A stretch of 64,000 bases of DNA from Siphonodentalium dalli (lineage: Eukaryota; Mollusca; Scaphopoda; Gadilida; Siphonodentaliidae). Below, in pieces: positions 1 through 64,000 of this stretch. The position numbers and the translations under genes are program-made. The stretch lies in NCBI GenBank assembly GCA_032622095.1, contig CP136068.1:157613465-157677464 (forward strand), read 5' to 3'. The notes below the pieces were generated by a model. It was not told where the DNA came from and searched no databases. It saw only the letters and a program-made list of their open reading frames with translations. How positions within the stretch are numbered: position 1 is the first letter of the stretch; every line of letters starts with the position of its first letter.

Positions 1-130
1 TAAATGAAAACAAGAGATGGACTGTCGTCCGGTGCATACCCCCTTGTGGATTACCGCCTAGTGTGGGCATATCTATAACTTATGACTGCTATACTCAGAC
101 AGATTGGACCCAAAAAATCAGAATTTTCAT

Positions 131-605
131 ATAAACAAAGATGAATAACTATAGAACAAAAAACAAAACAAAACAGTTGAATGTGCCATTAAATATCCTC
201 ATATTGGTGAACATCCATACAAAATTTCATTGAGATCCGAGCATTACTGTTCAAGTTATGACCTGAACAGACATCGGATGGACCAAACAGCCAACCTTTC
301 CAGATAAACAAAGATGAATAACTATAGTATGGAAAAGCGAAACAGAACAATGGAACCCTCTATTGAATGTCATCATACTAGTGAACATCCATACCAAATT
401 TCATTGAGATCCCAGCACAACTGTTGAAGTTACGACATGAACAGACATCGGACGGACCAAAAATCAAAAATTTCCAGATAAACAATGATGAATAACTCTA
501 GAATGGAAAATCCGAACAAAACGATGGAAACCTCTATTTACTGTCCTCATAGTAGTGAACATCCATACCTAATTTCATTGAGATCTGAGCACTACTGTTA
601 AAGGA
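131..605. repeat. Imperfect tandem repeats of about 173 bp, 2.7 copies, inside D1
   Basis: Units start at about 131, 304 and 478, each with a conserved start (ATAAACAAAGATGAATAACT and variants). Each carries the phrases ATCCATACCAAATTTCATTG and GAACAGACATCGGA. The third unit is cut short by the palindrome array. The same three units recur at 38332-38805. Confidence 0.8.
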
Positions 606-692
606 TAATAACCTGATATATCAGGATACGTAACCTGATATATCAGGATACTAACCTGATATATCAGGATAGGTAACCTGATATATCAGGAA
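606..692. repeat. Array of four 14-bp perfect palindromes (CCTGATATATCAGG)
   Basis: Four copies of CCTGATATATCAGG separated by 5-8 bp linkers such as ATACGTAA. The array is just inside the right terminus of D1. The matching left-terminal array at 37375-37691 has about 15 copies. Confidence 0.9.
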
Positions 693-748
693 ACTAACTG
701 AAGAGGAGGTGGCGGTTCCAGGTCGCCGTAGATTTCGACGAAGCGGAC

Positions 749-1299
749 CGAATTTGCGAAACATGCAATGAAATCGACAATTATTTACTGTACTTCTTCT
801 GTCAGACGAGCGCGCCCTATTCTACGAGAACATATCACCCAATCTGTTAAACATCCCCAACGAGAAAATATTTAAACAAATAATGATCAGCAGCGACTCA
901 AAAACTATGCGGGCTTTGGGGCACACTTTGTCCACTATGGATTGAAAAGGAAAGGGGTTTGGCAACAGAGTAACGACTCTTAAATCGAGTACAACAAAAA
1001 AGGAACAAAGATTCTTCGACTTGAGACCATGTCAGTGTTGCCAGTATCAACTCTGAATGGTATGTTTGCCAATCATCTACATATATTATCTGAACGTATG
1101 ATAGGCATATACCGGTATAACATATGTATATTGTCATATATAAGCATATACCGCCATATATCATTGTTGTTACATTGTACTTAACTTTGTTTCATGTAAT
1201 CCGTCCATTTTGTCTTGTTATTCTGTGTTCATGTACATTTGACCATATATGGTGTAACGTACAAATAAACATGATTGATTGATTGATTGATTGATTGGT
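749..1299 (+). pseudogene. E5 LINE remnant: ORF2 C-terminus, 3'UTR and tail
   Basis: Frameshifted plus-strand coding remains of a non-LTR retrotransposon. RICETCNEIDN is readable near 750-785, a cysteine motif of the kind found at the C-terminus of many LINE ORF2 proteins. SSDSKTMRALGH at about 885-920 resembles the family's terminal helix. An AT-rich 3'UTR follows, with AATAAA just before a (GATT)n tail at 1272-1298. The upstream part of this reading frame (36975-37317) is preserved in the other copy, separated by D1. The clade cannot be fixed from so little protein. Confidence 0.65.
1272..1298 (+). repeat. (GATT)n microsatellite tail of E5
   Basis: Six GATT-type units directly after an AATAAA signal, which is typical of LINE 3' ends with short tandem tails. 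The same tail occurs at about 29232-29256 and 39467-39493. Confidence 0.85.
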
Positions 1300-2070
1300 A
1301 AGTCAATGTGTTTATTCGTGTTGTTTTCCAGCCTGTGTTCGAGAAAATAATCCCATAACGGGCTTATTTTAATGAGCGAAATAAGCTCATATTGGAATTA
1401 TTAAGACTCATTATATATGTATGCTATATTTGAACCTAAAACAAGGATGTTAAAACAGTCCAATGTGGGATTATTTCCATAAGAAATAAGCCCATATTGG
1501 TATTATTTAATCCACCTTTATTCATCGCAACATATATTCTCGTAAAAATAGGTTCATATTGGACCTAAAGATTCACATAGGTTCATATTGGACTTATTCG
1601 ATTCTGAAATAAACCCACAGTGAACTACTACCCGCTATTCAGCTAAATGGCATGGGCCACAGTTAAAACAAATTTTAAAGAGCGTGAGTCTGGTATGTCG
1701 TGTCGATGAAAACATTGAGGTTAAATAATGCCAGTATGAGCTTAATTCGCTCATTAAAATAAGCCCGTTATGTGCTTATTTTTATGAGAACAGGATGAAA
1801 CATGTCCTCGTGCAAATAGGTTCATATTGGACCTACTTGTAACTATTCACAGGTTTATGTTGGAACTATCTGATTCTGAAATAAGTACATACTGAGTCCC
1901 TTATTCCGTTGAATGGCGCCAAACACCGTACAAAGAGCGTAGATTTGGTAAGTTGTGTTTATGAAAAAAGGCAGATTAAATCATTCCGATATGGGCTCAT
2001 TTCGTATGTAAATAGTCCCATATTGTACTGTGTTTTAAACAGACTGTTCCCCAAAATTCCGCACATTATC

Positions 2071-2205
2071 TGCTTATAAATAATTTAGTTTAGGTAGATA
2101 ATCTGATTAGAATGTCATCATTTTCAGTCTATAATGTGCTGAAAATGAGAATATTTTAGTCACATTATCGACTCATAATGGGGCAATTCAGATTATGTGC
2201 GGACA
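2071..2205. repeat. Hairpin module of about 130 bp in the spacer
   Basis: An imperfect inverted repeat. The left arm (about 2096-2140, AGATAATCTG to ATAATGTG) pairs with the right arm (about 2160-2200, CACATTATCGACTCAT to CAGATTATGTGC). Related modules recur at 3329, 30028, 30805, 31830, 34636, 40256 and 41525. Confidence 0.75.
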
Positions 2206-3328
2206 ATCACACAACTAAGCCAACCCATGACTTTTCAGATGTACGCTATTTAAAGACATAATATGGATTTGTTCGGGTATGTGAAACTGATAAGTTAGCA
2301 TTCAGGCGCTATGTCAACTGGAGGAATGTAGCATTTTAATAACATATGGCAATAGTCCCATATTGTACTGCTTTAAAAAGCCGAGATTTAGGTCAATATA
2401 GAGCTTATATATATTGCGATTAAATAATGCCAAAATTATCGCTCGTTAAAATACGGCCGTTAAGTGCTTATTTTCACGAAAATAGCTTGATATCTGCATG
2501 GCAAGTGTTGAGTTGTTTAATCGTGTTGTTTTCCAGCCTGTTGACGTGAAAATAAGCACACCACGTGCCTATCTCATATTGTTATGTGCTTATTTTCATG
2601 AGAACAGGGTGACGTCTGCATGGTAAGTCTTGAGTTGGTTTATTTGTGTTGTGCCACAACACGAATTGCTAAAATAAGCATGACGAGCTTATCGCATATT
2701 GAAATATCTATATAGGGCTGTTATAATAACCAGCGTTTAGGCCCATATGAAGCTTATTTAGTTTTCAAATAATGGCAGTTTGCAGTCTGTTTTCGTGAAA
2801 ATAAACACAAAACAGGACTTATTTTAATGAGCGAAATAAGCTCATACAGAGGTATAATTTAACTTAATATGTATACATGTACGCTATATATATGGACCTA
2901 TAAACGTGGCTTTTTAAACAGACAATATCAGACTGTTCTATCGAACTAGTCCCATATTGGTATTATTCAATCTAATTTGTTTTCATCGAAACATATCCTC
3001 ATGTAAATAGGTTCATATTTGACCTTTAAGTATTCACATAGGTTCTTTTGATTCTGATATAAGTCCACAGTAAGCTTATAGCCATTATTCGGTTGAATGG
3101 CGAGGGCAGCATTGACTATAAAGAGCTTGAATCTGGTAGGTTGTGTCGATGAAAAAAGCTAGATTAATAATACTGATATGGGTTTATTTCAGTAAAAACA
3201 ATACAATTAGGGTAGCTTTGGTAAGTAAGTGATAAACTAAGGTAGATACAATAATGCCAATATGGGCTTATTTCTTATGTAAATAGTCCCATATTGTACC
3301 GTTTTAAAGAGCCTGTTCCCCAAATTCC

Positions 3329-3481
3329 CGCACATTATCTGCTTATATAAAAAGTCAATATTCTAGGTAGATAATCTGCTTATGAACGCTCTCAATTTGA
3401 GTCGATAATATGCTGAAAATTATAACAAATTAGTCACATTATCGCCTCATAATGGAACAATTCTAATCATATTATGAGCGG
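3329..3481. repeat. Second copy of the spacer hairpin module
   Basis: It has the same architecture as 2071-2205: GCACATTATCTGC, then AGATAATCTGC, a central region, CACATTATCGCCTCAT and a closing complementary arm. The arms are more diverged here. Confidence 0.65.
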
Positions 3482-4720
3482 ACAATGACACAACTAAGCC
3501 AACCCACAGCTTATCAGATGTACGCACTTTAAAGACATATTATGGACTTGTACGGGTATGTGAAACTGATAAGTTAGCATTCAGGCGCTATGTCAAGTAA
3601 ATCGACCGTACCTCTCCATAGAAATCATCGTCTGAACTACGCTCAATTGTAAATATTTACTTCTGGAACAGGGACTATTGGCGACAATACGGGCTTATAT
3701 CATATTATTATGTGCCTATTTTCACGAGAACAGTCTTGAGTTGGTTTATTTGTGTTGTATTCCACAACACAAATTGCAAAAATGATCATAAGATGTTCTT
3801 ATCGCATATTGAAATATCCCATATAGGGCTGTTATAATAATCAAATAATCAAATAATGACAATATGCAGCTTGTTCTCGTAAAAATAAGCTCATTACGGG
3901 CTTATTTTAATGAGCGAATTAAGCTCATATATACTGCCATTATTGAACCTAAACGCGATTTTTAAAGCAGTCAAATGTTGGACTATTTCTATGTAAGCCC
4001 ATATTGGTATTATTTAATCTACTTTTTTCATCTCAACATATCCTCAGGTTTATATTGGACATAAATATTCACACAGTTCATATTGGACTTATTTTATTCT
4101 GAAATAAGCCCACGGTGAGCGTATACCAGTTATTCCGTAGAATGGCGCGGGCCACAGTGAAAATACCTTCTAAAGAGCGTGAATCTAGTAAGTTATCTCG
4201 ATCAGAATAGGTAGATAGATTAAATAGTGCCAATATGGGCATATTTCGTATGAAAATAGTCCCATGTTAGACTGTCTTAAACCCCGCATTTTCTGTCCAT
4301 ATCGTATACTGCGGTTAAATAATGCCAATATTTAGTTCATAATAACATGGCGTTTATGTGCTTATTTTCACGAGAACAGTCTGCATGTTGACATTATTTG
4401 AAAACTGAAATACGCTCCATAAGGCCTAAACGCTAGTTATTAAAACAGCCTTACATGTACATGTATATGGGTTATTTCAATATGAGGAAAACCCGTATTG
4501 TGCTTATTTTCACGAGAACACGATTAAACAACTCAAGACTTGTCATGCTGTTCTCATGAAAATAAGTACAAAACGGACATATTTTAATGCGCGATATAAG
4601 CTGATATTGGAATTATTTTACCACAATATACGCTCAATATGGATCTAACACACTGCTTTTATAAATAAAACAGTACAATATGGGATTATTTCCATACATA
4701 TCAGGGCCAACCAAATTATC

Positions 4721-5279
4721 TTAAAGATAAACTCTTCGAAAATGCTTACCATACGCCCCCCCCCCCAATTTGCATGTTGTTTTAGGGGTATAATATTGTT
4801 TGATACTTTTATTCCAATAACCAATAATACATGGTAATAAGGAACATGAATTAATAACATAATGTGGGTGCGGGAAAACAGCATGGCGATTCAAACTATT
4901 TCACTGACATTTAAAGATGTATATATTAGGGATCCATACTTTCAGTTACAAGATGTGGAATATAATTGAATGCAACACCACTGAATAACTTGTTGAACGC
5001 ATGCATGTCACATGACATTTAATCGATGTATGTTGTCAGATAATAGACAGATATGATTCCACTTTCTTACAGAAGATAAATGAGTAAATAAGTAAACTTT
5101 TAGAATTTTTGTTCTTGCCATTCACGGGGGGGGGGGGGGGGTTATCATTCGATGTATTTATTAAGTGCCACTTCGTGTTCCCATTGTGTTATTTTATATA
5201 CTGGAGAATTAAATTTCTGGATCCCTTAATACATCTTTAACATGTAGTTAACATACTTAAAATTTTAAGGATTAATATA
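4721..5279. other. AT-rich spacer with C and G homopolymers
   Basis: No gene seen. It contains a C-run near 4755-4767 and a long G-run near 5126-5143. In the second copy (about 42900-43460) the G-run is clearly shorter, so these tracts are unstable or poorly resolved. Confidence 0.6.
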
Positions 5280-5560
5280 ATTGTTTTGATAAGTATAAGT
5301 ACCGGTATGTGTGACTTTAGATCATCATTGTTTTGATAAGTATAAGTACCGGTATGTGTGACTTTAGATCACCATTGTTTTGATACGTATAAGTACCGGT
5401 ATGTGTTACTTTAGATCACCATTGTTTTGATAAGTATAAGTACCGGTATGTATGACTTTAGATCATCATTGTTTTGATAAGTATAAGTATGTGTGACTTT
5501 AGATCATCATTGTTTTGATAAAAGTAAGTATGCGTGACTTTAGATCATCATTGTTAGATC
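5280..5560. repeat. Tandem repeat of about 47 bp, six units
   Basis: Each unit reads ATTGTTTTGATAAGTATAAG, then TACCGGTATGTGTGAC and TTTAGATCATC. Four units have the ACCGG segment and two shortened units lack it. The duplicate at 43461-43682 has one full unit fewer. Confidence 0.9.
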
Positions 5561-6290
5561 ATTAATACAAATATTAATGTCCTATCCTATAAATACCTGA
5601 ACAAAATCAATAATTTCTTAGTTAACATCAGCCAAACAAAGAAAATATTATATATCATATTCCAATCAACGTGTTTTCAAATATTACAACAAAGTAAAGA
5701 CTTACACATAAACAATTAAAATATTACGATGCTCAAGAACAGATATATAATTATATAATTAAGAACACGTTTTTCATTGTCAACCGATATTGTGTAAGGA
5801 AATCATAAACGCTCTTTATAATAGGTTATTTATGTAACTTTGGGGGGGGGGGGGGCAATACATCTGGCAAAACATGAAAATAATCTGCCGAATTTTTGAA
5901 AGTCGGTATCTTATCTTACCACCTAAACCTATGGATGTGAAGTTATTAAAATTCATAAAGAAGATTCAAATCTGAAAGAATGTTAAACTGTAGTGTAGAT
6001 GCGCAAAATGTGAGAGAAATGGTTACTGAAATAAATGGAAATTCGCATTAATTTACACAAAAACCTCAACCTTTTGAGAAAACAATAACATTCAAACAGT
6101 TTTACAAATACACTCTGATATAAAAAGTGTTTAGATATATTGCTGATGATGGTAATCGTAAAATATATTAAATAAAAAAACATTGTACCTAAGTTGTTTT
6201 TCACAAGATGACCGCATTTTTCGATCCAAAACTGATAGGAACCAAATCGAAGGGTGCGAGGATCGAACTTCACTGACAATTCGCGCACGT
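5561..6290 (+). other. H3 upstream flank, truncated before the promoter
   Basis: The sequence is AT-rich and non-coding, with a G-run near 5840. From about 5955 it is the same as the flank 5' of the H3 promoter at 25046-25385 and 44080-44408. At 6290 it stops at AATTCGCG, exactly where the CCAAT-rich promoter should begin, and is replaced by the 3' end of an antisense E3. This H3 repeat has therefore lost its promoter and gene. Confidence 0.7.
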
Positions 6291-6577
6291 GGTAGTAGGA
6301 GGGCGCGAAGCGCCCAGGATGGTCGAAAAGATCGAGAGATCTTCTCCTTCACCCTCAATTTGATGTTTTGGTGTTGTTTTGCATGACAAAAGCCCACCAA
6401 AAGTCTCACCATGTCTGACCGTGGCAAATTATTGATTGGGTTGGGCCCACGAGCTTTAATAAGGGGTGGAGGGTGCCCAGGGAGTCCCTGACGAGGTTGA
6501 TATCGTTGATGATGCTGATGCTGCTGAGCGAGCCTGGAGTGGTGCGCTGAAATGGAGAACGGGGCCCCCGATGTTAG

Positions 6578-6582
<5 letters not shown>

Positions 6583-6613
<31 letters not shown>
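6583..6613. repeat. (TA)n microsatellite
   Basis: An alternating TA tract inside the antisense E3 3' region. Confidence 0.9.
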
Positions 6614-6616
<3 letters not shown>

Positions 6617-6978
6617 AAGCTCATGTGTACAAAAGCAAGCAGTTTTTTTGTTGTCAGGAAAACAAGGGGAGGGCGGGCGCGACACCCGCGTATGAAGGAG
6701 AGAGCCCGACAAGTAATGGTATGTTGTTACGTAATTATGACCCACCCTACCTCCCCCATACCGTAGCACGGGCATAGGTGAAAACATATTTTGACAATTT
6801 CATATACAGTGTTAATTAAGGATTTTATTAGCTGAAATAAATCTGAACAGCGATGACTATTGTATTGCAGTGAAAGAGATTTTAATTCCAATTGCATGTT
6901 TGAACACTGCTGTATTGAATGGCATGTGATGTTGAGCAGAATAGCAGAAGGGCGCGAACACCCGAGATGATCGATGTG

Positions 6979-7086
<108 letters not shown>

Positions 7087-7642
7087 GAGGAGATTGGAGT
7101 TGGTGAGTTACCCGGAAAAGTTGATGCATTTTTCTATCCCATCCTTCCCCATATCGTGCACGGGCGTAGGTGAAAGCATATTCTTAACAATCATATACAG
7201 TGTTTATTCAGATTTTTATTCGCTGAAGTAATTTTGAACGATAATGAACAGGACATGATATACATCTATATATATAATTATTGTACAATGAACATATTTT
7301 TTTGGTTTATATGATTTTTTTGGTTATTTTATTTGTATTATGTAAAATTATGAATGTACAAATTGATAATTACAATGTATTCTTGAAGGGCCGTTCCTGG
7401 CCTCCCGAAGAAAAACGCAGAGCAGCAAGCGAGCCGAACATATGTAGGTATATGTCCGGCCTAACTCGATGAGAGCTTTGATGACCACTTATGGGTCTGA
7501 AGTTTCCTTGCACCCCACCCCAAGCTAAGTGCTGGGTCGGTTTTTATGCCGGGTCCCGCTCGATAGGTGTTGTCGGGGGAGTGGAATGTGTTAGACACGA
7601 GCGCTAGTTTCTGTAAATGTTACAAGATTGGCAGTTAGTTAG

Positions 7643-7655
7643 TTGGTTTAGAGGA
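7643..7655. other. Target-site duplication TTGGTTTAGAGGA, first copy
   Basis: A 13-bp repeat at the 3' side of E1 copy 2; the identical sequence lies at 8921-8933. The unduplicated site is seen in reverse orientation in the intact E3 at about 15946-15958. Confidence 0.85.
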
Positions 7656-8920
7656 CTACTATGGGGGGTTTGGGAAACTTTCCCGGGAAGATTTGAAAGG
7701 GGCGGAACCCCTCTCCTACAACCCACTGTGATTTAATATAAAGTACATGTAATGGTAATACATTAAACATGAGATTGATGAAGGTGAAGTGAAAATGATC
7801 TATTTTTTTTTTTTTTTCTTGTTTGCTTTCCTTTTTCGTCGGTTTGGTATTGTTGTTGTTGTTGTTGATGCTGTGGCTGTGTCCGAGTAGGAACTGGATT
7901 TTTCTTTTTCTTCTGTTTGTTCCTGCTTTCCGCATGGAGGAGGGCGTTTGGAACAGAGTATATTCTCTCCTTGAATTTTGACAATGCCTTGTGCAGGGTC
8001 CAGCTCGTCAGGTCCTCTGTAAACGTGACTATCCCTCAGCAGGAAGAATTCGCGATTGTTGATTGGGTATTTCATTCCTGCTGCGTGGTGTTCACGAATC
8101 GCCACTGCGATGTCATCACGCTCGAAGTCGATCTGATCTTCTGTTGGAGACGCCGGCTTCACGTCATACCTCGGCGTCGGAGGGGCGGAGATGGTGCTAT
8201 CCGCCCCTGGTGGAGAAAGGCTGGGTGGTGTTTCCATCTCCACGTTGAAACTGGCGGCAGGGACATCGGGGGTGGTATCCGCGTCCCTGTCTCCGCTCGT
8301 CTCTGTGCCGACAGCAGGGACCTCCGGCAGATCTACGGAGTCCCTGCTATCTGGTCTGATGTCACCTGTCTCCATGCAGGCCGGGTCGTCTGGGCGTCTC
8401 TCAGACAACTCCGGCCTACCGGCTGTGACACTGGATGGCTGAACCACACGGGGAGGGGTGACCGGTCGATCAACGGTCGCCCCCATCTCCTTCTTCCATT
8501 TCGCCCGTCTGGCTGCGTCCCTTCTCCTTCGAGCTGGTGTCTTTTTCTTAGGAGGCTCCTCTTTCATGGTACGGCTGGTCTTGGTCTTGCTCCAGGTGGA
8601 AGATTTCTGGTTTCCAGCATCTCCCGTCCTGAATTCAACGCAGAGAGTCAAATAGCCTCTGTTAGACTGGAGATTCCAGCTAACAATATCCGCAATTTGA
8701 GATCTCTCTATCGCTGCTAACGCGGCGTCAGGGATTAACTCCATTGTCCGTCGCACTAAGCCTAATCCAAAACCGTCTCACTCGCCGGCATCAGCACGAG
8801 GGCGGTTGCTTCCAATTAAGGTTACAGACCGCTCAAATCACTCGTACCGACGCTCCGACAAGACAAGGAACTAATAGAGCCAAATAGAATCTGACTTGTT
8901 CGCTCCACTTGCTGCCAGAG
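7656..8920 (-). mobile_element. E1 retroelement copy 2, full length
   Basis: A 1265-bp element on the minus strand. Its 5' end is CTCTGGCAGCAAGTGGAGCG (complement of 8901-8920), the same as the 5' end of E1 copy 1 at 25575. Its 3' end carries two hairpins (AGGGG/CCCCT and GGGAAA/TTTCCC) and CCCCCCATAGTAG. It is flanked by 13-bp target duplications, as expected for target-primed reverse transcription. It encodes one protein and no reverse transcriptase, so it presumably depends on a LINE in trans (inference). Confidence 0.8.
7800..8744 (-). CDS. E1 ORF protein, long C-terminal variant (314 aa)
   Basis: The frame starts MELIPDAALAAIERSQ. A basic segment KKKTPARRRRDAARRAKWKK lies near residues 70-95, followed by an acidic, Pro/Ser-rich middle with SERRPDDPACMETGD and DTTPDVPAASFNVEMETPP. 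The C-terminal half, unique to this copy, includes AGMKYPINNREFFLLRDSHV and ends in a long lysine run. Basic KKTPSxxRRDxxR segments occur in uncharacterised invertebrate retroelement ORF1-like proteins (recollection). It is probably an RNA-binding ORF1-type protein. The start was chosen at the ATG that matches copy 1. Confidence 0.65.
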   Translation of the reverse strand: MELIPDAALAAIERSQIADIVSWNLQSNRGYLTLCVEFRTGDAGNQKSSTWSKTKTSRTMKEEPPKKKTPARRRRDAARRAKWKKEMGATVDRPVTPPRVVQPSSVTAGRPELSERRPDDPACMETGDIRPDSRDSVDLPEVPAVGTETSGDRDADTTPDVPAASFNVEMETPPSLSPPGADSTISAPPTPRYDVKPASPTEDQIDFERDDIAVAIREHHAAGMKYPINNREFFLLRDSHVYRGPDELDPAQGIVKIQGENILCSKRPPPCGKQEQTEEKEKSSSYSDTATASTTTTTIPNRRKRKANKKKKKK

Positions 8921-8933
8921 TTGGTTTAGAGGA
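8921..8933. other. Target-site duplication TTGGTTTAGAGGA, second copy
   Basis: This 13-mer is both the 5'-side duplication of E1 copy 2 and the 3'-side flank of E1 copy 3, so the two elements are stacked on the same target. Confidence 0.85.
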
Positions 8934-9602
8934 CTACTATGGGGGGTTTGGGAAACTTTCCCGGGAAGATTTGAAAGGGGCGGAACCCCTCTCCTACAAC
9001 CCACTGTTGGATTTAATTTGAAACATGTTATGGTAATACATAAGCATGAATTGGTGAGGGTGAAATGAAAATGATCTATTTTTTTTTTGATTTCTTGGCC
9101 TTCTTTTTGGTTCTATGTTCTGATGATGTTGCTTGTTGCTGTTGTTGTAGTTGAGCTTCCAATATTTCCTCCCTTGCTTTCGCCCGTATGTTTCTGTCTT
9201 TTACTCCTTGATCATCCCATGCTTTCGCACGTATGTCCCTTTCTTTTTGTTCTTGATCATGCTTCTGTTGCCATATCGCATGTTCTGCCATGAGTTTTTC
9301 GTGTTTTTCATTGCGCTCTGCGTCAGCAAGGGTGATGGCTGTACTGGTGTTGTTGTTGGTGCTGGTGGAGCTGGGGGACACCGGGATGTTTTGGTAATCC
9401 GGTGTCCGAGGTGTAAAACTATCCAGTTCCACGTCGAAGCTGGCGGCAGGAACATCTGGGGTGGTATCCACGTCCCTGTCTCCGCAAGCCTCGACGACGA
9501 CAGCAGGGACCTCCGGCAGATCCACGGAGTCCCTGCTAGCTGTTCCAATGTCGTCAGTCTCCATGCAGGTCGGGTCGTCTGGGCGTCTCTCAGACAACTT
9601 CA
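8934..9602 (-). mobile_element. E1 retroelement copy 3, 5'-truncated
   Basis: Minus-strand E1 with the same 3' end as copy 2. Its 5' side is cut at about 9602, where the E2 3'UTR begins abruptly. The coding remnant (9076-9602) keeps SERRPDDPTCMETDD and DTTPDVPAASFDVELDS. It then has its own C-terminus, rich in Lys, Glu and Gln (EKLMAEHAIWQQKHDQEQKE), ending in KKKAKKSKKK. That tail resembles the coiled-coil-like tail of copy 1. Confidence 0.75.
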
Positions 9603-9747
9603 TCTTGTCATTAAAGGGACAATGATGATTTGGTTCATGAATAAGCCGTCTGGCAAAACGCCCGTTCTGGTAGTAAGTATCGGGACCCTCCTGGTCTCAT
9701 GACCAGGACTGAGTCAAACCCCCGTTTAAAAAAAAGAAGAAAAAAAA
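9603..9747 (+). mobile_element. E2 LINE 3' end with poly(A) tail (fragment)
   Basis: The terminal 3'UTR of E2 begins at TGTCATTAAAGGGACAATG and contains the hairpin-forming GGCAAAACGCC and CCTGGTC/GACCAGG. It ends in CCCCCGTTT and an A-rich tail. It lacks about 20 bp between the CCTGGTC arms that the other copies have. The next E2 copy begins directly after the tail, so this is the first visible head-to-tail junction. Confidence 0.8.
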
Positions 9748-9944
9748 GAAGATTCATCGTTTTTCGCCACGCAACCTACGCAGAAAGCTGAATTATATCT
9801 ATGTTTCTGTGAGTGTATTGTGTGCGTTAATACGGATTTCTCACCCAGGTTCCAGGCCTCGGGGAGCATCCAGGATGTGGCTGGGAATTTTCCTGCAGCA
9901 GTCAATTCAGGTCGTATAACATCACGCCCCAGCACGTGCACCCA

Positions 9945-11268
9945 ATGGCTGTTCATACTGATAGCGTTAATGGCGTCCTTTGGCGTCCTTCACCAGTTTT
10001 ATTCGGGCCCACTAATGCCCCACCACCGTTGTGTTCCGATGATGTGGCGGGTAATGTCCCATCCGTTCTCATAGAAAGCTTAGATCCTTTAGATCCCTAC
10101 AAAGATTTATACCTTACTGCAAATCGGAAAATTCCCGACGACGTTCGAGGGGATCTTCTAGAGCGCACAGTAAGCGCCAACATTCGTGGGGTTAACCCCG
10201 GTAGGATCACAGCGGCTTCTTTAGCGGACAAAGTTCTTGCCGAGATGCCAGGTTCCAATATAACCGCCATTTATCGTGGAAGGTCCATCCGGGATTGGAA
10301 AATCGTTTTCGTCAACAAGGTGGACGTTGAAAAATTCATCCAACTTCAGGAATTCCAACCTTACGGTGATGACTTATTTGTGGGATGGTCGGGTTCCCGT
10401 CAACGGGTCACCACAATACGTATCAACTGGCTACCTTACCATGTACATCACGGAAACGTGTACGAACAATTATGTGGTTTCGGGGAAATAACATACATGG
10501 GATATGATTCCTTTCACAAACAAGGCCGTAAAATTGCAAACGGGGTACGGATTTTGAAGGCAAAGCTATCTGTGGAAGACTTCCAGGCCTTTCCCGATTT
10601 TATAGAGGTGGAGGGCAACACCGGATTGGTGACCGTGGTCGGACGCCCCCCTCTGTGCCTGCGGTGTCGGGGTAGGGGCCATGTTAGGGCCACCTGCCCT
10701 CAGGGTAAACCTAGTTCGTATGCCGGTGCTGCTGGCCGTCACCCGGAGGATGATGAGAGGAAGCTCCCACGGGGGGTAAGGATGTGCAGACCTCGGATGT
10801 GCCGGACACACGCACCCCCCCCCCCCCCCCCCTGGTGAGGATTATTCCGTGCCGCCAGTCTTGTCTCTGTCCCAGTTTCAAGCTCAGTTCGACAATGCAA
10901 TTCCGCCCACTGGGGATATTCGGCCCAGTTTGACTGATTTTGCGGACGATCTTCCTGCTCCACCACCGGAAGTATTGAATTTTCATACTCCTGCGGGAGA
11001 CGTTTTAGCAGTGTCAGGGGGCATTGAGGTGATGGACACTTTCGCCCCCCGGCCAAGCGATTCACGGAAACGTTCCCACGACCATTCAGACGACGAAACA
11101 GACAATAATAAATTGGTTGTGGTTGTCAAACGAGACCTCGCCGCTTCCGAGGACACCATCTTTTGTGATGGTACTGGTTCCTCGTCGGACCCCGGTACCA
11201 TCACGGGAGATGAGAGTTCTCTCGGAGACGGCGTGGTTGAGGATTCAGATGTTTTGTCGGACACTTAA
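9945..11268 (+). pseudogene. E2 ORF1 (gag-like) with frameshift at poly-C tract
   Basis: It starts at MAVHTDSVNG. The central part (VFVNKVDVEKFIQLQEF region) has an RRM-like look, followed by a single zinc knuckle CLRCRGRGHVRATC (C-x2-C-x4-H-x4-C). The frame breaks in a run of 18 C near 10814-10831, where the intact copy d has seven. The rest continues in another frame at 10849-11268 with an acidic Ser/Asp tail ending DVLSDT. In L1/Tx1-type elements ORF1 binds the element RNA (family knowledge). Confidence 0.8.
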
Positions 11269-11405
11269 TTCATACCATTATTATGCTTACAAACTTAAAC
11301 TCAACAAACTCAACTATGTTTGCAACGACTCGGATTAGCCCCCAGATTATGACGACTATTCTTGATTGGCACTTGACCGCGGATTTGTCCACGACTGCCG
11401 ACCTT

Positions 11406-11417
11406 GCCTACTTCTTT
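11406..11417. other. Target-site duplication GCCTACTTCTTT, left
   Basis: A 12-bp duplication bordering E1 copy 4; the right copy is at 12349-12360. The uninterrupted site is seen in E2 copy d at about 53210-53222 (with T for one C). Confidence 0.85.
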
Positions 11418-12348
11418 TTCTTGAATGTAATTTGGGGGGGCTAACCCCGGGATTCTCGAAAGGGTCGAATGACCCTTTCCTTAACCCCTCATTTTTTTGC
11501 CTTTAATTTGGTAACTAAAAAAAAACTAAAAAAAAACAATTTTTGTTTATCTTTTCTTTGTCTTTTTCTTTTTTGGCCTCTTCGCCGGTGGTGGTGCAGA
11601 CGAAGAGGCATCCGAGGGAGAGGTGTAGCTCGTGTTGCTGGTGTCGTCTGTCTTCTTTTCTGACTTCCCCCTCCGGTACTGGATGGCCCCATCAACTACC
11701 CTGTACACTAGGCCAGACGGTACACCAGCGTCTGCCGCTGTGTATATTATTTCGTTATACAACAGCTCGCTGTCTGCCTTGGTTATGGTGTATCTTTGAT
11801 GTTTTGCTTCAGCCGCGTGTACTCGGCGATTAAAGGCATCTCTTAATAGATGGAGCTGCTCTTCTCTGTCTGGTGGTTCACCCTCCCTGGTGGTGGAACT
11901 GGGGGACACCGGGATGTTCTCGTAATCCGGTGTCCGAGGTGTGAAGCTGTCCAGTTCCACGTCGAAGCTGGCGGCAGGAACATCTGGGGTGGTGTCCACG
12001 TCCCTGTCTCCGCAAGCCTCGACGACGACAGCAGCGACCTCCGGCAGATCCACGGAGTCCCTGCTAGCTGGTTCAATGTCGTCAGTCTCCACGCAGGTCG
12101 AGTCGTCTGGGCGTCTCTCAGACAACTTCGACCCGCCGGCTATGACTATAGACGGCTGAGCCACACGGGGAGGGGTGACCGGTCGATCCACGGTCACCCC
12201 CTTCTGCTTCTTCCATTTAGCCCGTCTGGCGGCGTCCCTTCTTTTTCTAGTAGGCGTCTTCTTCTTGGGAGGCCCCTTCCCGACATTCATGAAACAGGAG
12301 GCAGTCCTGGAGTTGGTGTCCCGGGTCTGTGATTTCTGGTTTCCTCCA
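11418..12348 (-). mobile_element. E1 retroelement copy 4, divergent subfamily, 5'-truncated
   Basis: A 931-bp minus-strand insertion between ORF1 and ORF2 of E2 copy a, with a 12-bp target duplication. The 3' end differs in sequence from copies 1-3 but is again two hairpins: GAAAGGGTC facing GACCCTTTC, and a GGGGTTA-type stem near 11438-11500. The coding region shares the N-terminal half with other E1 copies. The 5' terminus found in copies 1 and 2 is missing. Confidence 0.8.
11547..12290 (-). CDS. E1 ORF protein, divergent C-terminus (247 aa)
   Basis: It starts MNVGKGPPKKKTPTRKRR. It lacks the first roughly 65 residues seen in copies 1 and 2 (MELIP region) because the element is truncated, so this ATG is internal relative to them. 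The basic RRDAARRAKWKK segment and the PDDSTCVETDD to SFDVELDS middle are conserved. The C-terminal domain is new: a helical stretch (LHLLRDAFNRRVHAAEAKH) followed by GVPSGLVYRVVDGAIQYRRG, ending in PKKKKTKKR. No enzymatic motif seen. Confidence 0.6.
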   Translation of the reverse strand: MNVGKGPPKKKTPTRKRRDAARRAKWKKQKGVTVDRPVTPPRVAQPSIVIAGGSKLSERRPDDSTCVETDDIEPASRDSVDLPEVAAVVVEACGDRDVDTTPDVPAASFDVELDSFTPRTPDYENIPVSPSSTTREGEPPDREEQLHLLRDAFNRRVHAAEAKHQRYTITKADSELLYNEIIYTAADAGVPSGLVYRVVDGAIQYRRGKSEKKTDDTSNTSYTSPSDASSSAPPPAKRPKKKKTKKR

Positions 12349-12360
12349 GCCTACTTCTTT
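12349..12360. other. Target-site duplication GCCTACTTCTTT, right
   Basis: Matches 11406-11417 exactly and marks the 5' side of E1 copy 4. Confidence 0.85.
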
Positions 12361-12577
12361 CCACTTATGCCGGACTTATTATGGTCTGGCAGTCACTCAG
12401 GGTATGGTTGTATCGTTTCCTATTATTTAGGTATTGTATGGTTTCGTTTACGTCCGTGCTTATTGTTTTTTATTTATTTCGGTACATTTTGCTTTATTTA
12501 TTTATCTTATATTTTCCTTATTTCTGATATGTTTAGTTTTGTTGTTTGTGTTCAGTTCTTCCCTTATTTGCCCCAAC

Positions 12578-13362
12578 ATGGATGGGATTAAAATATCTAC
12601 CCCAACGATATTCCTATCTTTTACACAAATTGTTTAAAGTCCTTGCGACTTATGGAAATGAATCCACCTTCCGATCATTTTAATTTTCTAACTTCCAAGG
12701 ATATGTACCGACATCTTTTGCAATCGGTCATTTCTCTGCCTTCACTAAGGCTCAAATACCCACAATTGCCTTTAAATTTGGTATGGCACAATCTTCATAA
12801 CCCCGCCATTGATCCTCTGGTTCGGGGTATCATGTATCGTTTAATACATGGGGTTCTTTATACGAGAGATAGATTAGCAAAATACTATGGACAAAGGGTA
12901 CTCAAAAACTGCCCTTTGTGCCTTCAATTTCCGGAGAACGTAGAGCATCTTTTCGTTCATTGTTCAGTTGTTCAAGCACTTTGGGACCTCGTCTTTGGTT
13001 GGCTCAAACCTCTAATACCGCATGAACGGTTTCGCACACACCTTGGGTTTATTCGGTTTTTGTTAATTCGAGCCCGTGATCCGAATCATCGAGCATTAGC
13101 GCTCGTTCTCATTACTGAAGCCGTGGCCACTATTTGGCTCTTTAGAAACCGCATACATCATGCTCAAAAATTCCTTCAAACACGGCCGACGATTTCTCAA
13201 CCATCACACGTATTTATTTTGCGATATTTATCCCGGATCCGCACTCACGTGCTCATTGACAAATTACGTATGTCCCTCACTTCTTTTGAAGAGCTTTGGC
13301 TCCAAACAACAGATATATGTGAACTGAATGCCACCGATGACTCTATCCATTTCAATATTTAG
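12578..13362 (+). pseudogene. E2 ORF2 remnant, internally deleted
   Basis: The ORF2 start MDGIKIS (12578) is joined after about 21 bases to sequence matching copy c at about 50115. Most of the endonuclease and all of the reverse transcriptase are therefore missing. From 12643 a 239-residue C-terminal frame survives, with the zinc-finger-like CPLCLQFPENVEHLFVHC and the end DICELNATDDSIHFNI. The deletion removes about 2.7 kb relative to copy c. Confidence 0.85.
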
Positions 13363-13450
13363 TTATCTTTATTTAGATTGTCTCCTTTTGGTGACTTCAC
13401 TTACGCCCGTGTAATACGCGGGTGTCCTACATATTACATTGTAATTCAAC

Positions 13451-13462
13451 CGTTAATTATTT
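13451..13462. other. Target-site duplication CGTTAATTATTT, left
   Basis: A 12-bp duplication flanking E3 within the E2 3'UTR; the second copy is at 17126-17137. Confidence 0.85.
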
Positions 13463-13463
13463 C

Positions 13464-15596
13464 GCTGCCAAACTCGGAATCGAAACCAAAGTAGGCGCCG
13501 ATGTTGGAAGTGATCACCTCCCGCTCGAACTAACAATTACAAAAGTAAAACCGAAAACAACTAAATCAATATTTCGCAGAAATCTCAGCAAAGCAGACTG
13601 GGACCTCTTTCAACAAGAAATAATAAGCAACCTTTCAAATTCCCCTCTTACCAGACCAAAGGAACTAGAATCTGCTGCACTAGATATATGTAAATGCCTA
13701 ACAAACGCCCTAGATAAAGCTTGCCCCAAAACGGAGGTAAAACCCCATACCTGGAGGGTCTCTAGCGAAACTTTAGCACTCATAAGACTTAAAAGGAAAA
13801 CCAGGAGACTTTCGGCTAAAAACCCTGACCATGCAGAATATAAAACACTTTACAATAATCTCAATAGGCAAGTAAAACAAAAAATCAAAGAGGAAAAAGC
13901 TAAATCATGGGAAAAAATCACATCCAGCCTTAATGAACGGGAAATGGATAGAAAATTTTGGCAAACATTCAAAACCCTAACAGGCCAAGGCAAATCAGAA
14001 ACGGAAAATTCAAAACAGATTCAAGGAAAAAATGGGAAAAAATCAGAAAATAATTTTGAGAAAGCCCAAATCTTCGCCGAGAGCCTCAGGGATATCCATA
14101 AAATGCACGAAGGGGATATATTTAATAGGGGCTTCAAACATAAAGTCAATGACTTCATAGACGATAATATTGAATTCTACTCACCATTACTGGAAGAAGT
14201 AGATGAGCCGGGAGATGGGGATCCTCTTGTAGCCGAAATCACTAATCAGGAAGTAAGACTAAATCTCAAAAAAGGCAAACCCAACAAAGCCCCAGGGGAT
14301 GATGAAATCACCTATGGAATACTTAAGCAAGCCCCTGAAATCCTATTTAATAGACTAACCACACTATATACTAAATGCATGAGGCTAGGCTATTATCCCA
14401 AAATATGGAAAAATGCAATAGGAACCATGATACCTAAGCCTGGGAAAGACCACACGATACCCACAAACTATAGACCAATAAGCCTATTACAATGTACGGG
14501 CAAACTCTTCGAAAGGGTAATCAGCAGCAGAATCAAATCCCATCTCGAGGGTACCAACTTTTTCAATAAATTCCAAAGGGCTTACCGGGAAGGAAAAGAG
14601 GGCATTGAACATGTATATAGACTCACAGAGGATATTAAAACGGCAATGAATAGAGAATGGGAAACCGGGGCTATATTCTTAGATGTAGAAAAAGCGTTTG
14701 ATTCAGTATGGCACAATGGTCTAAGGTATAAACTAAGAATGACAACTGACCTCCCCCAAAAAATGGTTAGACTCCTATCATCATTTCTCACACACAGAAC
14801 TATTAAAGTAAAAATAAAAGATGAACTTTCAGAAAGCGTCCCTTTAAAGGCCGGAACCCCCCAAGGATCAGTACTCAGCCCTCTGCTATTTTTAATATAC
14901 GTTAATGACATACCCAATGACCCTACATCAAGTGTCCAAATATCTCAATTTGCTGACGACCTTGGACTGTGGACGTCTGGCAAATCAGTAAAATATATAG
15001 AACATAGACTTCAGAACCAGCTCCATAGACTAGAAAAATGGTGTTCAAAATGGAGAATCAAATTAAATCCACTTAAAACGCAATTAATCGTATTTGGGAA
15101 CAAACACAATTACTCCAAACCCGAACTCTCTCTTTTTGACACAGCCATCAAACAATCTAACGAAGCCAATTTCCTTGGATTCACTCTAGACTCACGCCTT
15201 AAATTTAAAAAACACCTAACCAATATCTCCACCAAAGCTAGACAAAGAACCTCCCTTTTAACTAGACTTCGGGGCACTGGGTGGGGGGTCAATCAATCCA
15301 CTTTAATCAAAGTATACAAACAATTCATCAGACCAGTCATGGAATATGGGGCAATTATCACAGCATCTTGTAAACCTACTCTGCTTAATAAATTACAAGT
15401 CGCACAGAATATGGCCATCAGAATGTCACTTCAAGCGCCATATAGAACCCCTATAACGGTACTCCATCTAACGGCAGACGTCCCCTATATACAGGATAGA
15501 CTAAACTATCTAGCTGAAGAAACTTTGAATAGATTAAATGGCACGATCCTAATGAATGAACTTGGCATCAGGAAGACAATCCTCACTAAACGTTAA
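13464..15596 (+). CDS. E3 ORF2 reverse transcriptase, lacking most of the endonuclease (about 710 aa)
   Basis: The open frame enters from E2 sequence; the element's own codons start at 13464. GSDHLPLELTI near the start is the last motif of an APE-type endonuclease. The reverse-transcriptase motifs follow in order: KAPGDDEITYGIL, NYRPISLLQCTGKLFERVI, FLDVEKAFDSVWHNGL, GTPQGSVLSPLLFLIYVNDI, and the catalytic QFADD (about 14949-14960). NFLGFTLDSRLKFKKHL and ADVPYIQDRLNYLAEE come after. These resemble the jockey clade. Without the endonuclease it is not autonomous, but the polymerase frame is uninterrupted, suggesting a recent insertion. Confidence 0.85.
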   Translation, partial: AAKLGIETKVGADVGSDHLPLELTITKVKPKTTKSIFRRNLSKADWDLFQQEIISNLSNSPLTRPKELESAALDICKCLTNALDKACPKTEVKPHTWRVSSETLALIRLKRKTRRLSAKNPDHAEYKTLYNNLNRQVKQKIKEEKAKSWEKITSSLNEREMDRKFWQTFKTLTGQGKSETENSKQIQGKNGKKSENNFEKAQIFAESLRDIHKMHEGDIFNRGFKHKVNDFIDDNIEFYSPLLEEVDEPGDGDPLVAEITNQEVRLNLKKGKPNKAPGDDEITYGILKQAPEILFNRLTTLYTKCMRLGYYPKIWKNAIGTMIPKPGKDHTIPTNYRPISLLQCTGKLFERVISSRIKSHLEGTNFFNKFQRAYREGKEGIEHVYRLTEDIKTAMNREWETGAIFLDVEKAFDSVWHNGLRYKLRMTTDLPQKMVRLLSSFLTHRTIKVKIKDELSESVPLKAGTPQGSVLSPLLFLIYVNDIPNDPTSSVQISQFADDLGLWTSGKSVKYIEHRLQNQLHRLEKWCSKWRIKLNPLKTQLIVFGNKHNYSKPELSLFDTAIKQSNEANFLGFTLDSRLKFKKHLTNISTKARQRTSLLTRLRGTGWGVNQSTLIKVYKQFIRPVMEYGAIITASCKPTLLNKLQVAQNMAIRMSLQAPYRTPITVLHLTADVPYIQDRLNYLAEETLNRLNGTILMNELGIRKTILTKR

Positions 15597-15676
15597 CCTG
15601 GGAGCTTAGACAACCCCCAGCAAACTACGAGGAAACAATTTGATATATGAACAATCGACTTTACCAACATCAATAG

Positions 15677-15947
15677 CGGGTAGCGGGCTCACGCCCTATA
15701 TGGCTCCTCGGGCGCTGACAAATGCCCTTGGGCGGCGTAAATACGCATTTCGTGGCCGTAGCATAAGCCATTGAGTAATTATCTCCAAAAAAAAAAACTG
15801 TATTACAAACTGACTAACACCAAACTTAAAACATAGGTTAGCGGGCTCAGGCCCTAGATGGCTCCTTGGGCGCTGATGAATGTCCTCGGGCGGTGTAGAT
15901 ACCCTTTTGGTGACCGTAGTATAAGCCATCGAACAATTATCTCCTCT
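15677..15947 (+). repeat. Two direct repeats of about 107 bp in the E3 3' region
   Basis: Copies at about 15677-15787 and 15841-15947 share GCGGGCTC, ATGGCTCC, GGGCGCTGA, TAAGCCAT and AATTATCTCC. They lie just downstream of the stop codon. Hairpin potential is high (GGGCTC/GCCC). Confidence 0.75.
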
Positions 15948-17125
15948 AAACCAACTAACTAACTGCCAATCTTGTAACATTTACAGAAGCTAGCGCTCGT
16001 GTCTAACACATTCCACTCACCCGACAACACCTATCGAGCGGGATCCGGCATAAAAACCGACCCAGCACTTTGCTTGGGGTGGGGTGCAAGGAAACTTCAG
16101 ACCCATAAGTGGTCACCAAAGCTCTCATCGAGTTCAGGCCGGACATATACCTACATATGTTCGGCCTGCTTGCTGCTCTGCGATTTTCTTCGGGAGGCCA
16201 GGAACGGCCCATCAAGAACACATTGTAATTATCATTTTGTACATTCATATTTTTACATAATACAAATAAAACAACCAAAAAATCATATAAACCAAAAAAA
16301 AATATATATATATATATATGTTCACCGTACAATAATTATATATATTGATGTATATGTATATGTTCATTATCGTACAAAATTTCTACAGCGAATAAAAATC
16401 TGAATAAACACTGTATATGATTGTTAAAATATCATCTCTCTCTCTCTATCATCTCGGGTGTTCGCGCTCTTCTACTCTTCTGCCCGCCCACCCCTTGTAT
16501 TCCTGCAATCATACATCTCTGTACATAACCATTCACATACATCGTCAACAATTAAAGTTTATCTTGTACATAATCTCTAGATTTGCTTCACTTGTTGTAA
16601 CCCAAATAACTCTGCACATAAAATTGTCAGAGTCTTCACTTACGCCCGTGCTACGGGTCCAAACAGAAACAACGAAATAAATAAAACATACTGTCTCTGC
16701 GCATTTGTCTATAGCAGAATAGCGGTATGATGGCGCATTGAAACACATTGAATCACATGCTCTGCCTTGCGGTTGTCGTTTTTTAAACAACTAACAAACT
16801 AACACTATTTTAAAATTTTAACACGGGGCCCCGCTCCTTTTTCAGCGCACCAGATGACACGCTCAGCCCAACCATAATTAAAGGGACCCACCGGGACACC
16901 CCTCTCACCCCATATTAAAGCTCGTGGGCTCTTCCCTAAATAATCCATCCAATTAATTCAATCAACGAAATAACATTAACTCATTATGTCCGTTTTTGCC
17001 GTGTTCAGACATGATTGTTTTCTGTGTGCTATATCTCCAACAACAACAAATCGGGGGGTGAAGGAGAAGATCACTCGATCTTTTCGACCATCCCGGGCGC
17101 TTCGCGCCCACTTACTCTACTACTA

Positions 17126-17137
17126 CGTTAATTATTT
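17126..17137. other. Target-site duplication CGTTAATTATTT, right
   Basis: Identical to 13451-13462; the E2 3'UTR resumes here with TGCGACTCGTTCGC. Confidence 0.85.
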
Positions 17138-18154
<1,017 letters not shown>

Positions 18155-18186
18155 ACTGTCTGATCACTTATCAGAAACTCAACGGC

Positions 18187-18650
18187 GAAAACCGGTTTCC
18201 ACACAGTTGCCACGGCACAAAAATCTAAAGCGCACCTTACAACGACACCATGAGCAAGGAATTCCGATAACTCGTCTTTGGTATGGGAACTTGAAAGTAG
18301 TTTTTGCATGGAAACATTCGAATTTTTTGTGCTGCTAGTGATATGGTTGCTCACACTTGGCTTATTTCCAAGTCTCCTTATTCTCGTTGTCGTCTTCAGT
18401 GAGTTTTCAACATCGTAGCGATCGAATATCACATGACACTCATCAAACTTAGCAAAATACTTCTTGTCCATGTTATCATAGAAGTGTTGAGCTAAGTCCC
18501 CACACGTAGTGACGGATACAGGCGTGTGGAGCGCTTGAACTTCAGCCATGGCGTCGACAATTGCAACCCTCTCAGACTTCCGGTGTAAACAAGAAATGTC
18601 AAATTGTTTCTGTGTTTCTGTCTTCAAGTTATGCGTGTTTTCTCGAAAAT
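18187..18650 (-). pseudogene. Fragment of an uncharacterised conserved protein, antisense to H3
   Basis: The minus-strand frame reads VTTCGDLAQHFYDN, then CHVIFDRYDVENSLKTTTR, IRRLGNKPSVSNHI and SMQKLLSSSHTKDELSEFLA. This resembles a large invertebrate protein family with an IFDRYDxxxSLK motif that I recognise from molluscs and cnidarians but whose function I do not know. The frame runs straight into the H3 3' stem-loop remnant at 18184, so it is a fragment. The same piece lies at 55541-55990. It may have been carried in with E4 or be a separate insertion. Confidence 0.5.
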
Positions 18651-18965
18651 CGGACAAGGTATCGATGTTTGAATATGTTCTAGTGTTTGCGGAATTTCTC
18701 AGGTACAAGATGGTGACAAGATCAAGATTCGCTTAACCGGTATGTTTGGACTGTGCCGGTATGATGTTTCTTCATTTCAATATTATCGTAATCATGCTTA
18801 ATGATATAGCCACCATTACCCCTTGTCCAAATTGGCCAATGAACTGTACTCACGTGTACGCTGTCAGTACAGAAATTCTCGTCGTGTGAAATCGTCACGC
18901 TTGATCAACTGTTTAGGGGATTCCCCGATGACATTCAATAACCAGCGGTTGTGAAAATTCGACAA

Positions 18966-20555
18966 ATGACAATGGGTGATTCAAGCCGCCAACGGTCACT
19001 AGCGATGTGTTTATCGGTGTGGTACGATAGCATTGAGTCACAGCAACACACCCGTAAACAAGAGGACTCTACTAAAGTAACCGACAATCTACAAGCTGTG
19101 TTACTGTTCATTAACTCAACAACGCAAGATGTGTTTACGTCCACAATAATAGAATTTGTTGCTAACCAAGATAAACTTTTAGATACTCTCCGCGACAACG
19201 TATTCATGCATGCAACAATTGACAATAGCTTTCCATATGACTCTTCCTCATCAATGAATCAACGCGTTGTTCGAAGTTTAACCGGTGATCATATTATTGA
19301 CAAAAACAGTCGTAATATGAGAATGGCAGTGGATATATACAAACTAATGAAATTTTTGGTCGATAAGGATGGGGATAACATCAATGACGTTATAAGTAAA
19401 GGTGTTAGAAATAAAAGTGTTAGCCGTCCTTCAATATCAAGCATGCCTGTAATCGACGACGACCAGGCAATCTCCAATGTGAACGTCAACAGCTCGATTG
19501 TGAAAATCCTCCGAGATATATCTCTGATAAAAACGGAAAATGAAAAATTCCATAAAGACTTCTCCGAACGTATTCCGAAGTTGGATTCAACAATAGCTCA
19601 AATGGAAGCCCGATTAGATAAAATTGATGAAAAACTATGTATTGTAAAAGATGTGAACCAACTCAAAAAAGATGTTGCGAATGTAAATACTAAAATAAAA
19701 ACAATGGATGAAGACTTAGAAAGTGTGAAATTAACAATGGAAAGAATACAAGATGAAAAATACTCTGGTGTGAAAAGATTAAAAAGTGAAATTGTCGGCG
19801 TCAAATCGGATGTGGGTACCATAGTAAATGGGTTGGAGGAGTTTAGTCGTAAACAAAAAAGCTTTGAAGGACAACTATCAACATTAAAGGATTTAGTAAA
19901 TAAAAAGCATGTTCAACCAACACACTCCTGCGATAAACTAATGAATGAAACAATTAAAAATAACGTGAATATAATGAAAGATGAATTCCGGAACTTCACC
20001 ACAAGCGTGACTAATAACCTCCAGGTATTTGTGGAATGTGTGAGTGTTTCAATGGACAATGTATCCAAAACTCAACGCGACATATCAGACACACTCAATA
20101 AAATGATGGATGCATTCCTTGCTTATGATGATACATGTGACCGCTCTCAGGCCAGTGATGAAGCTTCAGTGGATGATTCACATTCCAGTGCCCCAAATGA
20201 TGTATCCTATGAATCCAGAGTTCCATCATATGAAGATAATCGCAGACATAACGCCTCGAACAATACAAGAAGCCCGCGATATTCGGACAATGAACCTGAT
20301 GACTATTACTTTAACAAGCAAGATGGCCCGATTAAAACATCACAGGTATTCCTTGGTGGTTTCTCCAACCGAGTGACAATTCACGACATCAAGAAACACT
20401 TACTGTACGAAAACGTACGTTTCACTGTTATCCGGATGTTAAGAGGAAACACGGCTCGTATCAACATTTGTGACGATTATCTGGACAACGTTCTCGCATC
20501 TATAACTTCTGGCCAAAAGGAGCAATCTGCAGAATGTGGGTCCACAAAATCGTGA
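18966..20555 (+). CDS. E4 ORF1, coiled-coil protein (about 529 aa)
   Basis: It starts MTMGDSSRQRSLAMC. The first 150 residues are globular-looking. Heptad-like helices follow (about residues 180-330, e.g. LDSTIAQMEARLDKIDEKL), then an acidic Ser/Asp/Asn-rich linker. The C-terminal block QVFLGGFSNRVTIHDIKKHL resembles an RNA-recognition-type domain of LINE ORF1 proteins. In copy b the C-terminus continues to a FWPKGAICRMW motif. Here a short indel near 20505 shifts the frame and the last residues differ, so this copy has a damaged tail. Expected role: RNA binding and chaperoning of the element transcript. Confidence 0.7.
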   Translation: MTMGDSSRQRSLAMCLSVWYDSIESQQHTRKQEDSTKVTDNLQAVLLFINSTTQDVFTSTIIEFVANQDKLLDTLRDNVFMHATIDNSFPYDSSSSMNQRVVRSLTGDHIIDKNSRNMRMAVDIYKLMKFLVDKDGDNINDVISKGVRNKSVSRPSISSMPVIDDDQAISNVNVNSSIVKILRDISLIKTENEKFHKDFSERIPKLDSTIAQMEARLDKIDEKLCIVKDVNQLKKDVANVNTKIKTMDEDLESVKLTMERIQDEKYSGVKRLKSEIVGVKSDVGTIVNGLEEFSRKQKSFEGQLSTLKDLVNKKHVQPTHSCDKLMNETIKNNVNIMKDEFRNFTTSVTNNLQVFVECVSVSMDNVSKTQRDISDTLNKMMDAFLAYDDTCDRSQASDEASVDDSHSSAPNDVSYESRVPSYEDNRRHNASNNTRSPRYSDNEPDDYYFNKQDGPIKTSQVFLGGFSNRVTIHDIKKHLLYENVRFTVIRMLRGNTARINICDDYLDNVLASITSGQKEQSAECGSTKS

Positions 20556-20633
20556 CTAGTCAATGCATGTATGCATATATGATTCTGCTCACTTATTTAT
20601 GTTGTATTTACATTGCATATACATGATTCAACA

Positions 20634-20807
20634 ATGCGTTATACGACTTTGCTGTTGACATTAATATGTCTAATTACAAGTATAAATGTAACAACTAATA
20701 GTATCACATTAACAGTAGTTGAATGCAAACGCGTGATGGAATCTCCTGAATTAAAGGCACGTGCGGCCTTAATTGTCGAAAATATTCATATTTGTTCCAA
20801 ACCGTAA
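20634..20807 (+). CDS. Small ORF between E4 ORF1 and ORF2, hydrophobic N-terminus (57 aa)
   Basis: MRYTTLLLTLICLITSIN looks like a signal peptide, but nothing else about the frame is recognisable. In copy b the same start runs in frame directly into ORF2 because the 20756-21242 segment is absent. It may be only the accidental leader of ORF2; no function is proposed. Confidence 0.25.
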   Translation: MRYTTLLLTLICLITSINVTTNSITLTVVECKRVMESPELKARAALIVENIHICSKP

Positions 20808-21237
20808 ACAGAAAAACAGTAAAACGCATACAGTTCCGTTCATATATACCATGACCATCGCGTAAACGGCATGTTATCATAAAGACCTACTATATTTTAC
20901 CTAAGCAAGAGCACAATGAAGACAACACAATGCTACTGGCTAATCGCACACAAATGGCATAAACGCTCTTTATTAGTTCCATATCAGGTATTCACCAACA
21001 AGGAACGCTCTTTATGTTTACCATCATAATATAAACAAACACCAGAAAAGTAACTTTTTACGCTTTTGTTTACATAACAATGGTCAAACATATGACAATA
21101 ACATACTGTTTATGCGATATTTTTTATTTGTATACGGACAAAGTATATCTACATTTTGATGTTATTTCTGTTTGTGGCGGTTTTTGACGGGTGGAGATAT
21201 TTTCACAGGATACCCACCGCCAAGGCCAACCGTGTCT
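20756..21237. other. Indel of about 487 bp between the E4 copies, bounded by TTAAA
   Basis: Present in copy a and absent in copy b, where a single TTAAA joins the flanks (58096-58100). The segment is AT-rich and non-coding apart from the end of the small ORF. Its inner ends are weakly inverted: AGGCACG with GGCCTT on the left, and the complement of AAGGCC with CGTGTCT on the right. It is either a small TTAA-targeted insertion in copy a or a microhomology deletion in copy b. Confidence 0.5.
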
Positions 21238-24200
21238 TTAAACCTACTCAACTGGAACTGTACAGGTATCACATCTTCGGGTCATTACTTGGCATCATTG
21301 CTCAAGAATGGCGCTTATGATATCGTAGGCTTAAGTGAGCATTGGCTTTATCAATGCGATCTTGATTTCCTCGGTTCGCTTAACAAGGACTATGAGTATC
21401 ATGCCGTATGCGATTCTCGCCAAAATATTCCCAACAAGAGAGGTAGACCTAGTGGTGGTGTTGCCTTGCTATGGCATAAGAAATTATCAAATCGTATATG
21501 TCCGCTTGCAATTAATGATGATCGTATTTTAGGGATACAAATTAGGATGACGGATGAAAGTTTTATATATCTCCTCCAAGTATATCTACCATCTACAAAC
21601 TATACCATACAATATTACGAAGAGTATGCGAAAACGCTTGGTGACCTATGTGACACCTACAAATCATATGGTAACGTAATCGTAATGGGAGACACAAACG
21701 GACAATTTGACAAATCTGATGAACGAAATATGATATTCAAGAAAATGGTTAAGCGAATCGAGATGGTATCTGTGAATTATGAATTTTATGACGATTATCC
21801 TCTATCTACATGCATTCCTTTCGGTGATTACTGCCAATTACATGAAGGAACAATTGTCGATCACATTTTTATTCCATCCACATTTATTCCATTTATTCAC
21901 GAGGTACATGTTTTAGACGATGACGCCATTAACGTATCTAATCATAGACCTATTGCATTACATTTGAAGTTTCAGCTACGCAGTCAATCTTCATGTACAG
22001 CCGAAAGAGAAACAGACAAAACCATAAATTGGCGTAAAGTTAAATCTGAACCAGAAATTCTCGAACTTTACAAACAAAGTCTTGATGTTGAACTAACAGC
22101 ACACAAAATCATATACACTGATGATTCAGACATATCTGAAGTTTACCAGTCAATTGCACGTGTAATATCAAAAGTATCGGAATCATGTTTACCAAAAAAG
22201 TCATATAATAAACGCCTGAAACCATATTGGGGAGATTGTTTGAAAAATAAGCATAAATATATGCGTGATCTCCGGAAACAACGGATACGTGAAGGTCGAC
22301 CTCGAGCAAGTACACAATGTAATAGTTACACTCAATATAAATTAGCGAAACGTGATTTTCGTAGAGAGTACAGAAAAGCGTCCGAAAATTATATATCCGA
22401 ATTAAATAATGAAATTGACGAACGCGCTCAGATCGATCAGAATTATCTATTTAGCGTGATACATGTAAAGCGACAGAGAAATCATATCGATAAAAATGCA
22501 TTCTTTTGTTATGAAGGGAAGGTTCTACGGAATGATCTTGATGTTGTGGAAGGCTGGGCATCGTATTTTGAAAATCTGTACTCACCGCTATACCAATCAG
22601 ATTTTGATTTCAATCACTTCCACTGTGTTAATGAATTTATTGCGCGTACAATGGCCAGTAAACAAAGCAGTGATATTGACAATCGCATAATTTTTCCTGT
22701 ATCAACTGGTGAACTGAATCAAATATATCGGGGCCTAAGTACGGGGAAAGCGGCTGGATGGGACGGGATATCCAATGAACACTTATTATACGGAAGTAAC
22801 ACATTGACGCTGGCGATTTCTAAACTCTTAACTAATGTAATTAATACACAGAAGGTCCCGAGCCAAATGAAACGCGGTATAATCGTTACATTATTTAAAG
22901 GTGGCAAAAAACCCAGGACAGATTTTGATAGCTATAGGGCTATAACGTTGATGCCTGTTTTATATAAGTTACTTGAAAAAGTTATACAAACTCGATTGGA
23001 ATCTTATGCACCCAATTTAATACAAGTGCACCCGCTTCAACATGGCTTCCAAAAAGGTGTAAGCGCAACCATGACATCTTACGTAATGAAGGAATGTATT
23101 GACTATGTGTCCGCTAGTAAACAAAAATTATACAGCTTATTTTTAGATGTATGGAAGGCATTCGATACCGTCTGGATTAACGGATTGTTATATAAATTAG
23201 ATAAACGCGGTTTTAAAGGAAATTTGTTTTGTCTCATTAATGAATTGCTGACAGATGTTACATGTTCTATTCGTTATAACAATTCCTTATCTAGGTGGTT
23301 TGAACGTCTAGGGGCTCGTCAGGGAAGTATTCTCTCCCCATTTTACTACATGGTCTATGTTGACGAGTTGATATGTACTCTCGCAAATTCCCCGTATGGC
23401 CTACAAATGCTCGGAGTAAATTGCACATGCCCAACACATGCTGATGACATGGTTTTATTATCACTCAATAGTGTCGGATTATCAGCTCTAATTGATATGT
23501 GTTTTGAATACAGCAAAAAGTGGCGATATAAGTATAACTCTAATAAATGCTCGGTAATAGTATTCAACGAAACAAAGTCAGAGTTCTCTCGTCAACATCG
23601 CGTCTGGAACTTAGGAACATATACTCTACAAGAATGTTCAGAAGTTACCCATCTTGGTATTCCACTCGATAAATACGATTTTAATTCTGTCTTCATTGAT
23701 CGGATATGTGACAAAACCCGAAGTACATTCATGATGTTAACGAACGCAGGAATATACCCCGGTGGCATTACACCAAAAAGTTGTTCGTTGATTTATTATT
23801 CGGTGGTCATTCCAAAAGGTTTATACGGATCTGAACTTTTGTGGTGCATGTGTGAATAAAACTCAATGCGACCGTCTCGAAAGAATGCACCGTTTCTGTC
23901 TAAAATACTATCAGGGTCTTCATAATCGCACAAAAACAGTTATAGCTCAAGGATTAGTCGGTATGTCGTCAATGGTATCATTAATAGAAAAACGCAAACT
24001 GTCATTTATTGGTTCAATATGCAATCTGTCGTCGAACAAAACCGCCAAAGATGTATTTATTACACGGTTATACCAGTATTTAATGTTTCCTACAGCTTCA
24101 AATTCTAATTTCATGGTTGATATTATTTGTACATTGGACAAATATGGAATGACCGAATATTTCGAGAAATACTTATTAAATGTGACCTTTCCAAACAAAT

Positions 24201-24730
24201 TATCATGGAAAAATATAACGAAGACCTCATGGTTCAATATAAATAGAGATGAATGGGAATGTAGCAAAGGCGATGATAGTCGATTAAACCGTTTCTCGGC
24301 ACTCCAGCCTAAATTATGTATGTCTAGGCTATGGGAAAACTGTTACATATATCCTAAGCATAAAGATTCTTATCTCCTTGTTGCACGTCTTATTTCCATT
24401 CTTGAAACGGACGAACAATCGTGCCCATTGTGTGATAGAAAACACAATGATCTGGTCAGACATGCATTAATCGAGTGTGTCTCAATATGTGATAACCGTA
24501 ATATTTTTGAATTTGACTTATTAAACGAATTTCATGTAGACGTATACATGCAATATGATAGTTTGAATGCGGAATCCAAAACGCGAGTTCTATTATCCGG
24601 AATAGCTGAACTTGACCATTGTATACGCGAAATAGATAATGAACTGATCGATTTTTTCGTTAGGAAATCAGCTTCTCTTTGGAAAGCATATGTTGATAGC
24701 ATATCATCACTAATGTCTGTACCGCCATAG
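21238..24730 (+). pseudogene. E4 ORF2: endonuclease, reverse transcriptase and C-terminal zinc motif, one frameshift
   Basis: The open frame runs to 23859 and resumes in another frame at 23852-24730; a 4-bp insertion near 23848, absent from copy b, explains the break. APE endonuclease motifs: LNLLNWNCTG, VGLSEHWLY, VIVMGDTNGQFD, SNHRPIALHL. Reverse-transcriptase motifs: GWDGISNEHLL, SYRAITLMPVLYKLLEKVI, FLDVWKAFDTVW, ARQGSILSPFYYMVYVDEL. The catalytic box is HADD (His at about 23437), where Y/F-ADD is usual. A CPLCDRKHNDLVRHALIEC zinc motif is near the end. CR1-group by appearance. It would cut target DNA and prime cDNA synthesis if intact. Confidence 0.8.
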
Positions 24731-25045
24731 TTCTGTATTAAAATTATATATACGTACGCGTAACACACGAGTGCATATCTATAGCTCTATGACTGTATAT
24801 CATATGTGTACTTGCTATGTATAATGAAAATTTAGACGCATACATGTATTATGCAACCACAATCAATTGTATATAGCTGGTATTCGTCGCGAATTATACT
24901 CAAACCATTTTCGATATATTGTTTCAACACGCACATTATGCCAATGAATATGTTTAATGTTTAATTATGTTAATTATGTAATAATGTGTATGTGATTTTG
25001 TACACTATATCTTCGTTTACGGAGGAAATAAAGTCATATATATAT
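24731..25045 (+). other. E4 copy a 3'UTR
   Basis: AT-rich and non-coding. It ends GGAGGAAATAAAGTCATATA followed by TATATA, with a polyadenylation-like AATAAA. The complement of a very similar end lies directly after the H1 stop codon (28466-28490). Confidence 0.75.
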
Positions 25046-25574
25046 TAAAATTCATAAAGAAGATTCAAATCTGAAAGAATGTTAAACTGTAGTGTAGATG
25101 CGCAAAATGTGAGAGAAATGGTTACTGAAATAAATGGAAATTCGCATTAATTTACACAAAAACCTCAACCTTTTGAGAAAACAATAACATTCAAACAGTT
25201 TTACAAATACACTCTGATATAAAAAGTGTTTAGATATATTGCTGATGATGTTATCGTAAAATATATTAAATAAAAAAACATTGTACCTAAGTTGTTTTTC
25301 ACAAGATGACCGCATTTTTCGATCCAAAACTGATAGGAACCAAATCGAAGGGTGCGAGGATCGAACTTCACTGACAATTCGCGCCGATCACGATGCAGAG
25401 TTATCGGCTACCGACCGCTGACAAGTAACCAATGAGAGATCGCCTCGGCGGCCAATCGTTGACGCACCTCGCGAACCAATGAACAGCTCAGATATGGGAC
25501 AAGAAAGCCAATCGGATTGCAGCTTGTCGACCTATTTATAATTGACTTTGAAATTTTTTGCTTCATATCGTCAA
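25046..25574 (+). promoter_or_regulatory. Histone H3 promoter and upstream flank
   Basis: Four CCAAT boxes start at 25429, 25452, 25476 and 25508, a TATA-like TATTTATAA is at 25533-25541, and a likely start region CTTCATATCGTCAA is at 25561-25574. Clustered CCAAT boxes before a TATA box are usual in replication-dependent histone genes (established knowledge). The leader is then interrupted by E1 copy 1. The same promoter, with a changed TATA box, lies at 44409-44600. Confidence 0.8.
25562..25574. other. Target-site duplication TTCATATCGTCAA, left
   Basis: A 13-bp duplication flanking E1 copy 1; the right copy is at 26707-26719. The unduplicated site is visible at 44592-44604 with a C to T change. 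Confidence 0.9.
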
Positions 25575-27321
<1,747 letters not shown>

Positions 27322-27570
27322 GGATACGCAGTCAAGCAGGCCATGCTAGACCGTCCCGTATCCCACTTCAGAAAAGACCCGCAGTCCAATAAGGTGTATT
27401 GGACCGTCCCGGGCGGTAACAGAAGAGAGCACGCAGTCCAGTGGAATCACTGGACCGTTCCGTACTCTCTTAGCAGCCCGCAATCCAATGCCTCCATTGG
27501 AAGGTCCCGGGCTTGGACAACCAACTGAAAATGCGCAATCCAGCATCTTCGCTGGATCGTCCCGCATTTT
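27322..27570. repeat. Array of five covarying hairpins in the H3-H1 spacer
   Basis: Hairpins at 27322-27363, 27378-27413, 27423-27471, 27475-27513 and 27528-27570. Each has an outer stem of 4-11 bp, a 3-nt left internal loop (CAG or CAA), an inner stem of 6-7 bp of type TCCARNN/NNYTGGA, a loop of 4-6 nt, and a 6-nt right internal loop (CCGTCC or close). The outer stems differ completely yet pair: GGATACG with CGTATCC, CCCG with CGGG, AAGAGAGCACG with CGTACTCTCTT (one mismatch), AGCCCG with CGGGCT, AAAATGCG with CGCATTTT. The whole array recurs at 63598-63846. No known RNA family recognised. Confidence 0.8.
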
Positions 27571-27912
27571 GCAAGATGCCGAGACAAGGCAAAGAAAAAT
27601 ATCAAGGCAAAAGTACAAGGCAAAGCCCAAGCAAAGATGGAAGATACTAGACAAGACAAGATTCAAGACACCTGTGACGCTGACCGATCCCGATCTCAAG
27701 ACTTCTCCACCCGATCCGCGACCTGACTGTTAAGAGAAAAGACCAAGAAGATTCAAGACAGGGCGTAAGGGCGACCTCCGGGTGAGCTCACACCGTCCTC
27801 GTGCCGCCCTTCGGGCGGACACGCAAATCCTGTGCCCGTTTACTCTTTATTCATTGTCGTTTAATCGTCAAAGTTTTGTAATTTTCAGTCGAAATTTACT
27901 CAAATTGCCACC
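27571..27912 (+). promoter_or_regulatory. Histone H1 upstream region
   Basis: Contains AAGGCAAAG-like short repeats (27583-27640), a perfect hairpin CCGCCC-TTC-GGGCGG at 27804-27818 and an octamer-like CGCAAATC at 27822-27829. TTTACTCTTTATTC at about 27839-27852 may be a degenerate TATA region. GCCACC precedes the H1 ATG, a good Kozak context. No CCAAT cluster like that of H3 was seen. Confidence 0.5.
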
Positions 27913-28464
27913 ATGTCTGACGCCGTCGCCGCACCCGCTCCAGTCAAAACTCCAAAGAAGAAGGCAGCAGCCAAGCCCAAGAAGCCAGCCCTGCACCCAA
28001 AATACAATGTCATGGTCGCCGCCGCGGTCAAGTCTTTGAAAGAGAGGGGTGGTTCCAGCCGACAGGCTATCCTGAAGTACATCTGTGCCAACTACAAACT
28101 TGGAACTGAACAAAAACCAGTAAACAACAGAGTGAAGGTAGCACTCAGAGCCGGAGTCAAGAATAATTCTTTGAAACAATCGAAGGGAACTGGTGCATCC
28201 GGATCCTTCAGATTGGGTGAGGGCGTCAAAGCCGAGAAACCCAAGGCAAAGAAACCCAAGGCAGCCACACCAAAGAAGGCAAAGAAAGCAAAGAAACCAG
28301 CCGGAGAAAAGAAGGCAAAGAAAGTCACAAAGGCAAAGAAGAGACCAAAGAAGGCCGCTAAATCTCCAGCCAAAAAGGCAGCTAAGCCTAAGGCCGCCGC
28401 AAAGCCAAAGAAGGCCAAGACACCAAAGAAGGCCGCCAAGAAGCCAGCAGCCAAAAAAGCATAA
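27913..28464 (+). CDS. H1: Linker histone H1 (183 aa)
   Basis: Binds nucleosomes at the DNA entry and exit point and compacts chromatin. A short basic N-terminus (about 1-26, [13 protein letters not shown]) is followed by the winged-helix globular domain (about 27-102: [50 protein letters not shown]). A Lys/Ala/Pro-rich tail with repeated KKAAKP and [10 protein letters not shown] blocks completes it. Length and composition fit invertebrate somatic H1. It lies 0.8 kb downstream of H3 in the same orientation. No histone stem-loop follows: the stop codon is within a few bases of an antisense LINE 3' end, so normal 3' processing is probably lost. Confidence 0.95.
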
Positions 28465-28465
28465 A

Positions 28466-29070
28466 TATATATATCTTTTATTCCTCCATTTCTGAAGAGT
28501 CAATATATAATAAAGCAAAATACGTAGAATATAAATAAGGAATTACACAAATATTTCATGCACAAACAATTATGTACAAACACAGAGACACAAGACATTA
28601 ATATAATTGGACACACACATATATAGTGGCCTGAAAACCGTAAACATGCGCATATACACGTACAAGATTACACGATGGAAAATATCAACGCAGTGATGGT
28701 TAGAGAAGGAATGAAATATGGGGAACATTATAATGAACTAATGTCTATTATCCCCGAACATCCAAAGGTACCAGATTTGAGCGGCTTCTCTCACCATAAA
28801 ATCGACAATCTCCAGGACATCATCAGCGATGCCATGGAGAGAATTTGGGATATACCCAATGAACATGAGCATTTGTTTGTCCACCGGGAGATTATCAATG
28901 CACATATAACAGTCTACGTGGAAATATGAGAGGAAACGATACCATGTGTCATTTCTTGAGTCTACCAGAGAAGAACAGTCGTTAAAAACATGATTCACGG
29001 TATCATTATAAATTGCCCCACATCTTATGCACACAACGTCCTCAACGAATTTCAACATGCATAGTAATTG
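28466..29070 (-). pseudogene. E4-like LINE 3' fragment, antisense, abutting the H1 stop codon
   Basis: Read on the minus strand, a C-terminal ORF2 frame (from about 29070 to 28738) shows CIRCGAIYNDTVNHVFNDC, YFHVDCYMCIDN and DDVLEIVDFMVREAAQIW. These align by eye with the E4 C-terminus (CPLCDRKHNDLVRHALIEC, EFHVDVYMQYD, IDNELIDFFVRKSASLW) but at low identity. It is followed by a 3'UTR ending GGAGGAATAAAAGATATATA, close to the E4 3' end. It is a related but distinct LINE, 5'-truncated where the spacer copy begins. Confidence 0.75.
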
Positions 29071-30221
29071 CCGGTATAACATATGTATATTGTCATATAT
29101 AAGCATATACCGCCATATATCATTGTTGTTACATTGTACTTAACTTTGTTTCATGTAATCCGTCCATTTTGTCTTGTTATTCTGTGTTCATGTACATTTG
29201 ACCATATATGGTGTAACGTACAAATAAACATGATTGATTGATTGATTGATTGATTGGTAAGTCATGTGTTTATTCGTGTTGTTTTCCAGCCTGTGTTCGA
29301 GAAAATAATCCCATAACGGGCTTATTTTAATGAGCGAAATAAGTTCATATTGGAATTATTAAGACTCATTATATATGTATGCTATATTTGAACCTAAAAC
29401 AAGGATGTTAAAACAGTCCAATGTGGGATTATTTCCATAAGAAATAAGCCCATATTGGTATTATTTAATCCACCTTTATTCATCGCAACATATATTCTCG
29501 TAAAAATAGGTTCATAATGGACCTAAAGATTCACATAGGTTCATATTGGACTTATTCGATTCTGAAATAAACCCACAGTGAACTACTACCCGCTATTCAG
29601 CTAAATGGCATGGGCCACAGTTAAAACAAATTTTAAAGAGCGTGAGTCTGGTATGTCGTGTCGATGAAAACATTGAGGTTAAATAATGCCAGTATGAGCT
29701 TAATTCGCTCATTAAAATAAGCCCGTTATGTGCTTATTTTTATGAGAACAGGATGAAACATGTCCTCGTGCAAATAGGTTCATATTGGACCTACTTGTAA
29801 CTATTCACAGGTTTATGTTGGAACTATCTGATTCTGAAATAAGTACATACTGAGTCCCTTATTCCGTTGAATGGCGCCAAACACCGTACAAAGAGCGTAG
29901 CTTTGGTAAGTTGTGTTTATGAAAAAAGGCAGATTAAATCATTCCGATATGGGCTCATTTCGTATGTAAATAGTCCCATATTGTACTGTGTTTTAAACAG
30001 ACTGTTCCCAAAAATTCCGCACATTATCTGCTTATAAATAATTTAGTTTAGGTAGATAATCTGATTAGAATGTCATCATTTTCAGTCCATAATGTGCTGA
30101 AAATGAGAATATTTTAGTCACATTATCGACTCATAATGGGGCAATTCAGATTATGTGCGGACAATCACACAACTAAGCCAACCCATAACTTTTCAGATGT
30201 ACGCTATTTAAAGACATAATA
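29071..30221. repeat. Third, partial copy of the spacer block (matches 1111-2262)
   Basis: Begins inside the E5 3'UTR sequence (CCGGTATAACATATG), includes the GATT tail and about 960 bp of the dyad-rich spacer with one hairpin module (about 30028-30165). It ends at AAGACATAAT, where satellite DNA takes over. Differences from 1111-2262 are scattered single bases. Confidence 0.9.
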
Positions 30222-30812
30222 CCTTGTATTTTTGTGCGGTGCCACCCAGCGGGCATCTATAGAAAAGGGACGCGACCATGCAGCCCCTTCCAAATTTTCG
30301 AAAATCGGGCTGAAGGCGTGCATGATGTGTCAAAATAGCACCTTTCGTTACTAAATCGGCTGCGTAGCCAGAACCATGGCGGCCACCCGGGAATCCTTGC
30401 ATTTTCGTGCGGTGCCACCCAGCGGGCATCTATTGGACAGGGACGCGGCCATATAGCCTCTTCCAATTTTTTGAAAATTGGGCTGAAGTCGTGCATGGAG
30501 TTATTTTTTTTTAATTTTTGTTACTAAATCAGCTGCGCAGACAGAACCATTGCGGCCACTCGGGAATCCTTGTATTTTCGTGCGGTGCCACCCAGTAGAC
30601 ATCTATTGGACAGGGACGAGACCTTATATTGGGTTGAAGTCGTGCATGGAGCTCCAAATCGCACTTTTCGTTGATAAATCGCCCGCGTAGGCATAACCGT
30701 AGCAGACACGTGGCTATCCCTGCGGAAACTTCTTGTGCCACCACTATTACATCTAAAAATCACAAACTAGGTCACATAAACTTGTCCAAAATAGGACATT
30801 TTTCGTTAGTCG
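30222..30812. repeat. Satellite, family 1 units then one family 2 unit (forward)
   Basis: Three family 1 units of about 172 bp (TTTTCGTGCGGTGCCACCC at about 30230, 30404 and 30575) run into a family 2 unit from about 30660. The two families share the frame TAAATCGxCTGCGTAG, CCATxGCxGCCAC, TTGGGCxxAAGTCGTGC and are therefore diverged branches of one satellite. Short open frames here are by-products. Confidence 0.85.
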
Positions 30813-31080
30813 ATAATGTGCTGAAAAGGAGACCATATTAGTCACATTATCGACTCATATAGACGCGATTCTAAGCAGATTATGTGCGAACAATGACAAG
30901 AAATAAGCCAACCCACTACTGTTCAGCTGTACGCTCATTAACATGTGTTTTCACTGTGGCTCGCGACTTAACACAAAATAATGACTATGACTCCATTATC
31001 TGCTTATTTCAGAATCAAATTATCACTTTATGTACCTAATTGGAATTATAGGTCGAATATGTGCGTATTTGTGCGAGGAT
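30813..31080. repeat. Hairpin-module segment between satellite blocks
   Basis: GTCGATAATGTGCTGAAAAG and CACATTATCGACTCATATAG form the central part of the hairpin module seen in the spacer. CCATTATCTGCTTATTTCAG and TATAGGTCGAATATGTGCG follow. The left arm is incomplete here. Confidence 0.7.
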
Positions 31081-31813
31081 ATGTTGCTAAATCGCCTGCG
31101 TTGGCATAACCATAGCAGCCACTGGGCTATCCCTGTGGATTCTTCTTTGGCCACCACTAGTCCATCTAGAAATCACAAACTGGTTCACATATGCCTGTCC
31201 AGCTGTTAATAAATTGGGTGTAAGTCGTGCATCGGATGAAAATAATGAAAAAAATGTCATTTTTCGTTGCAAATCGTCTGCGTAGGCATATCCATAGCAG
31301 CCACGGGGCTCTCGTTGTGGATTCTTCTTATGTCACCACTATTCCATCGAGAGATCACAAACTGGTTCACATACCCCTGTCCAGCTGTTCAAAAATTGGG
31401 CGTAAGTCGTGCGTGGGGTCAAAATAATGAAACAAAGTTCATTTTTCGTTGCTAAATCGCCTGCGTAGGCATAACCATAGCAGTCACGAGACTATCCGTG
31501 TGGAATTTTCTTCTGCCACCACCAGTCCATCTAGAAATCACAAATCAATAAACATGCTCCCGTCCAGCTGTTCACAAATTGAGCGTAAGTCGTGCGTGGG
31601 GTCAAAATAATGAAAAAAAATTAATTTTTCGTTGCTAAATCGCCTGCGTAGGCATAACCATAGACGCTACGGGGCTATCCTTGTGGATTCTTCTTGTGCC
31701 GCTACAAATCCATCTAGAAATCACAAAATATGTCATATCAACTTGTCCAGCTGTTCAACAGTTGGGCGTAAATCGTGCGTGGGGTAAAAATATGACATTT
31801 TTCGTTGCTTAAT
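31081..31813. repeat. Satellite family 2, about four units (forward)
   Basis: Units of about 184-187 bp, with the GCCTGCGT phrase at about 31093, 31271, 31457 and 31642. Each ends in GTAAGTCGTGCGTGGGG and a short A-rich stretch before TTTTTCGTTGC. Confidence 0.9.
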
Positions 31814-32155
31814 CCTGAAAACCAGCACATTATTTGCTGAGAAGAAACAATGATTTAGGTAGATAATCTGCTTAGAATCGCCTCATTTTGAGTTGACAAT
31901 GTGCTGAAAATGAGTTCCTATTAGTCAAATTATCGACTCATATAGAGGCGATTCTAATTAAATATGTGCTGACAATGACAAAAATAATAACCAAACATTT
32001 CAGGTGTACGCTCATTAGCATGTATTTTCACTGTGGCACGCGCCAAGACACGAAATGACAACTATGACTCCATTATCTGCTTATTTCATAACCAAATAAT
32101 CACTTTAAGTACCTAATTAAAATTTAGGTCGGTTTTGTGCGTATTCGTGCGAGGA
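31814..32155. repeat. Complete hairpin module inside the satellite block
   Basis: Left arm AATCTGCTTAGAATCGCCTC (about 31866-31885) and right arm GAGGCGATTCTAATTAAAT (about 31936-31954), with inner arms TTGACAATGTG and CAAATTATCGACTC. This is the clearest example of the module. It repeats the 30813-31080 segment at a distance of about 1 kb, so satellite and hairpin module form a higher-order unit. Confidence 0.8.
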
Positions 32156-32635
32156 TATGTTACTAAATCGCCTGCGTTGGCATAACCATAGCAGCCACGG
32201 GGCTACCCTTGTGGATTCTTCTTATACCACAATTAGTCCATCTATAAATCACAAACTAGTTCACATACGCCTGTCCAGCTGTTCAAAAATTGGGCGTAAG
32301 TCGTGCGTGGGGTCAAAATAATGAAAAAAAAGGATAATTTTTCGTTGCTAAATCGCCTGCGTAGGCATACACATAGCAGCCACGAGGGTATCCTTGTGGA
32401 TGCTTCTTATGCCACCACTAGGCCATCTAAAAATCACAAACATAGTCACATAAGCCTGTCCAGTTGTTCAAAAATTGGGCGTAAGTCGTGCGTGGGGTCA
32501 AAATAATGAAAGAAAATCATTTCTCATTGCTAAATCGCCTGCGTAGGCATAACCGTAGCTGCCACGAGTCTATCCTTGTGGAATCTTCTTGTGCCACCAA
32601 TAGTGCATCGAAACATCACAAACTAGGTCCCATAA
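32156..32635. repeat. Satellite family 2, about three units (forward)
   Basis: GCCTGCGT phrases at about 32169, 32354 and 32537, again spaced about 184 bp. It ends at ACTAGGTCCCATAA, where the orientation flips to family 1 in reverse. Confidence 0.9.
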
Positions 32636-33397
32636 AATGCAAGGAATTCCAGGGTGGCCGCCATGGTTCTGGCTACGCAGCCGATTTAGCAACAAAAAAA
32701 TGCAATTTTTAGCTCCATGCATGCACGACTTCAGCCCAATTTTCAAAAACGTGGAAGGGCTATATGGCCGCGTCCCTGTCCTATAGATGCGCGCTGGGTG
32801 GCACCGCATAAAAATACAAGGATTCCCGGGTGGTCGCCATGGTTCTGGCTACGCAGCCTATTTAGTAACAAAAAGTGCGATTTTGAGCTCCATGCACGAC
32901 TTTAGCCCAATCTTCGAAACATTGGAAGGGGCTATATGTTCGCGTCCCTGTCCTATAGATGACAACTGGGTGGCACCGCACGAAAATACAAGGATTCCCG
33001 TGTGGCCATCATGACTGTCTACGCAGCCGATTTAGTAACTAAAAGTGCTATTTTGACACCCCATGCACGACTTCAGCCCAATTTTAGAAAATTTGGAAGG
33101 GGCTGCATGGTCGCGTCCCTTTCCTGTAGATGCCCGCTTGGTGGCACCGCACGAAACTACAAGGATTCCCGGGTGGCCACCATGACTCTGGCTACGCAGC
33201 CGATTTAGTAACGAAAAGTGCTATATTGACACCCCATGCACGACTTCAGCCCGATTTTCGAAAATTTGGAAGGGGCTGCATGGTCGCGTCCCTTTCCTAT
33301 AGATGCCAGCTGGGTGGCACCGCACGAAAATACAAGGATTCCCGGGTGGCCACCATGACTCTGGCTACGCATCCGATTTAGTAACGAAAAGTGCAAT
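32636..33397. repeat. Satellite family 1, about four units (reverse orientation)
   Basis: GGTGGCACCGCA at 32797, 32969, 33140 and 33313, spacing 171-173 bp. This is the inverted orientation of the family 1 units at 30222-30660, so the two blocks form a long inverted repeat around the family 2 core. It ends at GTGCAATTTTAG. Confidence 0.9.
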
Positions 33398-34520
33398 TTT
33401 AGGGGAACTGGGAACTGGGAACGGAATTCATGGAGCTTGTGACAGGACATATCACGCTCTTTACTTGCGCCAGTCTATGCTGGGCGCAAGCAATGTTTTC
33501 GGTCAGGATCTCTGTTTATCTGTTTATTTGTCTGTCCTTCCACGAATATGTTACGTCATACCGGAAGTACAGAATGTAAAGAATGCACATGCGCTAATAT
33601 GAAATGATGGCACCAATTGTAATTTAAATCCACATTTATACTAAATTTGCATTGTTATCTCGTTTTATTTTGGTAATAAATCGTTCATAAAAGAACAAAA
33701 TTGAAAGATTGCTTTCTTTGAAACTCGGAAAATTATTTGAGATCGAGTCTAAAAGATGCGTGCGGAATCGTTTTTTTTTTCTCGCATAGAAAATGATGTG
33801 CGAACAAATTTCTGGAAACTTTCTTCGACGTTCAAAACATTTCCGAAAGACGCAGGTGCATATAAACCATGTCCGGCCAAACGATCGAGCGCATGGTTCT
33901 AGACAAAATTGTACTGAAAAATATGTTGAAACATGGATTATTAAAGCGCCTTATTAATTAACTGGGAAAACAAGCTTTCTCATTCTCAAAGCAATTGGCA
34001 TTTTGATGATATGTTCCCGAAGACCGTAGATCAGTCGCTATAAGGGCATGTTCACATTGACACATTGATAATCAAAGACTAACCAATGATCGCGTGTCTT
34101 TTATTTAATTGTGTCGGAATTGACTTTGACGTTTTTTGCCGCTGAAGTGCAATGACATACACAAAGCATTCTAGTCAAACTAGTAATGTAACCCAATTGG
34201 TATATAATATATAGCATCAGCGGCAACCAATCGTATTCACACCCTTCATATGAGCGATGTCTATATTGTTCTATAAATATGTCAAACAACTCTTACGTCA
34301 TTACTAAGACCATAATTAGTGTAATAGATCAACTGGAGATAACAGAGATATTCTGTCCGTACACACAAATATTTCAGCGATGGATGAACTGAAATTTGAT
34401 ATCTAGATTCTCTATCGATCTCTCAAAAGAGGGCCCAGCACCCGTGGTTCAAACTGCTGTTGGCAAGATATCACAAAACATGCCATAATTATGTGTGATG
34501 GGTGCATTCTAGTGCAAATG
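33398..34520. other. Unique-looking non-coding segment
   Basis: Starts with GGGAACTGGGAACTGGGAA. No reading frame, RNA gene, repeat unit or similarity to other parts of the window was recognised. Confidence 0.5.
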
Positions 34521-36960
34521 TGTTTTACTACGGTTCGCGTCATTCAACTGAATAGCGGGTATAAGCTCACTAGGCTTATTTTGTATGTAAATAGTCCCAT
34601 ATTGTTCTGTTTTAAACAGCCTGTTCTCCCTAAAATCCGCACATTACCTGCTTATAATAAAACTTTTTAGGTATATAATCTGCTTAGAATTGCCTCATAT
34701 TAAGTCGGTAATGTGCTGAAAATTAGAACATTTTAGTCAAAATATCGACTCATAATGAGGCTATTCTAAGCAGATTGTATGTGGACAATGAAACAAATAA
34801 GCGAACCCATGGCTTTTCAGGTGTACGCTCTTTAATATGTGTTTTCACTGTGGACCGCGCCATAATACGAAATCACGGCTATGACTCCAGTATATGCTTA
34901 TTTGAGAATCAAATAATCACAATACGTAACTATTTCACATTATAGGTCGATTATGTGCGTATTTATGGGAGGATATGCTAGATTTTAAAACCGTGTTTTA
35001 TGTCAATATAGAGCTTATATATATTGCGATTAAATAAGCCAACATTAGCTTATATGAATAAAATTAAGTGCTTATTTTCAAGAAAATAGCCTGACCTCTG
35101 CATGGTAAATGTTGAGTTGTTTAATCGTCTTGTTTTCCAGCCTAGCTGTTCTCGTGAAAATAAGCACAAGACGGGCCAATATCATATTGGTATGTGCTTA
35201 TTTTCACGAGACCAAGCACAACACGGGCCAATATCATATTGGTATGTGCTTATTTTCATGAGACCAGGCTGACATCTGCATGGTAAGTCTTGGGTTGGTT
35301 TATTTGTGTTATTTTCAACACGAATTGCTAAAATAAGCATAAGGCGGGCTTATCGCATATTGAAATATCCAAAGCATATATTTAGTGTTCAATTAATGAC
35401 AATATGCAGTCTGTTCTCGTAAAAATAAGCTCATAACGGGCTTATTTTAATGAGCGAAATAAGCTCATACTGGCATCATTTAACCTCAATATACCTGAAC
35501 TTTTTATATATTGACCTAAACACGGTTTTTAAAACAGTCAAATGTTGGACTATTTTTACACGGAATAAGCCTATCTTTGGTATTATTTAATCTACTTTTT
35601 TTTCTTCGCAACACATCCTCATGTAATTAGGTTCATATTGGACCTAAATATTCACACTGTTCATATGGACTTATTTGATTCTAAAATAAGCCCACGGTGA
35701 GGTTATCTCTATCATTCCTTTGAATGGCGCGGGCCACAGTTAACACACATTATAAGGAGCGTGAATCTAGTAGGTCGTGTCGATGAAAAAAAGGTAGATT
35801 AAATAATGCCAATATGGGCTTATTTCGTATGAAAATAATCCCATATTGGATTGTTTAAAAAAAAACCCGTTTTAGGTCCATATAGAACGTATATTGCGGT
35901 TAAATAATGCCAAAAGGAGCTTATTTCGCTCAGCAAAAAAATCCCGTTATGAGCTGATAGCTACATGGTAAGTCTTGATTTGGTTTATTTGTGTTGTTTT
36001 GCACAACACGAATTGCAAAAATAAGCACAAAACAGGCTTCTCGCATATTGAAATATCCCATATAGGGCTGTTTTAATAACTATAGTTTAAGCACATATAG
36101 AGCGTATAGTGTTTTCGAATAATGTCAATATGCAGTGATACTGTACCCATGTATATGGTGCACATACCCAAATATACCGTGGTATCTACAAACGTATACC
36201 CTCATACCCACATCTATAAGCGTTTTGTGTCCATATATAGCGTATATTGCGGTTAAATAATGCCAATATAAGCTTATTTCGCTCAAAATGTGCTTATGTT
36301 CACAAGAACAATCTGTATGGTAAGTCTTGAGATGGTTGATTCGTGTTTGTTTTCCACTCTATTGTCATGAAACTAAACACAATATGGGCTTATCTCATAT
36401 TCAAATATCCAATATACACAAAAAAGGGCTGTTTTAATAGCCAGCGTTTAGGCCCACATGGAGCGTTTTTGAGTTTTCAAATAATGTCAATTTGAGGCCT
36501 GTTCTCGTTAAAATAGACACATAATGGGGCTTATTTTAATGAGCGAAATAAACTAATATAGTCGTATTATTTAACCTAATATACATGCACGCTATATATA
36601 TGGACCTATTAAACGGTTTTTAAAACAGTCCAATATCTAATTTTTTTAATAGCAGCATATCCTCGGGTAAATACATGTAGGTTCATATTGGACCTAAGTA
36701 TTCACATAGGTTAATTTTTTGACTTGATTCTGTAGTAGGCACACAGTGGGCTTATAGCCATTATTCCGTTGAATGGCGAGGGCCGCATAGAAAACACATT
36801 ATAAAGAGCTTGAATCTGGTGTCGATGAAAAAAGCTAGATTAAATAATACTAATATGGGCTTATTTTGCGTTATTTATAGGTCCATATATAAACCGTATA
36901 TTGCGGTTAAATAACGCCCAAAGAAGCTTATTTCGCTCATTAAAACAAGCCCGATATGAG
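34521..36960. repeat. Diverged copy of the dyad-rich spacer
   Basis: Colinear with parts of 1980-4600 (hairpin module at about 34636-34790, then the TAGAGCTTATATATATTGCG and CTGACCTCTGCATGGTAA phrases). It is clearly more diverged than the 39.5-44 kb copy. At about 35150-35225 CTCGTGAAAATAAGCACA and TGTGCTTATTTTCACGAGA form a near-perfect long dyad. No coding region. Confidence 0.75.
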
Positions 36961-36974
36961 CTTGTTTTCACGAG

Positions 36975-37317
36975 AGGCTGAAATGTGCATGTGCATACAA
37001 CTATTTGAATCTAATCTGGATTCATGGAGCAGGTCGCTGTCACAATGTCAACAATTAGTCACATCCATGTCCCCAAGTCACGGTATTAATGACTTCTTCG
37101 ATAACTCAATACAGAAACAAATATTTAATGATAATATTCGCACCAAACTTCTCAAAAATAGCAATCGACGTGATCATCCAAGGAACAAACTTAGAACGTA
37201 TAGAACATTCAAAACGATGACTTCTTTGGAAAAATATATCACCGTCATTTCCGTCCCAAAATAGCGTGAATCCCTGACAAAATTGAGAATAAGTTGCCAC
37301 ACCTTGGGCATCGAACG
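36975..37317 (+). pseudogene. E5 LINE remnant, upstream part of ORF2 C-terminal region
   Basis: The plus-strand frame reads SQCQQLVTSMSPSHG, RNKLRTYRTFKTMTSLEKYI, and after one stop SLTKLRISCHTLGIERGRY. The order LRTYRxFK, EKYI, LTKLRIS, IExGRY is the usual one before the terminal cysteine motif in many LINE ORF2 proteins. The continuation (RICETCNE) is at 38945 onward, beyond D1. Stop codons and frameshifts show age. Confidence 0.7.
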
Positions 37318-37374
37318 CGGACGCTACTTCGATTTCTACGGCGGCCTGGAACCGCCACCCCCTCTTCAGTTAGT

Positions 37375-37691
37375 ATCCTGATATATCAGGTTACGTATCC
37401 TGATATATCAGGTTAGTATCCTGATATATCAGGTTATTATCCTGATATATCAGGTTACGTATCCTGATATATCAGGTTACGTATCCTGATATACCAGATT
37501 AGTATCCTGATATATCAGGTTATTATCCTGATATATCAGGTTACGTATCCTAATATATCAGGTTATTATCCTGATATATCAAGTTACGTATCCTGATATA
37601 TCAGGTTACGTATCCTGATATATCAGGTTATTATCCTGATATATCAGGTTATGTATCCTGATATATCAGGTTATGTATCCTGATATATCAG
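37375..37691. repeat. Array of about 15 palindromes (CCTGATATATCAGG)
   Basis: 14-bp self-complementary units separated by 5-8 bp linkers (TTACGTAT, TTAGTAT, TTATTAT), period about 20-22 bp. A few units have single changes (e.g. ATACCAGAT, CTAATATATC). Confidence 0.95.
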
Positions 37692-38331
37692 AATGTCGTC
37701 TTTCATTGGCGGAGGCTTGTGGTTGGTTCCATATTAAGTTTTGTGACGATGAGGATGAGTGATGTGCCATGTACATGTAGGCGATTAACCACACACCCCT
37801 CACCAAACTTCATATGGATCTTCAGGCTGACCTCCAGATGGCACACCCAGCAGAACAAATATCGGAACAAATATTTTAAAACTTTATACAGGCGTGTTTT
37901 GGGTCACCTCTGGGGATATCAAATGTTTCCGAATTTCGTTGAAAGCATTTCCGCCCTTTTGGATTTTAAACTTTGTATGACTAAATGATTTGGCACACAA
38001 TACAGACCACATCTTTTATATAGTCCTTACTGAACTTCATATGGATCTTCTGGGAGATGGGAGCCACCAAAACTGTCATTGAAAAACATGGGAGGTATCC
38101 AATTATTACGCAATTCATGAAAAGAAAACATGGCCGCCAGCAGGATTTCATTCGCACACCATGCATCCCTCATTTATTGGTGAAATGTTTTAAATGAAAA
38201 CAAGAGATGGACTGTCGTCCGGTGCATACCCCCTTGTGCCTGTGGATTACCGCCTAGTGTGGGCATATCTATAACTTATGACTGCTATACTCAGACAGAT
38301 TGGACCCAAAAAATCAGAATTTTCATATAAA
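37692..38331. other. D1 internal unique part
   Basis: No convincing gene. From about 38193 it matches 1-130. CAAGAGATGGACTGTCGTCC is the start of a segment shared with the window's left edge. Confidence 0.5.
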
Positions 38332-38805
38332 CAAAGATGAATAACTATAGAACAAAAAACAAAACAAAATAGTTGAATGTGCCATTAAATGTCCTCATAT
38401 TGGTGAACATCCATACAAAATTTCATTGAGATCCGAGCATTACTGTTCAAGTTATGACCTGAACAGACATCGGATGGACCAAACAGCCAACTTTTCCAGA
38501 TAAACAAAGATGAATAACTCTAGTATGGAAAAGCGAAACAGAACAATGGAACCCTCTATTGAATGTCATCATACTAGTGAACATCCATACCAAATTTCAT
38601 TGAGATCCCAGCACAACTGTTGAAGTTACGACATGAACAGACACCAGACGGACCAAAAATCAAAAATTTCCAGATAAACAATGATGAATAACTCTAGAAT
38701 GGAAAATCCGAACAAAACGATGGAAACCTCTATTTAATGTCCTCATAGTAGTGAACATCCATACCTAATTTCATTGAGATCTGAGCACTACTGTTAAAGG
38801 ATAAT
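38332..38805. repeat. 173-bp tandem repeats of D1, second copy
   Basis: Same three units as 131-605, with a few substitutions. Confidence 0.85.
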
Positions 38806-38886
38806 AACCTGATATATCAGGATACGTAACCTGATATATCAGGATACTAACCTGATATATCAGGATAGGTAACCTGATATATCAGG
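38806..38886. repeat. Four-copy palindrome array, right end of D1
   Basis: Identical in layout to 606-692. Confidence 0.9.
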
Positions 38887-38944
38887 AAACTAACTGAAGA
38901 GGAGGTGGCGGTTCCAGGTCGCCGTAGATTTCGACGAAGCGGAC

Positions 38945-39505
38945 CGAATTTGCGAAACATGCAATGAAATCGACAATTATTTACTGTACTTCTTCTGTCA
39001 GACGAGCGCGCCCTATTCTACGAGAACATATCACCCAATCTGTTAAACATCCCCAACGAGAAAATATTTAAACAAATAATGATCAGCAGCGACTCAAAAA
39101 CTATGCGGGCTTTGGGGCACACTTTGTCCACTATGGATTGAAAAAGAAAGGGGTTTGGCAACAGAGTAACGACTCTTAAATCGAGTACAACAAAAAAGGA
39201 ACAAAGATTCTTCGACTTGAGACCATGTCAGTGTTGCCAGTATCAACTCTGAATGGTATGTTTGCCAATCATCTACATATATTATCTGAACGTATGATAG
39301 GCATATACCGGTATAACATATGTATATTGTCATATATAAGCATATACCGCCATATATCATTGTTGTTACATTGTACTTAACTTTGTTTCATGTAATCCGT
39401 CCATTTTGTCTTGTTATTCTGTGTTCATGTACATTTGACCATATATGGTGTTACGTACAAATAAACATGATTGATTGATTGATTGATTGATTGGTAAGTC
39501 ATGTG
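38945..39505 (+). pseudogene. E5 LINE remnant, C-terminus, 3'UTR and GATT tail (second copy)
   Basis: Near-identical duplicate of 749-1299: RICETCNEIDN at the start, FKQIMISSDSKTMRALG, AATAAA and a GATT tail at about 39467-39493. Confidence 0.7.
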
Positions 39506-42500
39506 TTTATTCGTGTTGCTTTCCATCCTGTGTTCGAGAAAATAATCCCATAACGGGCTTATTTTACTGAGCGAAATAAGCTCATATTGGAATTATTAAG
39601 ACTCATTATATATGTATGCTATATTTGAACCTAAAACAAGGATGTTAAAACAGTCCAATGTGGGATTATTTCCATAAGAAATAAGCCCATATTGGTATTA
39701 TTTAATCCACCTTTATTCATCGCAACATATATTATCGTAAAAATAGGTTCAAATTGGACCTAAAGATTCACATAGGTTCATATTGGACTTATTCGATTCT
39801 GAAATAAACCCACAGTGAACTACTACCCGCTATTCAGCTAAATGGCATGGGCCACAGTTAAAACAAATTTTAAAGAGCGTGAGTCTGGTATGTCGTGTCG
39901 ATGAAAACATTGAGGTTAAATAATGCCAGTATGAGCGTAATTCGCTCATTAAAATAAGCCCGTTATGTGCTTATTTTTATGAGAACAGGATGAAACATGT
40001 CCTCGTGCAAATAGGTTCATATTGGACCTACTTGTAACTATTCACAGGTTTATGTTGGAACTATCTGATTCTGAAATAAGTACATACTGAGTCCCTTATT
40101 CCGTTGAATGGCGCCAAACACCGTACAAAGAGCGTAGCTTTGGTAAGTTGTGTTTATGAAAAAAGGCAGATTAAATCATTCCGATATGGGCTCATTTTGT
40201 ATGTAAATAGTCCCATATTGTACTGTGTTTTAAACAGACTGTTCCCCAAAATTCCGCACATTATCTGCTTATAAATAATTTATTTTAGGTAGATAATCTG
40301 ATTAGAATGTCATCATTTTCAGTCTATAATGTGCTGAAAATGAGAATATTTTAGTCACATTATCGACTCATAATGGGGCAATTCAGATTATGTGCGGACA
40401 ATCACACAACTAAGCCAACTCATAACTTTTCAGATGTACGCTATTTAAAGACATAATATGGATTTGTTCGGGTATGTGAAACTGATAAGTTAGCATTCAG
40501 GCGCTATGTCAACTGGAGGAATGTAGCATTTTAGTAACATATGGCAATAGTCCCATATTGTACTGCTTTAAAAAGCCGAGATTTAGGTCAATATAGAGCT
40601 TATATATATTGCGATTAAATAATGCCAAAATTATCGCTCGTTAAAATACGGCCGTTAAGTGCCTATTTTCACGAAAATAGCTTGACATCTGCATGGCAAG
40701 TGTTGAGTTGTTTAATCGTGTTGTTTTCCAGCCTGTTGACGTGAAAATAAGCACACCACGTGCCTATCTCATATTGTTATGTGCTTATTTTCATGAGAAC
40801 AGGGTGACGTCTGCATGGTAAGTCTTGAGTTGGTTTATTTGTGTTGTGCCACAACACGAATTGCTAAAATAAGCATGACGAGCTTATCGCATATTGAAAT
40901 ATCTATATAGGGCTGTTATAATAACCAGTGTTTAGGCCCATATGAAGCTTATTTAGTTTTCAAATAATGGCAGTTTGCAGTCTGTTTTCGTGAAAATAAA
41001 CACAAAACAGGACTTATTTTATTGAGCGAAATAAGCTCATACAGAGGTATAATTTAACTTAATATGTATACATGTACGCTATATTTATGGACCTATAAAC
41101 GCGGCTTTTTAAACAGACAATATCAGACTGTTCTATCGAACTAGTCCCGTTTTGGTATTATTCAATCTAATTTGTTTTCATCGAAACATATCCTCATGTA
41201 AATAGGTTCATATTTGACCTTTAAGTATTCACATAGGTTCTTTTGATTCTGATATAAGTCCACAGTAAGCTTATAGCCATTATTCGGTTGAATGGCGAGG
41301 GCAACATTGACTATAAAGAGCTTGAATCTGGTAGGTTGTGTCGATGAAAAAAGCTAGATTAATAATACTGATATGGGTTTATTTCAGTAAAAACAATACA
41401 ATTAGGGTAGCTTTGGTAAGTAAGTGATAAACTAAGGTAGATACAATAATGCCAATATGGGCTTATTTCTTATGTAAATAGTCCCATATTGTACCGTTTT
41501 AAAGAGCCTGTTCCCCAAATTCTGCTTATATAAAAAGTCAATATTCTAGGTAGATAATCTGCTTATGAACGCTCTCAATTTGAGTCGATAATATGCTGAA
41601 AATTATAACAAATTAGTCACATTATCGCCTCATAATGGAACAATTCTAATCATATTATGAGCGGAAAATGACACAACTAAGCCAACCCACAGCTTATCAG
41701 ATGTACGCACTTTAAAGACATATTATGGACTTGTACGGGTATGTGAAACTGATAAGTTAGCATTCAGGCGCTATGTCAAGTAAATCGACCGTACCTCTCC
41801 ATAGAAATCATCGTCTGAACTACGCTCAATTGTAAATATTTACTTCTGGAATCGGGACTATTGGCGACAATACGGGCTTATATCATATTATTATGTGCCT
41901 ATTTTCACGAGAACAGTCTTGAGTTGGTTTATTTGTGTTGTATTCCACAACACAAATTGCAAAAATGATCATAAGATGTTCTTATCGCATATTGAAATAT
42001 CCCATATAGGGCTGTTATAATAATCAAATAATCAAATAATGACAATATGCAGCTTGTTCTCGTAAAAATAAGCTCATTACGGGCTTATTTTAATGAGCGA
42101 ATTAAGCTCATATATACTGCCATTATTGAACCTAAACGCGATTTTTAAAGCAGTCAAATGTTGGACTATTTCTATGTAAGCCCATATTGGTATTATTTAA
42201 TCTACTTTTTTTCATCTCAACATATCCTCAGGTTTATATTGGACCTAAATATTCACACAGTTCATATTGGACTTATTTTATTCTGAAATAAGCCCACGGT
42301 GAGCGTATACCAGTTATTCCGTAGAATGGCGCGGGCCACAGTGAAAATACCTTCTAAAGAGCGTGAATCTAGTAAGTTATCTCGGTCAGAATAGGTAGAT
42401 AGATTAAATAGTGCCAATATGGGCATATTTCGTATGAAAATAGTCCCATGTTAGACTGTCTTAAAACCCGCATTTTCTGTCCATATCGTATACTGCGGTT

Positions 42501-43460
42501 AAATAATGCCAATATTTAGTTCATAATAACATGGCGTTTATGTGCTTATTTTCACGAGAACAGTCTGCATGTTGACATTATTTGAAACTGAAATACGCTC
42601 CATAAGGCCTAAACGCTAGTTATTAAAACAGCCTTACATGTACATGTATATGGGTTATTTCAATATGAGGAAAACCCGTATTGTGCTTATTTTCACGAGA
42701 ACACGATTAAACAACTCAAGACTTGTCATGCTGTTCTCATGAAAATAAGTACAAAACGGACATATTTTTATGCGCGATATAAGCTGATATTGGAATTATT
42801 TTACCACAATATACGCTCAATATGGATCTAACACACTGTTTTTATAAATAAAACAGTACAATATGGGATTATTTCCATACATATCAGGGCCAACCAAATT
42901 ATCTTAAAGATAAACTCTTCGAAAATGCTTACCATACGCCCCCCCCCCCCCAATTTGCATGTTGTTTTAGGGGTATAATATTGTTTGATACTTTTATTCC
43001 AATAACCAATAATACATGGTAATAAGGAACATGAATTAATAACATAATGTGGGTGCGGGAAAACAGCATGGCGATTCAAACTATTTCACTGACATTTAAA
43101 GATGCATATATTAGGGATCCATACTTTCAGTTACAAGATGTGGAATATAATTGAATGCAACACCACTGAATAACTTGTTGAACGCATGCATGTCACATGA
43201 CATTTAATCGATGTATGTTGTCAGATAATAGACAGATATGATTCCACTTTCTTACAGAAGATAAATGAGTAAATAAGTAAACTTTTATAATTTTTGTTCT
43301 TGCCATTCACGGGGGGGGGGGTTATCATTCGATGTATTTATTAAGTGCCACTTCGTGTTCCCATTGTGTTATTTTATATACTGGAGACTTAAATTTCTGG
43401 ATCCCTTAATACATCTTTAACATGTAGTTAACATACTTAAAATTTTAAGGATTAATATAA
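39506..43460. repeat. Dyad-rich spacer, second copy (matches 1300-5280)
   Basis: Near-identical to 1300-5280 with scattered substitutions, a short deletion of the GCACATTATC segment near 41520, and shorter homopolymers. Hairpin modules at about 40256-40390 and 41525-41670. Confidence 0.9.
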
Positions 43461-43682
43461 TTGTTTTGATAAGTATAAGTACCGGTATGTGTGACTTTAG
43501 ATCATCATTGTTTTGATAAGTATAAGTACCGGTATGTGTGACTTTAGATCACCATTGTTTTGATAAGTATAAGTACCGGTATGTGTGACTTTAGATCATC
43601 ATTGTTTTGATAAGTATAAGTATGTGTGACTTTAGATCATCATTATTTTGATAAAAGTAAGTATGCGTGACTTTAGATCATC
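43461..43682. repeat. 47-bp tandem repeat, five units
   Basis: Same repeat as 5280-5560 with one full unit fewer. Confidence 0.9.
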
Positions 43683-44080
43683 ATTGTTAGATCATTAATA
43701 CAAATATTAATGTCCTATCCTATAAATACCTGAACAAAATCAATAATTTCTTAGTTAACATCAGTCAAACAAAGAAAATATTATATATCATATTCCAATC
43801 AACGTGTTTTCAAATATTACAACAAAGTAAAGACTTACACATAAACAATTAAAATATTACGATGCTCAAGAACAGATATATAATTATATAATTAAGAACA
43901 CGTTTTTCGTTGTCAACCGATATTGTGTAAGGAAATCATAAACGCTCTTTATAATAGGTTATTTATGTAACTTTGGGGGGGGCAATACATCTGGCAAAAC
44001 ATGAAAATAATCTGCCAAATTTTTGAAAGTCGGTATCTTATCTTACCACCTAAACCTATGGATGTGAAGTTATTAAAATT
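43683..44080. other. AT-rich spacer before the H3 upstream flank
   Basis: Duplicate of 5561-5955; the G-run near 43975 is about eight bases instead of about thirteen. Nothing else seen. Confidence 0.6.
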
Positions 44081-44623
44081 CATAAAGAAGATTCAAATCT
44101 GAAAGAATGTTAAACTGTAGTGTAGATGCGCAAAATGTGAGAGAAATGGTTACTGAAATAAATGGAAATTCGCATTAATTTACACAAAAACCTCAACCTT
44201 TTGAGAAAACAATAACATTCAAACAGTTTTACAAATACACTCTGATATAAAAAAGTGTTTAGATATATTGCTGATGATGGTAATCGTAAAATATATTAAA
44301 TAAAAAAACATTGTACCTAAGTTGTTTTTCACAAGATGACCGCATTTTTCGATCCAAAACTGATAGGAACCAAATCGAAGGGTGCGAGGATCGAACTTCA
44401 CTGACAATTCGCGCCGATCACGATGCAGAGTTATCGGCTACCGACCGCTGACAAGTAACCAATGAGAGATCGCCTTGGCGGCCAATCGTTGACGCACCTC
44501 GCGAACCAATGAACAGCTCAGATATGGGACAAGAAAGCCAATCGGATTGCAGCTTGTCGACCTATTTAGAATCGACTTTGAAATTTTTTGCTTTATATCG
44601 TCAAATTCTTTTACAGAAGACTT
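44081..44623 (+). promoter_or_regulatory. Histone H3 promoter, leader occupied by E2
   Basis: CCAAT boxes at 44459, 44482, 44506 and 44538. The TATA-like element is altered to TATTTAGAA (44553-44561). The leader TCAAATTCTTTTACAGAAGA (44601-44620) is followed by CTT and then the E2 5' end. The H3 coding region that belongs to this promoter is gene 3, now 10.5 kb downstream beyond three E2 copies. Confidence 0.8.
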
Positions 44624-46021
44624 GAAGATTCATCGTTTTTCGCCACGCAACCTACGCAGAAAGCTGTATTCTATCTATGTTTCTGTGAGTGTATTGTGTG
44701 CGTTAATACGGATTTCTCACCCAGGTTCCAGGCCTCGGGAGCATCCAGGATGTGGCTGTGGATTTTCCTGCTGCAGTCAATTCAGGTCGTATAACATCAC
44801 GCCCCAGCACGTGCACACAATGGCTGTTCATACTGATCGCGTTAATGGCGTCCTTTGGCGTCCTTCACCAGTTTTATTCGGGCCCACTAACGCCCCGCCA
44901 CCGTTGTGTTCTGATGATGTTGCGGGTAATGTCCCATCAGTCCTCATCGAAAGCTTAGATCCTTTGGATCCCTATAAAGACTTATACCTACCTGCAAATC
45001 GGAAAATTCCCGACAGTAAGCGCCAACATTCGTGGGGTTAACCCCGGTAGGATCACAGCGGCTTCTTTAGCGGACAAAGTTCTTGCCGAGATGCCAGGTT
45101 CCAATATAACCGCCATTTATCGTGGAAGGTCCATCCGGGATTGGAAAATCGTTTTCGTCAACAAGGTGGACGTTGAAAAATTCATCCAACTTCAGGAATT
45201 CCAACCTTACGGTGATGACTTATTTGTGGGATGGTCGGGTTCCCGTCAACGGGTCACCACGATACGTGTCAACTGGCTACCTTACCATGAATGCCACCGA
45301 TGACTCTATCCATTTCAATATTTAGTTATCTTTATTTCGATTGTCTCCTTTTGGTGACTTACGCCCGTGTACTGCGCGGGTGACCTACATATTACATTGT
45401 ACATCCATCGTTCATTATTTTGCGACTCGTTCGCTTCTCGTAAGGTTTTCACCATGATCCAAAATTTCTTTCAAGAGATATTTCGTTCTTTAATTTCTTC
45501 AAGCAGTTTTTGTAATTAACTTCCATATGCCACTTTTATCTTTTTCGGCAGTTTCTAAGGCTTCACTTACGCCCCTGTAATGAGCGGGTGACCTACATAT
45601 TACATTGTGAATCCCACGTTAATTATTATGCGACTTGTTCGCTACTCTTGCGATTCCACTATTATTCACAATTACTTTCAACAAATATTACTTTATTAAT
45701 TTTTTGAAGCAGTTTCTGTAATTTACTTACATATGCCTATTTTCTTTTTCTCGGTAGTTTCTAAGGCTCGTTATTATATACCAATGTTGTTACCATTATT
45801 TGTATTATGTTCTGTATGTTATTCTTTTTCCTATTAATTTATTCATTATGTCATTAAAGGGACAATGATGATTTGGTTCATGAATAAGCCGTCTGGCGAA
45901 ACGCCCGTTCTGGTAGTAAGTATCGGGACCCTCCTGGTCTTGGCTGAACCCGTTGGGCCTCATGACCAGGACTGAGTCAAACCCCCGTTTAAAAGAAGAA
46001 AAAAAAACAAGCAAAAAAAAA
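44624..46021 (+). mobile_element. E2 LINE copy b, collapsed internally
   Basis: The 5' end GAAGATTCATCG sits in the H3 leader. ORF1 starts at 44820 but loses about 29 bp near 45013. At about 45290 it is fused to the last codons of ORF2 (NATDDSIHFNI), removing the rest of ORF1 and nearly all of ORF2. The 3'UTR has both direct repeats and the conserved terminus. The A-rich tail (45988-46021) leads directly into copy c. Confidence 0.85.
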
Positions 46022-46217
46022 GAAGATTCATCGTTTTTCGCCACGCAACCTACGCAGAAAGCTGAATTATATCTATGTTTCTGTGAGTGTATTGTGTGCG
46101 TTAATACGGATTTCTCACCCAGGTTCCAGGCCTCGGGAGCATCCAGGATGTGGCTGGGGATTTTCCTGCTGCAGTCAATTCAGGTCGTATAACATCACGC
46201 CCCAGCACGTGCACACA

Positions 46218-47341
46218 ATGGCTGTTCATACTGATCGCGTTATTGGCGTCCTTTGGCGTCCTTCACCAGTTTTATTCGGGCCCACTAATGCCCCACCACC
46301 GTTGTGTTCCGATGATGTTGCGGGTAATGTCCCATCCGTTCTCATAGAAAGCTTAGATCCTTTAGATCCCTACAAAGATTTATACCTTCCTGCAAATCGG
46401 AAAATTCCCGACGACGTTCGAGGGGATCTTCTAGAGCGCACAGTAAGCGCCAACATTCGTGGGGTTAACCCCGGTAGGATCACAGCGGCTTCTTTAGCGG
46501 AAAAAAGTTCTTGCCGAGATGCGAGGTTCAAATCTTACCGCCATTTATCGTGGAAGGTCCATCCGGGATTGGAAAATCGTTTTCGTCAACAAGGTGGACG
46601 TTGAAAAATTCATCCAACTTCAGGAATTCCAACCTTACGGTGATGACTTATTTGTGGGATGGTCGGGTTCCCGTCAACGGGTCACCACAATACGTGTCAA
46701 CTGGCTACCTTACCATGTACATCACGGAAACGTGTACGAACAATTATGTGGTTTCGGGGAAATAACATACATGGGATATGATTCCTTTTACAAACAAGGC
46801 CATAAAATTGCAAACGGGGTACGGTTTTTGAAGGCAAAGCTATCTGTGGAAGACTTCCAGGCCTTTCCCGATTTTATAGAGGTGGAGGGCCACACCGGAT
46901 TGGTGACCGTGGTCGGACGCCCCCCTCTGTGCCTGCGATGTCGGGGGAGGGGCCATGTTAGGGCCACCTGCCCTCAGGGTAAACCTAGTTCGTATGTCGG
47001 TGCTGCTGGCCGTCACCCGGAGGATGATGAGAGGGAAGCTCCCACGGGGGGTAAGGATGTGCAGACCACGGATGTGCCGGACACACGCACCCCCCCCCCC
47101 CCCCTGGTGAGGATTATTCCGTGCCGCCAGTCTTGTCTCTGTCCCAGTTTCAAGCTCAGTTCGACAATGCAATTCCGCCCACTGGGGATATTCGGCCCAG
47201 TTTGACTGATTTTGCGGACGATCTTCCTGCTCCACCACCGGAAGTATTGAATTTTCATACTCCTGCGGGAGACGTTTTAGCAGTGTCATGGGGCATTGAG
47301 GTGATGGACACTTTCGCCCCCCGGCCAAGCGATTCACGTAA
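46218..47341 (+). pseudogene. E2 ORF1, copy c, two frameshifts
   Basis: Starts MAVHTDRVIGVLW. The first frameshift is at about 46500 (GCGGAAAAAAG where copy d has GCGGACAAAG). The second frame carries the RRM-like part and the zinc knuckle CLRCRGRGHVRATC. The second frameshift is in a run of 15 C (47090-47104). The acidic C-terminal tail is deleted. Confidence 0.85.
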
Positions 47342-47383
47342 ACGTAAACGTTTGTGTTCAGTTCTTCCATTATTTGCCCCAAC

Positions 47384-50300
47384 ATGGATGGGATTAAAAT
47401 ATCTTCCTTGAATGCTCGTGGGCTGAAAAATGACGCCACGATGTGCGGATTGAGACATTTGTTCAATGCCGATGGCGTCGACGTGCTTTTCCTTCAGGAA
47501 ACGTTCGTCGACGACCATCGGTATGGCGACTACTTATCACACACTTAGGGTGTACCGGATTCTGAGCACCCGGCAGATTCAAAACCAGCGGGACTGCAAT
47601 CCTTTGTCAAGTATTCTTTGAATTACACTGTACAACGTACTTTTTCCGAGTTGGATGGACACTTCGTTGGAGTCGATTTAGACATCGCGGGGGGTGCCCC
47701 TCCGGCTGATTTCTTTTTATGGTCCTCAAAAATACGACCCACAGAAAGATAATATTTATCGCTCTTTGCGCATCCATTTTGTTACTAGTAGATTCCTCAT
47801 TTTAGGAGGTGATTTTAATTTTATCATGGAACCACAACTTGACAAAATCGGGGGAGCTATTGGGGCTTCCCCTTATGCCAAAACTTGGGCTCATCTCATG
47901 ACTAATCATAATCTGATAGACGTTTTTCGTAAATTAAACCCCAGAGTAGTTCAAACTACATGTCATTCTTTACACACTCACACGAGACTGGGTCGCTTTT
48001 ACGTCTCTAAAACTTTCATGACGTCACCACCAATATTTTCTCAATATACTTTTCCCCATTCAGACCATGATGTCATTTCGATTACTTTTCAGAGTTCCCC
48101 TCATATTTCACCTGGGCCTGGCTATTGGAAAGCCAACAGTGTATTATTCAACGATCTTGAATTTAGAGAGGCCTTTACTAAGTTTTGGCGCGATACCACC
48201 TCTTCCGTGCACAACGATGCTGTCACGCCGGAATGGTGGGATCAGGTCAAAATTGGTATAACGGATTTTCTAAAAGATTACGCCCGTGTCCGTGCAGCAT
48301 CCGAACGCTCACAATTACGTCTTTTAGAAAAACAATATCACAGCTTATTAAGGGCGGAGAAATTATATCCCGGTCGCTATATATACCAAATCATTCCTCT
48401 TAAAGAGAGTATTCAGTCCCAAATGATTAATGATGCGCGGGGTGCCTATGTGCGATCCCGGGCCAACATATCCAACGCTAGGGATGTTTCCGTCGATTAT
48501 ATTCGCCAACTTGAGCACCGGCGGGGTGCTAAGAAAGTAATTAAATCAGCAATTTCTAACGGAGTTACCCATAACACCCAACCTGGTATTATGGCTTCAT
48601 TTTGTGACTTCTGGGCCAATTTATTTACACATGAGCCTACCCAACCGGCTGCCCGTGCCCCTTTTTTAGAGAATTTACCCCAATTGGATCCTGTTGATAT
48701 TGCTCTGTGTGATGCTCCAATTACTGTAGACGAGCTTTTGGAGGCCATTAAGGGTATGGCACGTGGCCGTGCACCGGGCCTGGATGGTTTGGGGGTGGAA
48801 TTTTATTCCACCTTCTCCCACCTCTTATTACCCACATTATTAGTCCTGTATAATAATTGTTTTCTTACAAAATTGCCCCTCTCATTACGTACATCACTGA
48901 TTACGCTCCTGCCCAAGGAACCGACCCATCCCGAAATTCCCTCAAACTATCGTCCCATCAGTTTGTTAAATGTCGATTATAAAATTTTATCTAAAACGCT
49001 ATGTAACCGCTTTAAATTGGTAATTGGGTCAGTCGTCTCTGGCGACCAAACGTGCGGAGTCCCGGGACGCACTATTTTGGATAATTGTCATCTTCTTCGC
49101 AATATTCAAGATTACTGCGCACAAAAAAATATACCGTGTGCTTTTTTGTGCCTCGATCAACAAAAAGCTTTCGATCGAGTAGAAAACGATTATCTTTTTC
49201 AAGTTCTTTCTTCGTTTGGTTTTGGCGACGTTTTTAATTCATGGGTTAAACTTCTTTATACAGACATTTTTTCGTGCTTATACATTAATCAACACATATC
49301 AGCCCCCTTTGCTGTTACTCGTTCTGTGAGACAAGGCTGTAGCCTTTCTCCTTTGCTCTACATCCTTTGTCTAGAGCCCTTTTTATGTAAAATTCGAGCA
49401 ACACAGGCCATAGTGGGCTTAACGGTCCCTGGCGCCCCTATTCCTTTTAAGTTAACAGCCTATGCTGACGATGTTACACTTATTGTAACTCGTGACAGCT
49501 CTATAGAAACAGCTATACGAATTATGACTCAATTCGGTTCTGGTTCAGGCGCCAAATTAAATCTTCAAAAATCCGTTGGCCTCTTTTTAGGCTCTTGGAG
49601 CCGCTGCACCGACGTTCTATTTGGTTTTAAGTGGCAGAAATCCCACAAAATTCTTGGTGTTTTATTTGGGTCATCCATCACGACAGATGACCATTTCCAC
49701 AATTTATTCCAAAAGTTTTCGAAAGCCCTAGAATTCGGTCGTTATAGTAATCTCCCTCATTTCACCAGGGCATCCTATCTCAACATTTACGCTCTCAGCA
49801 AATTATGGTATTACAATTCAGTTACCCCCCTTACACCCCATTACACTGTCTTAATACAGCGGGCCGCATTTCATTTTTTCTGGAATTCTAAAACGGACCC
49901 CCTCCCCCGTAGTTTAATTCACGCCCCCAAATCCTTAGGAGGCGCTGATATTGTTCATCTACCGACGAAATCTCACTGTTATAACCTCAGACACATCCAA
50001 CGTCTTTTTCTTCAACCAGATGTGCGATGGTCAGTTTTTGCCATTTATTGGATTGGTCTATCTCTCCGGCGCTACGTTCCTTCCTTTGCTTCTGTGAATA
50101 CAGCTCATTGCGACCCCAACGATATTCCTATCTTTTACACAAATTGTTCAAAGTCCTTGCGACTTATGGAAAAGAATCCACCTTCCGATCATTTTAATTT
50201 TCTAACTTCCAAGGATATGTACCGACATCTTTTGCAATCGGTCATTTCTCTGCCTTCACTAAGGCTCAAATACCCACAATTGCCTTTAAATTTGGTATGG

Positions 50301-50876
50301 CACAATCTTCATAACCCCGCCATTGATCCTCTGGTTCGGGGTATCATGTATCGTTTAATACATGGGGTTCTTTATACGAGAGATAGATTAGCAAAATACT
50401 ATGGACAAAGGGTACTCAAAAACTGCCCTTTGTGCCTTCAATTTCCGGAGAACGTAGAGCATCTTTTCGTTCATTGTTCAGTTGTTCAAGCACTTTGGGA
50501 CCTCGTCTTTGGTTGGCTCAAACCTCTAATACCGCATGAACGGTTTCGCACACACCTTGGGTTTATTCGGTTTTTGTTAATTCGAGCCCGTGATCCGAAT
50601 CATCGAGCATTAGCGCTCGTTCTCATTACTGAAGCCGTGGCCACTATTTGGCTCTTTAGAAACCGCATACATCATGCTCAAAAATTCCTTCAAACACGGC
50701 CGACGGTTTCTCAACCATCACACGTATTTATTTTTGCGATATTTATCCGGATCCGCACTCACGTGCTCATTGACAAATTACGTATGTCCCTTACTTCTTT
50801 TGAAGAGCTTTGGCTCCAAACAACAGATATATGTGAACTGAATGCCACCGATGACTCTATCCATTTCAATATTTAG
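47384..50876 (+). pseudogene. E2 ORF2: APE endonuclease, reverse transcriptase, C-terminal zinc motif
   Basis: Starts MDGIKISSLNARGLKN. FLQETFVDD is an endonuclease motif, followed by a stop at 47546 and a G-run frameshift near 47690. From there a 1060-residue frame is open: GGDFNFI, RLGRFYVS and PHSDHDVISI (endonuclease), then ARGRAPGLDGLGVEF, NYRPISLLNVDYKIL, CLDQQKAFDRVENDYLF, VRQGCSLSPLLYILCLEPFL and the catalytic AYADD (residue about 590). CPLCLQFPENVEHLFVHC is at about residue 911. The motif style resembles the L1/Tx1 group. The enzyme would nick the target and copy its RNA there; this copy is inactive as read. Confidence 0.85.
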
Positions 50877-51564
50877 TTATCTTTATTTAGATTGTCTCCT
50901 TTTGGTGACTTCACTTACGCCCGTGTAATACGCGGATGCCCTACATATTACATTGTAATTCAACCGTTAATTATTTTGCGACTCGTTCGCTTCTATTACG
51001 GATTTCTCCAGGATTCAAAATTTCTTTCAAGAGATATTTCGTTCTTAAATTTCTTCAGGCAGTTTCTGTAATAAATTTACATATGCCACTTTTATCTTTC
51101 TCGATAGTTTCTAAGACTTCACTTACGCCCGTGTAAAGAGCGGGTGACCTACATCTTACATTGTGAATCCCACGTAACTTCTTATGCGATTTGTTTGCTA
51201 CTCTTACGGATTCCACCATTATTCACAATTCCTTTCAACAAATAATACGTTTTTTCATTTTTGAAGCAGTTTCTGTAATTTATTTACATATGCCAAATTT
51301 GATTTTCTCGGTAGTTTCTAAGGCTCGTTCTTATATACCAATGTTTTTACCATTATTTGTATTATGTTCTATGTTATTCTTTTTCCTATTAATTTATTCA
51401 TTTTGTCATTAAAGGGACAATGATGATTTGGTTCATGAATAAGCCGTCTGGCGAAACGCCCGTTCTGGTAGTAAGTATCGGGACCCTCCTGGTCTTGGCT
51501 GAACCCGTCGGGCCTCATGACCAGGACTGAGTCAAACCCCCGTTTAAAAAAAGAAGAAAAAAAA
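50877..51564 (+). other. E2 copy c 3'UTR with two direct repeats and hairpin 3' end
   Basis: Two direct repeats of about 200 bp start at CACTTACGCCCGTG (about 50908 and 51119). The terminus (from about 51405) has hairpins GGCG-AAA-CGCC and CCTGGTC/GACCAGG, then CCCCCGTTT and an A-rich tail. Strong conservation of this terminus in five copies suggests recognition by the reverse transcriptase. Confidence 0.8.
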
Positions 51565-51760
51565 GAAGATTCATCGTTTTTCGCCACGCATCCTACGCAG
51601 AAAGCTGAATTATATCTATGTTTCTGTGAGTGTATTGTGTGCGTTAATACGGATTTCTCACCCAGGTTCCAGGCCTCGGGAGCATCCAGGATGTGGCTGG
51701 GAATTTTCCTGCAGCAGTCAATTCAGGTGGTATAACATCACGCCCCAGCACGTGCACACA

Positions 51761-53074
51761 ATGGCTGTTCATACTGATCGCGTTAATGGCGTCCTTTGGC
51801 GTCCTTCACCAGTTTTATTCGGGCCCACTAATGCCCCACCACCGTTGTGTTCCGATGATGTGGCGGGTAATGTCCCATCCGTTCATATAGAAAGCTTAGA
51901 TCCTTTAGATCCCTACAAAGATTTATACCTTCCTGCAAATCGGAAAATTCCCGACGACGTTCGAGGGGATCTTCTAGAGCGCACAGTAAGCGCCAACATT
52001 CGTGGGGTTAACCCCGGTAGGATCACAACGGCTTCTTTAGCGGACAAAGTTCTTGCCGAGATGCGAGGTTCAAATATTACCGCCATTTATCGTGGAAGGT
52101 CCATCCGGGATTGGAAAATCGTTTTCGTCAACAAGGTGGACGTTGAAAAATTCATCCAACTTCAGGAATTCCAACCTTACGGTGATGACTTATTTGTGGG
52201 ATGGTCGGGTTCCCGTCAACGGGTCACCACAATACGTGTCAACTGGCTACCTTACCATGTACATCACGGAAACGTGTACGAACAATTATGTGGTTTCGGG
52301 GAAATAACATACATGGGATATGATTCCTTTTACAAACAAGGCCATAAAATTGCAAACGGGGTACGGATTTTGAAGGCAAAGCTATCTGTGGAAGACTTCC
52401 AGGCCTTTCCCGATTTTATAGAGGTGGAGGGCCACACCGGATTGGTGACCGTGGTCGGACGCCCCCCTCTGTGCCTGCGATGTCGGGGGAGGGGCCATGT
52501 TAGGGCCACCTGCCCTCAGGGTAAACCTAGTTCGTATGCCGGTGCTGCTGGCCGTCACCCGGAGGATGATGAGAGGGAAGCTCCCACGGGGGGTAAGGAT
52601 GTGCAGACCATGGATGTGCCGGACACACGCACCCCCCCTGGTGAGGATTATTCCGTGCCGCCAGTCTTGTCTCTGTCCCAGTTTCAAGCTCAGTTCGACA
52701 ATGCAATTCCGCCCACTGGGGATATTCGGCCCAGTTTGACTGATTTTGCGGACGATCTTCCTGCTCCACCACCGGAAGTATTGAATTTTCATACTCCTGC
52801 GGGAGACGTTTTAGCAGTGTCAGGGGGCATTGAGGTGATGGACACTTTCGCCCCCCGGCCAAGCGATTCACGGAAACGTTCCCACGACCATTCAGACGAC
52901 GAAACAGACAATAAGAAATTGGTTGTGGTTGTCAAACGAGACCTCGCCGCTTCCGAGGACACCATCTTTTGTGATGGTACTGGTTCCTCGTCGGACCCCG
53001 GTACCATCACGGGAGATGAGAGTTCTCTCGGAGACGGCGTGGTTGAGGATTCAGATTGTTTGTCGGACACTTAA
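51761..53074 (+). CDS. E2 ORF1, intact copy (437 aa)
   Basis: The first ATG in the element leader, MAVHTDRVNGVLWRPS. The N-terminal Pro-rich region leads to DPLDPYKDLYLPANRKIPDD, then an RRM-like domain (about 85-230, with ITAIYRGRSIRDWKIVFVN and RVTTIRVNWLPYHV). The zinc knuckle CLRCRGRGHVRATC is at residues 238-251. A low-complexity acidic C-terminus with SRKRSHDHSDDETDN ends in SDT. Its poly-C tract is short (seven) and in frame, unlike copies a and c. Expected role: nucleic-acid-binding partner of ORF2 in the element RNP. Confidence 0.85.
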   Translation: MAVHTDRVNGVLWRPSPVLFGPTNAPPPLCSDDVAGNVPSVHIESLDPLDPYKDLYLPANRKIPDDVRGDLLERTVSANIRGVNPGRITTASLADKVLAEMRGSNITAIYRGRSIRDWKIVFVNKVDVEKFIQLQEFQPYGDDLFVGWSGSRQRVTTIRVNWLPYHVHHGNVYEQLCGFGEITYMGYDSFYKQGHKIANGVRILKAKLSVEDFQAFPDFIEVEGHTGLVTVVGRPPLCLRCRGRGHVRATCPQGKPSSYAGAAGRHPEDDEREAPTGGKDVQTMDVPDTRTPPGEDYSVPPVLSLSQFQAQFDNAIPPTGDIRPSLTDFADDLPAPPPEVLNFHTPAGDVLAVSGGIEVMDTFAPRPSDSRKRSHDHSDDETDNKKLVVVVKRDLAASEDTIFCDGTGSSSDPGTITGDESSLGDGVVEDSDCLSDT

Positions 53075-53440
53075 TTCATACCATTATTATGCTTACAAAC
53101 TTAAACTCAACAAACTCAACTATGTTTGCAACGACTCGGATTAGCCCCCAGATTATGACGACTCTTCTTGATTGGCACTTGACCGCGGATTTGTCCACGA
53201 CTGCCGGCCTTGTCTACTTCTTTCCATTTATGCCGGACTTATTATGGTCTGGCAGTCACTCAGGGTATGGTTGTATCGTTTCCTATTATTTAGGTATTGT
53301 ATGGTTTCGTTTACGTCCGTGCTTATTGTTTTTTATTTATTTCGGTACATTTTGCTTTATTTATTTATCTTATATTTTCCTTATTTCTGATATGTTTAGT
53401 TTTGTTGCTTGTGTTCAGTTCTTCCCTTATTTGCCCCAAC

Positions 53441-54401
53441 ATGGATGGGATTAAAATATCTTGTGTGATGCTCCAATTACTGTAGACGAGCTTTTGGAGG
53501 CCATTAAGGGTTTGGCACGTGGCCGTGCACCGGGCCTGGATGGTTTGGGGTGGAATTTTATTCCACCTTCTCCCACCTCTTATTACCCACATTATTAGTC
53601 CTGTATAATAATTGTTTTCTTACAAAATTGCCCCTCTCATTACGTACATCACTGATTACGCTCCTGCCCCAGGAACCGACCCATCCCGAAATTCCCTCAA
53701 ACTATCGTCCCATCAGTTTGTTAAATGTCGAACTTCGAAGGATATGTACCGACATCTTTTGCAATCGGTCATTTCTCTGCCTTCACTAAGGCTCAAATAC
53801 CCACAATTGCCTTTTAATTTGGTATGGCACAATCTTCATAACCCCGCCATTGATCCTCTGGTTCGGGGTATCATGTATCGTTTAATACATGGGGTTCTTT
53901 ATACGAGAAAGATTAGCAAAATACTATGGACAAAGGGTACTCAAAAACTGCCCTTTGTGCCTCCAATTTCCGGAGAACGTAGAGCATCTTTTCGTTAATT
54001 GTTCAGTTGTTCAAGCACTTTGGGACCTCGTCTTTGGTTGGCTCAAACCTCTAATACCGCATGAACGGTTTCGCACACACCTTGGGTTTATTCGGTTTTT
54101 GTTAATTCGAGCCCGTGATCCGAATCATCGAGCATTAGCGCTCGTTCTCATTACTGAAGCCGTGGCCACTATTTGGCTCTTTAGAAACCACATACATCAT
54201 GCTCAAAAATTCCTTCAAACACGGCCGACGGTTTCTCAACCATCACACGTATTTATTTTGCGATATTTATCCCGGATCCGCACTCACGTACTCATTGACA
54301 AATTACGTATGTCCCTCACTTCTTTTGAAGAGCTTTGGCTCCAAACAACAGATATATGTGAACTGAATGCCACCGATGACTCTATCCATTTCAATATTTA
54401 G
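53441..54401 (+). pseudogene. E2 ORF2 remnant, copy d, two internal deletions
   Basis: MDGIKIS is joined to sequence matching copy c at about 48707 (endonuclease end and first part of the reverse transcriptase). At about 53731 this is joined to sequence matching 50204. Both catalytic centres are lost. A 1-bp deletion (about 53549) and a 3-bp loss near 53910 add damage. The C-terminal frame 53889-54401 keeps CPLCLQFPENVEHLFVNC. Confidence 0.85.
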
Positions 54402-55508
<1,107 letters not shown>

Positions 55509-55540
55509 ACTGTCTGATCACATATCAGAAACTCAACGGC

Positions 55541-55990
55541 GAAAACCGGTTTCCACACAGTTGCCACGGCACAAAAATCTAAAGCGCACCTTACAACGAC
55601 ACCATGAGCAAGGAATTCCGATAACTCGTCTTTGGTATGGGAACTTGAAAGTAGTTTTTGCATGGAAACATTCGAATTTTTTGTAGTGCTAGTGATATGG
55701 TTGCTCACACTTGGCTTATTTCCAAGTCTCCTTATTCTCGTTGTCGTCTTCAGTGAGTTTTCAACATCGTAGCGATCGAATATCACATGACACTCATCAA
55801 ACTTAGCAAAATACTTCTTGTCCATGTTATCATAGAAGTGTTGAGCTAAGTCCCCACACGTAGTGACGGATACAGGCGTGTGGAGCGCTTGAACTTCAAC
55901 CATGGCGTCGACAATTGCAACCCTCTCAGACTTCCGGTGTAAACAAGAAATGTCAAATTGTTTCTGTCTTCAAGTTATGCGTGTTTTCTC
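55541..55990 (-). pseudogene. Antisense conserved-protein fragment, second copy
   Basis: Near duplicate of 18187-18650: VTTCGDLAQHFYDNMDKKYF, CHVIFDRYDVENSLKTTTR, SMQKLLSSSHTKDELSEFLA on the minus strand. It lacks about 10 bp (TGTGTTTCTG) near 55965 relative to the first copy. It begins at the same base of the H3 stem-loop, so the junction predates the duplication. Confidence 0.5.
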
Positions 55991-56311
55991 GAAAATCGGA
56001 CAAGGTATCGATGTTTGAATATGTTCTAGTGTTTGCGGAATTTCTCAGGTACAAGATGGTGACAAGATCAAGATTCGCTTAACCGGTATGTTTGGACTGT
56101 GCCGGTATGATGTTTCTTCATTTCAATATTATCGTAATCATGCTTAATGATATAGCCACCATTACCCCCTGTCCAAATTGGCCAATGAACTGTACTCACG
56201 TGTACGCTGTCAGTACAGAAATTATCGTCGTGTGAAATCGTCACGCTTGATCAACTGTTTAGGGGATTCCCCGATGACATTCAATAACCAGCGGTTGTGA
56301 AAATTCGACAA

Positions 56312-57904
56312 ATGACAATGGGTGATTCAAGCCGCCAACGGTCACTAGCGATGTGTTTATCGGTGTGGTACGATAGCATTGAGTCACAGCAACACACCCG
56401 TAAACAAGAGGACTCTACTAAAGTAACCGACAATCTACAAGCTGTGTTACTGTTCATTAACTCAACAACGCAAGATGTGTTTACGTCCACAATAATATAA
56501 TTTGTTGCTAACCAAGATAAACTTTTAGATACTCTCCGCGACAACGTATTCATGCATGCAACAATTGACAATAGCTTTCCATATGACTCTTCCTCATCAA
56601 TGAAACAACGCGTTGTTCGAAGTTTAACCGGTGATCATATTATTGACAAAAACAGTCGTAATATGAGAATGGCAGTGGATATATACAAACTAATGAAATT
56701 TTTGGTCGATAAGGATGGGGATAGCATCAATGACGTTATAAGTAAAGGTGTTAGAAATAAAAGTGTTAGCCGTCCTTCAATATCAAGCATGCCTGTAATC
56801 GACGACGACCAGGCAATCTCCAATGTGAACGTCAACAGCTCGATTGTGAAAATCCTCCGAGATATATCTCTGATAAAAACGGAAAATGAAAAATTCCATA
56901 AAGACTTCTCCGAACGTATTCCGAAGTTGGATTCAACAATAGCTCAAATGGAAGCCCGATTAGATAAAATTGATGAAAAACTATGTATTGTAAAAGATGT
57001 GAACCAACTCAAAAAAGATGTTGCGAATGTAAATACTAAAATAAAAACAATGGATGAAGACTTAGAAAGTGTGAAATTAACAATGGAAAGAATACAAGAT
57101 GAAAAATACTCTGGTGTGAAAAGATTAAAAAGTGAAATTGTCGGCGTCAAATCGGATGTGGGTACCATAGTAAATGGGTTGGAGGAGTTTAGTCGTAAAC
57201 AAAAAAGCTTTGAAGGACAACTATCAACATTAAAGGATTTAGTAAATAAAAAGCATGTTCAACCAACACACTCCTGCGATAAACTAATGAATGAAACAAT
57301 TAAAAATAACGTGAATATAATGAAAGATGAATTCCGGAACTTCACCACAAGCGTGACTAATAACCTCCAAGTATTTGTGGAATGTGTGAGTGTTTCAATG
57401 GACAATGTATCCAAAACTCAACGCGACATATCAGACACACTCAATAAAATGATGGATGCATTCCTTGCTTATGATGATACATGTGACCGCTCTCATGCCA
57501 GTGATGAAGCTTCAGTGGATGATTCACATTCCAGTGCCCCAAATGATGTATCCTATGAATCCAGAGTTCCATCATATGAAGATAATCGCAGACATAACGC
57601 CTCGAACAATACAAGAAGCCCGCGATATTCGGACAATGAACCTGATGACTATTACTTTAACAAGCAAGATGGCCCGATTAAAACATCACAGGTATTCCTT
57701 GGTGGTTTCTCCAACCGAGTGACAATTCACGACATCAAGAAACACTTACTGTACGAAAACGTACGTTTCACTGTTATCCGGATGTTAAGAGGAAACACGG
57801 CTCGTATCAACATTTGTGACGATTATCTGGATAACGTTCTCGCATCTAACTTCTGGCCAAAAGGCGCAATCTGCAGAATGTGGGTCCACAAAAATCGTGA
57901 CTAG
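56312..57904 (+). pseudogene. E4 ORF1, copy b, one nonsense codon
   Basis: Same protein as 18966-20555. A GAA to TAA change creates a stop at 56498-56500, and the frame then stays open to 57904. Its C-terminus is the better one, running through DDYLDNVLASNFWPKGAICR to HKNRD. Coiled-coil and RRM-like regions as in copy a. Confidence 0.8.
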
Positions 57905-58080
57905 TCAATGCATGTATGCATATATGATTCTGCTCACTTATTTATGTTGTATTTACATTGCATATACATGATTCAACAATGCGTTATACGACTTTGCTGT
58001 TGACATTAATATGTCTAATTACAAGTATAAATGTAACAACTAATAGTATCACATTAACAGTAGTTGAATGCAAACGCGTG

Positions 58081-61000
58081 ATGGAATCTCCTGAATTAAA
58101 CCTACTCAACTGGAACTGTACAGGTATCACATCTTCGGGTCATTACTTGGCATCATTGCTCAAGAATGGCGCTTATGATATCGTAGGCTTAAGTGAGCAT
58201 TGGCTTTATCAATGCGATCTTGATTTCCTCGGTTCGCTTAACAAGGACTATGAGTATCATGCCATATGCGATTCTCGCCAAAATATTCCCAACAAGAGAG
58301 GTAGACCTAGTGGTGGTGTTGCCTTGCTATGGCATAAGAAATTATCAAATCGTATATGTCCGCTTGCAATTAATGATGATCGTATTTTAGGGATACAAAT
58401 TAGGATGATGGATGAAAGTTTTATATATCTCCTCCAAGTATATCTACCATCTACAAACTATACCATACAATATTACGAAGAGTATGCGAAAACGCTTGGT
58501 GACCTATGTGACACCTACAAATCATATGGTAACGTAATCGTAATGGGAGACACAAACGGACAATTTGACAAATCGGATGAACGAAATATGATATTCAAGA
58601 AAATGGTTAAGCGAATCGAGATGTGAATTATGAATTTTGTGACGATTATCCTCTATCTACATGCATTCCTTTCGGTGATTACTGCCAATTACATGAAGGA
58701 ACAATTGTCGATCACATTTTTATTCCATCCACATTTATTCCATTTATTCACGAGGTACATGTTTTAGACGATGACGCCATTAACGTATCTAATCATAGAC
58801 CTATTGTATTACATTTGAAGTTTCAGCTACGCAGTCAATCTTCATGTACAGCCGAAAGAGAAACAGACAAAACCATAAATTGGCGTAAAGTTAAATCTGA
58901 ACCAGAAATTCTCGAACTTTACAAACAAAGTCTTGATGTTGAACTAACAGCACACAAAATCATATACACTGATGATTCAGACATATCTGAAGTTTACCAG
59001 TCAATTGCACGTGTAATATCAAAAGTATCGGAATCATGTTTACCAAAAAAGTCATATAATAAACGCCTGAAACCATATTGGGGAGATTGTTTGAAAAATA
59101 AGCATAAATATATGCGTGATCTCCGGAAACAATGGATACGTGAAGGTCGACCTCGAGCAAGTACACAATGTAATAGTTACACTCAATATAAATTAGCGAA
59201 ACGTGATTTTCGTAGAGAGTACAGAAAAGCGTCCGAAAATTATATATCCGAATTAAATAATGAAATTGACGAACGCGCTCAGATCGATCAGAATTATCTA
59301 TTTCGCGTGATACATGTAAAGCGACAGAGATATCATATCGATAAAAATGCATTCTTTTGTTATGAAGGGAAGGTTCTACGGAATGATCTTGATGTTGTGG
59401 AAGGCTGGGCATCGTATTTTGAAAATCTGTACTCACCGCTATACCAATCAGACTTTGATTTCAATCACTTCCACTGTGTTAATGAATTTATTGCGCGTAC
59501 AATGGCCAGTAAACAAAGCAGTGATATTGACAATCGCATATTTTTTCCTGTATCAACTGGTGAACTGAATCAAATATATCGGGGCCTAAGTACGGGGAAA
59601 GCGGCTGGATGGGACGGGATATCCAATGAACACTTATTATACGGAAGTAACACATTGACGCTGGCGATTTCTAAACTCTTAACTAATGTAATTAATACAC
59701 AGAAGGTCCCGAGCCAAATGAAACGCGGTATAATCGTTACATTATTTAAAGGTGGCAAAAAACCCAGGACAGATTTTGATAGCTATAGGGCTATAACGTT
59801 GATGCCTGTTTTATATAAGTTACTTGAAAAAGTTATACAAACTCGATTGGAATCTTATGCACCCAATTTAATACAAGTGCATCCGCTTCAACATGGCTTC
59901 CAAAAAGGTGTAAGCGCAACCATGACATCTTACGTAATGAAGGAATGTATTGACTATGTGTCCGCTAGTAAAAAAAAATTATACAGTTTATTTTTAGATG
60001 TATGGAAGGCATTCGATACCGTCTGGATTAACGGATTGTTATATAAATTAGATAAACGCGGTTTTAAAGGAAATTTGTTTTGTCTCATTAATGAATTGCT
60101 GACAAATGTTACATGTTCTATTCGTTATAACAATTCCTTATCTAGGTGGTTTGACGTTCGTCAAGGGGCTCGTCAGGGAAGTATTCTCTCCCCATTTTAC
60201 TACATGGTCTATGTTGACGAGTTGATATGTACTCTCGCAAATTCCCCGTATGGCATACAAATGCTCGGAGTAAATTGCACATGCCCAACACATGCTGATG
60301 ACATGGTTTTATTATTACTCAATAGTGTCGGATTATCAGCTCTTATTGATATGTGTTTTGAATACAGCAAAAAGTGGCGATATAAGTATAACTCTAATAA
60401 ATGCTCGGTAATAGTATTCAACGAAACAAAGTCAGAGTTCTCTCGTCAACATCGCGTCTGGAACTTAGGAACATATACTCTACAAGAATGTTCAGAAGTT
60501 ACCCATCTTGGTATTCCACTCGATAAATACGATTTTAATTCTGTCTTCATTGATCGGATATGTGACAAAACCCGAAGTACATTCATGATGTTAACGAACG
60601 CAGGAATATACCCCGGTGGCATTACACCAAAAAGTTGTTCGTTGATTTATTATTCGGTGGTCATTCCAAAAGGTTTATACGGATCTGAACTTTTATGGTG
60701 TGTGAATAAAACTCTGCGACCGTCTCGAAAGAATGCACCGTTTCTGTCTAAAATACTAACAGGGTCTTCATAATCGCACAAAAACAGTTATAGTTCAAGG
60801 ATTAGTCGGTATGTCGTCAATTGTATCATTAATAGAAAAACGCAAACTGTCATTTATTGGTTCAATATGCAATCTGTCGTCGAACAAAACCGCCAAAGAT
60901 GTATTTATTACACGGTTATACCAGTATTTAATGTTTCCTACAGCTTCAAATTCTAATTTCATGGTTGATATTATTTGTACATTGGACAAATATGGAATGA

Positions 61001-61577
61001 CCGAATATTTCGAGAAATACTTATTAAATGTGACCTTTCCAAACAAATTATCATGGAAAAATATAACGAAGACCTCATGGTTCAATATAAATAGAGATGA
61101 ATGGGAATGTAGCAAAGGCGATGATAGTCGATTAAACCGTTTCTCGGCACTCCAGCCTAAATTATGATGTCTAGGCTATGGGAAAACTGTTACATATATC
61201 CTAAGCATAAAGATTCTTATCTCCTTGTTGCACGTCTTATTTCCATTCTTGAAACGGACGAACAATCGTGCCCATTGTGTGATAGAAAACACAATGATCT
61301 GGTCAGACATGCATTAATCGAGTGTGTCTCAATATGTGATAACCGTAATATTTTTGAATTTGACTTATTAAACGAATTTCATGTAGACGTATACATGCAA
61401 TATGATAGTTCGAATGCGGAATCCAAAACGCGAGTTCTATTATCCGTAATAGCTGAACTTGACCATTGTATACGCGAAATAGATAATGAACTGATCGATT
61501 TTTTCGTTAGGCAATCAGCTTCTCTTTGGAAAGCATATGTTGATAGCATATCATCACTAATGCCTGTACCTCCATAG
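58081..61577 (+). pseudogene. E4 ORF2, copy b, frameshifted
   Basis: MESPELNLLNWNCTG enters the endonuclease directly. An 8-bp loss near 58625 shifts the frame, which reopens at 58623-60773 with the reverse transcriptase (RWFDVRQGARQGSILSP, CPTHADD). A 2-bp loss near 60712 and a further change at about 61166 (GATG for GTATG) break the C-terminal part, which resumes at 61164-61577. The catalytic box is again HADD. Confidence 0.8.
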
Positions 61578-62810
61578 TTCTGTATTAAAATTATATATAC
61601 GTACGCATTTCGAGAAATACTTATTAAATGTGACCTTTCCAAACAAATTATCATGGAAAAATATAACGAAGACCTCATGGTTCAATATAAATAGAGATGA
61701 ATGGGAATGTAGCAAAGGCGATGATAGTCGATTAAACCGTTTCTCGGCGCTCCAGCCTAAATTATGATGTCTAGGCTATGGGAAAACTGTTACATATATC
61801 CTAAGCATAAAGATTCTTATCTCCTTGTTGCACGTCTTATTTCCATTCTTGAAACGGACGAACAATCGTGCCCATTGTGTGATAGAAAACACAATGATCT
61901 GGTCAGACATGCATTAATCGAGTGTGTCTCAATATGTGATAACCGTAATATTTTTGAATTTGACTTATTAAACGAATTTCATGTAGACGTATACATGCAA
62001 TATGATAGTTCGAATGCGGAATCCAAAAACGCGAGTTCTATTATCCGTAATAGCTGAACTTGACCATTGTATACGCGAAATAGATAATGAACTGATCGAT
62101 TTTTTCGTTAGGAAATCAGCTTCTCTTTGGAAAGCATATGTTGATAGCATATCATCACTAATGCCTGTACCTCCATAGTTCTGTATTAAAATTATATATA
62201 CGTACGCATTTCGAGAAATACTTATTAAATGTGACCTTTCCAAACAAATTATCATGGAAAAATATAACGAAGACCTCATTGTTCAATATAAATAGAGATG
62301 AATGGGAATGTAGCAAAGGCGATGATAGTCGATTAAACCGTTTCTCGGCGCTCCAGCCTAAATTATGATGTCTAGGCTATGGGAAAACTGTTACATATAT
62401 CCTAAGCATAAAGATTCTTATCTCCTTGTTGCACGTCTTATTTCCATTCTTGAAACGGACGAACAATCGTGCCCATTGTGTGATAGAAAACACAATGATC
62501 TGGTCAGACATGCATTAATCGAGTGTGTCTCAATATGTGATAACCGTAATATTTTTGAATTTGACTTATTAAACGAATTTCATGTAGACGTATACATGCA
62601 ATATGATAGTTCGAATGCGGAATCCAAAACGCGAGTTCTATTATCCGTAATAGCTGAACTTGACCATTGTATACGCGAAATAGATAATGAACTGATCGAT
62701 TTTTTCGTTAGGAAATCAGTTTCTCTTTGGAAAGCATATGTTGATAGCATATCATCACTAATGCCTGTACCTCCATAGTTCTGTATTAAAATTATATATA
62801 CGTACGCATA
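61007..62810 (+). repeat. Tandem triplication, unit about 600 bp, of the E4 3' end
   Basis: Units at about 61007-61606, 61607-62207 and 62208-62808. Each begins TTTCGAGAAATACTTATT and ends ATATATACGTACGCA. All three share the 2-bp loss before TGTCTAGGC, so that change came first. Unit 2 has an extra A (ATCCAAAAACGCG) and units 1-3 differ by single bases (e.g. GGCAATC, GGAAATC). Confidence 0.95.
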
Positions 62811-63368
<558 letters not shown>

Positions 63369-63397
63369 ACTGTCTGATCACTTATCAGAAACTCAAC

Positions 63398-63413
63398 GGC
63401 CCTTTTCAGGGCC
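63398..63413 (+). terminator. Histone mRNA 3' stem-loop of H3 gene 4
   Basis: GGCCCTTTTCAGGGCC, identical to 27129-27144, with the same downstream AAAGTGAAAC. Confidence 0.95.
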
Positions 63414-63597
63414 ACCAAATTATATTAAAGTGAAACTTTTACATTGCTATATATTCCCCCAAAATGCGCGTAGAATTAATTTTGATATTAGCCCCCCCCC
63501 CCCTTAAAATTAAGCACAGTCGTGTTCTCTTTATCTTGGGCCAAATATAGGTTGATGAATATACATGTACATGTACATTGGACCGTCCCGGGTTTTA

Positions 63598-63846
63598 GGA
63601 TACGCAGTCAAGCAGGCCATGCTAGACCGTCCCGTATCCCACTTCAGAAAAGACCCGCAGTCCAATAAGGTGTATTGGACCGTCCCGGGCGGTAACAGAA
63701 GAGAGCACGCAGTCCAGTGGAATCACTGGACCGTCCCGTACTCTCTTAGCAGCCCGCAATCCAATGCCTCCATTGGAAGGTCCCGGGCTTGGACAACCAA
63801 CTGAAAATGCGCAATCCAGCATCATCGCTGGATCGTCCCGCATTTT
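63598..63846. repeat. Second copy of the covarying hairpin array
   Basis: Corresponds base for base in position to 27322-27570 (offset 36276). Few changes: the right internal loop of hairpin c is CCGTCC here rather than CCGTTC, and the last terminal loop is ATCATC. All stems remain paired. It is followed by the same AAGGCAAAG-rich stretch up to the window end; an H1 gene would be expected just beyond. Confidence 0.85.
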
Positions 63847-64000
63847 GCAAGATGCCGAGACAAGGCAAAGAAAAAGATCAAGGCAAAAGTACAAGGCAAA
63901 GATGGAAGATTCTAGACAAGACAAGATTCAAGACACCTGCGACGCTGACCGATCCCGATCTCAAGACTTCTCCACCCGATCCGCGACCTGACTGTTAAGA
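63847..64000. other. H1 upstream region, start (window ends)
   Basis: Matches 27571-27735 with a short deletion near 63901. Nothing else seen. Confidence 0.7.

Follow-up and report, generated by a model that had tools for sequence, protein, structure and literature searches.

We show that the tandem hairpins lying between the H3 and H1 genes in the window (the whole 64,000-nucleotide stretch analysed, on contig 8 of the Siphonodentalium dalli assembly) belong to the 3' UTR of a dispersed LINE, or non-LTR retrotransposon, and that their presence at this place goes back to a single 5'-truncated insertion of this element, carried by duplicated units. What looked like a striking structure of a histone locus has turned out to be a mobile element. 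Comparison of the genomic copies supports, in statistical terms, the conclusion that selection on the active LINE lineage kept the stems, the bulged core and the spacing of the hairpins, and not their apical loops or linkers. As to function, a protein-binding array is our best guess from the sequence.

The five hairpins that the sequence-only reading had placed at 27322-27570 were all found there (Table 1). Their left loops read CAG or CAA and their right loops CCGTCC, CCGTTC, AGGTCC or TCGTCC, and the inner stem of HP1 contains one A.A mismatch. A half hairpin at the left edge of the LINE fragment is the right arm of a sixth hairpin (HP0), which is reduced to this arm in the window because the LINE copy is 5'-truncated at 27301. 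When the array model R1 was searched over the window, it matched two arrays only. The outer stems, described earlier as unrelated in sequence yet complementary, do pair far better with their own arms than with exchanged ones: at outer positions 3-8 there are 23 matches between own arms, whereas the 120 possible left/right pairings average 13.2; two of the 120 reach 23, the true pairing being one of them, and pairings with no arm at home give at most 16. In an alignment of the five hairpins read on the minus strand, both sides have changed in 8 of 16 pairs, and covariation stands at 0.55, compared with 0.285 in shuffles, none of 500 reaching the observed value, and with at most 0.127 when the alignment is slid; one of five measures, that of further pair types, was not above shuffles (391 of 500 reach it). 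The 301-nt stretch folds below shuffles by 5.6 sd on the plus strand and by 7.9 sd on the minus strand. The earlier argument that compensatory change means a maintained structure extends across the 57 genomic copies described below. In agreement with the sequence-only reading, which had recognised no RNA family, the array matches none in Rfam: at gathering score the whole window yields the histone stem-loop (Histone3) alone, in two places, and a search of 27150-27912 at E up to 10 gives one weak IRES match (E 3.6). The histone 3' stem-loop (RF00032) is a separate match at 27124-27169, some 150 nt upstream of the array, and the array itself does not match that model. Among other identities considered, no tRNA identity was found; a coding repeat was rejected, as the distance from one core to the next is in most cases no multiple of three and the open stretches of the nine copies compared differ in frame and length; and eight pattern matches in viral contigs (L001-L008), whose flanks form no outer stems by eye, were taken as chance.

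Table 1. LINE-derived features of the window (HP0-HP5, hairpins of the array; positions are those of the window)
Feature	Position	Strand	Remarks
RT ORF of sister LINE, ~55% identical	13944..15596	+	3' UTR without such an array
5'-truncated LINE 3' end (3' UTR only)	27301..27842	+ (sense)	right end uncertain by ~6 nt
HP0, right arm only	27301..27320	+	complete two-armed HP0 in left-complete copies (e.g. L020, L033)
HP1	27322..27363	+	outer stem 7 bp, inner stem 7 bp
HP2	27378..27413	+	outer stem 4 bp, inner stem 7 bp
HP3	27423..27471	+	outer stem 11 bp (one C.A mismatch), inner stem 7 bp
HP4	27475..27513	+	outer stem 6 bp, inner stem 7 bp
HP5	27528..27570	+	outer stem 8 bp, inner stem 6 bp
A-rich spacer and preterminal LINE 3' UTR	27571..27799	+	fast evolving, length-variable
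Terminal hairpin of LINE	27800..27823	+	490/510 pair cells standard over aligned copies
Second LINE fragment copy	63577..64000	+	in 698-column match, 96% identical; cut by window end
Second array, HP1-HP5	63598..63846	+	63598-63639, 63654-63689, 63699-63747, 63751-63789, 63804-63846

The evidence for a mobile element comes from the host genome (2.23 Gb, 9 contigs), in which the core word TGGACCGTCCCG has 313 exact occurrences (155 + 158) against 23 (16 + 7) for the reversed control; among the matches listed, the core words are often clustered with the spacing seen in the window. Twenty loci were fetched as 9-kb stretches and compared with the window, and 19 of them match inside 27301-27842 and not the surrounding histone DNA (L032 gave no match); 18 of the 19 reach 27822-27842, and two additionally match 26003-26355. 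The left junction of the LINE fragment was read from left-complete copies, in which the end of the RT ORF lies directly to the left and the hairpins begin at the TGA stop of ORF2. A complete element has six tandem hairpins from the ORF2 stop, followed by the spacer and the terminal hairpin, and lacks poly(A) at its end. The common right end consists of the terminal hairpin and CAAATCCTGTTCCTGC in 11 of the 16 right ends inspected, followed by unrelated DNA, and no poly(A) run stands at any of these 16, while the left ends differ among 69 matched records, a pattern of variable 5' truncation with a common 3' end. Pair 7-17 of the terminal hairpin is G-C in 45 copies, G.U in 5, A-U in 1 and C.C in 1.

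The coding part of the element agrees with this assignment. ORF2, taken from L033, contains a reverse transcriptase domain (RVT_1, E 1.8e-36); among the 130 matches listed to its last 306 residues, at least 72 are 79-100% identical and at least 58 are 49-55% identical, and the matches listed include at least five 911-aa frames without a stop inside the match. ORF2-related copies occur on all nine contigs. One 911-aa copy is preceded by an open frame of 688 aa (ORF1) with three CCHC-like knuckles by eye, for which Pfam zf-CCHC_6 gives an E of 0.019, below the cut-off; a search for an RRM in ORF1 gave no match at E 0.1. The frame start after ORF1 has a weak Exo_endo_phos match (E 0.05) over 65 N-terminal residues only, and a 911-aa relative (P0122, 50% identical) carries the RT domain and both endonuclease models above cut-off; P0121, an ORF2 relative from another mollusc, is 66% identical. 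On the ORF1 frame, the endonuclease match and this relative, we therefore class the element as a two-ORF LINE, probably of APE type, whose layout would be Jockey-like.

The insertion also accounts for the histone setting. The ten hairpins counted by the sequence-only reading represent a single array present twice through a 36-kb segmental duplication, and self-comparison of the window reveals several duplicated blocks some 36-38 kb apart. Inside the hairpins the second array differs from the first by 2 bases, both unpaired; being a segmental duplicate, it gives no independent evidence. A word from the LINE spacer stands at 27685 and 63950 and a third time at C8:157708070, 30.7 kb downstream, so that the H3-LINE-H1 unit probably exists in three or more copies. 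This recurrence, together with the position of the array between H3 and H1 in both units of the window, speaks for the idea put forward with the first description, namely that the hairpins are a histone-locus RNA or recruitment element. That idea is refuted as an account of origin and retains next to no credence: the array is dispersed as part of a LINE 3' UTR, its relatives are found on every contig, the right flanks of the 16 inspected copies are mutually unrelated, and the LINE origin accounts for the whole segment. Scattered matches and decayed stems had been named in advance as signs against a maintained structure; the matches are indeed scattered, because the element is mobile, and the stems have decayed in dead copies, but pairing is better preserved in the lineage that made the copies. 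The end of the LINE lies about 70 nt upstream of the H1 start codon, and the fragment, sitting in the H1 5' region, may be transcribed in the H1 leader, which would be a result of the insertion and is not evidence for a histone role. Just left of the insertion, at 27243-27280, stand what we take, by eye, to be an AAACACA box and a TATA-like AAATATAGG, and it would seem that the H1 promoter or leader was cut in two by the insertion (27243-27280 / 27843-27912).

To assess selection we collected 72 records, 70 of them loci and 2 stretches of the window; 69 match the LINE 3' end (L032, L076 and L081 do not); 12 of the 69 were dropped as duplicate fetches (7) or short pieces (5), leaving 57 aligned copies, and 15 copy-by-hairpin cases in which the hairpin was mostly missing or misaligned were masked. 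Between 5 old and 41 young copies, masked divergence is 0.094 (outer stems), 0.082 (core) and 0.126 (inner stems), as opposed to 0.315 (apical loops) and 0.302 (linkers); the same contrast appears between mid and young and among young copies. Before masking, the old/young values were 0.133 (outer), 0.134 (core), 0.167 (inner), 0.360 (apical) and 0.349 (linker), with 0.062, 0.069 and 0.142 at the three ORF2 codon positions and 0.360 in the A-rich spacer, the last perhaps inflated by low-complexity alignment, whereas the alignment of linkers and apical loops is anchored at either side. Neighbouring hairpins lie at an almost fixed distance from each other, and the spacer varies in length, the interval from the HP5 anchor to the terminal hairpin being 174-297 nt except in L069 (462) and L023 (914).

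The second line of evidence places stem-pair changes on the tree by parsimony, with means taken over 30 tie resolutions, and separates terminal branches, which mostly record decay after insertion, from internal branches with at least three leaves, which represent the lineage making the copies. With masking and a midpoint root, terminal branches show 28.0 pair changes that keep pairing and 77.3 that break it, against 10.3 kept and 4.8 broken on the internal branches, where, of 4.6 changes that start from an unpaired state, 3.6 lead to a pair. The difference rests on about 15 deep changes and has a Fisher p of 0.003 (0.0007 and 0.006 with two other roots). Two-leaf internal branches behave like terminal ones (3 kept, 10 broken), and adding them to the internal class gives p of 0.04, 0.019 and 0.05. 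Without masking, 10 deep changes keep and 4 break pairing, against 30 and 105 on terminal branches (p 1.1e-4 to 7e-4), values that are too optimistic, partly because misaligned hairpins inflated the terminal breaks; masking thus weakened the branch test, while the divergence contrast grew. Inner pair 2 of HP2 serves as an example, being C-G in 42 copies, U.G in 7, U-A in 5 and C.A in 3; speaking against a kept structure, inner pair 3 of HP1 is A.A in 42 copies, uncompensated. Deep changes mostly keep pairing and terminal ones mostly break it, and we therefore conclude that the structure is selected in the active element. Comparing deep with terminal branches of a repeat family is, in addition, a simple test for selected RNA structure within one genome.

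The sequence-only reading had described a constant asymmetric loop. Its constancy is borne out, and the loop is better read as a partly paired, bulged core on the sense strand, which as folded comprises a C-G pair, an A.C mismatch, a G-C pair and a 3-nt bulge, UCC, on the 3' side. The middle A faces C or G in almost every copy, the central mismatch being A.C in most hairpins and A.G in HP4 and three old copies of HP3. At the third position, a pair that mostly covaries, most copies of HP0-HP3 have G-C, HP5 and three old HP3 copies have A-U, and HP4 has G.U in old copies and otherwise G.A or A.A. HP1-HP5 fold better on the minus strand because there the A.C becomes a U.G pair (with a bulge GGA), and HP3 has fixed A.C mismatches that would be G.U on that strand. 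Such folding would suit a structure that acts as DNA (a cruciform, a first-strand cDNA hairpin, a chromatin or recombination site) or as antisense RNA, an explanation that we consider very improbable. The A.G mismatch of HP4 and the three old HP3 copies indicates that the feature preserved is not a G.U of the minus strand, the sense strand gives HP0 its better fold, and in left-complete copies the array lies on the sense strand of ORF2, next to its stop. Wobble cells over all copies number 95 G.T and 147 A.C, and without four pair sites of common change (HP0 i2, HP1 i3, HP3 o4 and HP3 o5) they number 58 and 57, which carries no strand signal. On deep branches sense G.U outnumbers A.C (5.3 vs 2.1, against 24 vs 30 on terminal branches, as branch means), so that deep wobbles lean towards the sense strand, with p of 0.17, 0.046 and 0.19 depending on rooting, a spread that leaves the DNA or antisense explanation some room.

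Array and terminal tail also occur apart. The core word is absent from seven sampled copies of a sister LINE family that is 50% identical, and the array is therefore not generally needed; the terminal hairpin CCGGCCTGCGGCCGG is exact in five of the seven and altered by one base in the other two, and in these copies a short tail without evident poly(A) follows. In a second sister family, 55% identical, the 3' UTR has other, similar modules, and L088 lacks the core word. Here (window 15680-15960; L088) we observed a GC-rich, hairpin-prone module of about 120 nt, with two similar copies in the window, which is possibly another selected RNA structure. The LINE tail word occurs 344 times in the genome, and on contigs 1 and 2, 50 of its 68 sites have no exact core word within 1.3 kb, a count that will include truncated or mutated LINE copies. 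One locus, L096, is 96% identical to the LINE over its last ~100 nt and upstream consists of another repeat, with a long lysine run at the frame end; a word from this repeat occurs 43 times in the genome, and contigs 1 and 2 carry 11 of these sites, of which 9 are followed 98-102 nt on by the exact tail word. Since the L096 repeat shares the tail without the array, the terminal tail travels in nature without it. The L096 repeat is possibly an ORF1-only or other partner element. As a separate observation, one 50% sister copy (L087, C8:37526250-37527150) ends just upstream of another H1 gene; an H1-specific LINE was considered and rejected, as the flanks of six further copies of that family match neither H1 nor H3.

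These distributions bear on two further explanations. The array could be an extended ORF2 (RT) recognition site, belonging to a stringent-type 3' tail at which target-primed reverse transcription is initiated. The ORF2 protein of two zebrafish stringent LINEs binds a 3' stem-loop through the region between EN and RT, and a single bulged nucleotide of UnaL2, needed for efficient retrotransposition, offers a parallel to the bulged core (PMC4176376). We nevertheless regard this explanation as unlikely, as some 200-300 nt, with a length-variable spacer, separate the array from the terminal hairpin downstream, the L096 repeat and the seven sister copies have terminal hairpins without it, and the apical loops, essential in ZfL2, vary freely. 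Alternatively, the hairpins could serve stability, export or translation of a poly(A)-less RNA through a host protein, in the manner of the histone stem-loop, and the location directly 3' of the stop codon and the right ends devoid of poly(A) would fit such a service. This, too, seems improbable to us, given that the array has no Rfam relation to RF00032 and that the seven sister copies do without it while equally lacking an evident poly(A) tail.

We favour instead a cis-acting, multivalent protein-binding signal for RNP assembly formed by the six cores, with the ORF1 product as the most likely protein, and consider this reading of the sequence to have about an even chance of being right. On sense RNA the six cores would provide repeated docking sites for one protein, most likely the LINE's own ORF1 product with its CCHC-like knuckles, which would package the LINE mRNA in cis into a retrotransposition RNP, and the terminal hairpin, common to the array-less repeat, would start reverse transcription. 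The ORF1 product is our first candidate because CCHC knuckles of ORF1 are reported to package SART1 mRNA specifically (PMC4120745) and because the terminal hairpin can fill the role of the ORF2-bound stem-loop (PMC4176376). Contact between the ORF1 product and the array is a guess, and the ORF2 protein or a host factor are alternative binders. More tentatively, and with some doubt on our part, a separate repeated packaging signal would load CCHC-bearing ORF1 in cis, with priming split off and the partner repeat borrowing the priming tail.

Compared with known systems, the element combines familiar and unusual traits. Like the stringent-type tails of UnaL2, ZfL2-1 and ZfL2-2 and the 3' UTRs of R2 and SART1, it has a conserved 3' hairpin in the LINE RNA and a 3' tail common to another repeat, here that of L096, and a stem bulge matters in UnaL2 (PMC4176376). 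The recognition site of stringent LINEs is described there as one 3' stem-loop with an essential loop, bound by ORF2 (PMC4176376), whereas the array has six hairpins with free loops and a fixed bulged core and stands upstream of, and in addition to, the terminal hairpin. Recognition of a conserved apical loop does not fit the array, in which the loops diverge by 0.315-0.36, like the linkers. Retroviral packaging signals and hairpin arrays of the MS2/PP7 type consist of several stem-loops bound by copies of one protein; in the array, unlike these, the fixed part is an internal bulge and not the apical loop. The three CCHC knuckles of ORF1, seen here by eye, resemble those of the SART1 or gag-like ORF1, but the portion of that report used here mentions no repeated hairpin signal (PMC4120745), and the array has six hairpins. 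In the open-licence literature, searched by title and abstract opening, we found no report of tandem hairpin arrays in LINE 3' UTRs. The cis preference of L1 was called unknown in 2014, the sites described in that source being a 3' stem-loop or poly(A) (PMC4176376). A selected six-fold motif that is separable from the terminal tail is a directly testable candidate for LINE cis preference and, if the more tentative reading above is true, a non-LTR retrotransposon would carry a retrovirus-like signal for packaging, and cis preference would have a molecular basis.

The histone units of the window contain other repeats and damaged genes besides. Both H3 copies next to the two arrays are damaged: the one at 26756-27100 lacks an internal stretch and is then out of frame, and that at 63019-63368 lacks its N-terminal part where LINE-derived DNA adjoins. 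Frames of one family with lysine-rich C-termini (7800-8744, 9076-9603, 11547-12290 and 25741-26550) stand among the repeats around the H3 copies and probably belong to another repeat. Finally, a second large LINE lies between the H3 copies in both units (18966-24759 and 56552-62809), with an ORF1 of 529 aa and an RT frame of 770 aa, its last part being tandemly repeated in the second unit.
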